Shown: in pieces, positions 1 to 49,351 of the stretch
How the letters are laid out: each line of letters begins with the position of its first letter
How positions within the stretch are numbered: position 1 is the stretch's first letter
Assembly: GCA_016200965.1 (NCBI GenBank)
Contig: JACQDT010000006.1
Coordinates: 1-49,351, forward strand
DNA: 49,351 bases
Source: Candidatus Azambacteria bacterium
GTDB taxonomy: Bacteria > Patescibacteriota > Minisyncoccia > GWC2-36-17 > WO2-46-25
Direction: 5' to 3'
Notes under the pieces: generated by a model
What the model saw: the letters and a program-made list of their open reading frames with translations, nothing else
Told to the model about the DNA's origin: nothing
The model's database searches: none
Translations under genes and position numbers: made by a program

Positions 1-277
1 TCCTGAAAAAATCCAAATCGCTCCGCCCGCCGCCGTACCGCCAAGCGGCACTGCCTCGCAGAAAAATTGCCTTTTCTTTAAGAAGTTAAAAACGGCGCGC
101 GCAAAATCAAAAAATGTAAAGGCAATTTTTCTGCTTGGCTCTGTTCGAACGAACAGGTCGGCGGGGCTTCGCTTACGGCTCACGGACAAAAATTGGGGGA
201 GTTTAAGGGGGAAAACTTTTGCCCGTGAGCCGAACAAACGAAGCAAGAACACGTTATGGCTTTTTGGAGCGGCGGGC
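1..277. repeat. Palindromic two-hairpin repeat, copy 1 (left inverted repeat)
   Basis: There is no gene in the first 253 bases. The stretch folds into two hairpins. The first (about 58-134) has a GCAGAAAAATTGCC-type stem and a loop containing GGCGCGCGC. The second (about 178-231) pairs GCTCACGG...CCGTGAGC around a G-rich loop. Bases 221-277 match 4144-4200 in inverted orientation with about 55 of 57 identical, and the similarity continues more weakly outward. The last part overlaps the 3' end of the MazG-like gene. Function unknown; it resembles a MITE or REP-like repeat. Confidence 0.7.
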
Positions 278-649
278 TGAATTTTTAATTTTCCAATACT
301 TTGGATCGGCGCCGGAGCCCGATTCTTCTTTTGCGTTCTTTCGCATAAGTTCCGCGGGGTATTTTCTTCTCACTTGTTCCAATTTAGCCATCACTATTTT
401 TTCAACGTCAAGATGTAGCAATATTGCCATCTCAATGGCGTATATAAATACATCAGCCAACTCTTTTTTAATATCCTCCATTCTTTGAGCATCGCGCTTT
501 GTTTCTTCAATATCTAAGCTTATCCACTGAAAAACTTCCAAAAGCTCTGCCGCTTCAATGGATATGGACTTTGCTAAATCGGAAGGACGGAGTTTATCCC
601 AACCCCGCTCAACAAGAAACCTTTTAATTTCGGATTCAATATTTTTCAT
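254..649 (-). CDS. MazG-like nucleotide pyrophosphohydrolase
   Basis: This 131-residue protein is the usual length for a single-domain all-alpha NTP pyrophosphatase of the MazG/dCTPase group, which hydrolyses (d)NTPs to NMP and pyrophosphate. The metal-binding signature is visible: SIEAAELLEVFQW near residues 30-42 and KKELADVFIYAIEMA near 61-75 supply the ExxE and ExxD acidic residues. The ATG follows an extended -10 (TGATATAAT) closely, so it probably has its own promoter rather than sharing that of the upstream operon, which ends in a terminator at 700-742. The last ten or so codons lie inside the left inverted repeat, so its C-terminus was probably shaped by that repeat. A house-cleaning or phage-defence role is possible; the substrate cannot be read from sequence. 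Confidence 0.85.
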   Translation of the reverse strand: MKNIESEIKRFLVERGWDKLRPSDLAKSISIEAAELLEVFQWISLDIEETKRDAQRMEDIKKELADVFIYAIEMAILLHLDVEKIVMAKLEQVRRKYPAELMRKNAKEESGSGADPKYWKIKNSARRSKKP

Positions 650-663
650 AAAATCTCAATTTC

Positions 664-672
664 ATTATATCA
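664..672 (-). promoter_or_regulatory. Extended -10 promoter of the MazG-like gene
   Basis: On the minus strand the sequence reads TGATATAAT, ending 14 bases before the ATG at 649. No convincing -35 box is seen, which is common with a TGn-extended -10. Confidence 0.55.
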
Positions 673-699
673 GTTTTCTGAAAACTTTGGAATAGAAAA

Positions 700-742
700 G
701 GCCTCTGTGATTTTCTCTTTGTTAAGATGAATCACAGAGGCC
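700..742 (-). terminator. Intrinsic terminator of the radical SAM operon
   Basis: A perfect 13-bp stem (GGCCTCTGTGATT and its complement) encloses a loop of about 17 bases. On the minus strand it is followed by TTTTCT. It lies 20 bases after the stop of the kinase gene and closes the four-gene operon. Confidence 0.75.
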
Positions 743-761
743 GAAGTTGTTGACGCTCTTA

Positions 762-1298
762 TCATTGCTGTTGCTTGATAAGAGCATCGAGTTGTGCCAG
801 GAAATCGTCTGCCGAATCTCCCGGCCGAAAAAACAGGTTGGCTGACACCTCAAGCTCCGAAACGTACCGTTCTGTCTCATGAGAGAGAGTCTTGCGCGCG
901 TCTTTTTCGTCTAGCTGATCGCGAGCTATGAGTCGCGCAAGTTGCGTCCCCAGATCGCATACGCAGTAAACGAGAACGCCGCGAGGAAACAGCCCAACGA
1001 GACGAGTATAAATCGTCCCGTGCCTTAGGCCGTCAACGATGAGCGGACCATTCCACTGAATCTGTGGCGAATGCTCGATTGACCATTGCAAAAACCCGTC
1101 GTAGCCAAGTTGATCGATGAGTTCTTGTCCAATGCGCTGCAGACTTTCGCGCGTCACTGGCAGGTCGCTTCTGACCAGATGGTCTTTGAGAATCCCGCCG
1201 AAAGAAATCAACGGATAGCCGGTATGCTCCGCAATTTTCTTCGCGAGCGTTGACTTACCGCTGCAAATTTTGCCCGCGACATATATCTTGGTATCCAA
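762..1298 (-). CDS. P-loop nucleoside/nucleotide kinase-like protein
   Basis: This 178-residue protein begins with a Walker A loop, GKICSGKSTLAKK, near residues 8-20. A VDGLRH segment near 89 resembles the lid-side motif of small NMP kinases and dephospho-CoA-kinase-like proteins. The size fits a phage-type dNMP kinase or adenylate-kinase-like fold, but the phosphate acceptor is unknown. The start is TTG at 1296-1298; it is chosen because GAAGGAGG lies six bases before it and the Walker A motif must be close to the N-terminus. It is the last gene of the operon, 12 bases after the ASCH gene, and a terminator follows. The context suggests it phosphorylates a small molecule or nucleotide made or altered by the radical SAM enzyme; that is inference. 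Confidence 0.75.
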   Translation of the reverse strand: MDTKIYVAGKICSGKSTLAKKIAEHTGYPLISFGGILKDHLVRSDLPVTRESLQRIGQELIDQLGYDGFLQWSIEHSPQIQWNGPLIVDGLRHGTIYTRLVGLFPRGVLVYCVCDLGTQLARLIARDQLDEKDARKTLSHETERYVSELEVSANLFFRPGDSADDFLAQLDALIKQQQ

Positions 1299-1310
1299 TG
1301 TGAGCCTCCT

Positions 1311-1739
1311 TCAAGCTGTGGCATTGATTGGTTTATCGAGCACCACCCATCCCCGACGGTCTTTCTTGGGGAATGGGAATGGTCGCTCGAAACGAGTTGG
1401 CTGAGCGACGTGCATCAAGGTTGCGTACTTGGACGCATGCCGCCTCTGCCAATACTGCGGATCGACATCGGCGCAAAGGGATTCGCTGTAACTGGCTTCA
1501 AGTTCTTTGAGTTTCTCTTGGGAAAGATTCCCGAAACTCTCCAGCTTCGCCACAACGAACGACCCTCTGACCAAGCCGCCGCTTTCTTTCATAAGCACTA
1601 CGTCGCCTTCTTCTATCACTCCAAAGGGGGCGCAGCGCACTTTGCTGAAACGCCCCTCAATAGTTTTCCTCCCTTCCAAGATGAGATCGAGGAAAGGAGG
1701 GTTGAAGATGGCCAAGTGTTGTTTTTGTTGTTTTTCCAT
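1311..1739 (-). CDS. ASCH (PUA-like) domain protein
   Basis: About 142 residues. The segment LILEGRKTIEGRFSK (residues 17-31) is the hallmark of ASCH domains, which share the PUA fold and bind RNA or modified nucleosides; some, such as YqfB, are N4-acetylcytidine amidohydrolases. The start at 1739 is preferred over an upstream in-frame ATG because GGAGG sits eight bases ahead of it and the preceding gene ends at 1744. It lies between the Rossmann protein and the kinase with very short gaps, so the four are co-transcribed. It may recognise a modified base or nucleoside produced by the operon; this is inference. Whether it is an enzyme or a binding domain cannot be told. Confidence 0.75.
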   Translation of the reverse strand: MEKQQKQHLAIFNPPFLDLILEGRKTIEGRFSKVRCAPFGVIEEGDVVLMKESGGLVRGSFVVAKLESFGNLSQEKLKELEASYSESLCADVDPQYWQRRHASKYATLMHVAQPTRFERPFPFPKKDRRGWVVLDKPINATA

Positions 1740-1743
1740 ACGT

Positions 1744-3039
1744 TTATCCTCCGAAATGCGAGCGAAGCTCGCGCCAGACCTTCTCAACGGCCGACTTTTC
1801 TAATTCAGGGATTGTGGCGTTCGGATATTCCCGCCGAATGCTTTCGAAGATTTCCTCAAACGAGAGGTTATCCCGAATACCTTCGACGATTTTCCAAATC
1901 GCCCTCCACCCCTTTATCTTAAAGCCGCGTTGAGTTGAAGTCCAGAGATCGATTTCTTTCCGAATCGGATCGCGTCGGCTGACCGTAGGAAGAGCAACGT
2001 GCCCGTCGGCAAAATCCAGAAGTTCAGGCGCGATATAGATGTCAGGATTTTCATCCTTAACCCGCACCTTCACCTTAACCTTGCCGACAATCAGCTCTCG
2101 CCATTGTCCTTCTTCCACGCGTAAGGCTATGTTTTCCGGCAAGCGAGTTCCGTCGGAGATGAACATTGCCAAGTCGCCACGCCGCCAGTTTTTCGCTTCG
2201 ATTCCCCTGCGTACAAGAGTTTCCCGCTCAAACTGTGGCGTGTAGTAGTGGGCGACATGCGTCTCCATCGAGACAAGACTCAATCCGTACGACATCGCAA
2301 TCTCAAACACCCTTTTGCGCTCTTGAAGCGAGGTGGGACGAGTGAGAAGCGGGAAGAGAACGAACGCAACCGTTGCGTAGCGGCCGTAGGACAACTGCAT
2401 GCTCCGGCGCAGGAAAAGGTCATAGTAATCTACGTACCACGGCGGGTCGAAGAAAACCATGTCGGCGCTGCCAACCAGTTCCTGCGGCAGAGACTCTTCG
2501 GCATCGTAGTGAATAAGGTGTACTCGTTCACTATCGACATCTTTCTTGATCGTCCCAAGTGTTGCGTCGCTCTTATCCAGAATGTAAATCTTCGATTCTG
2601 GGAGTAGGGCGGAGGCGAACGCTCCGAAAAGTGGCGAGCCAAGAAAAACTACGGATTCTGGTGTCGGTAGTGGGTTGTTGTGGATTAAAAGCTCCGCAAC
2701 CTTTTCTCGGCCGCTGTGCGTGAACCACCACTCGTAATCGAGACAGTGAGGTAGATGGATCCGCCCCATGATTGCCGATAGCGAAGTGTAGGCTCGATCT
2801 AGATTCTCGTTCCAGTCAGTGTAAAGTCTGCGCCATCGGTTCGGAATTGAACCATCCAGCGCATACTCCTCGCCGTCGCGCCGAACAAGATGGTTCGCCT
2901 CCATTTCGCCAAGTAGCGATGCAAGTTGGTCCGGGAAAAGCGAGTGGCAACTTTCAAGAAGTTGCTTGAAGGTTTGTGGTGAGCGTTCAAGCGAACGTAT
3001 CACCGCGTAGTGAGCTAGTGTCTTTTCTGTCTGCGTCAT
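1744..3039 (-). CDS. Winged-helix plus BpsA/methyltransferase-like Rossmann protein
   Basis: This 431-residue protein starts with a winged-helix-like region (residues 1-60, two helix-turn patterns around LLESCHSLFPDQLASLLGEM). A Rossmann domain follows with VVFLGSPLFGAFASALLP as the ligand loop (about 130-147) and VFFDPPWY (about 196-203) as a DPPW-type motif. This order matches the branched-chain polyamine synthase (BpsA) family, whose members use a methyltransferase-like fold for aminopropyl transfer, but an N6-adenine methyltransferase-like role is equally open. The C-terminal 90 residues look like another small helical domain. Its ribosome binding site AGGAGG overlaps the end of the radical SAM gene, so the two are translationally linked. 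Function within the operon is not established. Confidence 0.65.
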   Translation of the reverse strand: MTQTEKTLAHYAVIRSLERSPQTFKQLLESCHSLFPDQLASLLGEMEANHLVRRDGEEYALDGSIPNRWRRLYTDWNENLDRAYTSLSAIMGRIHLPHCLDYEWWFTHSGREKVAELLIHNNPLPTPESVVFLGSPLFGAFASALLPESKIYILDKSDATLGTIKKDVDSERVHLIHYDAEESLPQELVGSADMVFFDPPWYVDYYDLFLRRSMQLSYGRYATVAFVLFPLLTRPTSLQERKRVFEIAMSYGLSLVSMETHVAHYYTPQFERETLVRRGIEAKNWRRGDLAMFISDGTRLPENIALRVEEGQWRELIVGKVKVKVRVKDENPDIYIAPELLDFADGHVALPTVSRRDPIRKEIDLWTSTQRGFKIKGWRAIWKIVEGIRDNLSFEEIFESIRREYPNATIPELEKSAVEKVWRELRSHFGG

Positions 3040-3042
3040 CTG

Positions 3043-4047
3043 TTACCTCCTGATGTTCACTTCGGTAATGGGAGTTGAGAGTTCCGTCGCACTGAAACGC
3101 CGTTGCACTTCTGCAAGCCACGCCTCGAGAGCACGGAATTGGTTCGCTTCCGCTTGCTGGATGTACCGATTCACATTGGCGTTGAAGCCAAAGATGCGAA
3201 GCGGCACGATGCGGAGTGGAAAGTTCGAGTGAACGCGTTTCTGGATTTCGTCCAGTAACCTCGCCATCTTGCCCGGCAGGTCATCAGTGTTCATGGTGGT
3301 AATGGTGATGTAGCCATACTGATCGAATCCTGCCGCAACGAAACGGCCGAGCAATTCGATCTGCTGGTCAAACAACGCACCGTCTGCGCGGGTGTTGAAA
3401 GTAAATGACTCGGCGTCAAATCCCTTCAAGCATCCTACCCGGGCAAATCCGTGAGATTGCGCCATGAACGTGATTTCTGCCTCGCTCAAGTATCGCCACG
3501 TGTAATCCGTGCTCAAGTTGTCATCAGCCCAGACGAAGTGGCTCTGCTCGAGACCGAGCTCTTTTCGCGCTTCTAGAAACCACAGCACGTACTCCGGCAC
3601 TAACTCTGGCTGTCCGCCCGAGAGATCGATGACTTGGGAATTCACTTTCTCGTCGAGCATCATTTGCAGGAGTTGCTTGGGGGTGACCATATCAGAGTGT
3701 TTCGGATCTGCCGTAAGTAGACTGAAATCCACGAAGCAGTACCAGCACCGGAAGTCGCACGCCGAAAGTTGAAAGACTTGGGCGAGCAGGACATCCGTGA
3801 CAGGTAGCCCAAGATACTTACAGGTGGGGAGCGTCGGAAGCGGATTGGTAACCCAGTTCGGGTCCGGTTCAAGGCGGAAGTGATGGATCCTGCCGAAGCC
3901 GCCACAGTTGGGCGGGAGCGACAGATCCGTGGCTTGAGCCGAGCCGGGAAATTTCGTCATTCGAATCGCCCTTGCTTGGCGATCGATCGACTTTTTCCGC
4001 AAGCGTTCGGCAAGTTTCTGTGAATCGAGCGGCTTTTGCGTACTCAT
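3043..4047 (-). CDS. Radical SAM enzyme
   Basis: 334 residues from the ATG at 4047, which has GGAG eight bases upstream; a longer open frame to 4455 runs through the repeat and is not believed. The cluster-binding motif CDFRCWYC (C97, C101, C104) is the canonical CX3CX2C that holds a 4Fe-4S cluster and cleaves S-adenosylmethionine. DLSGGQPEL is the SAM-binding GGE-like motif, with Gln in place of Glu. An N-terminal GGFGRIHHFR segment precedes the core. No C-terminal SPASM cysteine cluster is visible. It is the first gene of a four-gene operon with a BpsA-like protein, an ASCH protein and a kinase. The substrate is unknown; nucleotide or polyamine chemistry is a guess from the neighbours. Confidence 0.8.
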   Translation of the reverse strand: MSTQKPLDSQKLAERLRKKSIDRQARAIRMTKFPGSAQATDLSLPPNCGGFGRIHHFRLEPDPNWVTNPLPTLPTCKYLGLPVTDVLLAQVFQLSACDFRCWYCFVDFSLLTADPKHSDMVTPKQLLQMMLDEKVNSQVIDLSGGQPELVPEYVLWFLEARKELGLEQSHFVWADDNLSTDYTWRYLSEAEITFMAQSHGFARVGCLKGFDAESFTFNTRADGALFDQQIELLGRFVAAGFDQYGYITITTMNTDDLPGKMARLLDEIQKRVHSNFPLRIVPLRIFGFNANVNRYIQQAEANQFRALEAWLAEVQRRFSATELSTPITEVNIRR

Positions 4048-4143
4048 CGTTATTCTCCTATTCTGTTGTGAATGTGTTAAAAATTCCGAGACTATCTCGA
4101 AATTCCAGTTTGGATAGTACCATCTTTCTGGTATTATTACAAT

Positions 4144-4420
4144 GCCCGCCGCTCCAAAAAGCCATAACGCGTTCTTGCTTCGTTTGTTCGGCTCGCGGGC
4201 AAAAATTGGGGGAGTTTGAGGGGGAAAATTTTTGCCCGCGAGCTGTAAGCGTAACCCCGCCGCCTGCTCGTTCAGAGCAGAGCCAAGCAAAATACTTTTT
4301 TCCTTTTTAGAAGAATTTTTGGTGGCGCGCGCAAATCGGAAATAGTAAAGAGTATTTTGCTTGGCGGCGAGCGTTAGCGAGCGGTGGCGGGGCGGCTTCC
4401 TTTGTTCAGGATTTTTTGAT
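4144..4420. repeat. Palindromic two-hairpin repeat, copy 2 (right inverted repeat)
   Basis: This is the inverted partner of the repeat at 1-277. 4144-4200 is the reverse complement of 221-277. 4191-4243 forms a GCTCGCGGGCAAAAA hairpin. 4282-4365 forms a GCCAAGCAAAATACT hairpin with GGCGCGCGC in its loop. The G-rich loop of the 4191-4243 hairpin points the same way as in copy 1, although the stems are inverted. No open frame here looks real. Confidence 0.7.
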
Positions 4421-4733
4421 AAAGTAGGTTCGAGCGCAGTCGTAAAGATACTCAAATTTCCCCCGCGGAGGAAAATAGGAGCGAACTAAGGGAGCGACGT
4501 AAGAAACCGAGAGGTTTCTTAAGCTGGGGGTCGGGGGAAATTTGAGCGGGTGGGGGGAATCCTCTTCCCCCGAAATTTTATACGCGCCTCTGGCGCAGGA
4601 AAAATTTCTCCTCCAGAGCCCGGGTTTCCAAAATCGTAAAGCAGTTTACGATTTTGAAATACCCTTCGATTCCCACGCTTACCTTAATCACGAAAATTAA
4701 AATACCTCTCAGCGAAGAGAGATATTTTAATTC
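4421..4733. other. Hairpin-rich spacer ahead of tRNA-Gly
   Basis: No gene is seen. Three imperfect palindromes stand out: CTCAAATTTCCCCC...GGGGGAAATTTGAG (about 4452-4545), TTTCCAAAATCGTAAA...TTTACGATTTTGAAA (about 4622-4660), and AATTAAAATACCTCTC...GAGAGATATTTTAATT (about 4697-4733). The last could act as a terminator for either strand. The first ends beside a copy of the tRNA-Gly 3' end. Confidence 0.5.
4544..4561. repeat. Duplicated 3' end of tRNA-Gly (att-like)
   Basis: GAGCGGGTGGGGGGAATC occurs here and again at 4736-4753, inside the acceptor and T-arm of tRNA-Gly, in the same orientation and 192 bases apart. An exact 18-bp copy of a tRNA 3' end is what site-specific integration at a tRNA leaves behind. 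Confidence 0.6.
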
Positions 4734-4808
4734 TGGAGCGGGTGGGGGGAATCGAACCCCCGTTACCAGTTTGGAAAACTGGAATAATGACCATTATACG
4801 ACACCCGC
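4734..4808 (-). tRNA. tRNA-Gly (anticodon TCC)
   Basis: The minus strand gives a full cloverleaf: acceptor GCGGGTG, anticodon loop TTTCCAA with TCC, a GGTTCGATTCC T-loop, and an encoded CCA. Its 3' end lies toward the hairpin-rich spacer and is duplicated at 4544-4561. It is transcribed divergently from the gene at 4911. Confidence 0.93.
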
Positions 4809-4831
4809 TTGTGGATATGTGATTGGCTTTC

Positions 4832-4860
4832 AGTATATCCGCTTGGTTGCAAAATGCCAA
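4832..4860 (-). promoter_or_regulatory. Promoter of tRNA-Gly
   Basis: On the minus strand TTGGCA is followed after 17 bases by TATACT, which lies 23 bases before the tRNA. It overlaps the divergent promoter at 4847-4874. Confidence 0.5.
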
Positions 4861-4874
4861 GAGGTTGATATAAT
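4847..4874 (+). promoter_or_regulatory. Promoter of the NPF-repeat/Cys-rich operon
   Basis: TTGCAA, 16 bases, then TATAAT preceded by TGA (extended -10). The ATG at 4911 follows after 36 bases. Confidence 0.6.
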
Positions 4875-4910
4875 GGAATCGTATTATTAATTTTTTTGAT
4901 ACATATTTTT

Positions 4911-5234
4911 ATGGAATCAGGAAACAAATGGTTGCTTGCGGTGATTTTTCTCGTGATCGGTCTTATCGGCGGCGCGGCGGCAGGATTTTATTCGGGCAAT
5001 AGCAAAGGAATAACTGCCGGTAAGGCAGAAGGATATGCCCAAGGGAAAGTGGCGGGTGTTGCGGATGGTGTGGCGCAGGAGAAAGCGCGCGTTCAAGCCG
5101 AAGCCGCCGCGCAAGTAAAAGCGGCTGCGGAGAAAGCGGCTGCGGAGGCAAATCCGTTCGCGCAGACCTCCGCGAATCCGTTCGCGGGAACGACCAATCC
5201 GTTCGATCAGGTCACCGTCAATCCTTTTAAATAA
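4911..5234 (+). CDS. Small single-pass membrane protein with NPF repeats
   Basis: 107 residues from the ATG at 4911; the in-frame TTG at 4896 is less likely. One membrane segment (about residues 7-28, WLLAVIFLVIGLIGGAAAGF) is followed by a Gly/Ala-rich stretch with GKAEGYAQGKVAG and an Ala/Lys coiled part. The C-terminus carries four evenly spaced NPF motifs (ANPFAQ, ANPFAG, TNPFDQ, VNPFK). Seven bases separate it from the Cys-rich secreted protein, so the two form an operon ending at the terminator at 7222. The N-terminus probably anchors it in the membrane with the NPF tail outside or in the cytoplasm; topology is unclear. Not recognised as a named family; the NPF motifs may be a docking signal, but this is speculative. 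Confidence 0.75.
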   Translation: MESGNKWLLAVIFLVIGLIGGAAAGFYSGNSKGITAGKAEGYAQGKVAGVADGVAQEKARVQAEAAAQVKAAAEKAAAEANPFAQTSANPFAGTTNPFDQVTVNPFK

Positions 5235-5241
5235 TCGGAGT

Positions 5242-7209
5242 ATGAACACCAAAAGGTTATTTATTTTTCTCGCGTTGGGGTTTTTCGCGGCTCCGATCGT
5301 TGCGTTTGCGTCCTCGCCGTTTGATATCACGTTTCCGATTCCCGAGTTGGGCAATTGCGCGGATAATGCCGCGTGCAAAGCATATTGCGATGATTCAGCC
5401 AATAACAACGCGTGTGTCGCGTTTGCCGAGTTGCACGGAATAAAGATAGATAAAGAAAATGACGTACAGGCGCGCGCCAAACTCATTCGCGAGCAAGGCG
5501 GCCCCGGCGGATGCCAGTCAGACGGTGACTGCCGCGCGTATTGCGAGGACCCCGCCCATCAGGATGAGTGTATCGCGTTCGCAGAGGCGCACGGATTTAT
5601 GTCTAAAGACCAAGCCGAGCGCGCAAAAAGATTCTCGCGCATTGCGCGGGAAGGCGGCCCGGGCGGATGCAAAGGCGAAGAGGAATGCCGCGCGTTCTGC
5701 GAAGATCCGGACCATTTCAAAGAATGCGTTGCATTTGCCGAGAAGCAGGGGTTTATTGACCCCGAGGAGGCCCAGCGCATCAAGCGGCTTCCGCCTGTCG
5801 GCCCGGGCGGATGTAAGGGAGCGGAGTGTAAAACATACTGCGATGACCCCGCCCATCAGGAGGAATGCATCGCGTTTGCCGAGCAGAACGGCCTTATCGG
5901 CAAAGATGAGGCGGAGCGCGCAAAGAAATTCGCGGGTAAGCCGGGTCCCGGCGGATGCCGCGGCGAAGCGTGCAGGACGTATTGCGCTGATCCCGCGCAC
6001 CATGAAGAGTGCGTTAACTTTGCGATAGAGAACGGCTTCATGTCCAAAGACGAAGGCGAGCGCGCCAAAAAGTTCTCGCGGATTGCCCAGCAAGGTGGCC
6101 CGGGCGGATGCAAGGGCGAGGGGTGCAAAGCGTATTGTGAAGACCCCGCTCATCAGGAGGAATGTTTCCAGTTTGCGAAAGAACACAAGCTGGTAAGCGA
6201 GGATGAATTGCATATGATGGAACGCGGCAGAGAGCTTTCTAAAAAGGTGAAGGAGGCGGGCGGTCCCGGCGGATGCACATCGGATAAAGAATGCCAGGAG
6301 TATTGTAAAAATCCGGAACATGTGGACGAGTGTCTTGCTTTCGCGGTTGAGCACGGCGGATTTAAGAAGGAAGATGCCCAGCGCATGTTGAAAGAATTCG
6401 TACGCGGGGCGAATCGTAGTGGGCCGGAAGGGTTTGGCGGCTCGGGAGACGACGCAAAACGATTTGAACAGGAACACCTTGACCGCTTTGAAGAGTTCAG
6501 AACGCTTGAAGGGCAGTTCCGCAGGCCGGAAGGAGCATCGTTGGGAGGGTTCATGGAAGGTCCCGGCGGATGCAAGGGTCCCGAAGAATGTATCAAATTC
6601 TGCTCTGATCCCGTGCACCGAGATGAGTGCGCGAAGTTCAATCTTTCCATAGGCGTTCCTCCGCCGGGAGAAATGTTTAGACAAGGTGAGCCCGGCTCAG
6701 AAGGCGGGTATCAGGGAAAGTTGGAAGGGTTGCGCACATGCGGGCCGCAACCCGGCATGCCCACACCGCAAGGATGCACGGGGCCGGTATGTAAAGAAGG
6801 AAGATGGGAATTTATCTGCCCGCAGGGAGAACGCAGAATGCCGCCTTCCCCCGACGGTTCATATCAGCCGGGCGCGCTTCCGCCTTCCGGTGCGGTGCCC
6901 TATCTTCCCATTAGCGGAACGGAGAATCGCGAAGGAATCGTATGTACCCAGGAATTTCGTCCGGTATGCGGCGAAAACAAAAGGACATATCCTAACGCAT
7001 GCTATGCGAAGCGCGATAATGTCGCGATTACCAAAGAAGGTCCGTGCGAGTCGTTTGGCATCACGCCTCCTCAAACAGGAACTTATCCATCGCCGTATCA
7101 GCAGCCAATGTATCAAAAAGAGCAAGTTCCCGCCCCTTCAGGAGTTTTCCCCCCGCCTCCTTTTGCGAGCGTGCTCGGATCGTTTCTGAAACTTTTTCTG
7201 TTGAAGTAG
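5242..7209 (+). CDS. Secreted Cys-rich repeat protein with a Kazal-like domain
   Basis: 655 residues with a signal peptide (about 1-24, KRLFIFLALGFFAAPIVAFA). Eight repeats of about 32-50 residues follow, each with the pattern PGGC-x4-6-C-x2-(Y/F)C-x2-(D/N)P-x-H-x3-C-x2-F. Each holds four cysteines, so disulfides and an extracytoplasmic location are likely. After a proline-rich linker, residues about 566-604 read CTQEFRPVCGENKRTYPN with later AC and PC cysteines, the consensus of a Kazal-type protease inhibitor. The C-terminus is hydrophobic (SVLGSFLKLFLLK) and may touch the membrane. It is co-transcribed with the NPF protein. It could be a surface protein or a protease inhibitor acting on host or neighbour enzymes; only the Kazal resemblance is sequence-based. 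Confidence 0.8.
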   Translation: MNTKRLFIFLALGFFAAPIVAFASSPFDITFPIPELGNCADNAACKAYCDDSANNNACVAFAELHGIKIDKENDVQARAKLIREQGGPGGCQSDGDCRAYCEDPAHQDECIAFAEAHGFMSKDQAERAKRFSRIAREGGPGGCKGEEECRAFCEDPDHFKECVAFAEKQGFIDPEEAQRIKRLPPVGPGGCKGAECKTYCDDPAHQEECIAFAEQNGLIGKDEAERAKKFAGKPGPGGCRGEACRTYCADPAHHEECVNFAIENGFMSKDEGERAKKFSRIAQQGGPGGCKGEGCKAYCEDPAHQEECFQFAKEHKLVSEDELHMMERGRELSKKVKEAGGPGGCTSDKECQEYCKNPEHVDECLAFAVEHGGFKKEDAQRMLKEFVRGANRSGPEGFGGSGDDAKRFEQEHLDRFEEFRTLEGQFRRPEGASLGGFMEGPGGCKGPEECIKFCSDPVHRDECAKFNLSIGVPPPGEMFRQGEPGSEGGYQGKLEGLRTCGPQPGMPTPQGCTGPVCKEGRWEFICPQGERRMPPSPDGSYQPGALPPSGAVPYLPISGTENREGIVCTQEFRPVCGENKRTYPNACYAKRDNVAITKEGPCESFGITPPQTGTYPSPYQQPMYQKEQVPAPSGVFPPPPFASVLGSFLKLFLLK

Positions 7210-7221
7210 TCGAGGTATAAC

Positions 7222-7252
7222 AAAAACTCCGCGTAAGGCGGAGTTTTTGGTT
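7222..7252 (+). terminator. Bidirectional intrinsic terminator
   Basis: An 11-bp stem AAAAACTCCGC/GCGGAGTTTTT with a 5-base loop. It follows the Cys-rich gene on the plus strand, and in the other direction directly follows the stop of the frameshifted gene at 7251. Confidence 0.85.
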
Positions 7253-7737
7253 ATTCATAGCGTATCTCTATTTTGTCTTTATCTTGCATCACGTAGTTTC
7301 CGAATTCCGCATTTTCTTTTCCATTCACGAGCATTTTCACCGTCTTATTGTCTTTGGCGCACGAATCAAGTATCTTTTTTCACGAGGCCGGAAAATTCAA
7401 GATGGATCTCGCCGGACGCGTCGTGGGTATGGATGGGATTATGCGTCACGCCGATGCCGATATTTGTCGGGATTTCCTGCTCTTTCCCTTCAATGAAAAT
7501 GGCAAGATGCGGATGCCAATGGATGCCGTTTTTGGAAATGATATCTTCCTCCGCCGTGCGCGGCGCGTGAGATGCGTACCACCACAGGCCAGCGATGCCG
7601 CCCGCAATGACCAGCGCGAATGCCACTACGCCGCCGATTTTTCTAAATGCGCGTTTTTTTTCGCGTCCTGATCTTTCTTGTTCTTTGCGCGCGTATTTTT
7701 GTTCCCTCCGTTCCTTTTTTGAAAGTTGCACATCCAT
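7251..7737 (-). pseudogene. His-rich membrane-anchored protein, frameshifted
   Basis: The first frame (7737-7366) encodes 123 residues: a Lys/Arg-rich cytoplasmic start, one membrane segment (about 34-53), then an extracytoplasmic domain with HWHPHL, THNPIHTHD and GEIHLE, a histidine pattern suited to metal binding. It stops just after SGLVKKDT. Dropping one A from the run of six A at about 7376-7381 continues the frame with LDSCAKDNKTVKM and ends IEIRYE at 7251, right at the terminator. The downstream part looks coding, so the full protein would be about 161 residues. The extra A may be a real mutation, a slippage site or a sequencing error. The function of the family is not known to me. Confidence 0.65.
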
Positions 7738-7829
7738 TTCAAAATCATACCAAGGTGCTCACATGGCGTCAATTCAAGGCGGGGTTTTCACTTGTCGCAA
7801 TTACTGAACGCAGTGCGAACCTACTTTGC

Positions 7830-8110
7830 CTGCCCGCCAAAGCCCGAAGGGCGACGGAGGGAACGGAACTGACCCGCCCCGCGGCTCCGCCTGCCTGACG
7901 GCGGCGCAAAGCAAAACATTTTTCTCTTTTTTCAATTTTGGCGCGCGACCCTTTTTCTTCTAAAAGGAATTGAAAAATGTTTTGCTTTGCTTCTCTTGAC
8001 GGAGCAAGAGAGCGGAGCCGCTCCCACCCCAGCCGCGCCTTCGGCGCGGTGAGCAGGCGGGCAAAAATTCCTTCCCCCCAACCCCCTTCCTTTTTGCCCG
8101 CCTGCTGGAG
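7830..8110. repeat. Palindromic two-hairpin repeat, copy 3
   Basis: The gap 7738-8162 holds no convincing gene. 7906-7990 forms a hairpin with GCAAAGCAAAACATTTTTC arms and GGCGCGCG in the loop. 8052-8106 forms an AGCAGGCGGGCAAAAA/TTTTTGCCCGCCTGCT hairpin with a C-rich loop. The two-module plan, the GGCGCGCG loop and the GGGCAAAAA stem match the copies at 1-277 and 4144-4420. It marks the left edge of the AT-rich island. Confidence 0.65.
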
Positions 8111-8162
8111 GAAATGCTTTGTGATGGTGCGGTTTACATCAGTATAACAAAATTGAACTGAT

Positions 8163-8771
8163 TCAACTACGGACATCCGGTAAATCTTTTTTATCATGCG
8201 CTAAAATCTTAATATATTTCTTGATCCTCTTGTCGTTATAAATCTTAACGGGCTGTTGTATTTCAAAAAAAGCCTTTTTGCGCCCAAGTTTGTCTAAGTA
8301 AGAATTCAAAAAGTCACCAATACGGTTTATCTGTCCTAAAATTATATCCTCTTTTTCTTTGTACTCTCCTATTAAATTTGTTTCTTTGATTACCGACAAT
8401 AAATCTCTAATAATAGATATCTTAATATATAAAATCGCAAGCCGATCTATAATCATTCCAGGACTCTCGCTATAGAATTGTGCTCGAGAATTAAGCGGAA
8501 CAACTCGTATCTGATTTTTGATTTCAGTATCAATATCTTTAATTAGATTATTCCTAATCTGATTATTTTTATCTATTTCCTGTTTAACGGCAGCAACGTG
8601 TTTCGGCCCAAGTTCAACCATTCTTGCCGAATCTTCAAGTCTCCACAGCTTTTGGTTTGTTTCCATATTTAACCTTATAAGATGGCTCAATCGATCTTCG
8701 GATTTAAATATGATAGACGGGTTATTAAGAAAATCTAAAAAAATTTCTGATATTGTTTCAAAATTAAACAT
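8163..8771 (-). CDS. DUF4254 family protein
   Basis: 202 residues. The hallmark segments are visible: LWRLEDSARM (about 41-50), KQEIDKNNQIRNNLIKDID (63-81) and a SPGMIIDRLAILYIKI stretch (about 103-118). DUF4254 proteins usually sit in glycosyltransferase and surface-polysaccharide clusters, as here; no enzymatic activity is established for the family as far as I know. It is the last gene of a minus-strand run that begins near 15852 and starts 4 bases after the pyruvyltransferase gene. It is mostly helical with no membrane segment, so it is probably cytoplasmic and an accessory of glycan assembly. Base composition is AT-rich like the rest of the island. Confidence 0.75.
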   Translation of the reverse strand: MFNFETISEIFLDFLNNPSIIFKSEDRLSHLIRLNMETNQKLWRLEDSARMVELGPKHVAAVKQEIDKNNQIRNNLIKDIDTEIKNQIRVVPLNSRAQFYSESPGMIIDRLAILYIKISIIRDLLSVIKETNLIGEYKEKEDIILGQINRIGDFLNSYLDKLGRKKAFFEIQQPVKIYNDKRIKKYIKILAHDKKDLPDVRS

Positions 8772-8775
8772 ATTA

Positions 8776-9516
8776 CTAATTATTAGAGTTTTCTACAAAA
8801 CTCACATTAGAAAATTTCTTAAGAGAATAATCAAAAACAGCTTTATTTTTATAATAGGAATTCGGAAACAATCTAACCCGCTTTCCAAGCAGTGTGGCAG
8901 CTATGGCCATATGCAATCTATCAGTATTTATTTGTTCGTACTTTTGTAGAAAATCAATCAACTCTTTAAGAGGTTTTGTGGCATACCCGTTATAAGATAG
9001 ATCGTTATTCGATACTGGTAGTCTGTGCAATATTGATTCTTTATCTGACCGAAAAGCATTAAGAACACCTTTCCCGGAAAGTGCCAGAGGAAATTTGTTA
9101 TAAAACGCACAATCGTGCCATAAGTATACCTCGCCATGGGTGAGCCTATTTTCTAAAAATTCTGCAGAAACTTTTTCACGACAAAAAACCATTAACTTGC
9201 TTGAAATATTATTCAAAACTTCAATCTGCTTTTCGCCAAATATTGTATGTGGAAGAATAATTATCTCATCATATAAAGCCGGCTTCTTTTCCAGAAATTC
9301 TCTGATATCAGAATAATAATCAACAAGATTTCCGCCACCATCTATAAGTAAAATATCGTTATATTTGGGAGAGGAGGTATCCACATATTGTTCTGAGATG
9401 TTAAGTGATGAAAGTAATATTTTTGTCCCATGCCAGATAAGAGAGTCGCCATAGTTGCCGGGAAATCGAAAGAAGTCAACTGATTGATCTCTGTAACTTT
9501 CTAAAAATTTTTTCAT
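8776..9516 (-). CDS. Polysaccharide pyruvyl transferase family protein
   Basis: 246 residues. NYGDSLIWHGT near residue 21 is the N-terminal glycine loop of the family, IDGGGNLVDYY near 58 is the second conserved loop, and INTDRLHMAIAATLLGK near 193 carries the conserved Asp-Arg-His block. These enzymes move pyruvate from phosphoenolpyruvate to a sugar, giving an acidic ketal on surface glycans; several relatives act as glycosyltransferase-like enzymes. It is at the short end of the family length. It lies 27 bases downstream of the THUMP methyltransferase gene. A cytoplasmic role in decorating the glycan built by the island's glycosyltransferases is likely. Confidence 0.8.
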   Translation of the reverse strand: MKKFLESYRDQSVDFFRFPGNYGDSLIWHGTKILLSSLNISEQYVDTSSPKYNDILLIDGGGNLVDYYSDIREFLEKKPALYDEIIILPHTIFGEKQIEVLNNISSKLMVFCREKVSAEFLENRLTHGEVYLWHDCAFYNKFPLALSGKGVLNAFRSDKESILHRLPVSNNDLSYNGYATKPLKELIDFLQKYEQINTDRLHMAIAATLLGKRVRLFPNSYYKNKAVFDYSLKKFSNVSFVENSNN

Positions 9517-9543
9517 ATTTAACTCTTCATATTTATGTTTGAC

Positions 9544-10587
9544 TTATTTTTTTAACCTACATAAAAAGATTTTTGGGCGAAGATAGGCATTTACCGAGGT
9601 TAGAAATTTTAACTCCAATGTCTTCACGATTTTGAATCGCGATTTTAAGATGATTTTTTTCAGCATTTCATGCTTACTTGTGTAAACAGCCAGTCTGCCC
9701 TGGGGGTTTAGAGTTTTTTGGCAGTACCCAATAAAACACCGATAAAGTTTTTCCAAATCTTCGTTTTTTGAAATAGACATGCCGAATGGTAAATCGGAAG
9801 TAATAACATCAAACTTGCCCAAATCGGGCTCGTCAAAAATATCTTTCTCTTTTAGTTGTATCTTTCTAATTAACCCCGCTTTCTTTATATTTTGATAAGC
9901 TAACGAAACAATCTTCTTATTGTTATCAAAGCCAACCAACTGTTTTAAGTTCGGATAATATCGACCAGCCTCAATCAGTAATGTTGCGCTACCTGAAAAA
10001 ATATTTAAATAGGAAGCGGCGTACTCTAAATCGCATAAAGAGTTCACCGCGTACGCAATTGTTGGATCCATCGCGCCACTCATATGTTTTGTCTTATAGT
10101 TTCTGAAAGACAGCTGCCTTGGCGTAATTTCAGCACCGACCTCCCAAGTTTTTTCAGTTTTTATAATGTGTATTTTTAAATCGGCTTCTTCTGTCTCTAT
10201 AAGTTTATAGGTGTTTTTAATATATTCAGCGATACTGCGAATTGTCGGAGAATCTGCTCCGGCGCAGAATATTTTAAAGGTTTTGAATTTAGTGTCCTGG
10301 CCTTCAAGAATCATGCTCACAATACCACCTAAAAGAGATTTATGATTCGAAATATAACGGGGATTATATTTCAAGTCTTGCACAATGATGTATGCTCTCA
10401 AGACGCTCCTAAGGCTTGCAAATTTTGTAAAATCTTCCACGAAGTTGAAATACACGAAATCTCCGTAAAGCGGTTCTCTCTTTTCTCTAACAATATGGAG
10501 ATTTGGATATTGGCTTATTTCATTGAAAACAACCTCTCTTAAGCCGGTTATAAACGCTAATTTAATTTCTAGTTTTGGTTTATTCAT
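9544..10587 (-). CDS. THUMP-domain RNA N2-guanine methyltransferase-like protein
   Basis: 347 residues. The N-terminal 150 residues have the THUMP/ferredoxin-like look of the Trm14/RlmL group (GLREVVFNEI near 15). The methyltransferase half has DPTIAYAVNSLC (about 171-182), the SAM loop NIFSGSATLLIEA (about 193-205) and the catalytic SDLPFGM (about 262-268), a DLPFG variant of the usual DPPYG/NPPYG. Known relatives methylate N2 of guanosine in tRNA or rRNA. Its start overlaps the end of the preceding frameshifted GT9 gene by ATGA, so it belongs to the same transcript. An RNA methyltransferase inside a glycan island is unusual; it may be cargo, or it may act on another substrate. Confidence 0.75.
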   Translation of the reverse strand: MNKPKLEIKLAFITGLREVVFNEISQYPNLHIVREKREPLYGDFVYFNFVEDFTKFASLRSVLRAYIIVQDLKYNPRYISNHKSLLGGIVSMILEGQDTKFKTFKIFCAGADSPTIRSIAEYIKNTYKLIETEEADLKIHIIKTEKTWEVGAEITPRQLSFRNYKTKHMSGAMDPTIAYAVNSLCDLEYAASYLNIFSGSATLLIEAGRYYPNLKQLVGFDNNKKIVSLAYQNIKKAGLIRKIQLKEKDIFDEPDLGKFDVITSDLPFGMSISKNEDLEKLYRCFIGYCQKTLNPQGRLAVYTSKHEMLKKIILKSRFKIVKTLELKFLTSVNAYLRPKIFLCRLKK

Positions 10588-11547
10588 ATATTAATTTTGA
10601 TTTGATTGAAAACTTCGTTGACGGTTATCCTCTCCATGCAAAATTCCTCACAGCAATCTATTTCCTCTTGCCTTGTGTCGTGGCTACAAAGTTTATGTCT
10701 ATTTTGATCATAAATTGGGAAGGCATTCTCTGACATATGGATATATTTAGGATGAGTGGCTCCAAAGATGATAAACGCCTTCTTTTTAATTAAAGCTTTG
10801 CGCAATTATTCCAGGACCGGAATCATTCCCGACAAAAAACTTACAATGTCTGATTAGGGATAGCATCTCGTTGAGAGAATAATGATTCTTGAGGACAACG
10901 CATTTACTTTTATATTCCTTTTCTAAGAGCTTCGCTAGCTCGCTAAACTTTTTATAGCCCCAGCTTCTCTTTTTTTCCTCCCACGAACTTGTAAAAGGGG
11001 CGATGAGAATATATTCGCCGTCAATAATATTTCCCCAGTCACTCTTCAGTATTGGAATATCCTTTAAAATAACATCGCCAAAACCGATCGACTCCATATA
11101 ACCTTGTATATATGTTTTTTGGTTGTCGCTAAGTTCATAAATCAGCTTTATCATTATGTCGCAATCAATCTCTCCGGAGATAATTTGGCTGTATTTATAC
11201 ACCTTGTTGTAAATCTTAAATATTGATTCAACGTCTTTAATATCTGTAGCTAAACATATGCGGCCAACGTATTTTGATAAAAATCTTGCAACCGGCTCGG
11301 TCATTATCACATCCCCCAAATTTCTGTTGCGAACTAAGCAAACCAATTTAATTTCTCCGCTTTCTATCTTCTTCCTAAAATATTTCCTGTACCATAGCAG
11401 TAATGTAGCATCGTAAATAATTCTGTCCTTTGGCACCATTGTTCCCCAAAATGTCCTGTGTTCAGAAAACCATCGCTTACTGATTTCATTAAGATTATCT
11501 TTAAAATCAGAAACATATTTCCGATGGTTCTTATTCTTTCCAACCAA
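10584..11547 (-). pseudogene. Glycosyltransferase family 9 (heptosyltransferase-like), frameshifted
   Basis: The first frame (to 10786) shows the GT9 signatures NLGDVIMTEPVARFL and SSWEEKKRSWGYKKFSELA, and ends in FVGNDSGPGIIAQSFN. The family normally continues with a segment like the one found in the next frame, KKKAFIIFGATHPKYIHM (10584-10805), including the GATHP loop. The second frame ends with an ATGA overlap to the THUMP gene, so it is genuine coding sequence. A one-base shift near 10800 therefore splits the gene. The 5' end is also unclear: the start at 11547 is TTG without a ribosome binding site, and 184 bases overlap the GT2 frame. GT9 enzymes add sugars to nascent glycans using NDP- or ADP-sugars. 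Confidence 0.65.
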
Positions 11548-12335
11548 AGGGCATTGCTGTCGGAGGTTGAATCTTTTTCAAATGATCCTAGTTTCTCCCA
11601 TTTCTTATATATAGCTTCTGGACTATCTCTAAATTCGAAATGCAGGATTTTAGCCTCGTTTCTCGAAACAATAAACGGGTTACGGGTATATCCTCTAAAA
11701 AATTCAGGACCGTTTTCCGTCTTTGCATAATGACCGCCCACGACATATTCAATATTCTTATGATTTTTTACTAGGGCTTTCCTAAAGTGACCATACTCCT
11801 GCCATTCTTTTTCTGGCCACGGATAATAATATTTCATCGTGTCTATAGCATTTGCCGGAGAACAGGTATAGTCAGAGAGGGTAAGATCAAATAGTGCATT
11901 TGCCCAACCGATGGTCGCATAAGGAATACGATTATCGTCCAAGCGAGAAATAAAACCATGTATATTTTTATCTCTTATTGCTAGAAATTCATCGGCATCT
12001 AGAAAAATAAACCAATCAATCTTGAAATTCGAATTGGCATAATCAAGGAGTCTATTGATAATTTTTGCGTGGTCGAAGGCGGGATCGTTTTCTTCAATCA
12101 GAATAACTTTTGGATTGTCTTTGTATAAATTCAAAATTTTATTTGTGGCGTCTGTCGAGCAATGGTTCGTAATAAATATGTAATCAAAACCAAGATCAAG
12201 ATGATATTGAATGTTCAAATCAATATACGACTCCTCATCTCTAACAGACATTAAAATCGCTACGGCACTATTTGTTTCTTTATGACCGCTTATCATTTCT
12301 ATATTTTTGACTTGTTTTCTCATATAAAATCTCAT
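11364..12335 (-). CDS. GT2-type glycosyltransferase (Glyco_tranf_2_4-like)
   Basis: Up to 323 residues; a start at 12296 (MISGHKE) is also possible. SVRDEESYIDLNIQYHLDLG and FITNHCSTDAT give the nucleotide-binding entry of the GT-A fold, and WFIFLDADEFLAI holds the DxD metal site. These features point to the GT2 subgroup that lacks membrane segments. The last 60 residues, encoded by the stretch that overlaps the GT9 frame, look less natural than the other frame (KWEKLGSFEKDS then KNKNHRKYVSDFKDNLNE in +1). A frameshift near 11547 may join the two into one two-domain enzyme. The start overlaps the preceding gene by 56 bases. The role is probably addition of a sugar to a cytoplasmic glycan intermediate. 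Confidence 0.7.
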   Translation of the reverse strand: MRFYMRKQVKNIEMISGHKETNSAVAILMSVRDEESYIDLNIQYHLDLGFDYIFITNHCSTDATNKILNLYKDNPKVILIEENDPAFDHAKIINRLLDYANSNFKIDWFIFLDADEFLAIRDKNIHGFISRLDDNRIPYATIGWANALFDLTLSDYTCSPANAIDTMKYYYPWPEKEWQEYGHFRKALVKNHKNIEYVVGGHYAKTENGPEFFRGYTRNPFIVSRNEAKILHFEFRDSPEAIYKKWEKLGSFEKDSTSDSNALWLERIRTIGNMFLILKIILMKSVSDGFLNTGHFGEQWCQRTELFTMLHYCYGTGNILGRR

Positions 12336-13068
12336 CTAGTATATGTTTGAATCTATAAAATGCTGGATGGGTCGAGTAAGTGGCGTGAAATAATGTTACG
12401 CCGTCTAAGTTTTCAATATCGGGGTTTGAAGTTTCACTGATTTGCATATATTTCTCCTTTGGAAAAATAAACAGTTCTTCTTTTACTAAATATTTTGTAA
12501 GCGCGACTGCTAATGCGCCTTGTTCATCATGATGGGTCTGTTCTTTATCTTTTACATTTTCTTGCCACCAGCCCAATTCTTTAACCAAATCTTCTGAAAT
12601 ATCACTTCCAGCTTTTTGTATAAATAATCCAGCGTTTACAAAGGGTGTATCTGAATTAGCTTTTCTATGCATTGCACCGTGTTGGTAGGACTGACCGCAA
12701 AATTCATCTAAAATGGCAAATTTTAATATAGTGTTAGACAGAAACGCGTCGATTTCTTCGGGGTAATTTAATAAAAATACATCGGAATCTATATAAAGCT
12801 CATCTTGTCTAATATCCAATCTTGGTGAAGGGCACCACTTCCGCCATGTTGCCTTAGAAGTAACACAAAACCGTGAATCCGGTTTTAATGGGAACCTCCT
12901 AACATCTATTCCCGTCTTTAAGTGTTTTGAAACAAAACTGGGATTGTCTGTATAAACTATATACTGATGGTTGTTATCGAACTGCTTTTTAAAAGAAAAA
13001 ATACTGTAACGAAGCAGTTCAATATTTTTTAATACATGCTCTCCCCAAATTGACCATCGAAAAATCAT
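12280..13068 (-). CDS. GT-A fold glycosyltransferase-like protein
   Basis: 262 residues. MIFRWSIWGEHVLKNIELLRYSIFSFKKQF resembles the start of GT8/galactosyl-like transferases in layout, and ELYIDSDVFLLNYPEEID (about 90-107) contains the DxD metal and sugar-nucleotide site. HHDEQGALAVAL (about 178-189) is a further conserved-looking acidic patch where the acceptor or catalytic residue often lies. No membrane segments. It overlaps the preceding GT4 gene by 4 bases (ATGA-type) and the following GT2 gene, so translation is coupled. The donor sugar cannot be predicted. The family assignment is by fold pattern only. Confidence 0.65.
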   Translation of the reverse strand: MIFRWSIWGEHVLKNIELLRYSIFSFKKQFDNNHQYIVYTDNPSFVSKHLKTGIDVRRFPLKPDSRFCVTSKATWRKWCPSPRLDIRQDELYIDSDVFLLNYPEEIDAFLSNTILKFAILDEFCGQSYQHGAMHRKANSDTPFVNAGLFIQKAGSDISEDLVKELGWWQENVKDKEQTHHDEQGALAVALTKYLVKEELFIFPKEKYMQISETSNPDIENLDGVTLFHATYSTHPAFYRFKHILDEILYEKTSQKYRNDKRS

Positions 13069-14348
13069 ACGAATTTAATTTTTACAAGAAATTCCTTAAT
13101 GGTTTTTACGTAATCAAAGGCAGAGAGACTTTTCGCGTTGGATTTTTTCATATTTTGTTTTTCTTCTTTAGTTAATTTTGAAGCTTTAAGAATTCCTTCT
13201 GCAAAATTACTTTTATCGTATGGATTAACCCAAACACACTCATCACTGGTATAAATATCCTTCACGCCATCGACATTGCTACCGACAATCACATAATTCA
13301 TGTCGGTAGAAAATAATTTGGCCTCAATTGCGGTATGCGGGATTGGATCCATGGTAGAAGGAATGCAAACAATATCGGTATTTTGAATACGAAGGACGGT
13401 CTGCCAAATTTCCGGATTGAAATCATTTATAACAACTGTTCTCGGAGTTTCTTCTGTAATTTGTTTTAGGAGCTGAAAGTAATCATCTTCTCCCGAATTG
13501 TTTGGGGCTTGAATGATCATATAGTGGTTGGGTAAAGAATTGACAACTTCTCGCCATGCTTCCAGTAATTCCTTCAAACCTTTAGCGACAGAAGCCCTGC
13601 CCCAACTAAAAATGATTTTTGAATCCGGATTGATATTAATACCAAATCTATTAAGTTCAGCTATATCAAGTTTTTTATCAAGAAATCTTTTATAGCGTCC
13701 GAAATAAAGACCATTTATCAGATAATCGTTTTTATTAAAAGAAAGGTCGTAATCATTTGTTAGATGTCGGGCAAAATTCCTACCTATTGCGAGAACAGTG
13801 GATTGGAAGTCATTTTCAATTACTCGAAAAGTCTCTTTTTCAAGTTCTATTCTTTTTTGCCGCCACTCCTCATCTCCAAATTTGTGATTTAAGCCGTTAC
13901 TGCGGGGCATATAGAAACATCTTAGCTTTTTACCGAAGATCTGCTGTTTGAATTTATGAAAGAGCAAAAATGGCGTATCGTGTAGCATTAAAACATTATC
14001 GTCCTTCTCTTTCAAAACCATGCTCAGAGCTGTAGCCAAAGAAGCGCACGCATATTCCCATTGAGAAAAGCTCCGCCACATATCAAATTCATTTAAACCG
14101 ATTGTCCCGTTGCATAAAGGTATAAGATTGCCGCCCGTCTTTTTTGCGAGCTCTAAACTATTTTGGTAACGCTCTTTATTAAACACATCTCCTTTCGGAT
14201 CCGCGGAAACATAAGCCAAACTAATTTTGATTTTCTCAGAATTAGTTAGCTCATTTAAGGATGCGATGGTGTCTTGCATGGTCGTGCCAATGCCGCAATA
14301 GTAAGTGCTGATGCCATCGTATGAAGCAATGATTAAATGTTTTTCCAT
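13065..14348 (-). CDS. GT-B glycosyltransferase, group 1 (GT4-like)
   Basis: 427 residues with the two-domain layout of retaining GT-B enzymes. FSWGRASVAKGLKELLEAW (about 249-267) is the donor-domain entry with a KG pair, and CIPSTMDPIPHTAIEAKLF (about 330-348) is the EX7E-like motif region where group 1 enzymes bind the NDP-sugar. The N-terminus (SYDGISTYYCGIGTTMQD) is the acceptor-domain loop. It starts 3 bases after the DUF62 gene and overlaps the next gene, consistent with a single operon. No membrane anchor is visible. It likely works at the cytoplasmic face on a lipid-linked or soluble glycan. Confidence 0.75.
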   Translation of the reverse strand: MEKHLIIASYDGISTYYCGIGTTMQDTIASLNELTNSEKIKISLAYVSADPKGDVFNKERYQNSLELAKKTGGNLIPLCNGTIGLNEFDMWRSFSQWEYACASLATALSMVLKEKDDNVLMLHDTPFLLFHKFKQQIFGKKLRCFYMPRSNGLNHKFGDEEWRQKRIELEKETFRVIENDFQSTVLAIGRNFARHLTNDYDLSFNKNDYLINGLYFGRYKRFLDKKLDIAELNRFGININPDSKIIFSWGRASVAKGLKELLEAWREVVNSLPNHYMIIQAPNNSGEDDYFQLLKQITEETPRTVVINDFNPEIWQTVLRIQNTDIVCIPSTMDPIPHTAIEAKLFSTDMNYVIVGSNVDGVKDIYTSDECVWVNPYDKSNFAEGILKASKLTKEEKQNMKKSNAKSLSAFDYVKTIKEFLVKIKFV

Positions 14349-14350
14349 AT

Positions 14351-15130
14351 TTATTGCTCAACAGTTATAGAATCTCCAACTTCAGCGTTAAGAATTTGTT
14401 CAGCAGACGCCAAATTGGCAGCAATTTCGAGAGTATCATTACTGCCTTTGTAACAAAGCAGTTCTCTCTTAGAAACGTCGCTAAAGGTATTAGAAACCTT
14501 TATTAAATGAAGTGTGTTATTAACATTAATCTTTAAAAGGTCAGTCTTTTTAAATTCATCCCTGAAAGATATATTGGTCTTGATGTTGCCGAAGCCATCT
14601 ATATAGGTAATGACTGACAGGCCGCTGTTTAGAGGGGAAATCAAAACAAGTTTTTCTTTGTCAATCGGCTGAACTATATCAAAATTACCTCTGGCAATTT
14701 CTATGGCGGCGGGAGTAAATAAATCCCTTCCGTGAAAGGTAGTTGACCTTATAGACCTAAATTCTTCTTTTATAGCACATGACTTGTAAGAAATTTTTGG
14801 GTCAGTTAAGATGTAGTGAAATAGACCATTATTAGGGCCTATGAACCTATAGTTTCCTGTATCTATGAAAATTGGTTCTCGTTTACTCCCGACACCCGGG
14901 TCAACCACGCAAATAAATATAGTCTGTTCGGGAAAATATCTGTAAATTTTATCTATCACAAAGGCCCCGCTCAATATCGAAAATTGTTTGATGCTATGAT
15001 CAACGTCAATAATTTGAGCGTCAGAAAACTCTTTCAAAATTAAAGCTTTCATCGAGGCGACGGAAAAATCAAATCCGAAATCTGTTATCATCGCAAATAC
15101 CCGACGATTAATTTTTTTATTTTGTTTCAT
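14351..15130 (-). CDS. SAM hydroxide adenosyltransferase / DUF62 family protein
   Basis: 259 residues. The family signatures are clear: ITDFGFDFSVASMKALI (about 15-31), VVDPGVGSKREPIFID (about 75-90), FIGPNNGLF (about 96-104) and STTFHGRDLFTPAA (about 128-141). Characterised members split S-adenosylmethionine with water to adenosine and methionine, or are halogenases (SalL, FlA) using chloride or fluoride. The extra loop of the fluorinase is not seen, so hydrolase activity is the default. Its start overlaps the HD gene by 14 bases. Why a SAM-destroying enzyme lies in a glycan island with a methyltransferase is unclear. Confidence 0.85.
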   Translation of the reverse strand: MKQNKKINRRVFAMITDFGFDFSVASMKALILKEFSDAQIIDVDHSIKQFSILSGAFVIDKIYRYFPEQTIFICVVDPGVGSKREPIFIDTGNYRFIGPNNGLFHYILTDPKISYKSCAIKEEFRSIRSTTFHGRDLFTPAAIEIARGNFDIVQPIDKEKLVLISPLNSGLSVITYIDGFGNIKTNISFRDEFKKTDLLKINVNNTLHLIKVSNTFSDVSKRELLCYKGSNDTLEIAANLASAEQILNAEVGDSITVEQ

Positions 15131-15656
15131 AATTCTCTACCATGTTTTCATAATCTTTAAATGGTGGTAGTTTCTCTAAATCACTCCTACATTCACTAAT
15201 AAAAAACTTATACTTCCACATGACTTCTTTCTTCTTTTCCTCGTCCGAAATTAACATGTAATATGGCAGGTTTTCCATTTGGTCTATTAGTTTGATTATG
15301 AGCGCATCTTTTCCAGCTCTTTTTAAGTTTGAGATTAGATTGCGCCAACGCTCTTTGTAATCTTTTATATTTCGGTCAAACGTGCAGACCGCAACTAACA
15401 TCGCAACTTTTTCTCCGAATTCATTTTTTATTTCTTCAAGTTTGCAATCCGTGTCCTCAATTAAATCATGGAGGAAACCAGCAATCACAACTTCTTTTGC
15501 TTCTTTTTGTTCCATTAACTTCAATCCTACTCTGATGCTGTGAAGAATAAGCGGCTTTTCGTTATAGCAATGTTCTTTGATTTTTTGAATCAGAAAAACA
15601 ATAGCAGTTTCAAATTCTTTTTGTATGTGCGGTGAATATGTAATTTCTTTTTTCAT
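15117..15656 (-). CDS. HD-domain phosphohydrolase (RelA/SpoT HD-like)
   Basis: 179 residues from the ATG at 15656; the longer frame to 15695 would run into the neighbouring gene. LHSIRVGLKLMEQ (about 38-50) provides the first His and AGFLHDLIEDTD (about 59-70) the HD pair followed by ED, as in the hydrolase half of SpoT/MESH enzymes. Those hydrolyse (p)ppGpp; nucleotidase or other phosphohydrolase activity is also possible. No synthetase domain or TGS domain follows, so it is a stand-alone small HD enzyme. It sits between the MerR-like regulator and the DUF62 gene in the same direction, 7 bases after the former. Confidence 0.75.
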   Translation of the reverse strand: MKKEITYSPHIQKEFETAIVFLIQKIKEHCYNEKPLILHSIRVGLKLMEQKEAKEVVIAGFLHDLIEDTDCKLEEIKNEFGEKVAMLVAVCTFDRNIKDYKERWRNLISNLKRAGKDALIIKLIDQMENLPYYMLISDEEKKKEVMWKYKFFISECRSDLEKLPPFKDYENMVENYETK

Positions 15657-15663
15657 AAAAATC

Positions 15664-15852
15664 CTATTTTTTACTCTCCAAAAACTTAGCAACATCCGAC
15701 CTCCGGTATCTCCGCTGACTACTCGGCGTTGGCCGGAAAGACTTCAAAATTCCTTTGGTGTCCCACCGCCGCAAGGTCATTGTGGAAACGCCAAGAAGTT
15801 TGGCGATTTCCGTGATAGATAGTAATTCTGGTAATTTTTCTTCTTTGGTCAT
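15664..15852 (-). CDS. MerR/excisionase-type helix-turn-helix protein
   Basis: 62 residues, essentially one DNA-binding domain. LSITEIAKLLGVSTMTLRRWDTKG (about 11-34) is a MerR-type helix-turn-helix, and RRYRRSDVAKFLES (about 47-60) is the wing and following helix. Proteins of this length act as regulators or as recombination directionality factors (Xis). It is the first gene of the minus-strand island operon and lies 38 bases from the left inverted repeat of the IS element. Given the nearby recombinase remnant and tRNA-Pro, an excisionase role for the island is possible, but autoregulation of the operon fits too. Confidence 0.8.
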   Translation of the reverse strand: MTKEEKLPELLSITEIAKLLGVSTMTLRRWDTKGILKSFRPTPSSQRRYRRSDVAKFLESKK

Positions 15853-15890
15853 GATAGATTGCTTTCAAAGCTTTACATTGTTATACTAAA

Positions 15891-16775
15891 CTGTAAGAAT
15901 ACCTCGCGTTGTTCACACTTTAGCATTCTTGCGATAAAGTGGGAACAATATGAAGATTCACAAATCTACACGGCTTCTTCCAGCCCAACGGAAGGAAATA
16001 GCCGCCAGGTACTTTCAAAAAGGGGTTCGCATAGCTACGCTGTCCCGTGACTACCGGGTCAGTCGTAACAGCATCTACAACATACTCAATCGTGCCCGTA
16101 GCAATGACTTTAGCATCCATCCAAGCACGAACAAGCGGTACCGGTGCTTGGCATACGGGCTGAAGCGTCTGGCTAAGGTGGAAGCGGAGCTGGAACGCAG
16201 ACTCAAGCTTCAAGCCAAACGCTACAACAAGAGCTACCCGGGAGCAATGCTCCACTCGGATACCGCTCTGCTGCCCATCCTTGACGGAGAGACGGCCCTT
16301 GCCAAGCGAGAGACGCTCTACGTAGCGATTGATGACTTTTCAAGAGAGCTGTATGCGGCTATCACCCCGGATCGTACCCAGTATGCCTCGGCTTCATTTC
16401 TGAAGCAGGTTCTCGAGGAATGCCCTTACACCATTGAGTGGTACACTGATAACGGGACAGAGTACAAGGGCAATCCCAAAGAGCACGAATTCATGAAGCT
16501 GTGCGCCGAGCATGGTATCAAACAGTCCCATACGAGGCCCAAGACACCCAGAACGAACGGCAAGGCAGAACGAGTGATCAAGACCTTGAAGCAGATGTGG
16601 CATGAGAAGACCCGCTTCAAAAGCAGAGCGCACCGCAAGCAGGAATTGGTAAGGTTCGTAAACTACTACAACACCGTCAAGCCACACAAAGGAATCAACA
16701 ACCTAACACCCATGGAACAATTAATTAACTACTTTTATCCACAAAAACTGTGAACAACGCGGTTAAATCTTACAG
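15891..16775 (+). mobile_element. IS481-like insertion sequence
   Basis: 885 bp bounded by inverted repeats: left 15891-15917 (C plus TGTAAGAATACCTCGCG and on to TTGTTCACA), right 16749-16775, about 22 of 26 identical. One transposase gene fills it. No clear target duplication is seen. Its right end coincides with the first base of a truncated serine recombinase, so insertion or a later deletion at this edge removed most of that gene. Confidence 0.8.
15950..16753 (+). CDS. IS481-like DDE transposase
   Basis: 267 residues. The N-terminus (about 10-50) is a helix-turn-helix with LSRDYRVSRNSIYNILNRA. The rve integrase core carries D104 (MLHSDTA), D167 (WYTDNGTEY) and E207 (NGKAERVIKTLKQMW) as the DDE triad. 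PHKGINNLTPMEQL near the C-terminus is the usual closing motif of IS481/IS3 transposases. The length is slightly short but complete, with start and stop well inside the inverted repeats. It is read against the adjoining island genes. The element is likely functional or recently so because the frame is intact. Confidence 0.88.
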   Translation: MKIHKSTRLLPAQRKEIAARYFQKGVRIATLSRDYRVSRNSIYNILNRARSNDFSIHPSTNKRYRCLAYGLKRLAKVEAELERRLKLQAKRYNKSYPGAMLHSDTALLPILDGETALAKRETLYVAIDDFSRELYAAITPDRTQYASASFLKQVLEECPYTIEWYTDNGTEYKGNPKEHEFMKLCAEHGIKQSHTRPKTPRTNGKAERVIKTLKQMWHEKTRFKSRAHRKQELVRFVNYYNTVKPHKGINNLTPMEQLINYFYPQKL

Positions 16776-17129
16776 CTTATCACTACCAAAACAGACCTCC
16801 AGCGAAGGAAGTCCGATTTTGGGCGAAAGGGAAACAATTGGATCGAACCCTTGCGCGAATGGATTTTAACCGCTCACCACGCGGAAAAACTGGCTTCGTC
16901 CAACGAATTTGATGAAATCAAATCGTTGGTGGAAAAAATTGGAACGAACCGCCGCCTGTTTGCCAAACGAGTCCTCGTCGGGCTTCGCCCGCCGTTTGAT
17001 TTAATCGCCAAACGGAAGGCTTTTTGCGAAGCGAGACCCGCCGAAGGCGGGGCGAGCGAGCAATCATCTCGTCCTGAAAAATCGTTAAGTTTTGATTGGT
17101 CGGGGCACCCGGATTCGAACCGGGATTAA
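16776..17129 (+). pseudogene. C-terminal remnant of a large serine recombinase
   Basis: The frame from the IS edge reads DFGRKGNNWIEPLREWILTA, then AEKLASSNEFDEIKSLVEKIG and PPFDLIAKRKAF. This aligns with the end of the intact serine recombinase at 29438-31048 (DFEQKGLSWLEPAREFVLSL, AENLLAENDYPKMTTFLKNIG). The catalytic and DNA-binding parts are missing, cut at the IS end. The frame ends with WSGHPDSNRD, encoded by the antisense of tRNA-Pro, and stops at 17127-17129 inside the tRNA. It therefore shows a recombinase gene that was integrated against the 3' end of tRNA-Pro. It is probably the integrase of the AT-rich island, now destroyed. Confidence 0.75.
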
Positions 17130-17171
17130 ATCCTCCCAAAGGACTCGTGCTAGCCGTTGCACTATGCCCCG
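17097..17171 (-). tRNA. tRNA-Pro (anticodon TGG)
   Basis: The minus strand gives acceptor CGGGGCA, anticodon loop TTTGGGA with TGG, T-arm GGTTCGAATCC and an encoded CCA. Its 3' end is the junction with the serine recombinase remnant. Confidence 0.93.
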
Positions 17172-17248
17172 ATAAAAACTTTGCGAAGAGCATCCGCTTT
17201 GTGGATAATAATGCATTACGTTTCCATTCGCAAGGAACGGTGAAAATA

Positions 17249-17257
17249 TGGTATACT
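17249..17257 (+). promoter_or_regulatory. Extended -10 promoter of the histidine kinase gene
   Basis: TGGTATACT, ending seven bases before the ATG at 17265. The transcript would be leaderless or nearly so, and no ribosome binding site is present. Confidence 0.55.
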
Positions 17258-17264
17258 GCGCCAT

Positions 17265-18212
17265 ATGAGTTTTCTTGATAAATTGAATTTGGCGAAGCAA
17301 TGCAAGGAGGAATTCAACGTGCCGGTGCGCAAGTGCCCCATTTTCCTTTTTGTGCTCATGGGAGTCATTGTCATCACTTCTGTCCTCACTTCGTATGTGG
17401 TCGCCATTAATTACAGTTCCGACCCGGAAATTGGAGCGCTGACCTCGCTTGTTACTGCAGGGATCATTTTGGTGCTTGGCTATATTATCATTCAAAGCTT
17501 CACACGGGTGGTAGAAGTGGATCGGCTGAAATCACAATTTTTAAACATCATTTCGCATCAATTGCTTACGCCGCTCACGTCGCTGAAGTGGTCGGTGAAT
17601 ATGATGGAAAGCGAAACGATCAAGCCGGACAAGGAAAAGCTGGAGGAAGTATTTGAGATGATCAAAGAAAATAGCAACAAGATGATCCACATCGTCAATT
17701 CGCTCATTGATGTGTCGCGCATAGAGTCGGGGAAGGTGCGCATTACTCCGCAGGCGATGGATATCGCGAAGGTCGTCCGGGAGGCAATCGTGTTGCGTAA
17801 AGGCGATCTTGAATCGCGGGGGCATACGATGGAATTCAAGGAAGAACGCAATGTGCCGCAGGTGTACGGCGATCCGGTGAGGATGAGGACGGCGATAGAG
17901 AGCTTGATTGATAACGCCATAAAATACAGCACACCGCATTCCGTCATTTTTGTTGCGTTGTGGAAGGAAGGGGACAGCGTGTTGTTTGAAATCAAAGATA
18001 CGGGGGTGGGGATACCGAAAAAGGAGCACAAACATGTGTTCGGCAAGTTTTTCCGGTCCGCAAAGGACATATCATTGCAAACAAAAGGTCTGGGGGTTGG
18101 TTTATTTTTAGTGAAATTTATTATTGAGGCCTCAGGAGGAAAAGTTGATTTTGAATCGCAGGAAGGCGTCGGTTCAAAATTCTGGTTTTCTCTTCCGGTG
18201 TACAAAACATAA
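17265..18212 (+). CDS. Membrane sensor histidine kinase
   Basis: 315 residues. Two membrane segments (about 26-48 and 57-79) have only a few residues between them, so there is no real extracytoplasmic sensor domain. The HisKA domain has ISHQLLTPLTSLKW with H98 as phosphorylation site. The HATPase part shows ESLIDNAIKYS (N box), DTGVGIPKKE (G1) and TKGLGVGLFLVKF (G2). It lies directly upstream of a response regulator and the pilus assembly ATPase, so it probably controls pilus synthesis or activity. The transcript appears to start at or near the ATG. Confidence 0.9.
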   Translation: MSFLDKLNLAKQCKEEFNVPVRKCPIFLFVLMGVIVITSVLTSYVVAINYSSDPEIGALTSLVTAGIILVLGYIIIQSFTRVVEVDRLKSQFLNIISHQLLTPLTSLKWSVNMMESETIKPDKEKLEEVFEMIKENSNKMIHIVNSLIDVSRIESGKVRITPQAMDIAKVVREAIVLRKGDLESRGHTMEFKEERNVPQVYGDPVRMRTAIESLIDNAIKYSTPHSVIFVALWKEGDSVLFEIKDTGVGIPKKEHKHVFGKFFRSAKDISLQTKGLGVGLFLVKFIIEASGGKVDFESQEGVGSKFWFSLPVYKT

Positions 18213-18216
18213 ATAT

Positions 18217-18585
18217 ATGACAAAGGTCTTATTCATAGAAGATGAGACGACTTTGCAGAAAACGCTCAGCGAGATTTTAAAGAGCTCCGGGTTCTCGGTC
18301 CAAAACGCGTACGACGGTGAAGCCGGGCTTGCGCTTGCCAAAAAGAGCCGCCCAAACATCATCTTACTCGATCTTATCCTGCCGAAAATGGACGGATTTG
18401 CTGTGCTCGCCGAACTGAAAAAGGACGAGCAGTTGAAAGATACGCCCGTCATCGTGCTGACCAATCTTGAAGCGGTGGAGGATGTGGAAAAGGTGATCGC
18501 GTTGGGGGCGACCACGTATCTGGTCAAGGCGAACTACGACCTTCCCGAAATTGTCGCGAAAATAAAAGAAATTCTCGGAAAATAA
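18217..18585 (+). CDS. Single-domain response regulator
   Basis: 122 residues from the ATG at 18217; the open frame continues upstream through the kinase gene but is not real there. A receiver domain only: acidic pocket FIEDE, phospho-acceptor D52 in ILLDLILP, and conserved K in TYLVKANYD. There is no DNA-binding output, so it acts by protein contact, CheY-like, possibly on PilB encoded 12 bases downstream. Four bases separate it from the kinase stop, so the two are co-transcribed. Confidence 0.85.
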   Translation: MTKVLFIEDETTLQKTLSEILKSSGFSVQNAYDGEAGLALAKKSRPNIILLDLILPKMDGFAVLAELKKDEQLKDTPVIVLTNLEAVEDVEKVIALGATTYLVKANYDLPEIVAKIKEILGK

Positions 18586-18597
18586 CCATTTTGCAAG

Positions 18598-20394
18598 ATG
18601 AGAGTGGAACCGCAACAACTGATCGCGTTTCTGCTTGACGCTGGCCTCGCAAAGAAGGAGCAACTTGACGTCGCCCAGAAGGAAGCCGATCGTTCCGGCG
18701 CAAAATTGGAAACGGTGCTTATCGGCAAAAAGATCGTTTCCGAAGAACAGGTGATCAAACTCAAAGCGTATATTCTCGGCATTCCATTCGTCAATTTAGA
18801 GAAAGACACTATTTTATTGGAAACACTCCAAATCATTCCCGAGCCCATCGCGAAAAAATACAGCATTGTCGCGTTCCGGAAGCACGGTTTGGATCTGGAG
18901 GTCGCCATGACCGACCCGGAAGACATTCAAACGATAGAATTTATCCGCAAGAAAGCGAACCTGAACATCCTGCCGCGCCTTACCAATTCCGCAAGCATCG
19001 CCGCGGTGCTCAAACAGTATCAGCAAAGCATGGAGGAAGAATTCAGCGAGCTGTTTGGAGCGCAAAAAGAAGCCGGTGAAGAAGCGAAAGAACTTGATTC
19101 GCTTGAAGGTAAAATCGTGAGTGTTCCCGCGCAAGAGGAAGAAGGCGGGCAACCCAAGGCGGCTGAGCTCGCCAAAGCCGCGGAAGACCTCCCCGTGATC
19201 AAAATCGTGGATTCTCTCTTTCATCACGCGATTATTCAAAGCGCGTCCGACATTCACATAGAACCGACGGAAAAAGAAGTGATCGTGCGATACCGCATAG
19301 ACGGCATTTTGCACGACGCGATGACCCTGCCCAAAAAGCTTCAGCAGGGCATTGTGGCGCGGATAAAAGTGCTTTCCAATTTACGCCTTGATGAGCACCG
19401 TTTGCCGCAAGACGGCCGCTTTAAGCTGGAAGCGACGGAATTCAAGATTTCATTCCGCGTATCCATCATTCCCGTGTACGACGGTGAAAAAATCGTGATG
19501 CGCTTGTTGCGCGAAGAAGGTCACACGAATAATCTCGAGGGGCTGGGTATTCACGGCGAGACGCTTGAGCGGGTGATGCGGGCCATACATAAACCAAGCG
19601 GAATGTTTCTGGCGACGGGTCCCACCGGGTCCGGCAAAACCACAACGCTCTACACCGCGCTTGAAATTGTGAATACGCCGGAAGTGAATATTTCTACTGT
19701 TGAAGATCCGATTGAATACCGCATGCCGCGGGTAAATCAAACGCAGGTGAAGCCGCAGATCGGGCTGACGTTCGCGGCCGGTCTGCGCTCACTTCTTCGC
19801 CAAGATCCCAACGTGCTTATGGTCGGAGAAATTCGCGATATTGAGACAGCGTCGCTTGCCGTAAACGCCGCGCTTACCGGTCATCTGGTTTTTTCCACGC
19901 TGCATACCAATTCCGCCGCGGGCGCCCTCCCGCGCCTTATTGACATGCAGGTGGAGCCGTTTCTCATCGCGTCCACTGTCAACGCCATTTTAGCCCAACG
20001 GCTTGTGCGTAAGTTGTGTCCCGAAAAAGAAAAATACACGCTCACCAAAGATCAGATAAAAAACCTTGGTCAGGTTTTTAACCTTGATGAGATTCTCAAG
20101 AAGATGAAAGAGGAAAAAGCGGTCGCGCCGTCGGCGACGTGGGACACCATCGCCTTTTTCAAACCGAAAGCGTCCAAAGAAAGTCCGTCGGGATACAAAG
20201 GCCGTGTAGGTATCTACGAGGTGATCGAGGTATCCGAAAAAGTAAGAGATCTCATTTTAAAAAAAGCGCCGTTCACGGATATTGAGAAAACTGCGCGCGC
20301 GGAAGGGATGATGACCATGACGGAAGACAGTTTTGTGAAGGCGGCGCAGGGATATACGTCCATTGAGGAAATAATAAGGGTCACCAAGGAATAA
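18598..20394 (+). CDS. pilB: Type IV pilus assembly ATPase PilB
   Basis: 598 residues. Residues 1-150 form an MshEN/T2SSE N-terminal region (LDVAQKEADRSGAKLETVLI). The ATPase core has IEPTEKEVIVRYRIDGIL, Walker A GPTGSGKTTTLY (about 341-352), the Asp box and Walker B VLMVGEIRDIETA (about 405-417), and the His-box HLVFSTLHTN. The tetracysteine zinc motif common in PilB is not present; only one Cys (KLCPEKE) is left. It powers pilin extrusion as a cytoplasmic hexamer docked to PilC. It is followed by pilC after a 65-base spacer holding heptamer repeats. Confidence 0.95.
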   Translation: MRVEPQQLIAFLLDAGLAKKEQLDVAQKEADRSGAKLETVLIGKKIVSEEQVIKLKAYILGIPFVNLEKDTILLETLQIIPEPIAKKYSIVAFRKHGLDLEVAMTDPEDIQTIEFIRKKANLNILPRLTNSASIAAVLKQYQQSMEEEFSELFGAQKEAGEEAKELDSLEGKIVSVPAQEEEGGQPKAAELAKAAEDLPVIKIVDSLFHHAIIQSASDIHIEPTEKEVIVRYRIDGILHDAMTLPKKLQQGIVARIKVLSNLRLDEHRLPQDGRFKLEATEFKISFRVSIIPVYDGEKIVMRLLREEGHTNNLEGLGIHGETLERVMRAIHKPSGMFLATGPTGSGKTTTLYTALEIVNTPEVNISTVEDPIEYRMPRVNQTQVKPQIGLTFAAGLRSLLRQDPNVLMVGEIRDIETASLAVNAALTGHLVFSTLHTNSAAGALPRLIDMQVEPFLIASTVNAILAQRLVRKLCPEKEKYTLTKDQIKNLGQVFNLDEILKKMKEEKAVAPSATWDTIAFFKPKASKESPSGYKGRVGIYEVIEVSEKVRDLILKKAPFTDIEKTARAEGMMTMTEDSFVKAAQGYTSIEEIIRVTKE

Positions 20395-20459
20395 CATTTA
20401 ACAACTGACATTTAACATTTGACTGTCAAAGGTCACTTGTCAAATGTCAAATGTAGTCA
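20395..20459. repeat. Heptamer-repeat hairpin between pilB and pilC
   Basis: Near-repeats of seven bases (CATTTAA, CATTTGA) on the left and GTCAAAT GTCAAAT on the right pair as a 16-bp stem: 20408-20423 with 20439-20454, one mismatch. There is no T-run, so it is not a terminator. The pilC ATG follows six bases later. Confidence 0.6.
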
Positions 20460-21680
20460 ATGCCCACATTCACGTATACGGCAAAATCAATAGACGGGAA
20501 GGTACAGTCAGGGACTAAAGACGCGAACAACCGCGAGGAATTAGCGCATGTACTCAGAGGACAAGGGTATTTGCTTACCACGGTACAGGAGGAAGTGGAA
20601 GGAAGCGCAGTGGGAAAATTATTTGAACGAATGCGGGGATTCAAAGGCGTCGCGCTCGTGGATAAAATCATGTTTACCCGCAACCTTGCGGTGATGATCG
20701 GCGCCGGCCTCGCGTTGAACCGCGCGTTATCGGTGCTTCAAGAACAGGTAGAGAACAATACATTCAAAGTGATGATCGGAGATATAGCTCATGGTGTGCA
20801 GGGAGGGAGGCCATTTTCCGAATGCATTGAAAAGCATCCCTCCGCGTTTTCAGAACTCTATGTGAATATGGTGCGTATCGGAGAAACCGCGGGGAATTTG
20901 GAGCAGGTGCTGAATGGACTTGCGGATCAAATGAAAAAAGATCACGATATTATTTCGCGCGTGAAAGGCGCGCTCATGTACCCCGCGGTAATTTTTGTGG
21001 TGATGCTTATCGTGGGGTATTTGATGATGGTACTCGTGGTGCCTAAACTCGCCGACACGTTCCGCGATATCGGGGCGGAACTTCCCGCGTCAACGAAGTT
21101 TTTGATTTTACTTTCCGACATCATGCTGAATTACTGGTATGTGGCGATTGCGGGGGTGATCGGTTGTGTATGGGGACTTCGTTTCGCGTTGAAAACCGAA
21201 GGAGGAAAACGCGGATTTGACGCCGTGGTGCTGAAAATGCCGGTCATCAAGGGTCTTTCAAAGAAAATGAATTCGGCGCGCATGTGCCGTACACTCGGCA
21301 TTTTAGTTGACTCCGGCGTGCCCATTGTCAAAGCGCTTGATATTTTATCCCACACGCTTTCCAACCATTTTTTTTCCGAATCGCTTTCTCGCGCATCAGC
21401 GGAGATACAAAAGGGAAAGTCGTTGTATGAATCGCTGAAGTCCTACCGCACGCTGTATCCGCCGCTGGTCACGCAAATGATCGCGGTCGGCGAAGAAACG
21501 GGAAGTTTGACGAAGGTACTGTCAAAGCTCGCCGATTTTTACGAGGACGAGGTAAACAACGCCACGAAAAATCTCTCCACCATTATTGAACCGGTGATGA
21601 TGGTGATTATCGGCGCCGGCGTTGGTTTTTTCGCGCTCTCCATGATCACGCCGATGTACTCGGTGCTGGATAATATATAA
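20460..21680 (+). CDS. pilC: Type IV pilus inner-membrane protein PilC
   Basis: 406 residues, the usual length. Two T2SSF domains can be read: the first around FTRNLAVMIGAGLALNRALS and NMVRIGETAGNLEQVLNGLA, the second around RMCRTLGILVDSGVPIVKAL and MIAVGEETGSLTKVLSKLAD. Hydrophobic segments fall near residues 170-195, 220-240 and 375-398. The protein forms the platform that receives pilins and couples PilB ATP hydrolysis to assembly. The ribosome binding site is not obvious because the leader is made of heptamer repeats. A second, shorter PilC homologue lies at 36109. Confidence 0.93.
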   Translation: MPTFTYTAKSIDGKVQSGTKDANNREELAHVLRGQGYLLTTVQEEVEGSAVGKLFERMRGFKGVALVDKIMFTRNLAVMIGAGLALNRALSVLQEQVENNTFKVMIGDIAHGVQGGRPFSECIEKHPSAFSELYVNMVRIGETAGNLEQVLNGLADQMKKDHDIISRVKGALMYPAVIFVVMLIVGYLMMVLVVPKLADTFRDIGAELPASTKFLILLSDIMLNYWYVAIAGVIGCVWGLRFALKTEGGKRGFDAVVLKMPVIKGLSKKMNSARMCRTLGILVDSGVPIVKALDILSHTLSNHFFSESLSRASAEIQKGKSLYESLKSYRTLYPPLVTQMIAVGEETGSLTKVLSKLADFYEDEVNNATKNLSTIIEPVMMVIIGAGVGFFALSMITPMYSVLDNI

Positions 21681-21681
21681 C

Positions 21682-21758
21682 GTGAAACTTGAAACCTAAA
21701 GCATGAAACATAAAACAGAAAATAAAAAAACGCTTCACGCTTCACGCTTCACGCTTCA
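21682..21758. repeat. Heptamer repeat arrays around the first pseudopilin start
   Basis: Five degenerate heptamers of the GTGAAAC/ATGAAAC kind (21682-21716) are followed by four perfect CGCTTCA copies (21731-21758). The second array is roughly the inverse complement of the first. The pilin ATG at 21703 and much of its leader peptide lie within these repeats. Confidence 0.65.
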
Positions 21759-22596
21759 TGAGAAGGGTTTCACTCTCGTAGAGTTGCTGGTTTCAATCGC
21801 TGTGGTGGCGACGATAAGCGCGTCGCTTTTTGTCGGATACGGCACCGCTTCGCGTAATTTTGATCTCAAGACTAACGCGTTTAAATCGCTTGACGTGTTG
21901 AATCTCGCGCGCACGCGGACGGCCGCGTCTTTAGGGGCTTCAAGCTACGGCGTTCATTTTGAACAGACGCAGTATGTCCTTTTCAAAGGCATAACGTACA
22001 CCGTCGGAGATCCCAACAATATTGTGTATGCGCTTTCCCCGACGGTGGAAATCGCGAACATATCGCTTGCGGGAGGAGGAGTTGATGCGGTATTTGATCG
22101 CATCACGGGGAAGACACCGCAGTCAGGCACGTTTCAGATGCGTTTGGTAAGCGATACTTCCAAATTAAGGACGATTCAAATTCTCGCCTCGGGCAGGTCG
22201 GATATTACGGAAAGTGCGCTCGATCCCTCGGGTACGCGTTTGTTCGACACGAGGCATGTGCATTTCACGTATGGACAGAGTATCGCATCGGTGGCAAATC
22301 TAGTACTTACTTTTCCTAATGACTCCGTAACGCAGAACGTTACTTTTTCCACATACTACAGCGGCGGCGTGTTTGATTGGTCGGGGACGGTCACCGTGAA
22401 CGGGTCCGCGCAGGTATTGCGCGTGCATACGCACGCCACAAGCGGCTCGTCCGCTGATTTTTCCGTGACGCGCGATTTGCGGTATAATAATAAAGCGCTC
22501 AACATTTCTTTGGATACGGTGAGCATGGTGAATTATGCAGCCGACGGAACAGTAAGCGCCGGTCCCATATGGATATCCAATCTGCAAGCACAATGA
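21703..22596 (+). CDS. Type IV pseudopilin (prepilin-like, GspH/FimT-like)
   Basis: 297 residues. The prepilin peptidase site is HEKG/FTLVELLVSIAVV, with Glu at +5 of the mature form and a hydrophobic helix of about 20 residues. The positively charged leader of about 22 residues includes TLHASRFTLH, which is encoded by CGCTTCA heptamers. The C-terminal part is a beta-rich head with no cysteine pair. It is the first of three minor pilins in a row. It overlaps the next gene by 4 bases (ATGA). Role: minor pilin initiating assembly or forming the tip. Confidence 0.85.
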   Translation: MKHKTENKKTLHASRFTLHEKGFTLVELLVSIAVVATISASLFVGYGTASRNFDLKTNAFKSLDVLNLARTRTAASLGASSYGVHFEQTQYVLFKGITYTVGDPNNIVYALSPTVEIANISLAGGGVDAVFDRITGKTPQSGTFQMRLVSDTSKLRTIQILASGRSDITESALDPSGTRLFDTRHVHFTYGQSIASVANLVLTFPNDSVTQNVTFSTYYSGGVFDWSGTVTVNGSAQVLRVHTHATSGSSADFSVTRDLRYNNKALNISLDTVSMVNYAADGTVSAGPIWISNLQAQ

Positions 22597-23072
22597 GACA
22601 TGTTTTTCAAAAAGGAATCGGGTTGATTGAAATCGTCATCGCGATCTTCGTGATTTCCGTATCCCTTTTTGCCGTGATACAGCTTTCGGTGTTTGCGCTT
22701 AAAGCCACGGCTGATCGCAACGACAAAGCAAAGGCGGTGGTGTTCGCCCAAGAGGGCATGGAAGCGGTACGCAACATACGCGACGGGAGCTGGACGAACA
22801 ACATCGCGACGCTCACGTTCGGAGCGACGTATTATCTTACCGTTTCGGGAAGCCAGTGGGCGCTCACGCAGACCAATCCCGGGGCGCTTGACGGAAAATT
22901 TACGCGTACCATCATGATCGCCAATGTGTCCCGCGATATCAACAGCAATATTGTCAGCGCGGGAGGCACCGATGACGCATCCACGAAAAAGGTTACGGTC
23001 ACCGTGTCGTGGAGCACGCCGGCAAAGAGCGTTCAGCTGGTCGCGTACCTTATGAATATTTTGAAAAATTAG
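22593..23072 (+). CDS. Type IV pseudopilin (PilV-like)
   Basis: 159 residues from the ATG at 22593, chosen because it overlaps the previous stop (ATGA) and leaves a short leader, MRHVFQKG, before the cleavage site G/IGLIEIVIAIFVISVSLF. Glu5 is present. QEGMEAVRNIRDGSW (about 50-64) is the usual PilV-type alpha-helix continuation. A beta-rich domain completes it. Minor pilin of the cluster; the next gene carries a palindromic insert in its leader. Confidence 0.85.
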   Translation: MRHVFQKGIGLIEIVIAIFVISVSLFAVIQLSVFALKATADRNDKAKAVVFAQEGMEAVRNIRDGSWTNNIATLTFGATYYLTVSGSQWALTQTNPGALDGKFTRTIMIANVSRDINSNIVSAGGTDDASTKKVTVTVSWSTPAKSVQLVAYLMNILKN

Positions 23073-23082
23073 TGGTATACCA

Positions 23083-23913
23083 ATGATTTCAATGCAACCG
23101 CCGAGGGTTTCCCAAAGAAAAACGTCGCGAGGCCGAAGCGGGCAGGGCGCCCTCTGTCCCCGTCCTCTTGTTCAATCCGCCGGCCGCTCCAGCGGCGGCC
23201 TTGCTTGTCTCCGCAACGGCGAGGTTTTGGCAACGCTTCGCGCATTATACCAAAACCACCCAGCTCGCCTGCTCCGAAGATTTCACAAGAGGACGGGGAC
23301 AGAGGGCGAGCGAAGGCTGACGCCGAGCATTGATTTTCTCGCTGGGAAAATCAATGCGTCTTTTCGTGGGAAACTCTCGGCGGTTGTGAAGAGCAGAGGT
23401 TTCACGCTTATTGAAACATTGGTGTATGTCGCGCTCGTAAGTATTGTCGGGGGCGCGCTTACCCTTTTTCTGATTAACAACATGCACGCGTATAGCAAAG
23501 TAGAGGCGCGCCAGAATGTGTTTAATAATGTAAACGATGTGCTTAAACTGATCGCCGACGAAGTGAAATACGCGACAGGCATATATACCCCCACCAGCGC
23601 ATTTGATTCCGACAGCGGCCAGCTTTCTTTAGAAACCGCGCTGAATGCGCCGGCGGGGGAAAACACGACCTACGTGGATTTTTACATTGATAACGGGAGG
23701 ATATATGAAAAGCGCGAAGGCCAAAGTTCCTCTGCTTTGACGTCCGAACGGGTGTTCGTGGAGCGATTGCGGTTTGGGCAAAAGACCGCGACCACTACAC
23801 TGGATTCCATTTCTACCGATGTTCAAGCGCGAATTAACACCGCGAGCGTAAAGTCGGAAGATCAGGCGCGCGTCGCGCTGACATCCAGCGCTTCATTAAG
23901 GGGTGCGTATTAA
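23083..23913 (+). CDS. Type IV pseudopilin with an in-frame palindromic insert in its leader
   Basis: The open frame of 276 residues begins MISM at 23083, then runs about 98 codons through a palindromic element (23095-23386), and only then reaches KSRGFTLIETLVYVALVS, a standard prepilin cleavage site and helix. Excising the element and one flanking TG joins ATGATTTCAATG to AAGAGC, giving MISMKSRG/FTLIETL, a normal leader. An alternative GTG start at 23386 at the element's right edge would give 175 residues. Mature protein is the same in both cases, about 170 residues. Minor pilin of the type IV pilus; whether it is expressed and processed is open. Confidence 0.75.
   Translation: MISMQPPRVSQRKTSRGRSGQGALCPRPLVQSAGRSSGGLACLRNGEVLATLRALYQNHPARLLRRFHKRTGTEGERRLTPSIDFLAGKINASFRGKLSAVVKSRGFTLIETLVYVALVSIVGGALTLFLINNMHAYSKVEARQNVFNNVNDVLKLIADEVKYATGIYTPTSAFDSDSGQLSLETALNAPAGENTTYVDFYIDNGRIYEKREGQSSSALTSERVFVERLRFGQKTATTTLDSISTDVQARINTASVKSEDQARVALTSSASLRGAY
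23095..23386. mobile_element. Palindromic element inserted in a prepilin gene
   Basis: 292 bp, bounded by CAACCGCCGAGGGTTTCCCA and its inverted copy at 23367-23386 (19 of 20), with an inner perfect 24-bp inverted repeat (23148-23171 and 23285-23308). TG flanks both sides and is the likely target duplication. Together, 294 bases are added, a multiple of three, and there is no stop in the reading frame. Comparable to palindromic elements known to insert in genes of Rickettsia, though sequence relation is not implied. Confidence 0.7.
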
Positions 23914-23914
23914 A

Positions 23915-26803
23915 ATGTATAACAAAAGACATACACAGTACAATAAAGGTTTTGCGGCAATGGTCTCCGTGCTCGCCATTATGGCGCTCGGGCTTATTTT
24001 GGGGTCGGGGTTTTTATATTCCATCATTATCAACACCCGCGCTCTGCAGAGCGAAGTTGATTCTTTGCAAGGATTCTATGCTTCCGAGTCGGGGGTGGAG
24101 GACGCTATTCACCGCGTGCGGGACAACCTGAACGTCGTATCCCCTTCAGTGCTTGTCGTGGGAAGCGCGACCGCGACGACCACGGTGAGCACGGCAGGGA
24201 ACGTCAAGACCGTTGCGGCGGAGGGAGGAAAGAACAATGCGATACGCAAAAGTCAGACGACACTCACTCTTTCCACCACCCAGGCAGATTTTTTCTACGG
24301 GGTGCAGGTGGGGGAAGGAGGCGTGGAAATGGACCAAAACTCGCAAATTACCGGCAGTATTTATTCAAATGGCAATGTGGAAGGGGCATCCGGCGCGCGC
24401 GTGACGGGTGACCTGTGGGTGGCGGGCGGCGCCAACCCGACGCTTGACGCGAATTGGACGGTGCAAAACGGTGATTTTTCGTTTGGCAACACGGCGGGGA
24501 GCGTTGTCACGACGGTGGATTCCGGCGGCGACACGGGTGACTACACCGCGCTTGCGCTCGCGATGGACGATACTGCCCGTATCAGCTATTACGATGACAG
24601 CAATAAAGACCTCAAGCTTGCCCAATGCGCCAACGCCGACTGCACGACCAAAGTACTGACCGCGGCGGATACAACGGGAGACGTCGGTTACCGGTACAGT
24701 TCCGTCGCGCTCGGGTCCGACGGCTTTGCGCGCATCAGCTATTATGACAATACGAACAAAGATCTTAAATTTGCGCGCTGTACGAACGCAAGCTGTTCAA
24801 CCAAAGTGCTTGCCGCGGTGGACACCACGAACGACGTGGGGCAGTTCTCATCTTTGACGCTTGGCTCCGATGGGTATGCCCGCATCGCGTACTACAGCGT
24901 GTCTGCGGGGGATTTGAAATATGTCCGTTGCACCAACGCCGACTGCACCACGAGGGTCATCACCACCGTTGACTCATCGGGCGATGTGGGGAAATATACC
25001 TCTGTGGCGCTTGGCACGAACGGCTATGCCCGCATGAGCTATAAAGATGAAACGAATGACGACGTGAAATTCGTACGGTGTTTGGATGACGACTGCACGT
25101 CAAAAAATATCACGACGGTTGACGCGTCAGGAAATCTGGGAGAGTATCAGACTTCGCTTGCTCTCAACGGCAGTAACTTCGGTTTTATCAGCTACCAGGA
25201 CAACAGCAACGACGATTTGAAATTCGCCCGCTGTACGAACGACGATTGCACAGCAAAAAATATCACGGTCGTTGATTCTTCCGGCAATCAGGGCAAGTAC
25301 AGTTCGTTGAAGCTTGGCTCGGACGGTTTCGCGCGCATCAGTTACTACGACGCGTCCAACGGCGCGGTGAAATTCGCGCGGTGCACCAACGCCGACTGTA
25401 CCGCGAAAAATATAAATTCCGTAGACACGGCAGGCAACATCGGGCTGTACACTTCGCTTGCGCTCGGCTCCGATGGCTTTGCGCGCATCAGTTATCGCGA
25501 TGATGATAATAGAGATTTAAAATTTATTCGGTGCGTTGACGCCGATTGTACGCCGCCGCAATCGCGGCTGGATGCCGCGCAGAGCTTTCAACTGGCGACG
25601 TCAACCGCGTCCGCCGTGCGCCGCGTGTCGCTGTATATTAAAAAAGTCGGCACCCCTTCCGATATTACGGTGCGCATCATGAAAGACGACGGCGGCAAGC
25701 CGGGCGACGGCGGCGGAGACGTGCTTGCAACAGGCACGCTTTCGGCCGCTGCCGTTACCGCGAATTACGGCTGGGTGGATGTGAGTTTTACGACAAATCC
25801 CACACTCAACCCCGCAACGACGTATTGGATCATGACGGATACCTCGCTGGATAACAATAACTACTGGGCGTGGGGGCTGGACAGCGCCGGCGGGTATGCG
25901 CAAGGAACGGCAAAACACTCGACTGATTGGACAGGTGGCGCCTGGACCGACATCACCGGCGATCTTGATTTTCGCGTGTGGGTGGGCGGGAGTGATACCT
26001 CGGTGACCGACGTGATCGTGAACGGGGATGTGCACGCGCACTCCATTGCGACAAGCAGTGTGTGCGGAAATGCTTATTACCAGTCCATTGACGCAAGCTC
26101 GCTCAATTTTCTGAACGCGCCTACCACACCGACCTGTCCAACTCCGCTGACCAACGGAATTGCTTATCCCGGTTCCACCGACCCGCCGGTTTCCGGCATG
26201 CCCATTTCGCAGGGGAACATTGACCAATGGAAAGCCGATGCGACCGCGGGCGGCGTCATTACGGGAAACTACACCGTGTCAAGCAACGTTTCACTTGGTC
26301 CCAAAGAAATCACCGGCAATCTCGTGATGACGTCAAACAACAAAACGCTGACGGTGACAGGGACGCTCTGGGTGCATGGCACGATAGACGTGAGTAACGG
26401 CTCCACGATCCGTTGCGATGCGTCTTTCGGCGCCAATTCTTGCGTGATTGTCGCGGACGGATGGGTGCATGTTTCAAACAACGGCACGTTTTCCGGATCG
26501 GGCACGGCGGGGAGTTTTCTCATGCTCCTGACGACGCTTGCGTGCACCGGCGTGCCAGGAGTGGGGTGTGGACACCACGATGGAGCGGTTGACGTGCATA
26601 ATCAGGCGACCGGCGTGATCTTTTATGCCACAAACGGCATGATCAATCTCCATAATGGGGTCAATATTACGGAGGCCACGGCGTATAAACTGCGGCTTGA
26701 TAACACCGCGACGATCACCTATGATCAGGGGCTCGCGAACGCCAGCTTTTCTTCCGGTCCCTCCGCGGGATGGCTCATCAGTGATTGGAAAGAAGTCCCG
26801 TGA
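23915..26803 (+). CDS. PilX-like pilus protein with a predicted seven-bladed beta-propeller
   Basis: 962 residues from the ATG at 23915. The N-terminus (KGFAAMVSVLAIMALGLILG, then YASESGVEDAIHRVRDN) is the PilX/PilV-like membrane helix and ESG motif. Residues about 200-548 contain seven repeats of about 51 residues, each with a pattern like LGSDGFARISYYD then DLKFARCTNADCT, containing two cysteines. Seven such units suggest a beta-propeller. A choice-of-anchor-like beta domain follows (about 555-690), and a C-terminal region of right-handed repeats (VIVNGDVHAHS, GNLVMTSNNKTLTV) completes the protein. It could sit at the pilus tip as adhesin, similar in role to PilY1. This is inference from position and domains. 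Confidence 0.75.
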   Translation: MYNKRHTQYNKGFAAMVSVLAIMALGLILGSGFLYSIIINTRALQSEVDSLQGFYASESGVEDAIHRVRDNLNVVSPSVLVVGSATATTTVSTAGNVKTVAAEGGKNNAIRKSQTTLTLSTTQADFFYGVQVGEGGVEMDQNSQITGSIYSNGNVEGASGARVTGDLWVAGGANPTLDANWTVQNGDFSFGNTAGSVVTTVDSGGDTGDYTALALAMDDTARISYYDDSNKDLKLAQCANADCTTKVLTAADTTGDVGYRYSSVALGSDGFARISYYDNTNKDLKFARCTNASCSTKVLAAVDTTNDVGQFSSLTLGSDGYARIAYYSVSAGDLKYVRCTNADCTTRVITTVDSSGDVGKYTSVALGTNGYARMSYKDETNDDVKFVRCLDDDCTSKNITTVDASGNLGEYQTSLALNGSNFGFISYQDNSNDDLKFARCTNDDCTAKNITVVDSSGNQGKYSSLKLGSDGFARISYYDASNGAVKFARCTNADCTAKNINSVDTAGNIGLYTSLALGSDGFARISYRDDDNRDLKFIRCVDADCTPPQSRLDAAQSFQLATSTASAVRRVSLYIKKVGTPSDITVRIMKDDGGKPGDGGGDVLATGTLSAAAVTANYGWVDVSFTTNPTLNPATTYWIMTDTSLDNNNYWAWGLDSAGGYAQGTAKHSTDWTGGAWTDITGDLDFRVWVGGSDTSVTDVIVNGDVHAHSIATSSVCGNAYYQSIDASSLNFLNAPTTPTCPTPLTNGIAYPGSTDPPVSGMPISQGNIDQWKADATAGGVITGNYTVSSNVSLGPKEITGNLVMTSNNKTLTVTGTLWVHGTIDVSNGSTIRCDASFGANSCVIVADGWVHVSNNGTFSGSGTAGSFLMLLTTLACTGVPGVGCGHHDGAVDVHNQATGVIFYATNGMINLHNGVNITEATAYKLRLDNTATITYDQGLANASFSSGPSAGWLISDWKEVP

Positions 26804-26809
26804 TATAAT
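26801..26809 (+). promoter_or_regulatory. Extended -10 promoter of pilM inside the preceding stop codon
   Basis: TGATATAAT; its TGA is also the stop codon of the PilX-like gene. The pilM ATG follows six bases after the box, so the transcript would be almost leaderless. Confidence 0.6.
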
Positions 26810-26815
26810 ACGAAA

Positions 26816-27904
26816 ATGGCGCGAACGATTTATGAAATAGAACCGGATGCGTTCGGTTTGGACATTTCAGACGGGTCTTTTAAGTTTGCTCTGCTTTCGC
26901 GCCGGAGGCACGGGCTTGCGCTTGCGGCGTTCGGGGCAGGCGATTTTCCGAAAGGACTCATCGCGGATGGCGAAATACACAACGAGGATGAGGTGGTGAA
27001 GCTTCTGAAGGCAGGTCTCGCAAAACCGCAACAAGGAAAGATCACGTCCCGTTTTGTGGTGTGTTCTTTGCCGGAAGAGCATTCGTTTACGCGTGTGATT
27101 CAGCTCCCCAAGATGCGCGAGGACGAGCTGAGGGAAGCGGTCCGGTGGGAGATAGAGCAAAATATTCCCATGAAAATCGCGGACGTATATTATGATTGGC
27201 AATTGATTCCCACCGACAAAGCGGTGCCGCATCAGGACGTGCTTATTTCCGCGGCGCCGCGGCGGCTCGTGGACGGATATGTGTCCGTGTTGAAAAAATG
27301 CGGCCTTACGATAAAATCGCTTGAAGTTGAGTCCGTGGCGGTCAGCCGTTCGCTTATAAAGAATCTTCACATGGACGGTCCCGTCTTGTTGGTGGACTTG
27401 GGCGCGACCAGAACCAGCTTCATTATTTTTTCCGGCGCGACGCTTCAATTCACTTCGTCCATTCCGCTTGCCGGAAACCGTATGATTGAAGCCATTGTCC
27501 GTGGCGCATCCGTGAGCACCCAAGAAGCGCAACAATTATTTTATGATATAGGTCTTGATAAAAACCAGAAAGAAGGCAAGGTATATCAGGCGCTTGAACC
27601 GATCGTAAGCGATCTTGCCCAGCAGATACGCAACTACATTTCGTTTTACGAAAGCCATTCCATGCATGAGCATCTTAAAGAGCAGGTTGTCGTGAAAAAG
27701 ATCCTGCTTTCGGGCGGCGTGTCGAATCTCGCCGGCCTGAACGTGTATCTTGCGCTATCGCTGGGAATTGCTGTGGAAACGGGAAATCCGTGGACGAATA
27801 TTTTAAAAGAGCCGCTGAAAGAAGTGCCGGGGCTTCCGTATCGGAAATCGTTGGGATATACCACCGCGTTGGGGCTTGCGCTGTCAGGCATTGAAAAATC
27901 ATAA
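26816..27904 (+). CDS. pilM: Type IV pilus assembly protein PilM
   Basis: 362 residues, actin-like ATPase fold. GLDISDGSFKFALL (about 13-26) is the first phosphate loop, MREDELREAVRWEIEQNIP (about 99-117) the typical PilM segment, LLVDLGATRTSFIIF (about 190-204) the second phosphate loop, and ILLSGGVSNLAGL (about 295-307) the adenosine motif. PilM is cytoplasmic and binds the N-terminus of PilN, linking the motor to the alignment complex. It is followed by pilN after 3 bases. Confidence 0.93.
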   Translation: MARTIYEIEPDAFGLDISDGSFKFALLSRRRHGLALAAFGAGDFPKGLIADGEIHNEDEVVKLLKAGLAKPQQGKITSRFVVCSLPEEHSFTRVIQLPKMREDELREAVRWEIEQNIPMKIADVYYDWQLIPTDKAVPHQDVLISAAPRRLVDGYVSVLKKCGLTIKSLEVESVAVSRSLIKNLHMDGPVLLVDLGATRTSFIIFSGATLQFTSSIPLAGNRMIEAIVRGASVSTQEAQQLFYDIGLDKNQKEGKVYQALEPIVSDLAQQIRNYISFYESHSMHEHLKEQVVVKKILLSGGVSNLAGLNVYLALSLGIAVETGNPWTNILKEPLKEVPGLPYRKSLGYTTALGLALSGIEKS

Positions 27905-27907
27905 CTC

Positions 27908-28450
27908 ATGCTTACCCTCAATCTTCTTCCGGAGCGGTATAAAGTGGAATATCTTTTTGAGAAGAAAAAGCGGTTTTTGGTGTTTTTCGGCATTTCGCTC
28001 TGTCTTATTCTCTCGGTATTGTGCGCTCTGTTGTTTTCCACATATCTTTTTCTTGTCATCTCACAGAAATCGCTTGCCGCGACGCTGGAGGCGCGACGGC
28101 AGGCGGAAGTGTCAACGCGGCTTGAGGCGATAAAAGAGGAAATTCAGGGCTTAAATACAAAGATAGGAACAGTAAAGAGCGCAAAGAAAGGAGTTGTTTT
28201 TTTCGGACCGACGCTGGAAAAGATCATTGTGCTTGTCGAACCGGGCGTGTATCTGAAAAATATATCTTTTGACGCGAAAACGAAAATAGTCAACGTGCTC
28301 GGGTTTGCGGATACGAGAGAAAAAGTGCTTTTGTTATCAGTCGCGCTTTCAGCCGGCGATTTTGTACTCCCCAACAGCTTAATAAGTCCCATTGCAAATA
28401 TTTTGAAGGAAAAAGACATTGATTTTTCATTCACGTTCAACCTCAAATGA
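27908..28450 (+). CDS. pilN: PilN-like pilus alignment protein
   Basis: 180 residues. The cytoplasmic N-terminus LTLNLLPERYKVEY contains the NLLP motif that binds PilM. One membrane segment (about 25-50) is followed by a coiled-coil stretch and a small ferredoxin-like domain. The length and order fit PilN. It overlaps the next gene by 4 bases. It anchors PilM to the membrane and pairs with PilO. Confidence 0.85.
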   Translation: MLTLNLLPERYKVEYLFEKKKRFLVFFGISLCLILSVLCALLFSTYLFLVISQKSLAATLEARRQAEVSTRLEAIKEEIQGLNTKIGTVKSAKKGVVFFGPTLEKIIVLVEPGVYLKNISFDAKTKIVNVLGFADTREKVLLLSVALSAGDFVLPNSLISPIANILKEKDIDFSFTFNLK

Positions 28451-29058
28451 ACTTTTCCCTTAAAAGCAGATTTTACTTAGAAGGCGCAATGGTTGTGTGC
28501 GCATTGTGCGGATTTGTGTTTCTTGCGTGGCTTCTATTCGGATATATTGCGGCCGCGGCCGCAGAGGTGAACGCGGCGCAGAAAGAACTCGCTCAGCTTG
28601 ATGGTGAACAGCGTCAGGCGAGCGAAATGTCAAAAGAGTACGAAGAGGTAAAGTCCAGTATTTCCTCACTTGACCAACTCTTATTATCCGGAGAGGATAA
28701 ACTCCCGTTTATCATGCTTGTGGAGCGATTAGCGCAAGAGACGTCGGTGACCCACGTCATAGAAGCCGTGGTGGAGTCCGTTCCCGCGACTTTTTCCCAG
28801 AAAGATAAAAGCGCTCCGCGGGAAAAAACGCGCCCGGCGGTGATATTCAACATTAACGTGTTCGGGGACTTTTCCCGCGTATTTCGTTTCATCTCCCTTC
28901 TTGAAAACGGACCATATTATCTTACATTGGAAACAGTGCAGATATCGCGCGCGGCGGGGAGCGGTTCTTTTTCAGGAATAAAAGGAGCGCCGGCGCTGGA
29001 AAAAGATGATGTGAAAGCCCAACTGTCGGTCAAAGTGTATGCTTCTTTATCACGATAA
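28447..29058 (+). CDS. pilO: PilO-like pilus alignment protein
   Basis: 203 residues. A short cytoplasmic part, one membrane helix (about 13-38), a coiled-coil segment (about 40-75) and a ferredoxin-like C-terminal domain, where NVFGDFSRVFRFISLLENG PYYL is the typical PilO block. It overlaps pilN (ATGA). Position between pilN and the small membrane protein fits the PilMNO alignment complex. Confidence 0.82.
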   Translation: MNFSLKSRFYLEGAMVVCALCGFVFLAWLLFGYIAAAAAEVNAAQKELAQLDGEQRQASEMSKEYEEVKSSISSLDQLLLSGEDKLPFIMLVERLAQETSVTHVIEAVVESVPATFSQKDKSAPREKTRPAVIFNINVFGDFSRVFRFISLLENGPYYLTLETVQISRAAGSGSFSGIKGAPALEKDDVKAQLSVKVYASLSR

Positions 29059-29064
29059 TTCATT

Positions 29065-29370
29065 ATGCGATTTAACCCTACTCATATCATAAGCCGTTTT
29101 GTTTCAGGAATAGGAGCGTTGTTTAAAAATCATTACGAAATGGTGTTGTTCGCGCTTTTTATGGCGGCGATGGGGTTTTGGGGCTCACTCTTTTTTGAGT
29201 ATGTGTATCATGCCGATCAGCGGTCAGAAGTAACGGTGCGGACAGTAAAAATAAAGAAGGATGATCTTGAAACAATTCTTGCGGACATCAACATTCGTCA
29301 AAAAGCAAGCATTGAGGCGCAGAACAAAACATTTTCAAACCCCTTTACTGAGCCACCCAGAAGCCAATAG
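29065..29370 (+). CDS. Small membrane protein at the end of the pilus operon
   Basis: 101 residues. One membrane helix (about 24-46), a short linker, and a Lys/Asp-rich tail ending NPFTEPPRSQ. It follows pilO by 6 bases. Position corresponds to PilP in other operons, but no PilP homology is visible; PilP is a lipoprotein and this has no lipobox. It may be a CPR-specific part of the alignment complex. The tRNA-Arg gene begins 33 bases after its stop. Confidence 0.65.
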   Translation: MRFNPTHIISRFVSGIGALFKNHYEMVLFALFMAAMGFWGSLFFEYVYHADQRSEVTVRTVKIKKDDLETILADINIRQKASIEAQNKTFSNPFTEPPRSQ

Positions 29371-29396
29371 ACACCGCGGTTTCTTTGTGGTATTGT
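29368..29396 (+). promoter_or_regulatory. Promoter of tRNA-Arg (TCT)
   Basis: TAGACA, 17 bases, then TATTGT preceded by TGG, seven bases before the tRNA. It overlaps the end of the previous gene. Confidence 0.45.
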
Positions 29397-29403
29397 GAAA
29401 TGC

Positions 29404-29478
29404 CCCTCCGTAGCTTAATGGATAAAGCAGCGCTCTTCTAAGGCGTTGATGGGGGTTCGATTCCCTCCGGGGGGACCA
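29404..29478 (+). tRNA. tRNA-Arg (anticodon TCT)
   Basis: Acceptor CCCTCCG/CGGGGGG, D-stem GCTT/AAGC, anticodon loop CTTCTAA, T-arm GGGGG TTCGATT CCCTC, encoded CCA. The 3' half overlaps the antisense end of a serine recombinase gene, and its 3' end is partly repeated at 29564-29579. Confidence 0.9.
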
Positions 29479-31048
29479 GATGGTGCGGGGCAGGTGCCGC
29501 AGCGTTTCTTTGTAGGTTCGACTTGCCCCGTATAATCCGAGCGGAGCGAGGAGTTGTGCGGGGTTCCCTCCGAGGGGACACTTTAGAAAAAGGCAAACCA
29601 GAGGAAGCCGCCTCGCTTCGCTCGGCGGCCAATTCGTATTGAATTTTGGGGGCAAAAACAAATTGGCGGTTTCGCAAAATATGGTTCGCGCCGATGTTTT
29701 TCAGAAATGTTGTCATTTTTGGATAATCATTTTCGGCAAGCAGGTTTTCGGCTTGATTCAAGGATAAAACGAACTCGCGAGCCGGTTCGAGCCACGACAA
29801 ACCTTTTTGCTCAAAATCGGTAATTTTCTCCTGCAAGCGGATTTTTTCCGCCACCAGTTTTTCTTTTTTGGCGGCGTATTCTTGTTGAATAAGCGTGTTG
29901 TCCAAATACACATCGAGAAGTTTTTGGATTTTTGCCTCAACTTGGGATAATTGGTTTTTCGAAATATCAATTTCAGCCTTGGCTTCCTGTTTCGCACTCT
30001 CTTGCTCTGTTTCCAACGCCGCCAGAACTTTTTTCGTGTCGTAGCTCGACAAAGAAACTTTTTGAAGAAATGTTTTGATTTGTTCGGCTAGCTTGTTTTC
30101 TTGAATGTAATGCTTTTCTTGGCACGCACCTTTCTTTTTGGTGCAACGGTAGTAAGTGTAAATCCCGCCGTTACCTTTTGCGTATTGCGCGGTGATACTT
30201 GCTCCGCATGAGGCGCATTTCATCAAGCCAAGAAAAGCAAAATGATGTTTCTTCACTTCCTGCACTCTGCCGCGCTTGGCCATAACTTCTTGGCACAAAT
30301 CAAAAAGTTTCTTTGAAATTAACGGCTCGTGCGTTCCCTCAAATGTCTCGCCTCGGTATCGCATAAGTCCGTAGTAAAATGGATTTTGTAAGAGATGCTG
30401 AACATTGCTCACCGAAATTTGTTTGCCAAGATTTCCCCTCAAGCCGTTTTCCTTGCACCAATTTGCGAGAGAAATGAATGTGTAATTTCCGGTGGCGTAA
30501 AGCTCAAAAAGTTTTCTGACCCTTGGAGCTTTCTCTTTGTCTACATCAATACCTCGTGTTTTTGGGTTGTTGAGATAGCCAATCGGAGCCCAGCTTGGCC
30601 AAACCCCATTCCTGATTTTCTGCCTTAAACCTCTTTTTACATTCTCTCGCAAATTGTCCACGTAGTATTTACTCTGTCCAAAAGCAATGTTCAGCATAAA
30701 TAATCCTTGCGGCGTGGGCTCGCACCAAAACGTTGGGAATTTGAGGGAACGAATCAAGCCGCGGTCAATCATATGGATTATTCTTCCGCCATCCACGCTA
30801 TTTCGAGCAAGACGATCCGGGTGCCATGAGAGTATTCCCTCGGCCTTTCCTTTTTCTAAAAATGACAACATTTCTGCGAATTTAATTCGTCCGGGTTCTT
30901 TTGCGGTATTGGCCTCTTGGAGAGAGGCAATAATTTCAAGTTTTTCTTTGGCGGCAAATTCCTGAAGCTCAACAAGTTGAGCTTGAATGGAGAGAACTTG
31001 TCTGTCATCATCTTCCGTTGATTTGCGAGCGTAGATTACATAACGCAT
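29438..31048 (-). CDS. Large serine recombinase (integrase)
   Basis: 536 residues. The catalytic domain starts MRYVIYARKSTEDDDRQVLS with the active Ser10, and WHPDRLARNSVDGG carries the arginine cluster. The recombinase domain follows (about 160-250), then a zinc ribbon (CASCG and CTKKKGACQEK, about 285-320), a coiled coil (about 345-420) and the tail DFEQKGLSWLEPAREF. The last 100 or so residues come from the 29576-29674 inverted repeat, then two antisense tRNA-Arg stretches, ending PPEGIEPPSTP inside the tRNA gene. The recombinase thus completes its reading frame in its tRNA target. It probably mediates integration at tRNA 3' ends. Confidence 0.85.
   Translation of the reverse strand: MRYVIYARKSTEDDDRQVLSIQAQLVELQEFAAKEKLEIIASLQEANTAKEPGRIKFAEMLSFLEKGKAEGILSWHPDRLARNSVDGGRIIHMIDRGLIRSLKFPTFWCEPTPQGLFMLNIAFGQSKYYVDNLRENVKRGLRQKIRNGVWPSWAPIGYLNNPKTRGIDVDKEKAPRVRKLFELYATGNYTFISLANWCKENGLRGNLGKQISVSNVQHLLQNPFYYGLMRYRGETFEGTHEPLISKKLFDLCQEVMAKRGRVQEVKKHHFAFLGLMKCASCGASITAQYAKGNGGIYTYYRCTKKKGACQEKHYIQENKLAEQIKTFLQKVSLSSYDTKKVLAALETEQESAKQEAKAEIDISKNQLSQVEAKIQKLLDVYLDNTLIQQEYAAKKEKLVAEKIRLQEKITDFEQKGLSWLEPAREFVLSLNQAENLLAENDYPKMTTFLKNIGANHILRNRQFVFAPKIQYELAAERSEAASSGLPFSKVSPRREPRTTPRSARIIRGKSNLQRNAAAPAPHHLVPPEGIEPPSTP
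29564..29579. repeat. Partial copy of the tRNA-Arg 3' end (att-like)
   Basis: TTCCCTCCGAGGGGAC here matches TTCCCTCCGGGGGGAC at 29461-29476 in the tRNA at 15 of 16 positions, 103 bases apart and in the same orientation. This resembles the duplication next to tRNA-Gly. Confidence 0.5.
29576..29674. repeat. 99-bp inverted repeat, left copy, flanking the recombinase
   Basis: GGACACTTTAGAAAAAGGCA to the GGCGGTTTCG end is identical, base for base, to the reverse complement of 31094-31192. It includes part of the coding sequence for the recombinase C-terminus. Confidence 0.85.
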
Positions 31049-31093
31049 AGTTTTGTTGATTAAAATTGATTAAAAATTTTTCCGTCCCCCAAA

Positions 31094-31192
31094 CGAAACC
31101 GCCAATTTGTTTTTGCCCCCAAAATTCAATACGAATTGGCCGCCGAGCGAAGCGAGGCGGCTTCCTCTGGTTTGCCTTTTTCTAAAGTGTCC
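31094..31192. repeat. 99-bp inverted repeat, right copy
   Basis: Reverse complement of 29576-29674, without mismatch. It lies just upstream of the recombinase start. The pair could allow inversion of the 1.6-kb recombinase segment, or mark the ends of an insertion. Confidence 0.85.
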
Positions 31193-31283
31193 AGTATTCT
31201 TGAGATAGTGTGAACCGTTTTCGCCGCCTGCGGCGGCGAGGAAGTCCCCCCGCGAAAAATCCGAAAAGCGACGGAGCCACACC
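31190..31283. repeat. Second inverted repeat, left copy
   Basis: TGTCCAGTATTCTTGAGATA to about 31283 matches the reverse complement of 32098-32190 with few mismatches (for example GTGTGAACC against GTGCGAACC). It directly abuts the first repeat pair, so two modules sit side by side. Confidence 0.75.
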
Positions 31284-31530
31284 GATAAAAACTGCCAAAG
31301 AACCTGACGAAAAACATCAGCTCGAACCATATTTTATGGAAAAGAAAATTTTTTAATCATTGATTCATAAGAAAATTCTTCCAAGAAGCGGCTAACTGGC
31401 GCTTCTTGACTTTTATACTGAAATTTGCTACATTTGAGCATCATCAATTGTCATGGCGAGACCTTGATAAATTGGTAATCCCCGCCACGAGGGAATCGTG
31501 GTAATCTAGTACCTTGAAGGAGGTAGTAGC

Positions 31531-31932
31531 ATGCAGAAGACAGAAGAGCAGACAAGGCGTCCTTTCCACGAGACGATTGTGGAGGCAATCAGTCGGGCAC
31601 CCAGCGATGATCTGGCATGTCTGGCGAAGCTCATCATAGCGACGAAGGTTCAGAAGGGGCACGACGAGATCATCACAGCATGGAAGAAGCGGACGGTTTT
31701 CTTTATTGACACCTTCGGCGTGTCGGCCAGCCTCCTTGAGCAGAAGCAGGCGAGCGCGAAAAAGCCCGAAGGCGAGAAGAAGGGTATCAACCTCGATGAC
31801 CTCCAACAGGAGACCGAGAAGTTGCTCGCCCTTCTTAATGACCGTCAGCCCGGCCTCATGAGCTGGAACGAGTTCGTGCAGGAGCGTTTGCAGAATCTGT
31901 ACAAGCTCACCTCGCAGGCCCTCGACAAGTAG
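31531..31932 (+). CDS. Hypothetical soluble alpha-helical protein
   Basis: 133 residues, no signal peptide or membrane segment. Mostly helical and charged: HETIVEAISRAPSDDLACLAKLIIATK, a Lys/Glu-rich middle (KKPEGEKKGINLDDLQQETEK), and a final helix NEFVQERLQNLYKLTSQALD. I do not recognise a family. A strong ribosome binding site (GAAGGAGG, seven bases before ATG) and a clear terminator suggest good expression as a single gene. It lies between the two arms of the second inverted repeat and may be cargo of that element. Confidence 0.7.
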   Translation: MQKTEEQTRRPFHETIVEAISRAPSDDLACLAKLIIATKVQKGHDEIITAWKKRTVFFIDTFGVSASLLEQKQASAKKPEGEKKGINLDDLQQETEKLLALLNDRQPGLMSWNEFVQERLQNLYKLTSQALDK

Positions 31933-31959
31933 AGCGGATCTTCGTCCGTTTCAACCAGT

Positions 31960-31996
31960 AAGACGCACGACCTACGGGTACGGCGTCTTTTTTCTT
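31960..31996 (+). terminator. Intrinsic terminator after the hypothetical gene
   Basis: Stem AAGACGC/GCGTCTT with extension through ACG...CG, loop of about 16 bases, then TTTTTTC. Confidence 0.75.
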
Positions 31997-32097
31997 TTTT
32001 GAATTTGAAAGAACAAAGAATTTGCCGCCAAAGCTGAAATTTGTTAGAATTTCAGCAGTTCGCAACGCGAACTGAAAAACTTGAAATTGTCATTCGT

Positions 32098-32190
32098 GCG
32101 GCTCTGCCGCATTTCGGATTTTTCGCGGGGGGACTTCCTCGCCGCCGCAGGCGGCGAAAACGGTTCGCACTATCTCAAGAATACTGGACC
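32098..32190. repeat. Second inverted repeat, right copy
   Basis: Reverse complement of 31190-31283. Just after it GGACCAGATG (32186-32195) repeats GGACCAGATG at 29473-29482, the last bases of tRNA-Arg, in the same orientation; these could be the outer ends of the whole 2.7-kb element. The rest of 31997-32250 has short palindromes only. Confidence 0.7.
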
Positions 32191-32212
32191 AGATGTGCGT
32201 TGCAAGGCGCAA

Positions 32213-32241
32213 TTGCAGAGAATGTGTAAAGCTGATACCAT
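32213..32241 (+). promoter_or_regulatory. Promoter of tRNA-His
   Basis: TTGCAG, 17 bases, then TACCAT with a preceding TGA, nine bases before the tRNA. Confidence 0.45.
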
Positions 32242-32250
32242 TTTCCAAAT

Positions 32251-32327
32251 GGTGGGCGTAGCTCAATTGGCAGAGCTCTCGGTTGTGGTCCGAGCGGTTG
32301 CGGGTTCAAGTCCCGTCGCTCACCCCA
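32251..32327 (+). tRNA. tRNA-His (anticodon GTG)
   Basis: Acceptor GTGGGCG/CGCTCAC with the extra G(-1) paired to discriminator C, anticodon loop TTGTGGT, T-arm GCGGG TTCAAGT CCCGT, encoded CCA. Confidence 0.94.
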
Positions 32328-32362
32328 TTTTACACTTTGACGCGGAAGTTTTATACTGGATG

Positions 32363-32531
32363 CATGCCCAGTAATACAACCTCGACGAAGTCCTCTATCT
32401 GGGCACGCCGTATAATGAAACATCTCATCTGCAATGGTTATTTGCACCAAAGACGAACCAACGCACAGGTCATGTTCATCCAACGGCGCACCCGAACGTT
32501 TCATTAAGTCGAGGTTGATATACTGGGCATG
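32363..32531 (+). mobile_element. Short TIR element A (MITE-like) delivering promoter and start codon
   Basis: 161 bp from CCCAGTAATACAACCTCGAC (32367) to the inverted end GAGGTTGATATACTGGG (32527), flanked by CATG on both sides. The inverted ends agree at about 22 of 24 positions including CATG. The right CATG contains the ATG of the response regulator at 32529. The end carries TGATATACT, an extended -10, pointing into that gene. The interior shares CATG-x7-CCAACGGCGC with elements B and C. Confidence 0.75.
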
Positions 32532-32903
32532 GAAAAATACGTGCTTTTGATTGAAGACGACCTTCCCTTGCAGAAGGCGTATCAGATGAAATTTGCGGCG
32601 AAAGGAGTTGCACTCCGGATAGTTAACGACGGGAAAGAGATGATGCAGCTTTTAAAAGAAAATATTATGGAGCGGCCCGCGGCGGTGGTGCTCGATCTCC
32701 TCCTCCCTTACGTGTCCGGCTTTGAACTGCTTGAGACGATGCGCAAAACAAAGGGATGGGAAGAGGTTCCGGTTATTATTGTATCCAACATTAAAGATGA
32801 GGTGGGCGTGCAGAAGGCAGAGCATCTGGGAGTCAAGAATTATTTCATTAAGACCGGCCTGAAGCTTGATGATGCCGTGGAGCGGATACAGAATTATTTT
32901 TGA
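32529..32903 (+). CDS. Single-domain response regulator
   Basis: 124 residues, receiver domain only: acidic pocket LIEDD, phospho-acceptor D56 in VVLDLLLP, conserved K in NYFIKTG. No output domain. The ATG lies at the very end of element A, five bases after its -10 box, so the transcript is expected to be leaderless. It precedes the cupredoxin, HlyD-like and PilC-like genes and may regulate that envelope machine. No partner kinase is adjacent. Confidence 0.85.
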   Translation: MEKYVLLIEDDLPLQKAYQMKFAAKGVALRIVNDGKEMMQLLKENIMERPAAVVLDLLLPYVSGFELLETMRKTKGWEEVPVIIVSNIKDEVGVQKAEHLGVKNYFIKTGLKLDDAVERIQNYF

Positions 32904-32911
32904 GCGAACGC

Positions 32912-33364
32912 ATGTATAATACACTTATTATCATTGTCATTATCGCGGTGCTCGTCGCGGGTGGTTTTTTCTTTTGGCGCGGATTTGAGGGTGTGCCGCT
33001 ACAAGAAGAAAAACAATCACGCGTTCAAGACGTGCTTGTGCCAGTCAGTGTACGGGGTAGCGCGAGCGCGTCCGCGACGCCGGTTGAAAAAATATATCGC
33101 CAAACGATTAGCATTGATTCTCGCTCCTTCTTTTTTAATCCGGATACGTTCCGCGTCAAGCGCGGTGAAAAGGTAACGGTCAATGTAAAGGCGTTTGGAG
33201 ACCATACATTTACCATCAATGAACTGAACGTAAACGTTAAGACCCCCAACGGAAAAGTGACCAAAATAGAATTTACCCCGCAAAAAAGCGGAGCGTTTCG
33301 ATATTATTGCTCCTTGCCCGGGCACAAAGGGGCGGGACAGGAAGGAATTCTGATCGTGGAATAG
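32912..33364 (+). CDS. Membrane-anchored cupredoxin with Gln in the axial ligand position
   Basis: 150 residues from the ATG at 32912. One membrane helix (about 4-22, IIIVIIAVLVAGGFFFW) anchors an extracytoplasmic plastocyanin/azurin-like beta domain. The copper ligands are His in GDHTF and Cys and His in YYCSLPGHKGAGQ. The fourth ligand, five residues after the His, is Gln instead of the usual Met, as in stellacyanin-type proteins. Predicted blue-copper electron carrier, or copper binder outside the cell. Start after the response regulator within 10 bases. Confidence 0.85.
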   Translation: MYNTLIIIVIIAVLVAGGFFFWRGFEGVPLQEEKQSRVQDVLVPVSVRGSASASATPVEKIYRQTISIDSRSFFFNPDTFRVKRGEKVTVNVKAFGDHTFTINELNVNVKTPNGKVTKIEFTPQKSGAFRYYCSLPGHKGAGQEGILIVE

Positions 33365-33409
33365 GAACAGATGTGTTATCCACACCACGCTTTACGTGCC
33401 TTCTCCGTG

Positions 33410-33418
33410 TGATATAAT
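33410..33418 (+). promoter_or_regulatory. Extended -10 promoter of the coiled-coil secreted protein
   Basis: TGATATAAT at 33410-33418, ATG 18 bases later. A weak TTTACG lies 16 bases upstream as -35. Confidence 0.55.
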
Positions 33419-33436
33419 GTAAAAAACAATAATTGT

Positions 33437-34189
33437 ATGATGAACGTGTTTATTTCTTTGGTGTTTTCTCTTGCGGTCGCGCTCCCCGTGTTTGCGCAGA
33501 CATCAACGACGCCGCTGCGGGATGGCGCGCAACGCGTGCGGGAAGAGACCCGCCAGGCGGTGACCCAGTTAAGACAAGCCGCACAGCAGAACATAAAGGC
33601 GATGAGAGAGGGGTTTGCAACAAGCACGCAACAAAGAGTTGCCGACTTTCGTGGCGCAATGGACGCGAAACGGCAGGAAATGAAAAGTGCTGCGGAAGCG
33701 AAGCGGACCCAAATGCGTGCAAAACTTCAGACCATAAAGGACGAGCGGAAGAAAAAAATAGTTGAACGCGTGGACGGGCAGATACAGGCGCTCAATCAAA
33801 AAATGCAGAGCCACTTTTCCGACATGCTTGCGCGATTGGCAGCCGCGCTTGATCGTGTATCAGAGCGCGCAGACAAAACAGCGGAGAAAGGAGTGGATGT
33901 GTCCAGCGTGAGAACTGCGATTGCCGAGGCCCAAAGCGCCATTGCCGCCAGCAAGGCGGCCATTGAAGCCCAAGTAGGGAAGGTTTATGTTGCTTCAATT
34001 ACCACAGAAGATGCTCTTCGGCTGGAAGTAGGAAAGACGCGCCAAGCCCTTCGCGACGATTTGCATGCGGTAGGCGAAGCAATCAAGCGGGCTCATGATG
34101 CGGTAAAGAAAGCCGCGGTCGCGCTTGCGCAGGTGAGCAAAGGTCAAAACGATGTGACCGCGACGACCTCAACTTCAACCGTACAATAA
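33437..34189 (+). CDS. Secreted coiled-coil protein
   Basis: 250 residues (the ATG at 33440 is an equal start). Signal peptide MNVFISLVFSLAVALPVFAQ, cleaved after about residue 21. The rest is a long Ala/Lys/Glu/Gln-rich helix, for example QAVTQLRQAAQQNIKAMREG and RVDGQIQALNQKMQSHFSDM, forming coiled coils; the tail is Thr/Ser-rich. Such proteins are frequent in CPR genomes, no function known to me. It heads a small operon with the following membrane protein, which ends at the terminator at 34479. It may be a periplasmic or surface spacer for the HlyD/PilC machine. Confidence 0.7.
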   Translation: MMNVFISLVFSLAVALPVFAQTSTTPLRDGAQRVREETRQAVTQLRQAAQQNIKAMREGFATSTQQRVADFRGAMDAKRQEMKSAAEAKRTQMRAKLQTIKDERKKKIVERVDGQIQALNQKMQSHFSDMLARLAAALDRVSERADKTAEKGVDVSSVRTAIAEAQSAIAASKAAIEAQVGKVYVASITTEDALRLEVGKTRQALRDDLHAVGEAIKRAHDAVKKAAVALAQVSKGQNDVTATTSTSTVQ

Positions 34190-34196
34190 CTATCTT

Positions 34197-34454
34197 ATGG
34201 ATACACACATTTCAACCGGAGTAAGCAGGATTTTTCTCGTAGTGCTTCTTGCCGTCGCGGCGATTATTCTCATCGTGTGGTTTAGGAACCAGATTCCTGT
34301 GGGGGGACCCACTATTACTGTTAGTAACGGCGCGGTTGCTAAAAAACCGGCTGTTTCAACTTCATTTGAGACGGTTCAAGAGGTTGACAGCATCGCCATC
34401 AGCGACGTAGACAAGGAGTTTCGGGCTATTGATGGCGACATTAATGCGTTGTAA
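34197..34454 (+). CDS. Small single-pass membrane protein
   Basis: 85 residues: short N-terminus, one membrane helix (about 11-29, IFLVVLLAVAAIILIVWF), then an extracytoplasmic tail with VDSIAISDVDKEFRAIDGDI. Not recognised. It starts 7 bases after the coiled-coil gene and is followed by a terminator, so the two form a unit. Confidence 0.65.
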   Translation: MDTHISTGVSRIFLVVLLAVAAIILIVWFRNQIPVGGPTITVSNGAVAKKPAVSTSFETVQEVDSIAISDVDKEFRAIDGDINAL

Positions 34455-34478
34455 CATACAGTTGGGAAGGTGACGGTA

Positions 34479-34507
34479 AAAAAGACCTTCATAAGGTCTT
34501 TTTCCTT
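34479..34507 (+). terminator. Intrinsic terminator before the HlyD-like gene
   Basis: Stem AAAAAGACCTT/AAGGTCTTTTT with a 3-base loop, followed by CCTTTATT. It ends just before the ATG of the HlyD-like gene, so that gene needs its own promoter or read-through. Confidence 0.75.
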
Positions 34508-34511
34508 TATT

Positions 34512-36098
34512 ATGGCATTTTTTGCAAACAAAAATGTATGGATTGCGGGGGGCGTTTTAGTTGTCATGATCTTAGTTGCTTCTGTTTTCTTTTTTCATGC
34601 CAGCGAGCAGACGGTTGTTCTTGCGTGGGTTGACGTGGTGGAAGAATTAAACGTTTCTGGAAAGGTTGTATCTGCCGATGCGATCCGTTTGGGTTTCCCT
34701 TTTGAAGGGAAGGTGACGGATATATACGCAAAAGAAGGGAAAGAAGTGGCGCAGGGAGATCCGCTGTTTCATCTTGATATCACAGAGGCCGACAGCGAAT
34801 TGAAGCAACTTGATGCGAAAGCCGGGTTGGAAAAGCTCAAATTGTCGCAGTTGCTTGCGGGCATCTCGCGCAAGGAGACATCACTTTTTGAATCAAAAGC
34901 CGAGGAAGCCCGCGTTGCGCTTCAAAACGCGCGAAAGGAGTCGGAAGACGCGAAACTTACGTTTGAAAACAAACTTGAGGAGCGTTATGCGCGCGCCGCG
35001 GATTACGGCGATACTGCATTACTCAATGCCGACAACGCGATAAAAGCTCTTGAAGTGGTGTATGACGAGCATAATGCATTCCGCGCCGTTTTTCTGATTC
35101 CGGAGTCCTCCCAAAAATCGGAGGCCGAGTGGCAGATGCGCTTTGCAAAAACCGCCCTGGAAAACATTATGTTTGACGCAGGGAAATTAAAGACAAATCA
35201 TATGCACGAAGATACCGATCTCGCCATTTCCCGATTCAAAACCAATCTTGAGGTCATCCGCTCGTCTTTGCAGAAAACTGCGGAAATTTTAGACGACGCG
35301 CATACTGCATTCGGAGCGCCCGATATCGGAGGATATCGCACGACAGTCGCGGTACAGCGCGCGGTGATCAACACTACGCAGACCGCGCTCCTTACGCTTG
35401 AACAGGATATTGCGTCAGAGAAAGTGAAGGGGCGGGTCCAGTCAAACGACGCGGAGCGAAAGATTGTGCAACTGGAGGCGTCTTTGGAAACCGCCGAGAA
35501 AGAACTTGCGCTTAAAAGAGCCGTTTCTCCCGAAGCGGAAGCGGCGCTCGCGCAGGCGCAGGTGAGAGAATACGAATCCCGCCTTTCGGTGTTGCGCGAT
35601 CGGATACGGCAGGCGACCGTTCTTGCTCCCGCGAAAGGAATCATCCTGCGCGTATACGTGCGGGATGGTGCAACGGGAAAAGCGGGAGATTTAGTGGTTT
35701 CTCTTTCTCCTTTTTCAAGCGTGCAAATTGAGATTGATGCCAAAAACGTCGCGATTTCTCCAAAGGCGGGCGATCGGGCAACTGTGTTATTTGGAAAGGA
35801 TCTTGCATTTCAGGGAAGCGTGGGCGGTGTTTCAGATGAAAAAATTATCGTGTATTTGCAGGAAGAAGCGGAGGCATCCCGATTGCCGGAGTATGTTTCT
35901 GTGGTGATACGGACGGTGATACGCGAGCATGCATTGATGGTCCCGGAAGAATTCATATTTGAAGAAGATGGGGTCAAAAAGGTGTATGTGCGGGAGAACG
36001 CAACAAAAAAATCGGTCGCGATCCTTACGGGGATTACATGGAAAAATAATGTGGAGATTCTTGAGGGTGTTTCCGAGGGTGATCGCATCATAAAATAA
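34512..36098 (+). CDS. HlyD/membrane fusion protein family
   Basis: 528 residues from the ATG at 34512; the open frame upstream passes through the terminator. One N-terminal membrane helix (about 9-30). A lipoyl/barrel-sandwich half follows (GFPFEGKVTDIYAKEGKEVAQGDPLF), then a very long coiled coil (about 95-370), the second lipoyl half (APAKGIILRVYVRDGATGKAGDLV, shown in part as ILRVYVRDG), and a beta-barrel C-terminal domain. The layout matches periplasmic adaptor proteins of secretion and efflux systems. No ABC or RND transporter is adjacent; the next gene is a PilC homologue. It may therefore be used with a pilus-like or type II-like apparatus, which is unusual. Confidence 0.8.
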   Translation: MAFFANKNVWIAGGVLVVMILVASVFFFHASEQTVVLAWVDVVEELNVSGKVVSADAIRLGFPFEGKVTDIYAKEGKEVAQGDPLFHLDITEADSELKQLDAKAGLEKLKLSQLLAGISRKETSLFESKAEEARVALQNARKESEDAKLTFENKLEERYARAADYGDTALLNADNAIKALEVVYDEHNAFRAVFLIPESSQKSEAEWQMRFAKTALENIMFDAGKLKTNHMHEDTDLAISRFKTNLEVIRSSLQKTAEILDDAHTAFGAPDIGGYRTTVAVQRAVINTTQTALLTLEQDIASEKVKGRVQSNDAERKIVQLEASLETAEKELALKRAVSPEAEAALAQAQVREYESRLSVLRDRIRQATVLAPAKGIILRVYVRDGATGKAGDLVVSLSPFSSVQIEIDAKNVAISPKAGDRATVLFGKDLAFQGSVGGVSDEKIIVYLQEEAEASRLPEYVSVVIRTVIREHALMVPEEFIFEEDGVKKVYVRENATKKSVAILTGITWKNNVEILEGVSEGDRIIK

Positions 36099-36108
36099 CT
36101 TCGCGTAT

Positions 36109-37137
36109 ATGCGCGTTCAGGATAAAGACAAGTTCGTATTCACAAAAAACGTCGCCGTGATGCTAACATCAGGCATTCCTTTGCGTGAAGCGATACAGTC
36201 GCAGGTGGCGCATGCCGGATCCCCGTTTTTCAAAGGCATTCTTGCCCGAATCATACAGGACATAGAGACGGGACAGCGATTTTCTTTTGCGCTTTCCAGA
36301 CATCCTTCGGTATTTGAGCCGTTTTATGTCAATGTGGTGAGTGCGGGAGAAAAGGCGGGGTCTTTGGAGCAGAATTTAGAGTATATCGCGGCTCAGCTTG
36401 AAGCGCGCGCGGCGTTCAAAAAAGCGCTGAACTCGGCCTTGATGTATCCCGCGGTGCTTCTTATCGCGGTATGCGGCGTGGGGTTCGTGTTTGCATATTT
36501 TGTACTGCCTACGCTCGGTGACCTTCTTTCTTCGTTTCAGGCGGAGCCGCCGTTTGCGACCAAAATCATTTTGTTTATAAGCGTCGCGGCTTCCGATTAC
36601 GGGCCGCTCATATTTGCTGGAGTCGTTTTGGCGTTCGTGTTTCTATATTTTTTCACCCGAACCGAAAAGGGAAAATCTACACTTGAAAGATTTCTGCTTC
36701 ATCTGCCGGTGCTCGGGAATATTTTCAGGCAGGCACAGCTTGTTGAGGTTGCGACCATTTTATCCACCCTGCTCAAAAGCGGTGTACCGGTCCACGAGTC
36801 CCTGCAGATAACGGCCCAAAGCGTGAGTAACATCGTGTATAAGGAGGCAGTCGCGCGGATCGTTTCTCCCGTGCTGAAGGGCAATACCGTGTCCGCTTTT
36901 CTTGACAAGCGTCTTTTTCCGCCGTTGTTCATACAGATGGTCCAAGTGGGCGAGAAATCGGCGCGCATGGAACAAAACCTTGATTTTCTTGCGGCGTTTT
37001 ATCAAAAAGAGGTCCAATACCGCATAAAAAATATCCTTACCCTGCTTGAGCCGTTCCTCTTGATTATTGTAGGTATTGCGGTATTATTGTTGGCGCTTGC
37101 GGTGCTGGGGCCTATCTATCAAATCGCGGGCAGTTGA
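36109..37137 (+). CDS. Second PilC/GspF-like membrane protein
   Basis: 342 residues, shorter than the PilC at 20460 because the N-terminal 60 residues are missing. Two T2SSF domains: FTKNVAVMLTSGIPLREAIQ and VVSAGEKAGSLEQNLEYIA, then VATILSTLLKSGVPVHESLQ and MVQVGEKSARMEQNLDFLAA. Hydrophobic segments near 118-140, 160-185 and 312-335. It starts 10 bases after the HlyD-like gene. No second PilB or pilin is present nearby, so it either works with the PilB at 18598 or is part of a different assembly with the HlyD-like protein. Confidence 0.85.
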   Translation: MRVQDKDKFVFTKNVAVMLTSGIPLREAIQSQVAHAGSPFFKGILARIIQDIETGQRFSFALSRHPSVFEPFYVNVVSAGEKAGSLEQNLEYIAAQLEARAAFKKALNSALMYPAVLLIAVCGVGFVFAYFVLPTLGDLLSSFQAEPPFATKIILFISVAASDYGPLIFAGVVLAFVFLYFFTRTEKGKSTLERFLLHLPVLGNIFRQAQLVEVATILSTLLKSGVPVHESLQITAQSVSNIVYKEAVARIVSPVLKGNTVSAFLDKRLFPPLFIQMVQVGEKSARMEQNLDFLAAFYQKEVQYRIKNILTLLEPFLLIIVGIAVLLLALAVLGPIYQIAGS

Positions 37138-37143
37138 TGTTTT

Positions 37144-37225
37144 GCCTCCGTGGCGAAATCGGCATACGCGCATGGCTTAGAACCATGTCCCTAACGGGTT
37201 AGAGGTTCAACTCCTCTCGGAGGCA
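37144..37225 (+). tRNA. tRNA-Leu (anticodon TAG)
   Basis: Acceptor GCCTCCG/CGGAGGC, anticodon loop CTTAGAA, a long variable arm (TCCCTAACGGG), T-arm GAGG TTCAACT CCTC. CCA is not encoded (ACAA follows). It starts six bases after the PilC-like stop and may be transcribed from the same promoter. Confidence 0.92.
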
Positions 37226-37241
37226 CAAATGAAAATTGAGC

Positions 37242-37269
37242 TTGACAGGATGTCCAATTTTGTTATATC
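37242..37269 (+). promoter_or_regulatory. Promoter of the 37334 gene
   Basis: TTGACA, 16 bases, then TATATC with TG just before. It lies 17 bases after tRNA-Leu. Confidence 0.6.
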
Positions 37270-37333
37270 TAAGAGTATCTAAGGAAGGGGTTTGCAGAAA
37301 AAACCGCACATTGAGATGAGAAAGGGGGCTCGC

Positions 37334-37639
37334 ATGATGGATCAAAAAGAACAGGGTGAAATCGCCGTTAAGATGGTGAAATGTCTTATGCGCGAGGGCA
37401 AGCTGGCTGTTTCAAGGGAAGATTACTCAAAGTGCCTAAATATCGCAGAGCATGAAGGTATCTCCCTTCAAGAGTTCATGTCGCGAGGCAGTTTCACGAT
37501 TTCCGATGATGTTGCGCCGGATTTTGAAATAGCCGCGGCCATGCTTGGGGTTCCCATCGAAAAGTTCAAGGAGTTCCTCACCTCTCTCGCGCAGGAGGTT
37601 ATACGGGAGAGGGTACAGGAAGACCTCCAATACTATTAA
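37334..37639 (+). CDS. Hypothetical small soluble protein
   Basis: 101 residues from the ATG at 37334, chosen because AAAGGGGG stands seven bases upstream. Charged, helical, no membrane segment: KMVKCLMREGKLAVSREDYS, DVAPDFEIAAAMLGVPIEKF, then LAQEVIRERVQEDLQYY. It is not recognised. Like the gene at 31531, it has its own consensus promoter and a strong terminator, which suggests a well-expressed single gene. Confidence 0.7.
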   Translation: MMDQKEQGEIAVKMVKCLMREGKLAVSREDYSKCLNIAEHEGISLQEFMSRGSFTISDDVAPDFEIAAAMLGVPIEKFKEFLTSLAQEVIRERVQEDLQYY

Positions 37640-37643
37640 GGTC

Positions 37644-37683
37644 ACACCGCGCTATTTTGAAAAAGATAGCGCGGTGTTCCTTT
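37644..37683 (+). terminator. Intrinsic terminator after the 37334 gene
   Basis: 12-bp stem ACACCGCGCTAT/ATAGCGCGGTGT with a 10-base loop, followed by TCCTTTTTC. Confidence 0.85.
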
Positions 37684-37713
37684 TTCACCGGAAATCGTGT
37701 AATATGTCGCCAT

Positions 37714-37956
37714 ATGACGCATTTTACTCATTATGCGGACCATAAGTTTGAAGTATTGCGGCGGCATGGATTTGTGGTTGAGCGCGAGTCGGTGATGCAG
37801 GTGCTTGAACTGCCCGATATCATTGATGATACCAGGCGGCCGCTTGTGTACGCTCAGCGGAAAATAGATACGCACCATACGCTCAGGGTTGTATTTAAAA
37901 ATGAAGCAGGAGCTACGCGGGTCATTACGTTTTATCCCGTAAGACATGAACAATAA
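37714..37956 (+). CDS. DUF4258-like protein (possible toxin)
   Basis: 80 residues from the ATG at 37714. HYADHKFEVLRRHGFVVERE near the N-terminus, IIDDTRRPLVYAQRKIDTHH in the middle and LRVVFKNEAG and VITFYPVR at the end follow the DUF4258 plan, a small RelE/BrnT-like fold. It overlaps the next gene (DUF2283-like) by 11 bases. Such pairs behave like toxin-antitoxin modules in their layout, but no experimental function is known to me. A TGTAATAT box lies 12 bases before the ATG. Confidence 0.65.
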   Translation: MTHFTHYADHKFEVLRRHGFVVERESVMQVLELPDIIDDTRRPLVYAQRKIDTHHTLRVVFKNEAGATRVITFYPVRHEQ

Positions 37957-38191
37957 CAGGCACGACAATAAAATTTCCTATGATCCGGACGCGGACGTGC
38001 TTTCATGGGAAATAAACGACAAACCAATCGTGTACGCGCGCGAGATCGGAAGCGTCATTGTGCATTTCAGCGATGGCCACATTCCGGTGTTGATAGAAGT
38101 GCTTGAAGCGGGTAAATTTTTGGCCAAATCAAAAAAACTCCCTGACGAGAGCGATTTTTCTCTCAAAGACATCGCGACAGCATTGCAATAG
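37946..38191 (+). CDS. DUF2283-like protein (possible antitoxin)
   Basis: 81 residues. ISYDPDADVLSWEINDKPI, YAREIGSVIVHFSDG and PVLIEVLEAGKFL are the strands of the DUF2283 family. The family commonly follows DUF4258-like genes, as here with an 11-base overlap. Soluble, no DNA-binding motif. Predicted partner of the upstream protein; antitoxin role is inference. The gene ends 12 bases from the end of the convergent vanW-like gene. Confidence 0.7.
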   Translation: MNNNRHDNKISYDPDADVLSWEINDKPIVYAREIGSVIVHFSDGHIPVLIEVLEAGKFLAKSKKLPDESDFSLKDIATALQ

Positions 38192-38202
38192 CGTCGCTTT
38201 TA

Positions 38203-39876
38203 CTATTCTAGAGGATTTCTTTGTTGTGGTTCCTTTTTGGGCGAGCGATATGTGGAGCGAAAGACGTCTTTTTTGACCGCTTCCCCGTCTTTATAAATTT
38301 CTCTGGTCAGAATGGCTTTCAGCGAGCCGTCCGGCTTTTTATCGTATTCAACGGGGCCTTCCAGTTTCACTTCGCGGCCATCCGGCGTGCCGTAGAATTC
38401 AAAATAAAGCTTTGTGCCTTTCACCCTTGTTTGGACAAGGATATTGGAAGGGGTGTCATTCACGAAACGAAAATCGGGATGCGGCCCGTATACCGTCGCG
38501 TCAAATCCCTGTGGATTGTAATACAACACGGGCAAACTATGCCCGAATCGTTCGGTGATAGGAAGCCCGGAGTACATCGCCGCCCTGAACATCGTGGTGG
38601 ACACCTGGCATAATCCTCCTCCATATTCGGGAACAAGGTCTTTTCCTTTAATGACAAGTCCCGCCCGCCAGCCCTCTTTGGGGTCAACTTCCCCTATGGC
38701 GTTGATGAACGAAAATTCTTCATTTGATTTGATAAGCACTCCGTTCATTTTTTTTGCGCCGAGTTTTACGTTAAACGCGCGGGAAGCGGGAGATCCCGCA
38801 AAGTCGGATTCTCCCTCGCCGATTAAAGACACAAGGCCGAGGTTTTCTATTGTTTCCGTACGTACTTCGGGAAGTAAGATATTCACCGCAAGATTCATTG
38901 CGCGTTCTTTTTTAAGCAGACCGTCTCTGACCCGGGGCATGCTTGTATCCGCATCAAGTTCAATGCCGCTTTTGGAAATTACGAATTCCGTCACTTTTCC
39001 TTCCGCAACGGCAAGTACTGCGTTTCTGGGCTTTTTGTTTATTGTCGGCGCAAGCCCCACGAGAAAATTCCGTAATTCGCTTTCATTTATACCAAGCTCT
39101 ACATGATTTCCAACACGGCGGACCGTAAGAAAATCTTTCAGCTGGCCTTTTTCAATTTGCGAGCGGCCTGTTTTTTGCGCGCCCCGGGAAGTATCGCTGT
39201 TTTCCCCCGTGGCATACGTGAGGGTAAAGGGCGCCTGCGCGAGTATTTCATTCGCCGAACTCATGAGCGGTTCCACCATTTCTTTGCGTATGAATGACGT
39301 GTCCTGTATCATTGCGATGGCGATATTTTTTGTTTCAAGTTTCGCGGCCACCCGCAGAAGTTCGTATTTGAGCTTGCTTGCGTCTATAACGGAACCGATG
39401 CGCTCCTCGCTTAATTCAAACAATTCCTTTTCTTCGTTATAGGCAATGCCCGCTTCCCGGGCTTTGTGTTCCAGCGGTTCCAGATGCGCGCGGAAGTATG
39501 TTTCGAACGCCACATCATTAATGGAGGCCGCCATGGGAATACGTGTGTTAAAAAGCGCCGTATGAACCTGTTCAATGATACGCGCAAATAAACCGCCTTT
39601 TCTTCCGACGGCAAGCGCATTGCTAATTGTTTTTTCAACATCAATCCTCACGCCCAGTTGCGCGGGATCGGCTTTCAGCCGCGTCCGCGAATTGCCGAGC
39701 TCAAATGTTTCGTGAAGATATCCCTGCGTTTTTTGTGCAAGAGCTTCTTGTATTGCCGAAATGCGCGTACCGTGCGCGTCATAGGGACCGATAAAAACGC
39801 CGAACGCGATGGCACTATGGTTCAGCAACGCAAGCGCCGAGATCGGAAGAAGAAACAGCGCGGTCGTGATAAGCAC
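38203..39876 (-). CDS. VanW family protein
   Basis: 557 residues; the start is GTG at 39874-39876. An N-terminal membrane helix (about 3-26) is followed by extracytoplasmic peptidoglycan-binding-like repeats (about 60-320) and the VanW domain with EFSFINAIGEVDPKEGWRAG and GGGLCQVSTTMFRAAMYSGL (about 395-445). The last 100 residues are beta-rich. VanW proteins are found in many Gram-positive and CPR cell envelopes; biochemical role not settled. It lies 47 bases downstream of hsp20 and is the last gene of a long minus-strand series starting at tRNA-Glu. Confidence 0.85.
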   Translation of the reverse strand: MLITTALFLLPISALALLNHSAIAFGVFIGPYDAHGTRISAIQEALAQKTQGYLHETFELGNSRTRLKADPAQLGVRIDVEKTISNALAVGRKGGLFARIIEQVHTALFNTRIPMAASINDVAFETYFRAHLEPLEHKAREAGIAYNEEKELFELSEERIGSVIDASKLKYELLRVAAKLETKNIAIAMIQDTSFIRKEMVEPLMSSANEILAQAPFTLTYATGENSDTSRGAQKTGRSQIEKGQLKDFLTVRRVGNHVELGINESELRNFLVGLAPTINKKPRNAVLAVAEGKVTEFVISKSGIELDADTSMPRVRDGLLKKERAMNLAVNILLPEVRTETIENLGLVSLIGEGESDFAGSPASRAFNVKLGAKKMNGVLIKSNEEFSFINAIGEVDPKEGWRAGLVIKGKDLVPEYGGGLCQVSTTMFRAAMYSGLPITERFGHSLPVLYYNPQGFDATVYGPHPDFRFVNDTPSNILVQTRVKGTKLYFEFYGTPDGREVKLEGPVEYDKKPDGSLKAILTREIYKDGEAVKKDVFRSTYRSPKKEPQQRNPLE

Positions 39877-39923
39877 GGCTTTCGATATCGTATTTGAGTT
39901 CTTTATAGGCGCACGCAGATTAA

Positions 39924-40340
39924 TTATTCAGTATGGACGGATATTTTTTTCGTCTTCACTTTTTCTAGCTTGGGAAAGCGGATTGTGAGAATCCCGTTTT
40001 TGAGCGATGCTTTTATCCGGTCCGGGTCCGCGTCTGTCGGGAGGATGACAGAACGGGAAAACGGCCCCCAATAGCATTCCTGATAGTAATAGTCCTCCGG
40101 CTTCACCTCTTCTTCTTTGAGGCGGACGCCCTTGATGGTGAGTATGTCGTTGGTGACGCTGATATCAAGATCTTCCGATTTTACGCCTGCGATGGTCGAC
40201 TTGATGATGAGTTCGGTGCGCGTCTGATAAATATCAAGCGTGAGCTGTCCCTCGGATTCCAAAAGCCACTCGCGTGATCTTTGCGGTTTTGCATTCGTGG
40301 CATTTTTCCCGGTTTTATTGAGATGTGATTCGCTCTGCAT
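39924..40340 (-). CDS. Hsp20/alpha-crystallin small heat shock protein
   Basis: 138 residues. The alpha-crystallin domain (about 45-135) shows LIIKSTIAGVKSEDLDISVT, the GPFSRSVILPTDADPDRIKA block and LKNGILTIRFPK (the G-x-L motif). The N-terminal arm is Ser/Lys-rich. ATP-independent holdase for unfolded proteins in the cytoplasm. The ATG is part of the CATG next to element B, five bases after that element's -10 box (TGATATACT), so expression is probably driven from the element. Confidence 0.9.
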   Translation of the reverse strand: MQSESHLNKTGKNATNAKPQRSREWLLESEGQLTLDIYQTRTELIIKSTIAGVKSEDLDISVTNDILTIKGVRLKEEEVKPEDYYYQECYWGPFSRSVILPTDADPDRIKASLKNGILTIRFPKLEKVKTKKISVHTE

Positions 40341-40574
40341 GCCCAGTATATCAACTTCCAGAGCCCAACGCCTTTTGGCCGTGGCCTGTAAAGTACGCGT
40401 TAAAGAATATATGACTTTGTATAGTTTTCATGGGATGTTTACGGCGTTGGGCTACATGTTCGTGTTCTTCTTTATACTCTTTGGTTTGCGGTAAACGGAT
40501 GTGCTTCTTCTGCCTTTGACATGCTCTAGACCGCACGAGAGAAGAACGCGCTGGGAGTTGTATTACTGGGCATG
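40338..40574 (-). mobile_element. Short TIR element B (MITE-like) delivering promoter and start codon
   Basis: 229 bp between CATG and CATG. Ends are CCCAGTATATCAACTTCC (40342) and GGAGTTGTATTACTGGG (40570), inverted to one another. Read on the minus strand its promoter end gives TGATATACTGGGCATG into hsp20. The other end supplies the TAA stop of the PrsW gene. It contains a 61-codon open frame (40351-40536, minus) ending QKALGSGS, similar to one in element C. Confidence 0.78.
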
Positions 40575-41363
40575 AGAAGATGGTATGGTCGCGTTTTGGA
40601 ATGTGAGTTTCTTAACGCGGCTGAAAAGGTATGAGACGAATGCGAATGATCCGATCATTAACAGCGCCAAAGAGGATACTTTGCTGTGTTCCCCGTCAGA
40701 GGTTATTATAAGGAAATTAAACACGGCATGCAATGCGGTGGCGAGTACGACGCCGACGGCAAGGTAGGGGAGGTGGTTTCTGCGCCATATCAGCGACAGA
40801 GCGAAAAAGTAGCCGATGATGGCCGATGCAAGCACGTGCAGGAATGTGGAGCTTAAAAATCTGAAATATGCGATGGCGACTGCCCAGTCCGCATTTTGAA
40901 ACACGTACCCGATGTTCTCGGCCGCCGCGAACCCAAGTGCCGCGACAATAAGGTAGATCATCGCGTCCACCGGCTCGTCGAAGTAGGCGGAACGGATGAT
41001 TTGCGCTTTTGCCGCGATATATTTTACCCATTCTTCTATGAACGCGAGCGACGCAAGGACGGCAAAGGAGAAAAGAAGCGCCGCCCAGGTCGCTCCCCAT
41101 GTTTGGGGGAAATACGGGATTGCGGATTCGCAATGCAGACAAGCCAGTTTCCAGTCAGTGACGGCTTTAATAAGCGCCCATTCAAGGGTGAATGCGACAA
41201 AGGTGGAAAAAAATCCGAACACAAACACCTTCAGTATCATTTTTTTCGGTTCCGGATTATCGTCTTTCCTGAGAAAATACCACAGCCACACGATACTCGG
41301 CGCGACGCCCAAAAGCACGAGATACGCGACATTCGAAAACGAGGTGAGGTAGAGATTATTCAT
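40563..41363 (-). CDS. PrsW family intramembrane protease
   Basis: 266 residues with about eight membrane helices. The PrsW motifs are present: EEWVKY (E110, E111, K114), ALGFAAAENIGYVFQ (about 142-156), STFLHVLASAIIGYFFAL and a late TALHAVFNF. The family includes the site-1 protease of anti-sigma factor RsiW; other members cleave or bind other membrane proteins. It overlaps the end of valS by 8 bases. Its last codons and stop (SHAQ, TAA) lie in the end of element B. Confidence 0.88.
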   Translation of the reverse strand: MNNLYLTSFSNVAYLVLLGVAPSIVWLWYFLRKDDNPEPKKMILKVFVFGFFSTFVAFTLEWALIKAVTDWKLACLHCESAIPYFPQTWGATWAALLFSFAVLASLAFIEEWVKYIAAKAQIIRSAYFDEPVDAMIYLIVAALGFAAAENIGYVFQNADWAVAIAYFRFLSSTFLHVLASAIIGYFFALSLIWRRNHLPYLAVGVVLATALHAVFNFLIITSDGEHSKVSSLALLMIGSFAFVSYLFSRVKKLTFQNATIPSSHAQ

Positions 41364-43290
41364 GGGAGATATGAGGCCACTCTTCTATCATAAGGAGTTT
41401 TTTCTCCTTCATGGGCAAACTTGCCCATATTTCTTCGGTGACAAACGGCATGAACGGATGGAGAAGCTTGAGAATTGTGGTGAGTGTCGCAGAAAGCGCC
41501 GTATGTACATATGCAGCGTCTTTTGTTTTTGCATGTTCAATATAGACATCGGCAAAATCGTGCCACACGAAATCATAGAGCGTATGTAGCGCCTGTCCGA
41601 ATTCAAATGATTCAATGCGGATGTTTGTACTTTGTATCGTTGCGTTGAGTTTCGCCAGGAGCGTGGTGGTTTCCTCATCGTTCGTACGCGACGGATCGGT
41701 AGGGGTATGGGCCGTTTTAGCCAGTACGAACCGCGAAATGTTCCATAATTTGTTGGCGAATTTTTTGCCCGCCATGAGATGTTCTTCGGCACAATGAATA
41801 TCCTGCACGCCCATGTTCTGCCAGAACGGAATCTCCGTCATGAATTCAAGTCCCGAAAAAATCATGCGGCTGACCCACAAGTTGATGATGTCTCTTCCCG
41901 TGGAAAGAACCTGTGTCGGATAGAATGTTTTTAAATCAGACGCTTCCTTTGGCCATCCGAGCGTTGCGAACGGCCATAGCGCGGAAGAGAACCATGTGTC
42001 CAGGACATCGTCCACTCCTTCCACAGGGATTTTATGCCCCCACCAAATCTGCCGTGAAATGCACCAGTCCTTTGTTTTTGAGAGCCAGTCCAAATATGGT
42101 TTTTTAAAATTTTCCGGATGAAAACGCACCGCTCCCGATGTGACCGCTTCAGCCGCGCTCTTGGCGAGTCCGCCCATTTTCAGGAACCATTGTTTTGATG
42201 CCAGCTGTTCTATGACCTTTCCGCAACGATAACAATGAGCGACATTATGAACAAGCGGCTCTTCTTTTTCAAGCAGGCCAGTGGTTTTAAGTATGCCCAC
42301 GACTTTTGTGCGGCAATCCTCCACGTTCAACCCTTCGCATATTTTTGCCGCCGCGGTCATTTTGCCGCGCTCGCCTATGATTTTTACAAGCGGGAGCTTG
42401 TGGCGCTCGCCGATCTCAGAATCGGTTATGCTGTGCGCCGGCGTGACTTTCACCGCGCCGGTGCCGAATTCCTTTTCCACCGCGCCGTCTGCGACGACAG
42501 GAATTTCTTTTTCTTGGATGGGAAGCAGGACGGTTTTTCCAACGAACGCTTTATAACGCGGGTCGTCGGGATGCACTGCCACTGCAGCGTCGCCTAGCAT
42601 AGTTTCAGGCCGCGTAGTGGCAACTATGATATGTTTTTTTGTCTCACCCGTAAGCGGATAGCGGATAAAATACAGCGTTCCTTTTTTCTCCTGATATTCA
42701 AGCTCAAGGTCGGACAAGCTTGTCGCACAGCGCGCGCACCAGTTGATGACTCGCTCGCCCTGATAGACAAGTCCCTTGGCGCGGTATTGCTCAAAGGCGG
42801 TTTTTACGGCTTCCTGATAGCCCGGGTCCATGGTAAATGCGGTGCGCGACCAGTCGCATGACGCGCCAAGGCGCTTGAGCTGATCCAAAATGATATTGCC
42901 GTACTTTTCTTTCCATTCCCACACTTTTTCCAGGAATTTTTCTTTTCCGAGGTCGTGCCGCGATACGCCTTCCTTTTTCAGCATTTTTTCCACGACGTTT
43001 TGTGTGGCGATGCCGGCGTGATCGGTGCCGGGAATCCACAGCGCGCGATATCCTTCCATCCGTTTTTTGCGGATGAGTATGTCCTGTACCGTCGCGTTGA
43101 GCGCGTGGCCCATGTGAAGCACGCCCGTCACGTTCGGCGGTGGGAGTGCAATGGTGTATGTCTTCGCATTTTTGGCAACGGGAAGATTATCCGGATTAAA
43201 AAACCCGCTGTTTTCCCACAGTGTATAGATGCGCGCTTCTACCTTTTTGGGGTCGTACGCGGCGTTGAATTTGTCCAGATTTTTTTCCAT
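41356..43290 (-). CDS. valS: Valyl-tRNA synthetase lacking the KMSKS region
   Basis: 644 residues. The class I fold is clear: PPPNVTGVLHMGHALN with HMGH at about 59-62, the editing domain with TRPETMLGDAAVAVHPDD, then RQIWWGHKIPVEG and DVLDTWFSSALWPFATLGWP. After GLEFMTEIPF (about residue 489) the sequence jumps to WQNMGVQDIHCAEEHLMAGK. In related synthetases about 45 residues containing the KMSKS loop lie between these. No KMSKS is found anywhere. The C-terminal coiled-coil arm is also absent. It attaches Val to tRNA-Val if active; the loss of KMSKS makes this doubtful. A weak extended -10 (TGATACAAT) precedes it. Confidence 0.85.
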   Translation of the reverse strand: MEKNLDKFNAAYDPKKVEARIYTLWENSGFFNPDNLPVAKNAKTYTIALPPPNVTGVLHMGHALNATVQDILIRKKRMEGYRALWIPGTDHAGIATQNVVEKMLKKEGVSRHDLGKEKFLEKVWEWKEKYGNIILDQLKRLGASCDWSRTAFTMDPGYQEAVKTAFEQYRAKGLVYQGERVINWCARCATSLSDLELEYQEKKGTLYFIRYPLTGETKKHIIVATTRPETMLGDAAVAVHPDDPRYKAFVGKTVLLPIQEKEIPVVADGAVEKEFGTGAVKVTPAHSITDSEIGERHKLPLVKIIGERGKMTAAAKICEGLNVEDCRTKVVGILKTTGLLEKEEPLVHNVAHCYRCGKVIEQLASKQWFLKMGGLAKSAAEAVTSGAVRFHPENFKKPYLDWLSKTKDWCISRQIWWGHKIPVEGVDDVLDTWFSSALWPFATLGWPKEASDLKTFYPTQVLSTGRDIINLWVSRMIFSGLEFMTEIPFWQNMGVQDIHCAEEHLMAGKKFANKLWNISRFVLAKTAHTPTDPSRTNDEETTTLLAKLNATIQSTNIRIESFEFGQALHTLYDFVWHDFADVYIEHAKTKDAAYVHTALSATLTTILKLLHPFMPFVTEEIWASLPMKEKKLLMIEEWPHISHE

Positions 43291-43313
43291 GTTCGCGTAG
43301 ATGCGCTGCTTTC

Positions 43314-43322
43314 ATTGTATCA
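43314..43322 (-). promoter_or_regulatory. Possible extended -10 promoter of valS
   Basis: On the minus strand TGATACAAT, 23 bases before the ATG at 43290, located between tsaD and valS. Confidence 0.4.
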
Positions 43323-43333
43323 CATGAATCCTT

Positions 43334-44407
43334 CTACACGACAGAGAGGTTTGGGATGGCGTCTAGGTGTTTCCAGGACACGGCGGATGAGCGGTTGAAA
43401 AATGCAGAGACGGCGATCATTGCGGCGTTGTCGGTGGAGAGTGAGGTGTCGGGAACAAGAAACCGCGCTTCGGGGAGTTTTTTTTCGATGGCGCGCTCAA
43501 GTTCGGCGCGCAGGCGGCGGTTTGCCGATACGCCGCCCGAAAGCGCGACTGTTTTTGCGCCATACTCTTTTGCCGCTCTCAGCGTTTTGGCGACAATGAC
43601 GTCGACAATTGCTTGTTCAAACGAAGCGCACAAGTCGGCAAGCGATTTTTTATTTCGCGCGATGTCAGGATGTTTCCGTAAAAGATACAGTACCGCGGTT
43701 TTGAGGCCGGAGAACGAAAAGTCGTAGTTATCGCTTGCGATCATGGGGCGGGGAAGGTTGAAGCGCTTGGCATCTCCGCGCGCGGCGAGCTTGGAAACAG
43801 CCGGTCCTCCCGGATAGCCGAGTGTGAGCATTTTTGCCACTTTATCAAACGCCTCTCCCGCCGCGTCGTCGCGCGTTTCGCCGATAAGCGCGTATGAGCC
43901 GAGGCGTTTCATGAGGATAAGTTCCGTGTGCCCGCCCGATACCACGATGTTCAGCACGGGGAACTGCACGGCCGAATTTAGCATCCAATTGGAAAATATG
44001 TGTCCTTTGATGTGATTGACCGGGATGATTTTTTTGTTGAGCGCGTATCCGAGCCCCCGCGCGAAGCTGATGCCCACAAGCAGTGCAATAACAAGCCCGG
44101 GTCCTTGCGTGACCGCGATGTAGTCAAGGTCTTTTAGTTTCACGCGCGCCTGTCTCACTGTTTTTTTAAAAACCAACGGCAGGTTTTTGACATGTTCCCG
44201 CGCGGCAAGCGTGGGCACGACGCCGCCGTATGGCGCGTGTATCTTTATCTGCGACGCCACGACGCTTGCGCGCACATGAAAAATCGGGCGGCGGGCGCTC
44301 CCTTTCACCCGCGCACCAGTCCCGCTTGGCGGTACGGTACGGGGTTTTACCTCAAGCACGGCGCACGCGGTCTCGTCGCATGATGTTTCAATGGCAAGGA
44401 TGAGCAT
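43334..44407 (-). CDS. tsaD: tRNA N6-threonylcarbamoyladenosine transferase TsaD
   Basis: 357 residues. MLILAIETSCDETACAVLE is the phosphate loop of the ASKHA fold, VPTLAAREHVKNLPLV contains the HVKN metal site, GPGLVIALLVGISFARGLGY and VNHIKGHIFSN follow with the second metal histidines, and VSGGHTELILM and ALSGGVSANRRLR complete the family motifs. An insert of about 25 residues after residue 20 (PRTVPPSGTGARVKGSARR) is unusual. TsaD makes t6A37 in ANN-decoding tRNAs together with TsaB/C/E. It lies 3 bases after the epimerase gene. Confidence 0.95.
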   Translation of the reverse strand: MLILAIETSCDETACAVLEVKPRTVPPSGTGARVKGSARRPIFHVRASVVASQIKIHAPYGGVVPTLAAREHVKNLPLVFKKTVRQARVKLKDLDYIAVTQGPGLVIALLVGISFARGLGYALNKKIIPVNHIKGHIFSNWMLNSAVQFPVLNIVVSGGHTELILMKRLGSYALIGETRDDAAGEAFDKVAKMLTLGYPGGPAVSKLAARGDAKRFNLPRPMIASDNYDFSFSGLKTAVLYLLRKHPDIARNKKSLADLCASFEQAIVDVIVAKTLRAAKEYGAKTVALSGGVSANRRLRAELERAIEKKLPEARFLVPDTSLSTDNAAMIAVSAFFNRSSAVSWKHLDAIPNLSVV

Positions 44408-44409
44408 AT

Positions 44410-45309
44410 TTATTCAGAATCAGTAAGCTCTTTAATGGCTTCCTCAAGGTTTTCCTGCGGAGTCCACCCGAGAAACTTTTTCGCTTTGCTGTTGTCAGCA
44501 AGCGTGTGTCTGGGTTCTACGCGGGGGGCGATGTGTACGGAGGGCCCGCCAATGAACGCGGCAATTTGGTTCATGCTGTAGTTTTTTCCCGCGCCGATAT
44601 TGATGACTTCGCCCGCCCCGACGTTTTTGCTTTCCATCGCGCTTATATTCGCCCGCACCACATCGCGTACGTGCGTAAAGTCCCTCGTCTGTTCGCCATC
44701 CCCCGTGATGGTCATGGGCTTGCCTTGGCTTTTTTGCATCAGGAAATTTTTGATGACGGTCAGGTACGCGCCTTCGCCCGCCATGCGCGGGCCGTAGACG
44801 TTAAAATAGCGCAAGCTCACCGTTTGCAGTCCGCACAAAAGCGAGAACAGCCGGCAATATTCTTCCCCGATGTATTTTTGCAGGCCGTAGGGACTTAAGG
44901 GGTTTGGCCTCATTTCTTCGGAAAGCGGCATGGTTTTTGCGTCGCCGTACGCGGAAGACGAAGCGGAATATACGACACGCTCTACTTTCGCGTCTTTCGC
45001 CGCAATCAGCACATTCAACGTTCCGTTCACGTTCACGTCATTCGTTTCGGCAGGATTTTCAATGGAAAGCTGTACTCTGGGCAGCGCGGCGATATGGAAC
45101 ACGTGGTCCACGCCTACAAAATACGGCTTGATCTGTTCAAGACGCCTGATGTCCGCGTTGATAAATGTCGCTTTCGGATTGATGTTTTCCTTTTTTCCCG
45201 TTGAGAGATTATCAAGAACAAGCACATCATGTCCTTGTGCGATGAGAGCGTCAGTAAGATTTGAACCGATGAAGCCGGCTCCGCCCGTAACAAGATATTT
45301 TGTAGCCAT
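44410..45309 (-). CDS. NAD-dependent epimerase/dehydratase (extended SDR)
   Basis: 299 residues from the ATG at 45309; the longer open frame is antisense through tRNA-Glu. Rossmann loop TGGAGFIGSNLTDAL (about 7-21), ADIRRLEQ, then catalytic SASSSAYGDAK and YGLQKY (YxxxK, about 148-153), and NVYGPRMAGEG. This is the UDP-glucose/GlcNAc 4-epimerase type of enzyme; exact sugar unknown. It starts only five bases after the 3' end of tRNA-Glu and so shares the tRNA promoter. tRNA processing would leave a leaderless mRNA. Confidence 0.9.
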   Translation of the reverse strand: MATKYLVTGGAGFIGSNLTDALIAQGHDVLVLDNLSTGKKENINPKATFINADIRRLEQIKPYFVGVDHVFHIAALPRVQLSIENPAETNDVNVNGTLNVLIAAKDAKVERVVYSASSSAYGDAKTMPLSEEMRPNPLSPYGLQKYIGEEYCRLFSLLCGLQTVSLRYFNVYGPRMAGEGAYLTVIKNFLMQKSQGKPMTITGDGEQTRDFTHVRDVVRANISAMESKNVGAGEVINIGAGKNYSMNQIAAFIGGPSVHIAPRVEPRHTLADNSKAKKFLGWTPQENLEEAIKELTDSE

Positions 45310-45314
45310 AGCGG

Positions 45315-45386
45315 TGACCCCACGGGGAATCGAACCCCGATTCACAGCTTGAAAAGCTGTTGTCCTGGCCGTTAGACGATGGGGCC
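45315..45386 (-). tRNA. tRNA-Glu (anticodon TTC)
   Basis: Minus strand: acceptor GGCCCCA/TGGGGTC, anticodon loop TTTTCAA, T-arm CGGGG TTCGATT CCCCG, discriminator A, then CCG: CCA is not encoded. The epimerase ATG follows after five bases. Confidence 0.92.
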
Positions 45387-45411
45387 GTCTTTGCGCGCAG
45401 ATGGTTGCCAT

Positions 45412-45417
45412 ATTATA
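45412..45417 (-). promoter_or_regulatory. -10 box of the tRNA-Glu/epimerase unit
   Basis: TATAAT on the minus strand, 25 bases before tRNA-Glu; TTGATT lies 15 bases further upstream as a weak -35. Confidence 0.5.
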
Positions 45418-45440
45418 CTACATCAGGTGTAAAATCAATC

Positions 45441-45679
45441 TATGCCCAGTAATACAACTTCCCGCGTGTTCTTCTCTCTATGGCACCACGCATCAAAAAG
45501 CAGGAAAGGAGCATATCTGTTCATTATTACTCATACAGCGGCAGAGAAAAACACGAGCATGCCGCCCAACATCGCACATATTCCTATGAAAACATTGCAA
45601 GGTCATAATCTATTAAGCGCATATTTCTCGGAGAAACGCCAAAAGGCGTTGGGCTCCGGAAGTTGATATACTGGGTATG
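45441..45679 (+). mobile_element. Short TIR element C (MITE-like) delivering promoter and start codon
   Basis: 231 bp between TATG and TATG. Ends CCCAGTAATACAACTTCC (45445) and GGAAGTTGATATACTGGG (45675). The right TATG contains the ATG of the glycosyltransferase at 45677, and the TGATATACT -10 points into it. The flanking tetramer differs from that of A and B (CATG), which suggests it is a target duplication. It holds a degraded frame ending QKALGSGS, like element B. Confidence 0.78.
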
Positions 45680-47248
45680 TTGCCCAAAGAATACTATTAT
45701 TTGAACGTAGGGCGCGCGTCCGATCTGCAAAACAAAAGAGAGCGCGCGCTGTATCGCGCATTTGAGATAGTGCCCGGCGCGCTTGCGTGGGGAACGCTCA
45801 TTGTCATGGTGCTTCTTTCGTGGCTTACCCCTGTGTTCATCGCCTTTTTCATCATCGCCTTTGATATTTACTGGCTGTTAAAAACGATCTATCTTTCCCT
45901 GCACTTGCGCGTTGCGTTCACCCAAACGAGGAAAAATACGAAAGTAAACTGGTTTGAAAAGATCAAAGCAGAAAAGCCCGGGTGGGACGAATATTATCAT
46001 CTCGTCATTTTGCCTTTTTACAAAGAAGGGTGGGAGGTCATTGCGTTGTCTTTGGAATCGCTTTTGCAGGCGAATTATCCTAAGGAAAAAATACTGGTGG
46101 TGCTTGCGGCGGAAGAAAGAGCGGGAGCGGAGGCCAAAGCGGTTGCCCAGCGCGCGTCGCGTGAATTCGGGAGTACATTCGGCGCGTTTTTTATAACCGC
46201 GCACCCCAAAGATATTCCCGGCGAAGTCGCGGGAAAAGGCGCGAACATTCATTTTGCGTGCAAAAAAGCGAAAGAAGAGCTGATAGACGCGCGCGCGATT
46301 CCCGTGTCGCGGGTGATCGTTTCCGCGTTTGATATTGACACGGTTGCGTGGCCGGAGTATTTTTCGCGGCTCATGTGGGCGTATCTTTCGGTACAACACC
46401 CCGAGCGCAAAAGCTATCAGCCCATTCCGTTTTATATCAACAACATCTGGCACGCGCCTGCGGTGGCGCGCGTGATTTCGTTTTCGGCGACGTTCTGGCA
46501 CACGCTTCAGCAGGAACGCCCCGAGCGCATGACGACGTTTTCTTCGCACTCCATGTCTTTGCGCGCGCTCATGGATGTGGACTATTGGCAGGTGAACATG
46601 GTGAACGAGGACTCGCGCATTTTTTGGCAGTGCTTTTTCCGCTACGACGGGGACTACGAAGTCCAGCCGCTGTATTATCCCGCTTCCATGGACGCCAATG
46701 TCGCCGAAACGTTCTGGCGGACGATGGTGAATCAGTACAAACAGCAGCTTCGGTGGGGATACGGCGCCGAGAACATCCCGTACTTTTTATTCGGATTTTT
46801 GAAAAACAAGAATGTAAGCGCGAAGAAAAAATGGAAGCTCGGATTTTCAATCATTGAAGGGTTCCATTCCTGGGCGACCAACGCGCTGATTATTTTCATG
46901 CTCGGGTGGCTGCCGCTGTACTTGGGCGGCGAGGCGTTTAACACGACCCAGCTTTCGTATAATCTTCCCCAGATCACCAAATACATCATGACGCTCGCGA
47001 CCGTGGGTATCGTGACGTCGGCCGTGCTTTCCATGGTCATCTTGCCGCCGCGTCCGCTCGAGTACGGAAGGATGCGGCACGTGTTCATGGTGCTTCAATG
47101 GCCGCTCATGTTCATCACTATGATCGTGTTCGGCGCATTCCCCGGCCTTGAGGCCCAGACGCGCCTCATGCTCGGCAAGTATATGGGTTTCTGGGTAACG
47201 CCTAAAACCAGAAAGCAGGGTGATTTATCTCAAATGAAAAAAACTTGA
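45677..47248 (+). CDS. Membrane glycosyltransferase, family 2
   Basis: 523 residues. Two membrane helices near the N-terminus (about 33-75), a cytoplasmic GT-A domain (about 105-330) with VILPFYKEGWEVIALSLESL, VSAFDIDTVAWPEYF as the DxD site, and KQQLRWGYG as the Q(Q/R)xRW motif, then four or five membrane helices at the C-terminus. This is the layout of processive or polyprenyl-linked synthases. It likely makes or extrudes an envelope polysaccharide. The ATG is the YATG flank of element C and the transcript is likely leaderless. The -35 of the next promoter overlaps its stop. Confidence 0.85.
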   Translation: MLPKEYYYLNVGRASDLQNKRERALYRAFEIVPGALAWGTLIVMVLLSWLTPVFIAFFIIAFDIYWLLKTIYLSLHLRVAFTQTRKNTKVNWFEKIKAEKPGWDEYYHLVILPFYKEGWEVIALSLESLLQANYPKEKILVVLAAEERAGAEAKAVAQRASREFGSTFGAFFITAHPKDIPGEVAGKGANIHFACKKAKEELIDARAIPVSRVIVSAFDIDTVAWPEYFSRLMWAYLSVQHPERKSYQPIPFYINNIWHAPAVARVISFSATFWHTLQQERPERMTTFSSHSMSLRALMDVDYWQVNMVNEDSRIFWQCFFRYDGDYEVQPLYYPASMDANVAETFWRTMVNQYKQQLRWGYGAENIPYFLFGFLKNKNVSAKKKWKLGFSIIEGFHSWATNALIIFMLGWLPLYLGGEAFNTTQLSYNLPQITKYIMTLATVGIVTSAVLSMVILPPRPLEYGRMRHVFMVLQWPLMFITMIVFGAFPGLEAQTRLMLGKYMGFWVTPKTRKQGDLSQMKKT

Positions 47249-47272
47249 CAATTACATTGCTTCAGGTATAAT
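47245..47272 (+). promoter_or_regulatory. Strong sigma-70 type promoter
   Basis: TTGACA, 16 bases, TATAAT. The -35 includes the TGA stop of the glycosyltransferase gene. It drives the small membrane protein at 47361. Confidence 0.75.
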
Positions 47273-47360
47273 ACACGTGTCAATTGAATCATGAACGAAA
47301 AAGCCCTTTAACAATACATTTCCTCTTAAATCATAGAAAGAGGAGAAAGGAAGGTTTGCG

Positions 47361-47624
47361 ATGTGGAAAAGAAAATATCGCTCAACGGTTGAGTTATGGG
47401 ATAGAAAAATAACAATCGTGGGAATAACGATGAACGCGATTGCTGGAGTATTGTTCGGGGTCGCTACATACAAGATCCTGCTTGGTATGTATACCATCCT
47501 GACTGGAGGGGCACGGATAACGGGAATGGTGTGGGCGATACCGCTTGTCTTACTTGCCCTATCAATCACTGCTACAAGTTTTCTCGTTGGAATATGGATG
47601 GTGAAAAGAGGTCCGAGAAGATGA
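47361..47624 (+). CDS. Small two-helix membrane protein
   Basis: 87 residues. Membrane segments near 16-40 (IVGITMNAIAGVLFGVATYK) and 50-78 (GMVWAIPLVLLALSITATSF). Basic residues at both ends suggest both termini are cytoplasmic. Not recognised. It has an 80-base leader, a ribosome binding site GGAGAAAGGAAGG, a strong promoter upstream and a terminator downstream, so it is its own transcription unit. Confidence 0.7.
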   Translation: MWKRKYRSTVELWDRKITIVGITMNAIAGVLFGVATYKILLGMYTILTGGARITGMVWAIPLVLLALSITATSFLVGIWMVKRGPRR

Positions 47625-47642
47625 GCAACTGCTAAAAAACAG

Positions 47643-47681
47643 AAAGACTAAATTCCAATCAAGGAATTTAGTCTTTTTATC
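47643..47681 (+). terminator. Intrinsic terminator
   Basis: 14-bp stem AAAGACTAAATTCC/GGAATTTAGTCTTT with a 6-base loop, then TTATC. The ribosome binding site of the next gene (AAGGAGGAGC) follows directly. Confidence 0.85.
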
Positions 47682-47695
47682 AACAAGGAGGAGCA

Positions 47696-48334
47696 ATGGA
47701 AATACAGACAGTAATGGTGTTTCTAGCAGCGGCCGGATTGATGATGACAACACTCTATACACTCATTACCGCATATATCGCCATATATGCTTTCGGTCAA
47801 TTCAAAGAAGTACGGCGCACCCGCCAAATTGCGGTGTTCCCCAGTTTACGCCAAGTGAGGTCTCCGACGGAAGCCGGAAAACGCGCAGCCATATACAATG
47901 CTTATTGCGAGAATCCTGAACAGTTCACCTCGCGCGCGAAGCTCTCCCGGAACGAGAAACTCCACGCCAACTGCAAAGAAGTGATCTATGGTCTCTCGGA
48001 GATAGGCGTTCTCGTTCACCATCGTATGCTTGACTCGATCGTAGTAACGGACTGGCTCCAGCACATTCCCGCTAAAATGTTTGTTATCTTGGCGCGGTAC
48101 GTGACGGAAGGTGAGAAACGGCGCGGGCAGGATAACTACAGCGTCGCGTTCAAGAAAATTGCCGAGCTGGGATTGGAATACTGGCTGGAATCGCACATGG
48201 ATTCCCTAGACGCCCAATTAGTCATCTACCATTCATCAAACGATCAGACAAAGAGCAGAACATTCAATCAAGATCAGTTGCAAGAGATGTTGGAGAAGAT
48301 ACGAAGTGACTTAAGAGATTTCGGATGGCTTTAA
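47696..48334 (+). CDS. Membrane-anchored protein, possibly DUF4760-like
   Basis: 212 residues. One membrane helix (about 6-32, MVFLAAAGLMMTTLYTLITA) followed by a cytoplasmic helical domain, with YNAYCENPEQFTSRAKLSRN, SEIGVLVHHRMLDSIVVTDW and a final amphipathic helix. The layout of an N-terminal helix then an all-helical domain resembles DUF4760-type proteins, but the match is tentative. A strong ribosome binding site sits seven bases before the ATG; no promoter is evident between the terminator and the gene, so it may depend on read-through. Confidence 0.6.
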   Translation: MEIQTVMVFLAAAGLMMTTLYTLITAYIAIYAFGQFKEVRRTRQIAVFPSLRQVRSPTEAGKRAAIYNAYCENPEQFTSRAKLSRNEKLHANCKEVIYGLSEIGVLVHHRMLDSIVVTDWLQHIPAKMFVILARYVTEGEKRRGQDNYSVAFKKIAELGLEYWLESHMDSLDAQLVIYHSSNDQTKSRTFNQDQLQEMLEKIRSDLRDFGWL

Positions 48335-48395
48335 TTTTATCACAAGGAAACCGGAAGGAAGCTGAAAGAACTCAGCGGCTCGGCTCAATAATTGC

Positions 48396-48447
48396 AACCG
48401 CACCAAGAAAACCGCATCACGCGTCTTGGTGCGGTTTTCTTTTTAGT
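48396..48447 (+). terminator. Intrinsic terminator
   Basis: 13-bp stem AACCGCACCAAGA/TCTTGGTGCGGTT, loop of 15 bases, then TTCTTTTTAG. Confidence 0.85.
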
Positions 48448-48457
48448 GGTACTGATG

Positions 48458-48531
48458 TGCGCCTACCAGGATTTGAACCTGGAACCCTCTGCTTCGAAGG
48501 CAGATACTCTATCCAATTGAGCTATAGGCGC
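48458..48531 (-). tRNA. tRNA-Arg (anticodon TCG)
   Basis: Minus strand: acceptor GCGCCTA/TAGGCGC, D-arm GCTC...GAGT, anticodon loop CTTCGAA, T-arm CCAGG TTCAAAT CCTGG, discriminator A, CCA not encoded (ACAT). Its first ten bases overlap the end of the HTH gene. Confidence 0.93.
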
Positions 48532-49196
48532 ATTAGTTTTGCAACACAATTTTCCCATTCCATTACTTTTAGCCACGGCGCTACCTTGTTGACTTGTACG
48601 CGCGCGCAGCCTTTATAACTCAGATTTTTCTTTACCGTATGGCGGGTTGGTTTATATACGGTTTTTAAGAATTTCCATTGCGGGATGCCCGTTACTTTTT
48701 CCCAGAAGTTTTCACAATTTTCGTTTTTATATATCTTGTGAAGATAAAGCCTTATTTTAATACCATCTTTCTGCACCTTCAGATACCGCTTAATCCATCT
48801 TATCATGATTTGCACTAGTGTTGAGTCGGAGTTCATGAATTGAAAACATCTGTTTGTTTTTGCTCCCTCAGCCCAGTATAATGCGATCCCCAGGAAAAAT
48901 AACCGCTCTTTCTTATATTGCTCAAATTCTTTACGGGCGATGCGGCCTATTTCATTGTCCCGTTTTTCTCTATTCCTCCGGTTTGTAATTATCGCCCTGA
49001 ACCGAGCTCTGTCTCGACTAACGTGCATGTGTTTCTCTAATTTTGCAAATTGTGAGGGTGTAAGCGTTATCGCATTGCACCAGCGCGAAAGCGTTCCCTT
49101 TGAGACAATCGATGGAATACGATCCATTATCTCACGATAGGATAATCCTTTCCGTCGCAACGCAACCGCTTTGATTTTTTCCAGAACCTTTGCCAT
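48522..49196 (-). CDS. HTH protein with LAGLIDADG-like/resolvase-type features
   Basis: 224 residues. The N-terminus has a helix-turn-helix (ALRRKGLSYREIMDRIPSIV, then KGTLSRWCNAITLT). A conserved-looking domain follows: FFLGIALYWAEGAKTN, FMNSDSTLVQIMIRWIKRYL, IKIRLYLHKIYKNENC. This resembles a group of CPR proteins with a LAGLIDADG-like fold, where GIALYWAEG takes the place of the LAGLIDADG helix; nuclease activity is uncertain. The stop lies inside tRNA-Arg, ten bases past its 5' end, so both are made from one transcript. The start is ATG after a TATAAT promoter. Confidence 0.6.
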   Translation of the reverse strand: MAKVLEKIKAVALRRKGLSYREIMDRIPSIVSKGTLSRWCNAITLTPSQFAKLEKHMHVSRDRARFRAIITNRRNREKRDNEIGRIARKEFEQYKKERLFFLGIALYWAEGAKTNRCFQFMNSDSTLVQIMIRWIKRYLKVQKDGIKIRLYLHKIYKNENCENFWEKVTGIPQWKFLKTVYKPTRHTVKKNLSYKGCARVQVNKVAPWLKVMEWENCVAKLMRL

Positions 49197-49207
49197 AGTG
49201 TATTTAC

Positions 49208-49235
49208 ATTATACACCGTGGTTCCAAATTTACAA
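49208..49235 (-). promoter_or_regulatory. Promoter of the HTH gene
   Basis: On the minus strand TTGTAA, 16 bases, TATAAT, 11 bases before the ATG at 49196. Confidence 0.6.
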
Positions 49236-49274
49236 AGGACCTTTCATTTACGATTACAAAAAATAGAAAAAGCG

Positions 49275-49351
49275 TTAAAACCCGAGGCGCCGCGCAATGA
49301 TGTCCGCAAGCGATTCTTCTTCTTCTTTTTCCGCCACGCTGTTTGCCAAAA
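49275..49351 (-). CDS. C-terminal end of an unidentified protein (partial)
   Basis: Only the last 25 codons are in the window, reading LANSVAEKEEEESLADIIAR and then RLGF before TAA at 49275-49277. The Glu run and final amphipathic helix give no family. The codon use is natural and the frame is open to the window edge. The gene continues beyond 49351. Confidence 0.5.
   Translation of the reverse strand, partial: LANSVAEKEEEESLADIIARRLGF

Follow-up and report, generated by a model that had tools for sequence, protein, structure and literature searches.

What do four tightly packed genes for a radical SAM enzyme, a second SAM-dependent enzyme, an ASCH domain protein and a small kinase do together in the tiny genome of a Candidatus Azambacteria bacterium, and do they form a unit at all? 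In the window, i.e., the entire 49,351-nucleotide stretch analyzed (contig JACQDT010000006.1), these genes run head-to-tail on the minus strand, separated by 3, 4 and 12 bases, and every gene has a ribosome-binding site of its own: the Shine-Dalgarno sequences of the transferase (AGGAGGT) and ASCH (GGAGGA) genes overlap the stop codon of the preceding gene, that of the kinase (AGGAGG) lies within the 12-base gap and that of the radical SAM gene is AGGAGAA. The array ends in one strong terminator (-26.2 kcal/mol; z = -6.7 against shuffled sequences). The elements of the locus are:

1..277 (+): left arm of an inverted repeat; the contig begins inside it and its outer part is approximate
254..649 (-): MazG-like nucleoside-triphosphate pyrophosphohydrolase, 131 aa; a linked accessory gene beyond the terminator
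about 700..742 (-): intrinsic terminator of the operon, a 13-bp stem followed by TTTT
762..1298 (-): P-loop (nucleotide-type) kinase, 178 aa, with a TTG start and a Walker A motif; last operon gene
1311..1739 (-): ASCH domain protein, 142 aa (Pfam ASCH 24.0 bits, cut-off 21.2)
1744..3039 (-): protein with a winged-helix-like N-terminus and a Rossmann SAM-dependent transferase domain, 431 aa, DPPW at 198-201
3043..4047 (-): radical SAM enzyme, 334 aa, with C97xxxC101xxC104 and a GGxP motif; first operon gene
4144..4420 (-): right arm of the inverted repeat, outer end approximate

The sequence-only reading had proposed a four-gene operon with these gaps, ribosome-binding overlaps and a single terminator, which coordinates and sequence bear out; the motifs and domains that it named (the radical SAM CX3CX2C, DPPW, ASCH, the P-loop kinase and the adjoining MazG) were all found with Pfam or in the sequence.

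Relatives of the radical SAM enzyme number 88, a lower bound, in the 84,980 species genomes scanned; the 80 that were kept span about 16 phylum labels, one of them archaeal. Their usual setting is a larger cassette with the order [DUF6932]-XRE/M78 protease-DUF4186-radical SAM-transferase-ASCH-kinase, i.e., in most relatives an XRE/M78-protease protein and DUF4186, usually with DUF6932, precede the radical SAM gene. Among the 62 untruncated loci, those with room on both sides, all six core genes are kept in 50, the ASCH gene is present in 59 and the transferase is absent in 6; the ASCH domain is fused to the transferase in two loci (L089, L109) and to the kinase in two others (L092, L119), fusions that hint at a single complex of these three proteins. 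Because about 16 phylum labels share this gene order, chance neighbors are ruled out: the operon is real and conserved, and its genes stay together across distant taxa as the earlier reading had asked. The four-gene unit that it delimited is nonetheless only half of the usual cassette. The window holds a compact form, namely the second half plus MazG without the regulatory half, and a search of the same genome for DUF4186 gave no match; the Patescibacteria form keeps the enzymes and lacks the regulators. A housekeeping operon is ruled out by the rarity of the set (at least 88 in 84,980), its carriage on plasmids and a transposon and its transfer between lineages. As a separate observation, a second radical SAM family in other Patescibacteria (28% identity; L043-L046) is solitary among housekeeping genes.

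The cassette is carried on conjugative plasmids: the plasmid records with full-length XRE/M78 and long DUF4186 matches are the same seven as those with the radical SAM enzyme, and six of these are conjugative. It is also transposon cargo, being present in one and absent from the other of two otherwise identical Tolypothrix plasmids, where the empty site can be seen (PMC9679502). At positions 300-4094, the window and a Kuenenbacteria contig are 78.6% identical in DNA, and their radical SAM proteins share 85% identity as against 35-61% for SMC; this high identity points to transfer between lineages. The inverted repeat brackets the operon and MazG, with 107-277 pairing with 4144-4311 at 78% identity, and no further copy of it was found in the genome. 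A phage gene set is ruled out: neither the 50,697 phage records nor the viral contigs that were searched contained a relative of the radical SAM enzyme.

Catalytic motifs are intact in nearly all cassette members. The CxxxCxxC motif, common to most radical SAM enzymes, is kept in 77/77 relatives, and the protein in the window (Pfam Radical_SAM 30.7 bits) has a predicted model (pLDDT 95) with a TIM-barrel radical SAM fold, best matched by the pyruvate formate-lyase (PFL)-activating enzyme (Z 17.9); QueE (13.5), RlmN (13.3), viperin (12.8), TYW1 and spore photoproduct lyase are also among the matches. The fold is a minimal one, closer to PFL-activase than to viperin or QueE, so that the enzyme may act on a protein or a nucleic acid. 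The transferase, in its predicted model (pLDDT 90.8), would carry a winged-helix-like domain at the N-terminus. Motif IV of the amino-methyltransferase type ([DNS]PP[YFW]) appears as DPP[WYF] in 58/60 of its relatives, whose consensus includes a conserved SRRDPRR...VWTSGNR stretch and whose commonest Pfam match is to the N6-adenine methylase family (20/54). The kinase (AAA_18 34.7 bits, cut-off 29.4) matches AMP/UMP-CMP kinase-like structures by profile, and both Walker A and [D/E]GxRH are found in 68/70 of its relatives.

The accessory genes share this nucleotide theme. The MazG-like protein of the window (43.7 bits, cut-off 27) has counterparts adjoining the cassette in two further loci (L056, L057) and within the operon in L109, a dCTP-deaminase/dUTPase-like gene occurs in seven loci, and a dGTPase lies in three flanks. 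Together with the nucleotide-kinase profile, these swapped-in genes and neighbors reinforce the earlier suggestion of a nucleotide-related pathway. A parallel might be struck with the (PIN)-GNAT-EVE operons, predicted modified-base conflict systems in which ASCH beside an AAA_17-type ATPase is a recurring pair (PMC7641849). The cassette shares the juxtaposition of ASCH with an AAA_17/18-type P-loop protein but has a radical SAM enzyme and a transferase instead, and no PIN, GNAT or EVE domain was found among the cassette proteins scanned with Pfam.

As for the upstream half, the XRE/M78 protein resembles the RmrA and spr1629 antitoxin-regulator families in combining an HTH with an M78-type protein; it differs in that mainly the HTH region matches, and the window is without these upstream genes. 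DUF6932 has a GSF...DxD nucleotidyltransferase-like motif and matches PADLOC PDC-M63A (2.2e-16), and the candidate PDC-M63, the A part of which resembles DUF6932, gave no defense in E. coli NILS69 (PMC12409345). Neither the DUF6932 nor the DUF4186 profile matched a solved structure. Whereas matched control genes taken from these genomes match 24 PADLOC families, the proteins flanking the cassette match 187, a contrast that counts families, not proteins, with one helicase alone accounting for 49. The cassette usually lies beside known defense genes, as the earlier reading had suspected, and a role in defense is what we infer from this. Against PADLOC-DB 2.0.0, the four core genes as a set correspond to no catalogued system and show weak partial matches (pVip, VakA, mad2), and ASCH and DUF4186 have no match. 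No description of the whole gene set was found in the open-access papers searched, PADLOC 2.0 or NCBIfam, in keeping with the impression of an undescribed operon.

Those partial matches raise the prospect of a viperin-like system in which the kinase would play the part of VakA and chain-terminating 3'-deoxy-3',4'-didehydro nucleotides would be made; pVip with a VakA-type kinase likewise pairs a radical SAM enzyme with a nucleotide kinase in a defense setting. The radical SAM enzyme matches pVip (4.2e-7), the kinase matches VakA (2.9e-4; 5.0e-6 for Tolypothrix) and viperin is among the fold matches; however, the weak similarity is limited to about 75 residues around the cluster motif, control-set proteins match pVip better (4e-15), and the NCBIfam viperin model (NF038283) gives 28.6 bits against a cut-off of 180. 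The cassette enzyme also has its own N-terminal region with an invariant C48, plus an invariant C206, and making ddhNTP requires neither the added BpsA-fold transferase nor ASCH. A true viperin is ruled out by the curated cut-offs, and we regard even viperin-like chemistry as very improbable. Slighter still is the chance of a polyamine pathway, in which the BpsA-fold enzyme would make a branched or nucleotide-linked polyamine. The branched-chain polyamine synthase BpsA is the closest solved fold to the transferase, well above the rest (Foldseek E 2.6e-14; Z 24.2 over 231 residues at 15% identity), so the BpsA-like label of the earlier reading fits the predicted fold, yet it is weak by sequence: PF01861 (BpsA_C) scores 19.5 bits, below its cut-off of 27, and is matched at E<=0.01 by 4/54 relatives. 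The GDDD motif, indispensable in BpsA (PMC12979288), was found in 0/60 transferase relatives, which rules out true BpsA polyamine synthesis. Because GDDD is absent and the amino-methyltransferase DPPW present, the polyamine conjugate that the sequence-only reading had offered as a product is not supported; nor were polyamine genes, including one for an aminopropyl donor, seen among the conserved cassette genes.

Somewhat unlikely, if with a substantial share of the weight, is modification in situ: the radical SAM and winged-helix DPPW enzymes would modify bases within DNA, tRNA or rRNA, ASCH would read the mark, the kinase would recycle or activate a precursor, and the mark would shield self or cripple an invader. 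The predicted winged-helix-like domain fused to the transferase, the next-best folds of that enzyme (the METTL5 m6A enzyme, Z 17.7, and other RNA methyltransferases), the presence of RlmN, TYW1 and spore photoproduct lyase among the radical SAM fold matches and the PUA-like nature of ASCH all fit, but the matching folds are generic, conservation of a nucleotide kinase would be out of the ordinary for such a system, and the conserved genes of the cassette include no dedicated nuclease, target-recognition protein or helicase. An addiction (toxin-antitoxin) cassette serving a mobile element without conferring immunity, with XRE/M78 as antitoxin-regulator and one enzyme as toxin, would suit the carriage by plasmids and a transposon, the HTH-centered likeness to RmrA/spr1629 and the nucleotidyltransferase-like motif of DUF6932. 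This is improbable, as six or seven genes far exceed a toxin-antitoxin pair and the Patescibacteria form keeps the enzymes without the regulatory half.

The reading we prefer, at a little under even confidence, is a horizontally moving conflict cassette, probably anti-phage or anti-plasmid, whose core is a nucleotide modification pathway with two SAM enzymes. It is favored by the order shared across phylum labels, the 50/62 six-gene loci and the ASCH fusions; by the plasmid records, the Tolypothrix cargo and the Kuenenbacteria identity; and by the PADLOC flank contrast, the nucleotide theme of the kinase profile, MazG, the dCTP-deaminase/dUTPase-like genes and the dGTPases, the kept catalytic motifs and the precedent of ASCH with AAA_17. 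Starting from the observed gene set, order, mobility, intact active-site motifs and setting, we infer a product that may be a modified nucleotide or base. The radical SAM enzyme would apply a 5'-deoxyadenosyl radical to a nucleotide or nucleobase, and the BpsA-fold DPPW enzyme would transfer a methyl or another group from SAM onto an amine of the product, either exocyclic or put in place by the radical step. The small kinase could then phosphorylate the resulting monophosphate, which would compete with normal NTPs or serve as a signal, and ASCH, a PUA-like domain, would bind the modified base in a sensing, carrying or self-protecting role. A MazG or dCTP-deaminase/dUTPase-like accessory might trim competing or surplus triphosphate and, where present, the XRE/M78-protease protein, DUF6932 and DUF4186 might hold the system off until triggered. 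Against this preferred reading stand the closeness of the radical SAM fold to PFL-activase, the 6/62 loci without a transferase, the counting of families in the PADLOC contrast, the lack of defense by PDC-M63 in E. coli NILS69 and the winged-helix-like domain, whose ligand could be DNA or RNA instead of a free nucleotide. We hold more tentatively that the cassette represents a mobile immunity class so far undescribed, under the control of an XRE/M78 protease sensor: its radical SAM enzyme, together with a BpsA-fold amino-transferase, would produce a new modified nucleotide, an antiviral chain-breaker or second messenger, for recognition by ASCH.

All this makes the cassette a promising candidate for an immune system, or a selfish element, of a kind not known before. 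If the preferred reading is right, defense or conflict would here rely on a chemistry so far unseen in immunity, in which two SAM enzymes make a modified nucleotide other than that of viperin; systems of this kind tend to be a source of new nucleotide analogues or signals. The cassette provides a first setting for DUF6932 and DUF4186, families for which no known role was found, and intact copies in named strains of Rhizobium, Roseovarius and Tolypothrix, with all seven genes in Rhizobium sp. WYJ-E13 and Roseovarius THAF8, make it experimentally tractable now. Its occurrence in Patescibacteria places such a system in tiny genomes, where few mobile defense systems are understood.

The four-gene operon is carried by a genome of 0.87 Mb, a Patescibacterium judging from its closest relatives, with 3, 4 and 12 bases separating the genes for the radical SAM enzyme (rSAM), the BpsA-fold transferase, the ASCH protein and the P-loop kinase. 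The sequence-only reading had described this arrangement correctly in every checkable detail (gaps, ribosome-binding sites, terminator and MazG neighbor).

Features of the operon and its borders
1-277 and 4144-4420: inverted-repeat arms, approximate wider extent; the left arm is cut by the contig start
254-649, minus strand: MazG-like gene, beyond the operon terminator
~700-742, minus strand: strong hairpin terminator closing the kinase end of the operon
762-1298, minus strand: kinase, own Shine-Dalgarno
1311-1739, minus strand: ASCH, own Shine-Dalgarno
1744-3039, minus strand: transferase, own Shine-Dalgarno
3043-4047, minus strand: rSAM, own Shine-Dalgarno

Adjoining the operon, 5242-7209 encodes a protein of 655 aa in which several cysteine-rich repeats (GGPGGC...CxxYCxDPxHxxECxxFA) follow one another in tandem.

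A scan of genome contigs with the rSAM alignment recovered 88 relatives (80 kept), and among 85 loci, comprising genome-scan relatives and plasmid loci, profile searches found DUF4186, ASCH and kinase in 75 each, XRE/M78 in 74, transferase in 70 and DUF6932 in 58; for the 62 loci uncut by contig ends the counts are 59 for ASCH, 58 for kinase, 57 each for XRE/M78 and DUF4186, 56 for transferase and 46 for DUF6932. That the genes would stay together across distant taxa is borne out by the 50 of these 62 that carry the complete six-gene core (rSAM, transferase, ASCH, kinase, XRE/M78 and DUF4186), and by the ~16 NCBI phylum labels among members, including one Thaumarchaeota (Nitrososphaerota) bin. 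All five inspected full-cassette records share the order DUF6932, XRE/M78 protease, DUF4186, rSAM, transferase, ASCH, kinase. At most gene borders the median gap is between about -4 and +3 bases, i.e., a stop/start overlap (the transferase/ASCH value of -35 being an effect of maximal-ORF calling), and fusions join ASCH to transferase (L089, L109) or to kinase (L092, L119). Since Patescibacteria members and L105, L109, L112 and L133 have the rSAM half alone, the cassette consists of two modules.

A transposase-like gene splits the transferase gene in the Thaumarchaeota bin (L090 9005-11164), and in the closest relative, a Kuenenbacteria contig, the transferase gene lies in two frames (L056 9010-10307), apparently a broken copy or a sequencing error. 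DUF763 overlaps the kinase gene in Rhizobium sp. WYJ-E13 (L039 10059-11321) and may be an extra member. Distant transferase relatives occur on a human-gut phage-like scaffold (L041 786-2081) and a Loktanella plasmid (L040 7929-8921), other cassette genes being absent from the stretches seen. A second rSAM family (~28% identity) stands solitary among housekeeping genes in other Patescibacteria (L043 5863-6948; L044 6193-7260; L045 6041-7111; L046 5842-6921).

The rSAM tree needs 27 phylum-label changes against a minimum of 16, and therefore the cassette has likely moved between phyla, though several phyla cluster. Transferase tblastn matches lie on plasmids of Tolypothrix, Microchaete, Aulosira, Nostoc, Roseovarius and Rhizobium; six of seven rSAM-bearing plasmid records are typed conjugative, and among 72,556 plasmids full-length XRE/M78 and long DUF4186 matches fall in the same seven. 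An 18.4-kb insertion reported from Tolypothrix PCC 7712 (PMC9679502) contains the cassette together with recombinase, DDE integrase, AAA ATPase and integrase genes; the PCC 7601 plasmid has the empty site, where the flanks are 100% identical and the junction shows 4 bases of overlap. Window positions 300-4094 (operon and most of MazG) share 78.6% DNA identity with the Kuenenbacteria contig, protein identity being 85% for rSAM and 84% for transferase but only 35-61% for SMC. Operon and MazG are bracketed by an inverted repeat whose arms (107-277 versus 4144-4311, 78% identity) span 170 bases or more and have no other copy in the genome; the arms may reach the contig start. Part of the 3' end of MazG persists as a remnant in the right arm.

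Defense genes flank the cassette: 98 nearby flanking proteins matched 187 PADLOC defense families (including dGTPase, Hma, BREX, DISARM, AbiE, Argonaute-associated and phospholipase effector) against 24 for 98 control genes elsewhere in the same genomes, though these are families rather than proteins and a single helicase accounts for 49, so that the real contrast is smaller. This contrast is supportive rather than decisive.

The catalytic motifs are intact. CxxxCxxC and GGxP occur in 77/77 rSAM relatives, with C48 and C206 also invariant, and the predicted model (pLDDT 95) best matches the PFL-activating enzyme (Z 17.9, 229 residues, 3.1 A), followed by QueE (13.5), RlmN (13.3), TYW1 (13.3) and viperin (12.8). 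The predicted transferase (pLDDT 90.8) combines a winged-helix-like N-terminus, a Rossmann core and an additional C-terminal part, matching BpsA (Z 24.2, 231 residues, 2.9 A) and METTL5 (17.7); DPP[WYF] is present in 58 and GDDD in none of 60 relatives, and N6-adenine methylase is the commonest Pfam match (20/54). The kinase matched AMP/UMP-CMP-kinase-like structures in a profile search, and ASCH weakly matched PH0355. XRE/M78 retains HExxH (64/65), DUF4186 CxxC...CCxxC (71/71) and DUF6932 GSF...DxD (51/54), the last resembling, by our reading of the motif, a minimal nucleotidyltransferase.

In the open-access literature searched, no description of the gene set as a whole was found, and PADLOC 2.0.0 (2023) and NCBIfam 20.0 contain no model for its core; an earlier description is possible beyond these, in subscription papers, preprints or newer defense catalogs. 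Nearest are the Tolypothrix genome paper, where the genes are merely listed, and the ASCH and AAA_17 pairs of predicted modified-base systems (PMC7641849).

MazG belongs to the gene company of the cassette: it lies after the kinase in L056 and before rSAM in L057, and in L109 it separates rSAM from the ASCH-transferase fusion. In five loci (L058 7247-7987; L059 7203-7973; L060 7201-7971; L061 7233-7967; L076 7206-7970) a dCTP-deaminase/dUTPase-like gene is found between DUF4186 and rSAM, and in L068 and L080 one lies nearby; its product, an optional member, has a hydrophobic C-terminus and is possibly membrane-bound. These nucleotide-cleaving accessories seem to interchange between cassettes, and it is mainly for this reason that nucleotide chemistry is favored. 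The genes, their order and mobility, the intact motifs, the predicted folds and the setting are observed; the substrate, the order of the reactions, the role of ASCH, the control and a part in defense are inferred. The reading favored for the cassette is a nucleotide-modifying conflict system, with the modification of nucleic acids in situ as a close rival.

Follow-up and report, generated by a model that had tools for sequence, protein, structure and literature searches.

A type IV pilin gene in a member of the Parcubacteria from groundwater is interrupted at its start by a palindromic insert, which we take, with good if incomplete confidence, to belong to a dispersed family of non-autonomous mobile elements; the gene would have survived through a disposable leader and a new GTG start codon. 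The host genome (866 kb) was assembled from a metagenome and is broken into 42 contigs, and the window referred to below is the whole stretch of 49,351 nt that was analyzed. As the original prediction had it, a 292-bp palindrome (23095–23386) and a repeated TG add up to 294 bases (23095–23388), and the reading frame across them contains no stop. Its further claim, that exact removal restores the prepilin leader, was borne out by joining the flanks: the product, MISMKSRGFTLIETLVYVALVS, reads MISMKSRG/FTLIETLVYV (the slash marks the prepilin peptidase site), which is a canonical class III leader.

The pilin locus and its relatives

The features of the window that are discussed here are as follows.
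22569–23072, + strand: upstream pilin-like gene of the same operon, with its stop 10 nt ahead of the ATG at 23083
23083–23094, + strand: pre-insertion start region ATGATTTCAATG, with ATG at 23083 and 23092; orthologues begin 0–10 nt past the upstream stop
23083–23913, + strand: the prepilin frame with the insert included, 276 codons and a leader of 106 residues
23386–23913, + strand: the prepilin frame beginning at the junction GTG, with MKSRG as leader and FTLIETLVYV opening the mature protein; match to Pfam N_methyl
23095–23386, + strand: palindromic structured element, outer module plus nested inner module; sense strand suggested by the G.U bias
23095–23114, + strand: left arm A of the outer stem, pairing with 23367–23386
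23113–23151, + strand: conserved 5' block of the outer module, CAAAGAAAARCGTCGCGAGGCCGAAGCGGGCAGGG (profile match)
23158–23298, − strand: inner module, covariance model R1 (built on the + strand); orientation suggested by the G.U bias
23303–23373, + strand: 3' block of the outer module, with a hairpin at 23327–23357 (loop TCGCTGG); model R2
23367–23386, + strand: right arm A' of the outer stem, pairing with 23095–23114
23387–23388, no strand: second TG copy (the first is 23093–23094), forming a GTG codon with element base 23386
15892–16774, + strand: IS481-like element (rve transposase 15950–16753) with inverted ends TGTAAG...CTTACA

Pilin orthologues are present in the order, and those of G001, G002 (a family-level relative of the host), G003, G006, and G008 are uninterrupted, in agreement with the predicted insertion. 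In G003, G006, and G008, the pilin ATG lies 0 to 10 nt past the upstream stop, and it is therefore the start region of the gene that has been interrupted in the host. The start in G006, ATGATTAAAAAGAACAGAGGA/TTT, resembles the host sequence ATGATTTCAATG followed by AAGAGCAGAGGT/TTC. The pilin leaders of G001 and G002 are longer and built largely of short simple repeats, an independent pointer to loose constraint on this stretch. Prepilin leaders made of short in-frame repeats (such as CTTCACGCTTCACG or AAGCTATAAGCTATAAGC) were also noted at 21703–21769 in the window and at L048, L050, and L166. Elsewhere in the window, 29438–31048 reads as a putative large serine recombinase gene.

The insertion is supported by these orthologous pilin genes lacking the insert, together with copies of the element at unrelated sites and in other genera. 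The idea that the 98 codons simply belong to the pilin protein has the open frame in its favor; it is refuted by the relatives, which do not carry the segment, and the 106 residues, which match intergenic DNA along the inserted segment, contain no Pfam family. We give this idea practically no credence. The 98 residues are thus not a conserved protein segment of the relatives, and the many palindromic copies found in the genome agree with what had been foreseen for a mobile element.

Structure and covariation of the element

The outer arms of the window copy (CAACCGCC...) are paired at 19 of 20 positions and joined by one G.T at the remaining one, and a second pair of arms (23148–23177 and 23279–23308) is nested within them. 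As single-stranded DNA, the region folds with −100.4 kcal/mol, compared with a mean of −58.2 for shuffled sequences (z = −9.5; none of 100 shuffles reached this value). Arms and apical stems differ in sequence in most copies while their pairing is kept, and the interior blocks are common to the copies. The inner module is probably an inverted second element of the outer kind, nested in the apical stem, because its motifs GCWGGGTG and AGCGGAG and its loop TCGCTGG align with those of the outer module when reversed. A kissing interaction between the conserved loops CCAGCG and CGCTGG was considered and dropped, as several copies lack the match.

Covariation was assessed on 45 distinct inner-module sequences, in an alignment that was fitted to the model and hence leans towards the structure. 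In this set, 93.5% of the cells are paired and 38 of 40 pairs have changed on both sides. The covariation score is 0.724, compared with 0.181 after shuffling and 0.10 to 0.14 when the alignment is slid; given the effect size and the sliding control, a chance origin is implausible even for a model-fitted alignment. The mismatches in the arms are biased as well, G.U outnumbering A.C by 13:3 for the outer module on the + strand and by 28:10 for the inner module on the reverse strand, a reading direction that was chosen after the data had been seen. Pooled, this gives 41 G.U against 13 A.C (p = 2e-4).

Covariation and a wobble bias of this size on one strand could also point to a functional structured RNA, either a cis-regulatory leader or a small RNA, that controls the pilin operon rather than being a neutral passenger, and the sense strand suggested by the bias is that of the pilin gene both in the window and at a second pilin-like gene (on contig C17, described later). 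We regard such a role as unlikely, however, since elsewhere the element occurs in either orientation (judged by inspection) and often runs antisense to adjacent genes, copy number ranges from about 26 down to 0 between genera, and none of the six loci tested matched an Rfam covariance model. The covariation itself could reflect selection at the level of the element for mobility.

Copies, spread, and mobility

At the DNA level, 31 stretches of the host genome match the element. With models and profiles, 26 outer 3' modules were detected, along with about 15 inner modules, of which three are truncated at contig ends. Nearly all copies are intergenic and at unrelated sites, the genic ones being those in the prepilin gene and in the start region of the pilin-like gene on contig C17. 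With the covariance model, which scored few candidates per genome, 26 out of 384 genomes from the class, belonging to 22 genera, proved to contain inner modules, and distant matches have similar folds. A literature search returned no description of this family. Viral contigs gave no match to one exact pattern, a narrow test for carriage by phages.

By inspection, most other copies lack a matching 2-bp repeat, and TG duplication was accordingly rejected as a general target signature. Candidate target duplications are TG at two sites and possibly TATAAGG at the ends of contigs C2 and C21, and none is constant. Near-identical, recent copies that run TGTAAGATTTCC ... CTTACA and have differing flanks are present at five left and five right ends of contigs. 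At least five such copies ending in TGTAAG/CTTACA thus share their arms in different surroundings, so the element moves together with its arms; copying of the arms from the target is ruled out for this subgroup, the same arms being present at five or more sites. These recent copies with IS481-like ends, at least five in number, break the assembly at contig ends.

The ends of this recently multiplied subgroup are terminal inverted repeats of the same kind as those of the IS481-like element in the window, and the subgroup appears, from its ends, to behave as a MITE of that element. That the element as such, window copy included, is a remnant MITE moved by the IS transposase is unlikely: TGTAAG ends are missing from the window copy and from the majority of the others, and the same module occurs within many unrelated arms. 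The missing TGTAAG ends, and the lack of any transposase-type target duplication beyond the TG, also count against our preferred reading of a dispersed mobile element, as does the fragmented state of the assembly.

Among known systems, prokaryotic MITEs such as ERIC, Correia, and RUP (PMC10969869) are similarly short, non-autonomous, intergenic, and present in many copies with inverted arms, and one subgroup here is MITE-like in sharing its ends with a resident IS. Unlike these MITEs, the window family has copy-specific, covarying arms, is conserved in its interior rather than at its ends, and has no constant target duplication. The pneumococcal BOX, RUP, and SPRITE clusters (PMC10969869) also contain elements inserted in one another, whereas nesting here takes place at the apical stem and yields a larger hairpin. 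REP sequences and their associated Y1 transposases offer a further parallel, being palindromic and extragenic, and the host genome holds four Y1 genes; the size and structure of the window family differ from those of REP. The four Y1 (IS200-like) genes (L029, L030, L031, and L032) have short flanking palindromes of their own, and a Y1/REP origin was rejected, as their flanks hold these other hairpins and not elements of the window family.

The original prediction had likened the insert to the palindromic elements of Rickettsia (Ogata et al. 2000, 2002, cited via PMC10969869). The likeness holds in that the window family is palindromic and repeated, resides in a small genome, and has one in-frame copy. 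The Rickettsia elements measure about 150 bp, whereas the window family measures about 290 bp, lies nearly always between genes, encodes no conserved peptide, and is branched, nested, and strongly covarying. As shown later, a second family fits the comparison better.

Start codon, leader, and the second palindromic family

The last G of the element and the repeated TG form an in-frame GTG just before KSRG/FTLIE. The protein derived from this GTG matches Pfam N_methyl (E 1e-6) and has the features of a class III signal peptide, namely a hydrophilic leader ending in Gly, the FTLxE motif, and a hydrophobic tract. Given this in-frame codon at the junction, the pilin can be made without translating the leader of 106 residues. 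Counting against our account, the GTG sits where the stem closes and is not preceded by a clear Shine–Dalgarno sequence.

The alternative, translation from the ATG at 23083 through the palindrome and removal of the 106-residue leader by the prepilin peptidase, is possible, as ribosomes that have terminated at the upstream stop might reinitiate at this ATG, and we hold it to be a real though lesser prospect. The insert is 294 nt long, in frame, and free of stops, features that are compatible with read-through and to that extent speak against our preferred account, and the ATG matches the ancestral start position. An open frame is weak evidence of translation, though, because the family often has frames without stops: among 12 full-length, mostly intergenic copies, 11 of 72 frames (15%) are open, and across copies the frames differ, stops are frequent, and no encoded peptide is conserved. 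An in-frame length without stops would arise by chance in about 5% of cases (15% of frames times one third for length modulo 3), which makes the open frame seen here a modest coincidence. Nor does any other copy lie in a gene in the frame of the window copy, where coding conservation might be seen. Documented prepilin leaders measure 6 to 26 residues (PMC4471445), and one of 106 residues would be far longer; the junction GTG also makes read-through unnecessary.

Under the explanation that we favor, a non-autonomous Parcubacteria element forming a long branched hairpin would have inserted at a pilin start codon within a pilin operon. Since the prepilin peptidase would remove all residues ahead of the Gly/Phe site, the sequence of the leader would hardly matter, and the junction, element G plus TG, would have left a start codon directly before KSRG/FTLIE. 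Disposable leader and junction-made start codon together would be why the gene could survive. The pilin would now most likely be made from the GTG, or by GTG initiation mixed with read-through from the ATG at 23083, and the predicted mature pilin is identical from either start. On contig C17, an inner-only element is placed likewise at a PilX-like gene, whose orthologues in G002 and G008 are without it, and a possible start there is TTG AAT CAA GAG CAG GGT. Two insertions at pilin-like starts are thus each predicted to have left a usable start codon.

A second palindromic family, with the core CCAAGAGCNNAGCGATTGG, has 10 copies in the host genome and occurs in seven of nine genomes of the order. 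One copy, a 72-nt palindromic insert of about 24 codons, lies inside the leader of another prepilin (contig C36; L190 13409–14026), which reads MKRKKNKPRMLHA-(insert)-SRFTLHEKG/FTLLES, with no start codon between the insert and the cleavage site; a paralogue in the same operon, at 12846, has no insert. This case lends some weight to read-through in the window, as does a 24-codon in-frame palindromic insert, SLFVQERSDWQQTAVQRGHRQSRG, in a ribulose-phosphate 3-epimerase of the same genome (contig C34; L216 4071–4817). Neither the G002 orthologue nor the epimerases of solved structure have this segment. An Smc protein (contig C7; L174 10107–12185) likely carries a second-family element in frame near residue 330.

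The C36 prepilin, as read from its sequence, is an independent case supporting a leader that may tolerate insertions. The original view of the leader as an insertion-tolerant site thereby gains ground, and its suggestion that the window insert is itself translated does not, since the GTG makes MKSRG/FTLIE. Three prepilin-leader cases occur in this one genome, a number counted after the fact and hence given no statistic. Recurrent in-frame insertion into unrelated protein genes is found in the second family and not in the window family, and it is the second family that is the true Rickettsia-like case. A broader picture, in which one class-wide family of self-nesting, RNA-structured mobile elements has stems free to vary if paired, prefers palindromic or stem-loop sites including its own, and finds recurrent safe sites in prepilin leaders, is put forward tentatively and may well not hold in full.

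Streamlined Parcubacteria are generally expected to hold little selfish DNA. The structured palindromic family described here has about 26 copies in 866 kb, extends over 22 genera of the class, and has no Rfam entry. The window copy provides a clean case in which an operon gene may survive insertion at its start codon, and the second family, in frame within a core enzyme, would carry what is known from Rickettsia into a distant phylum.
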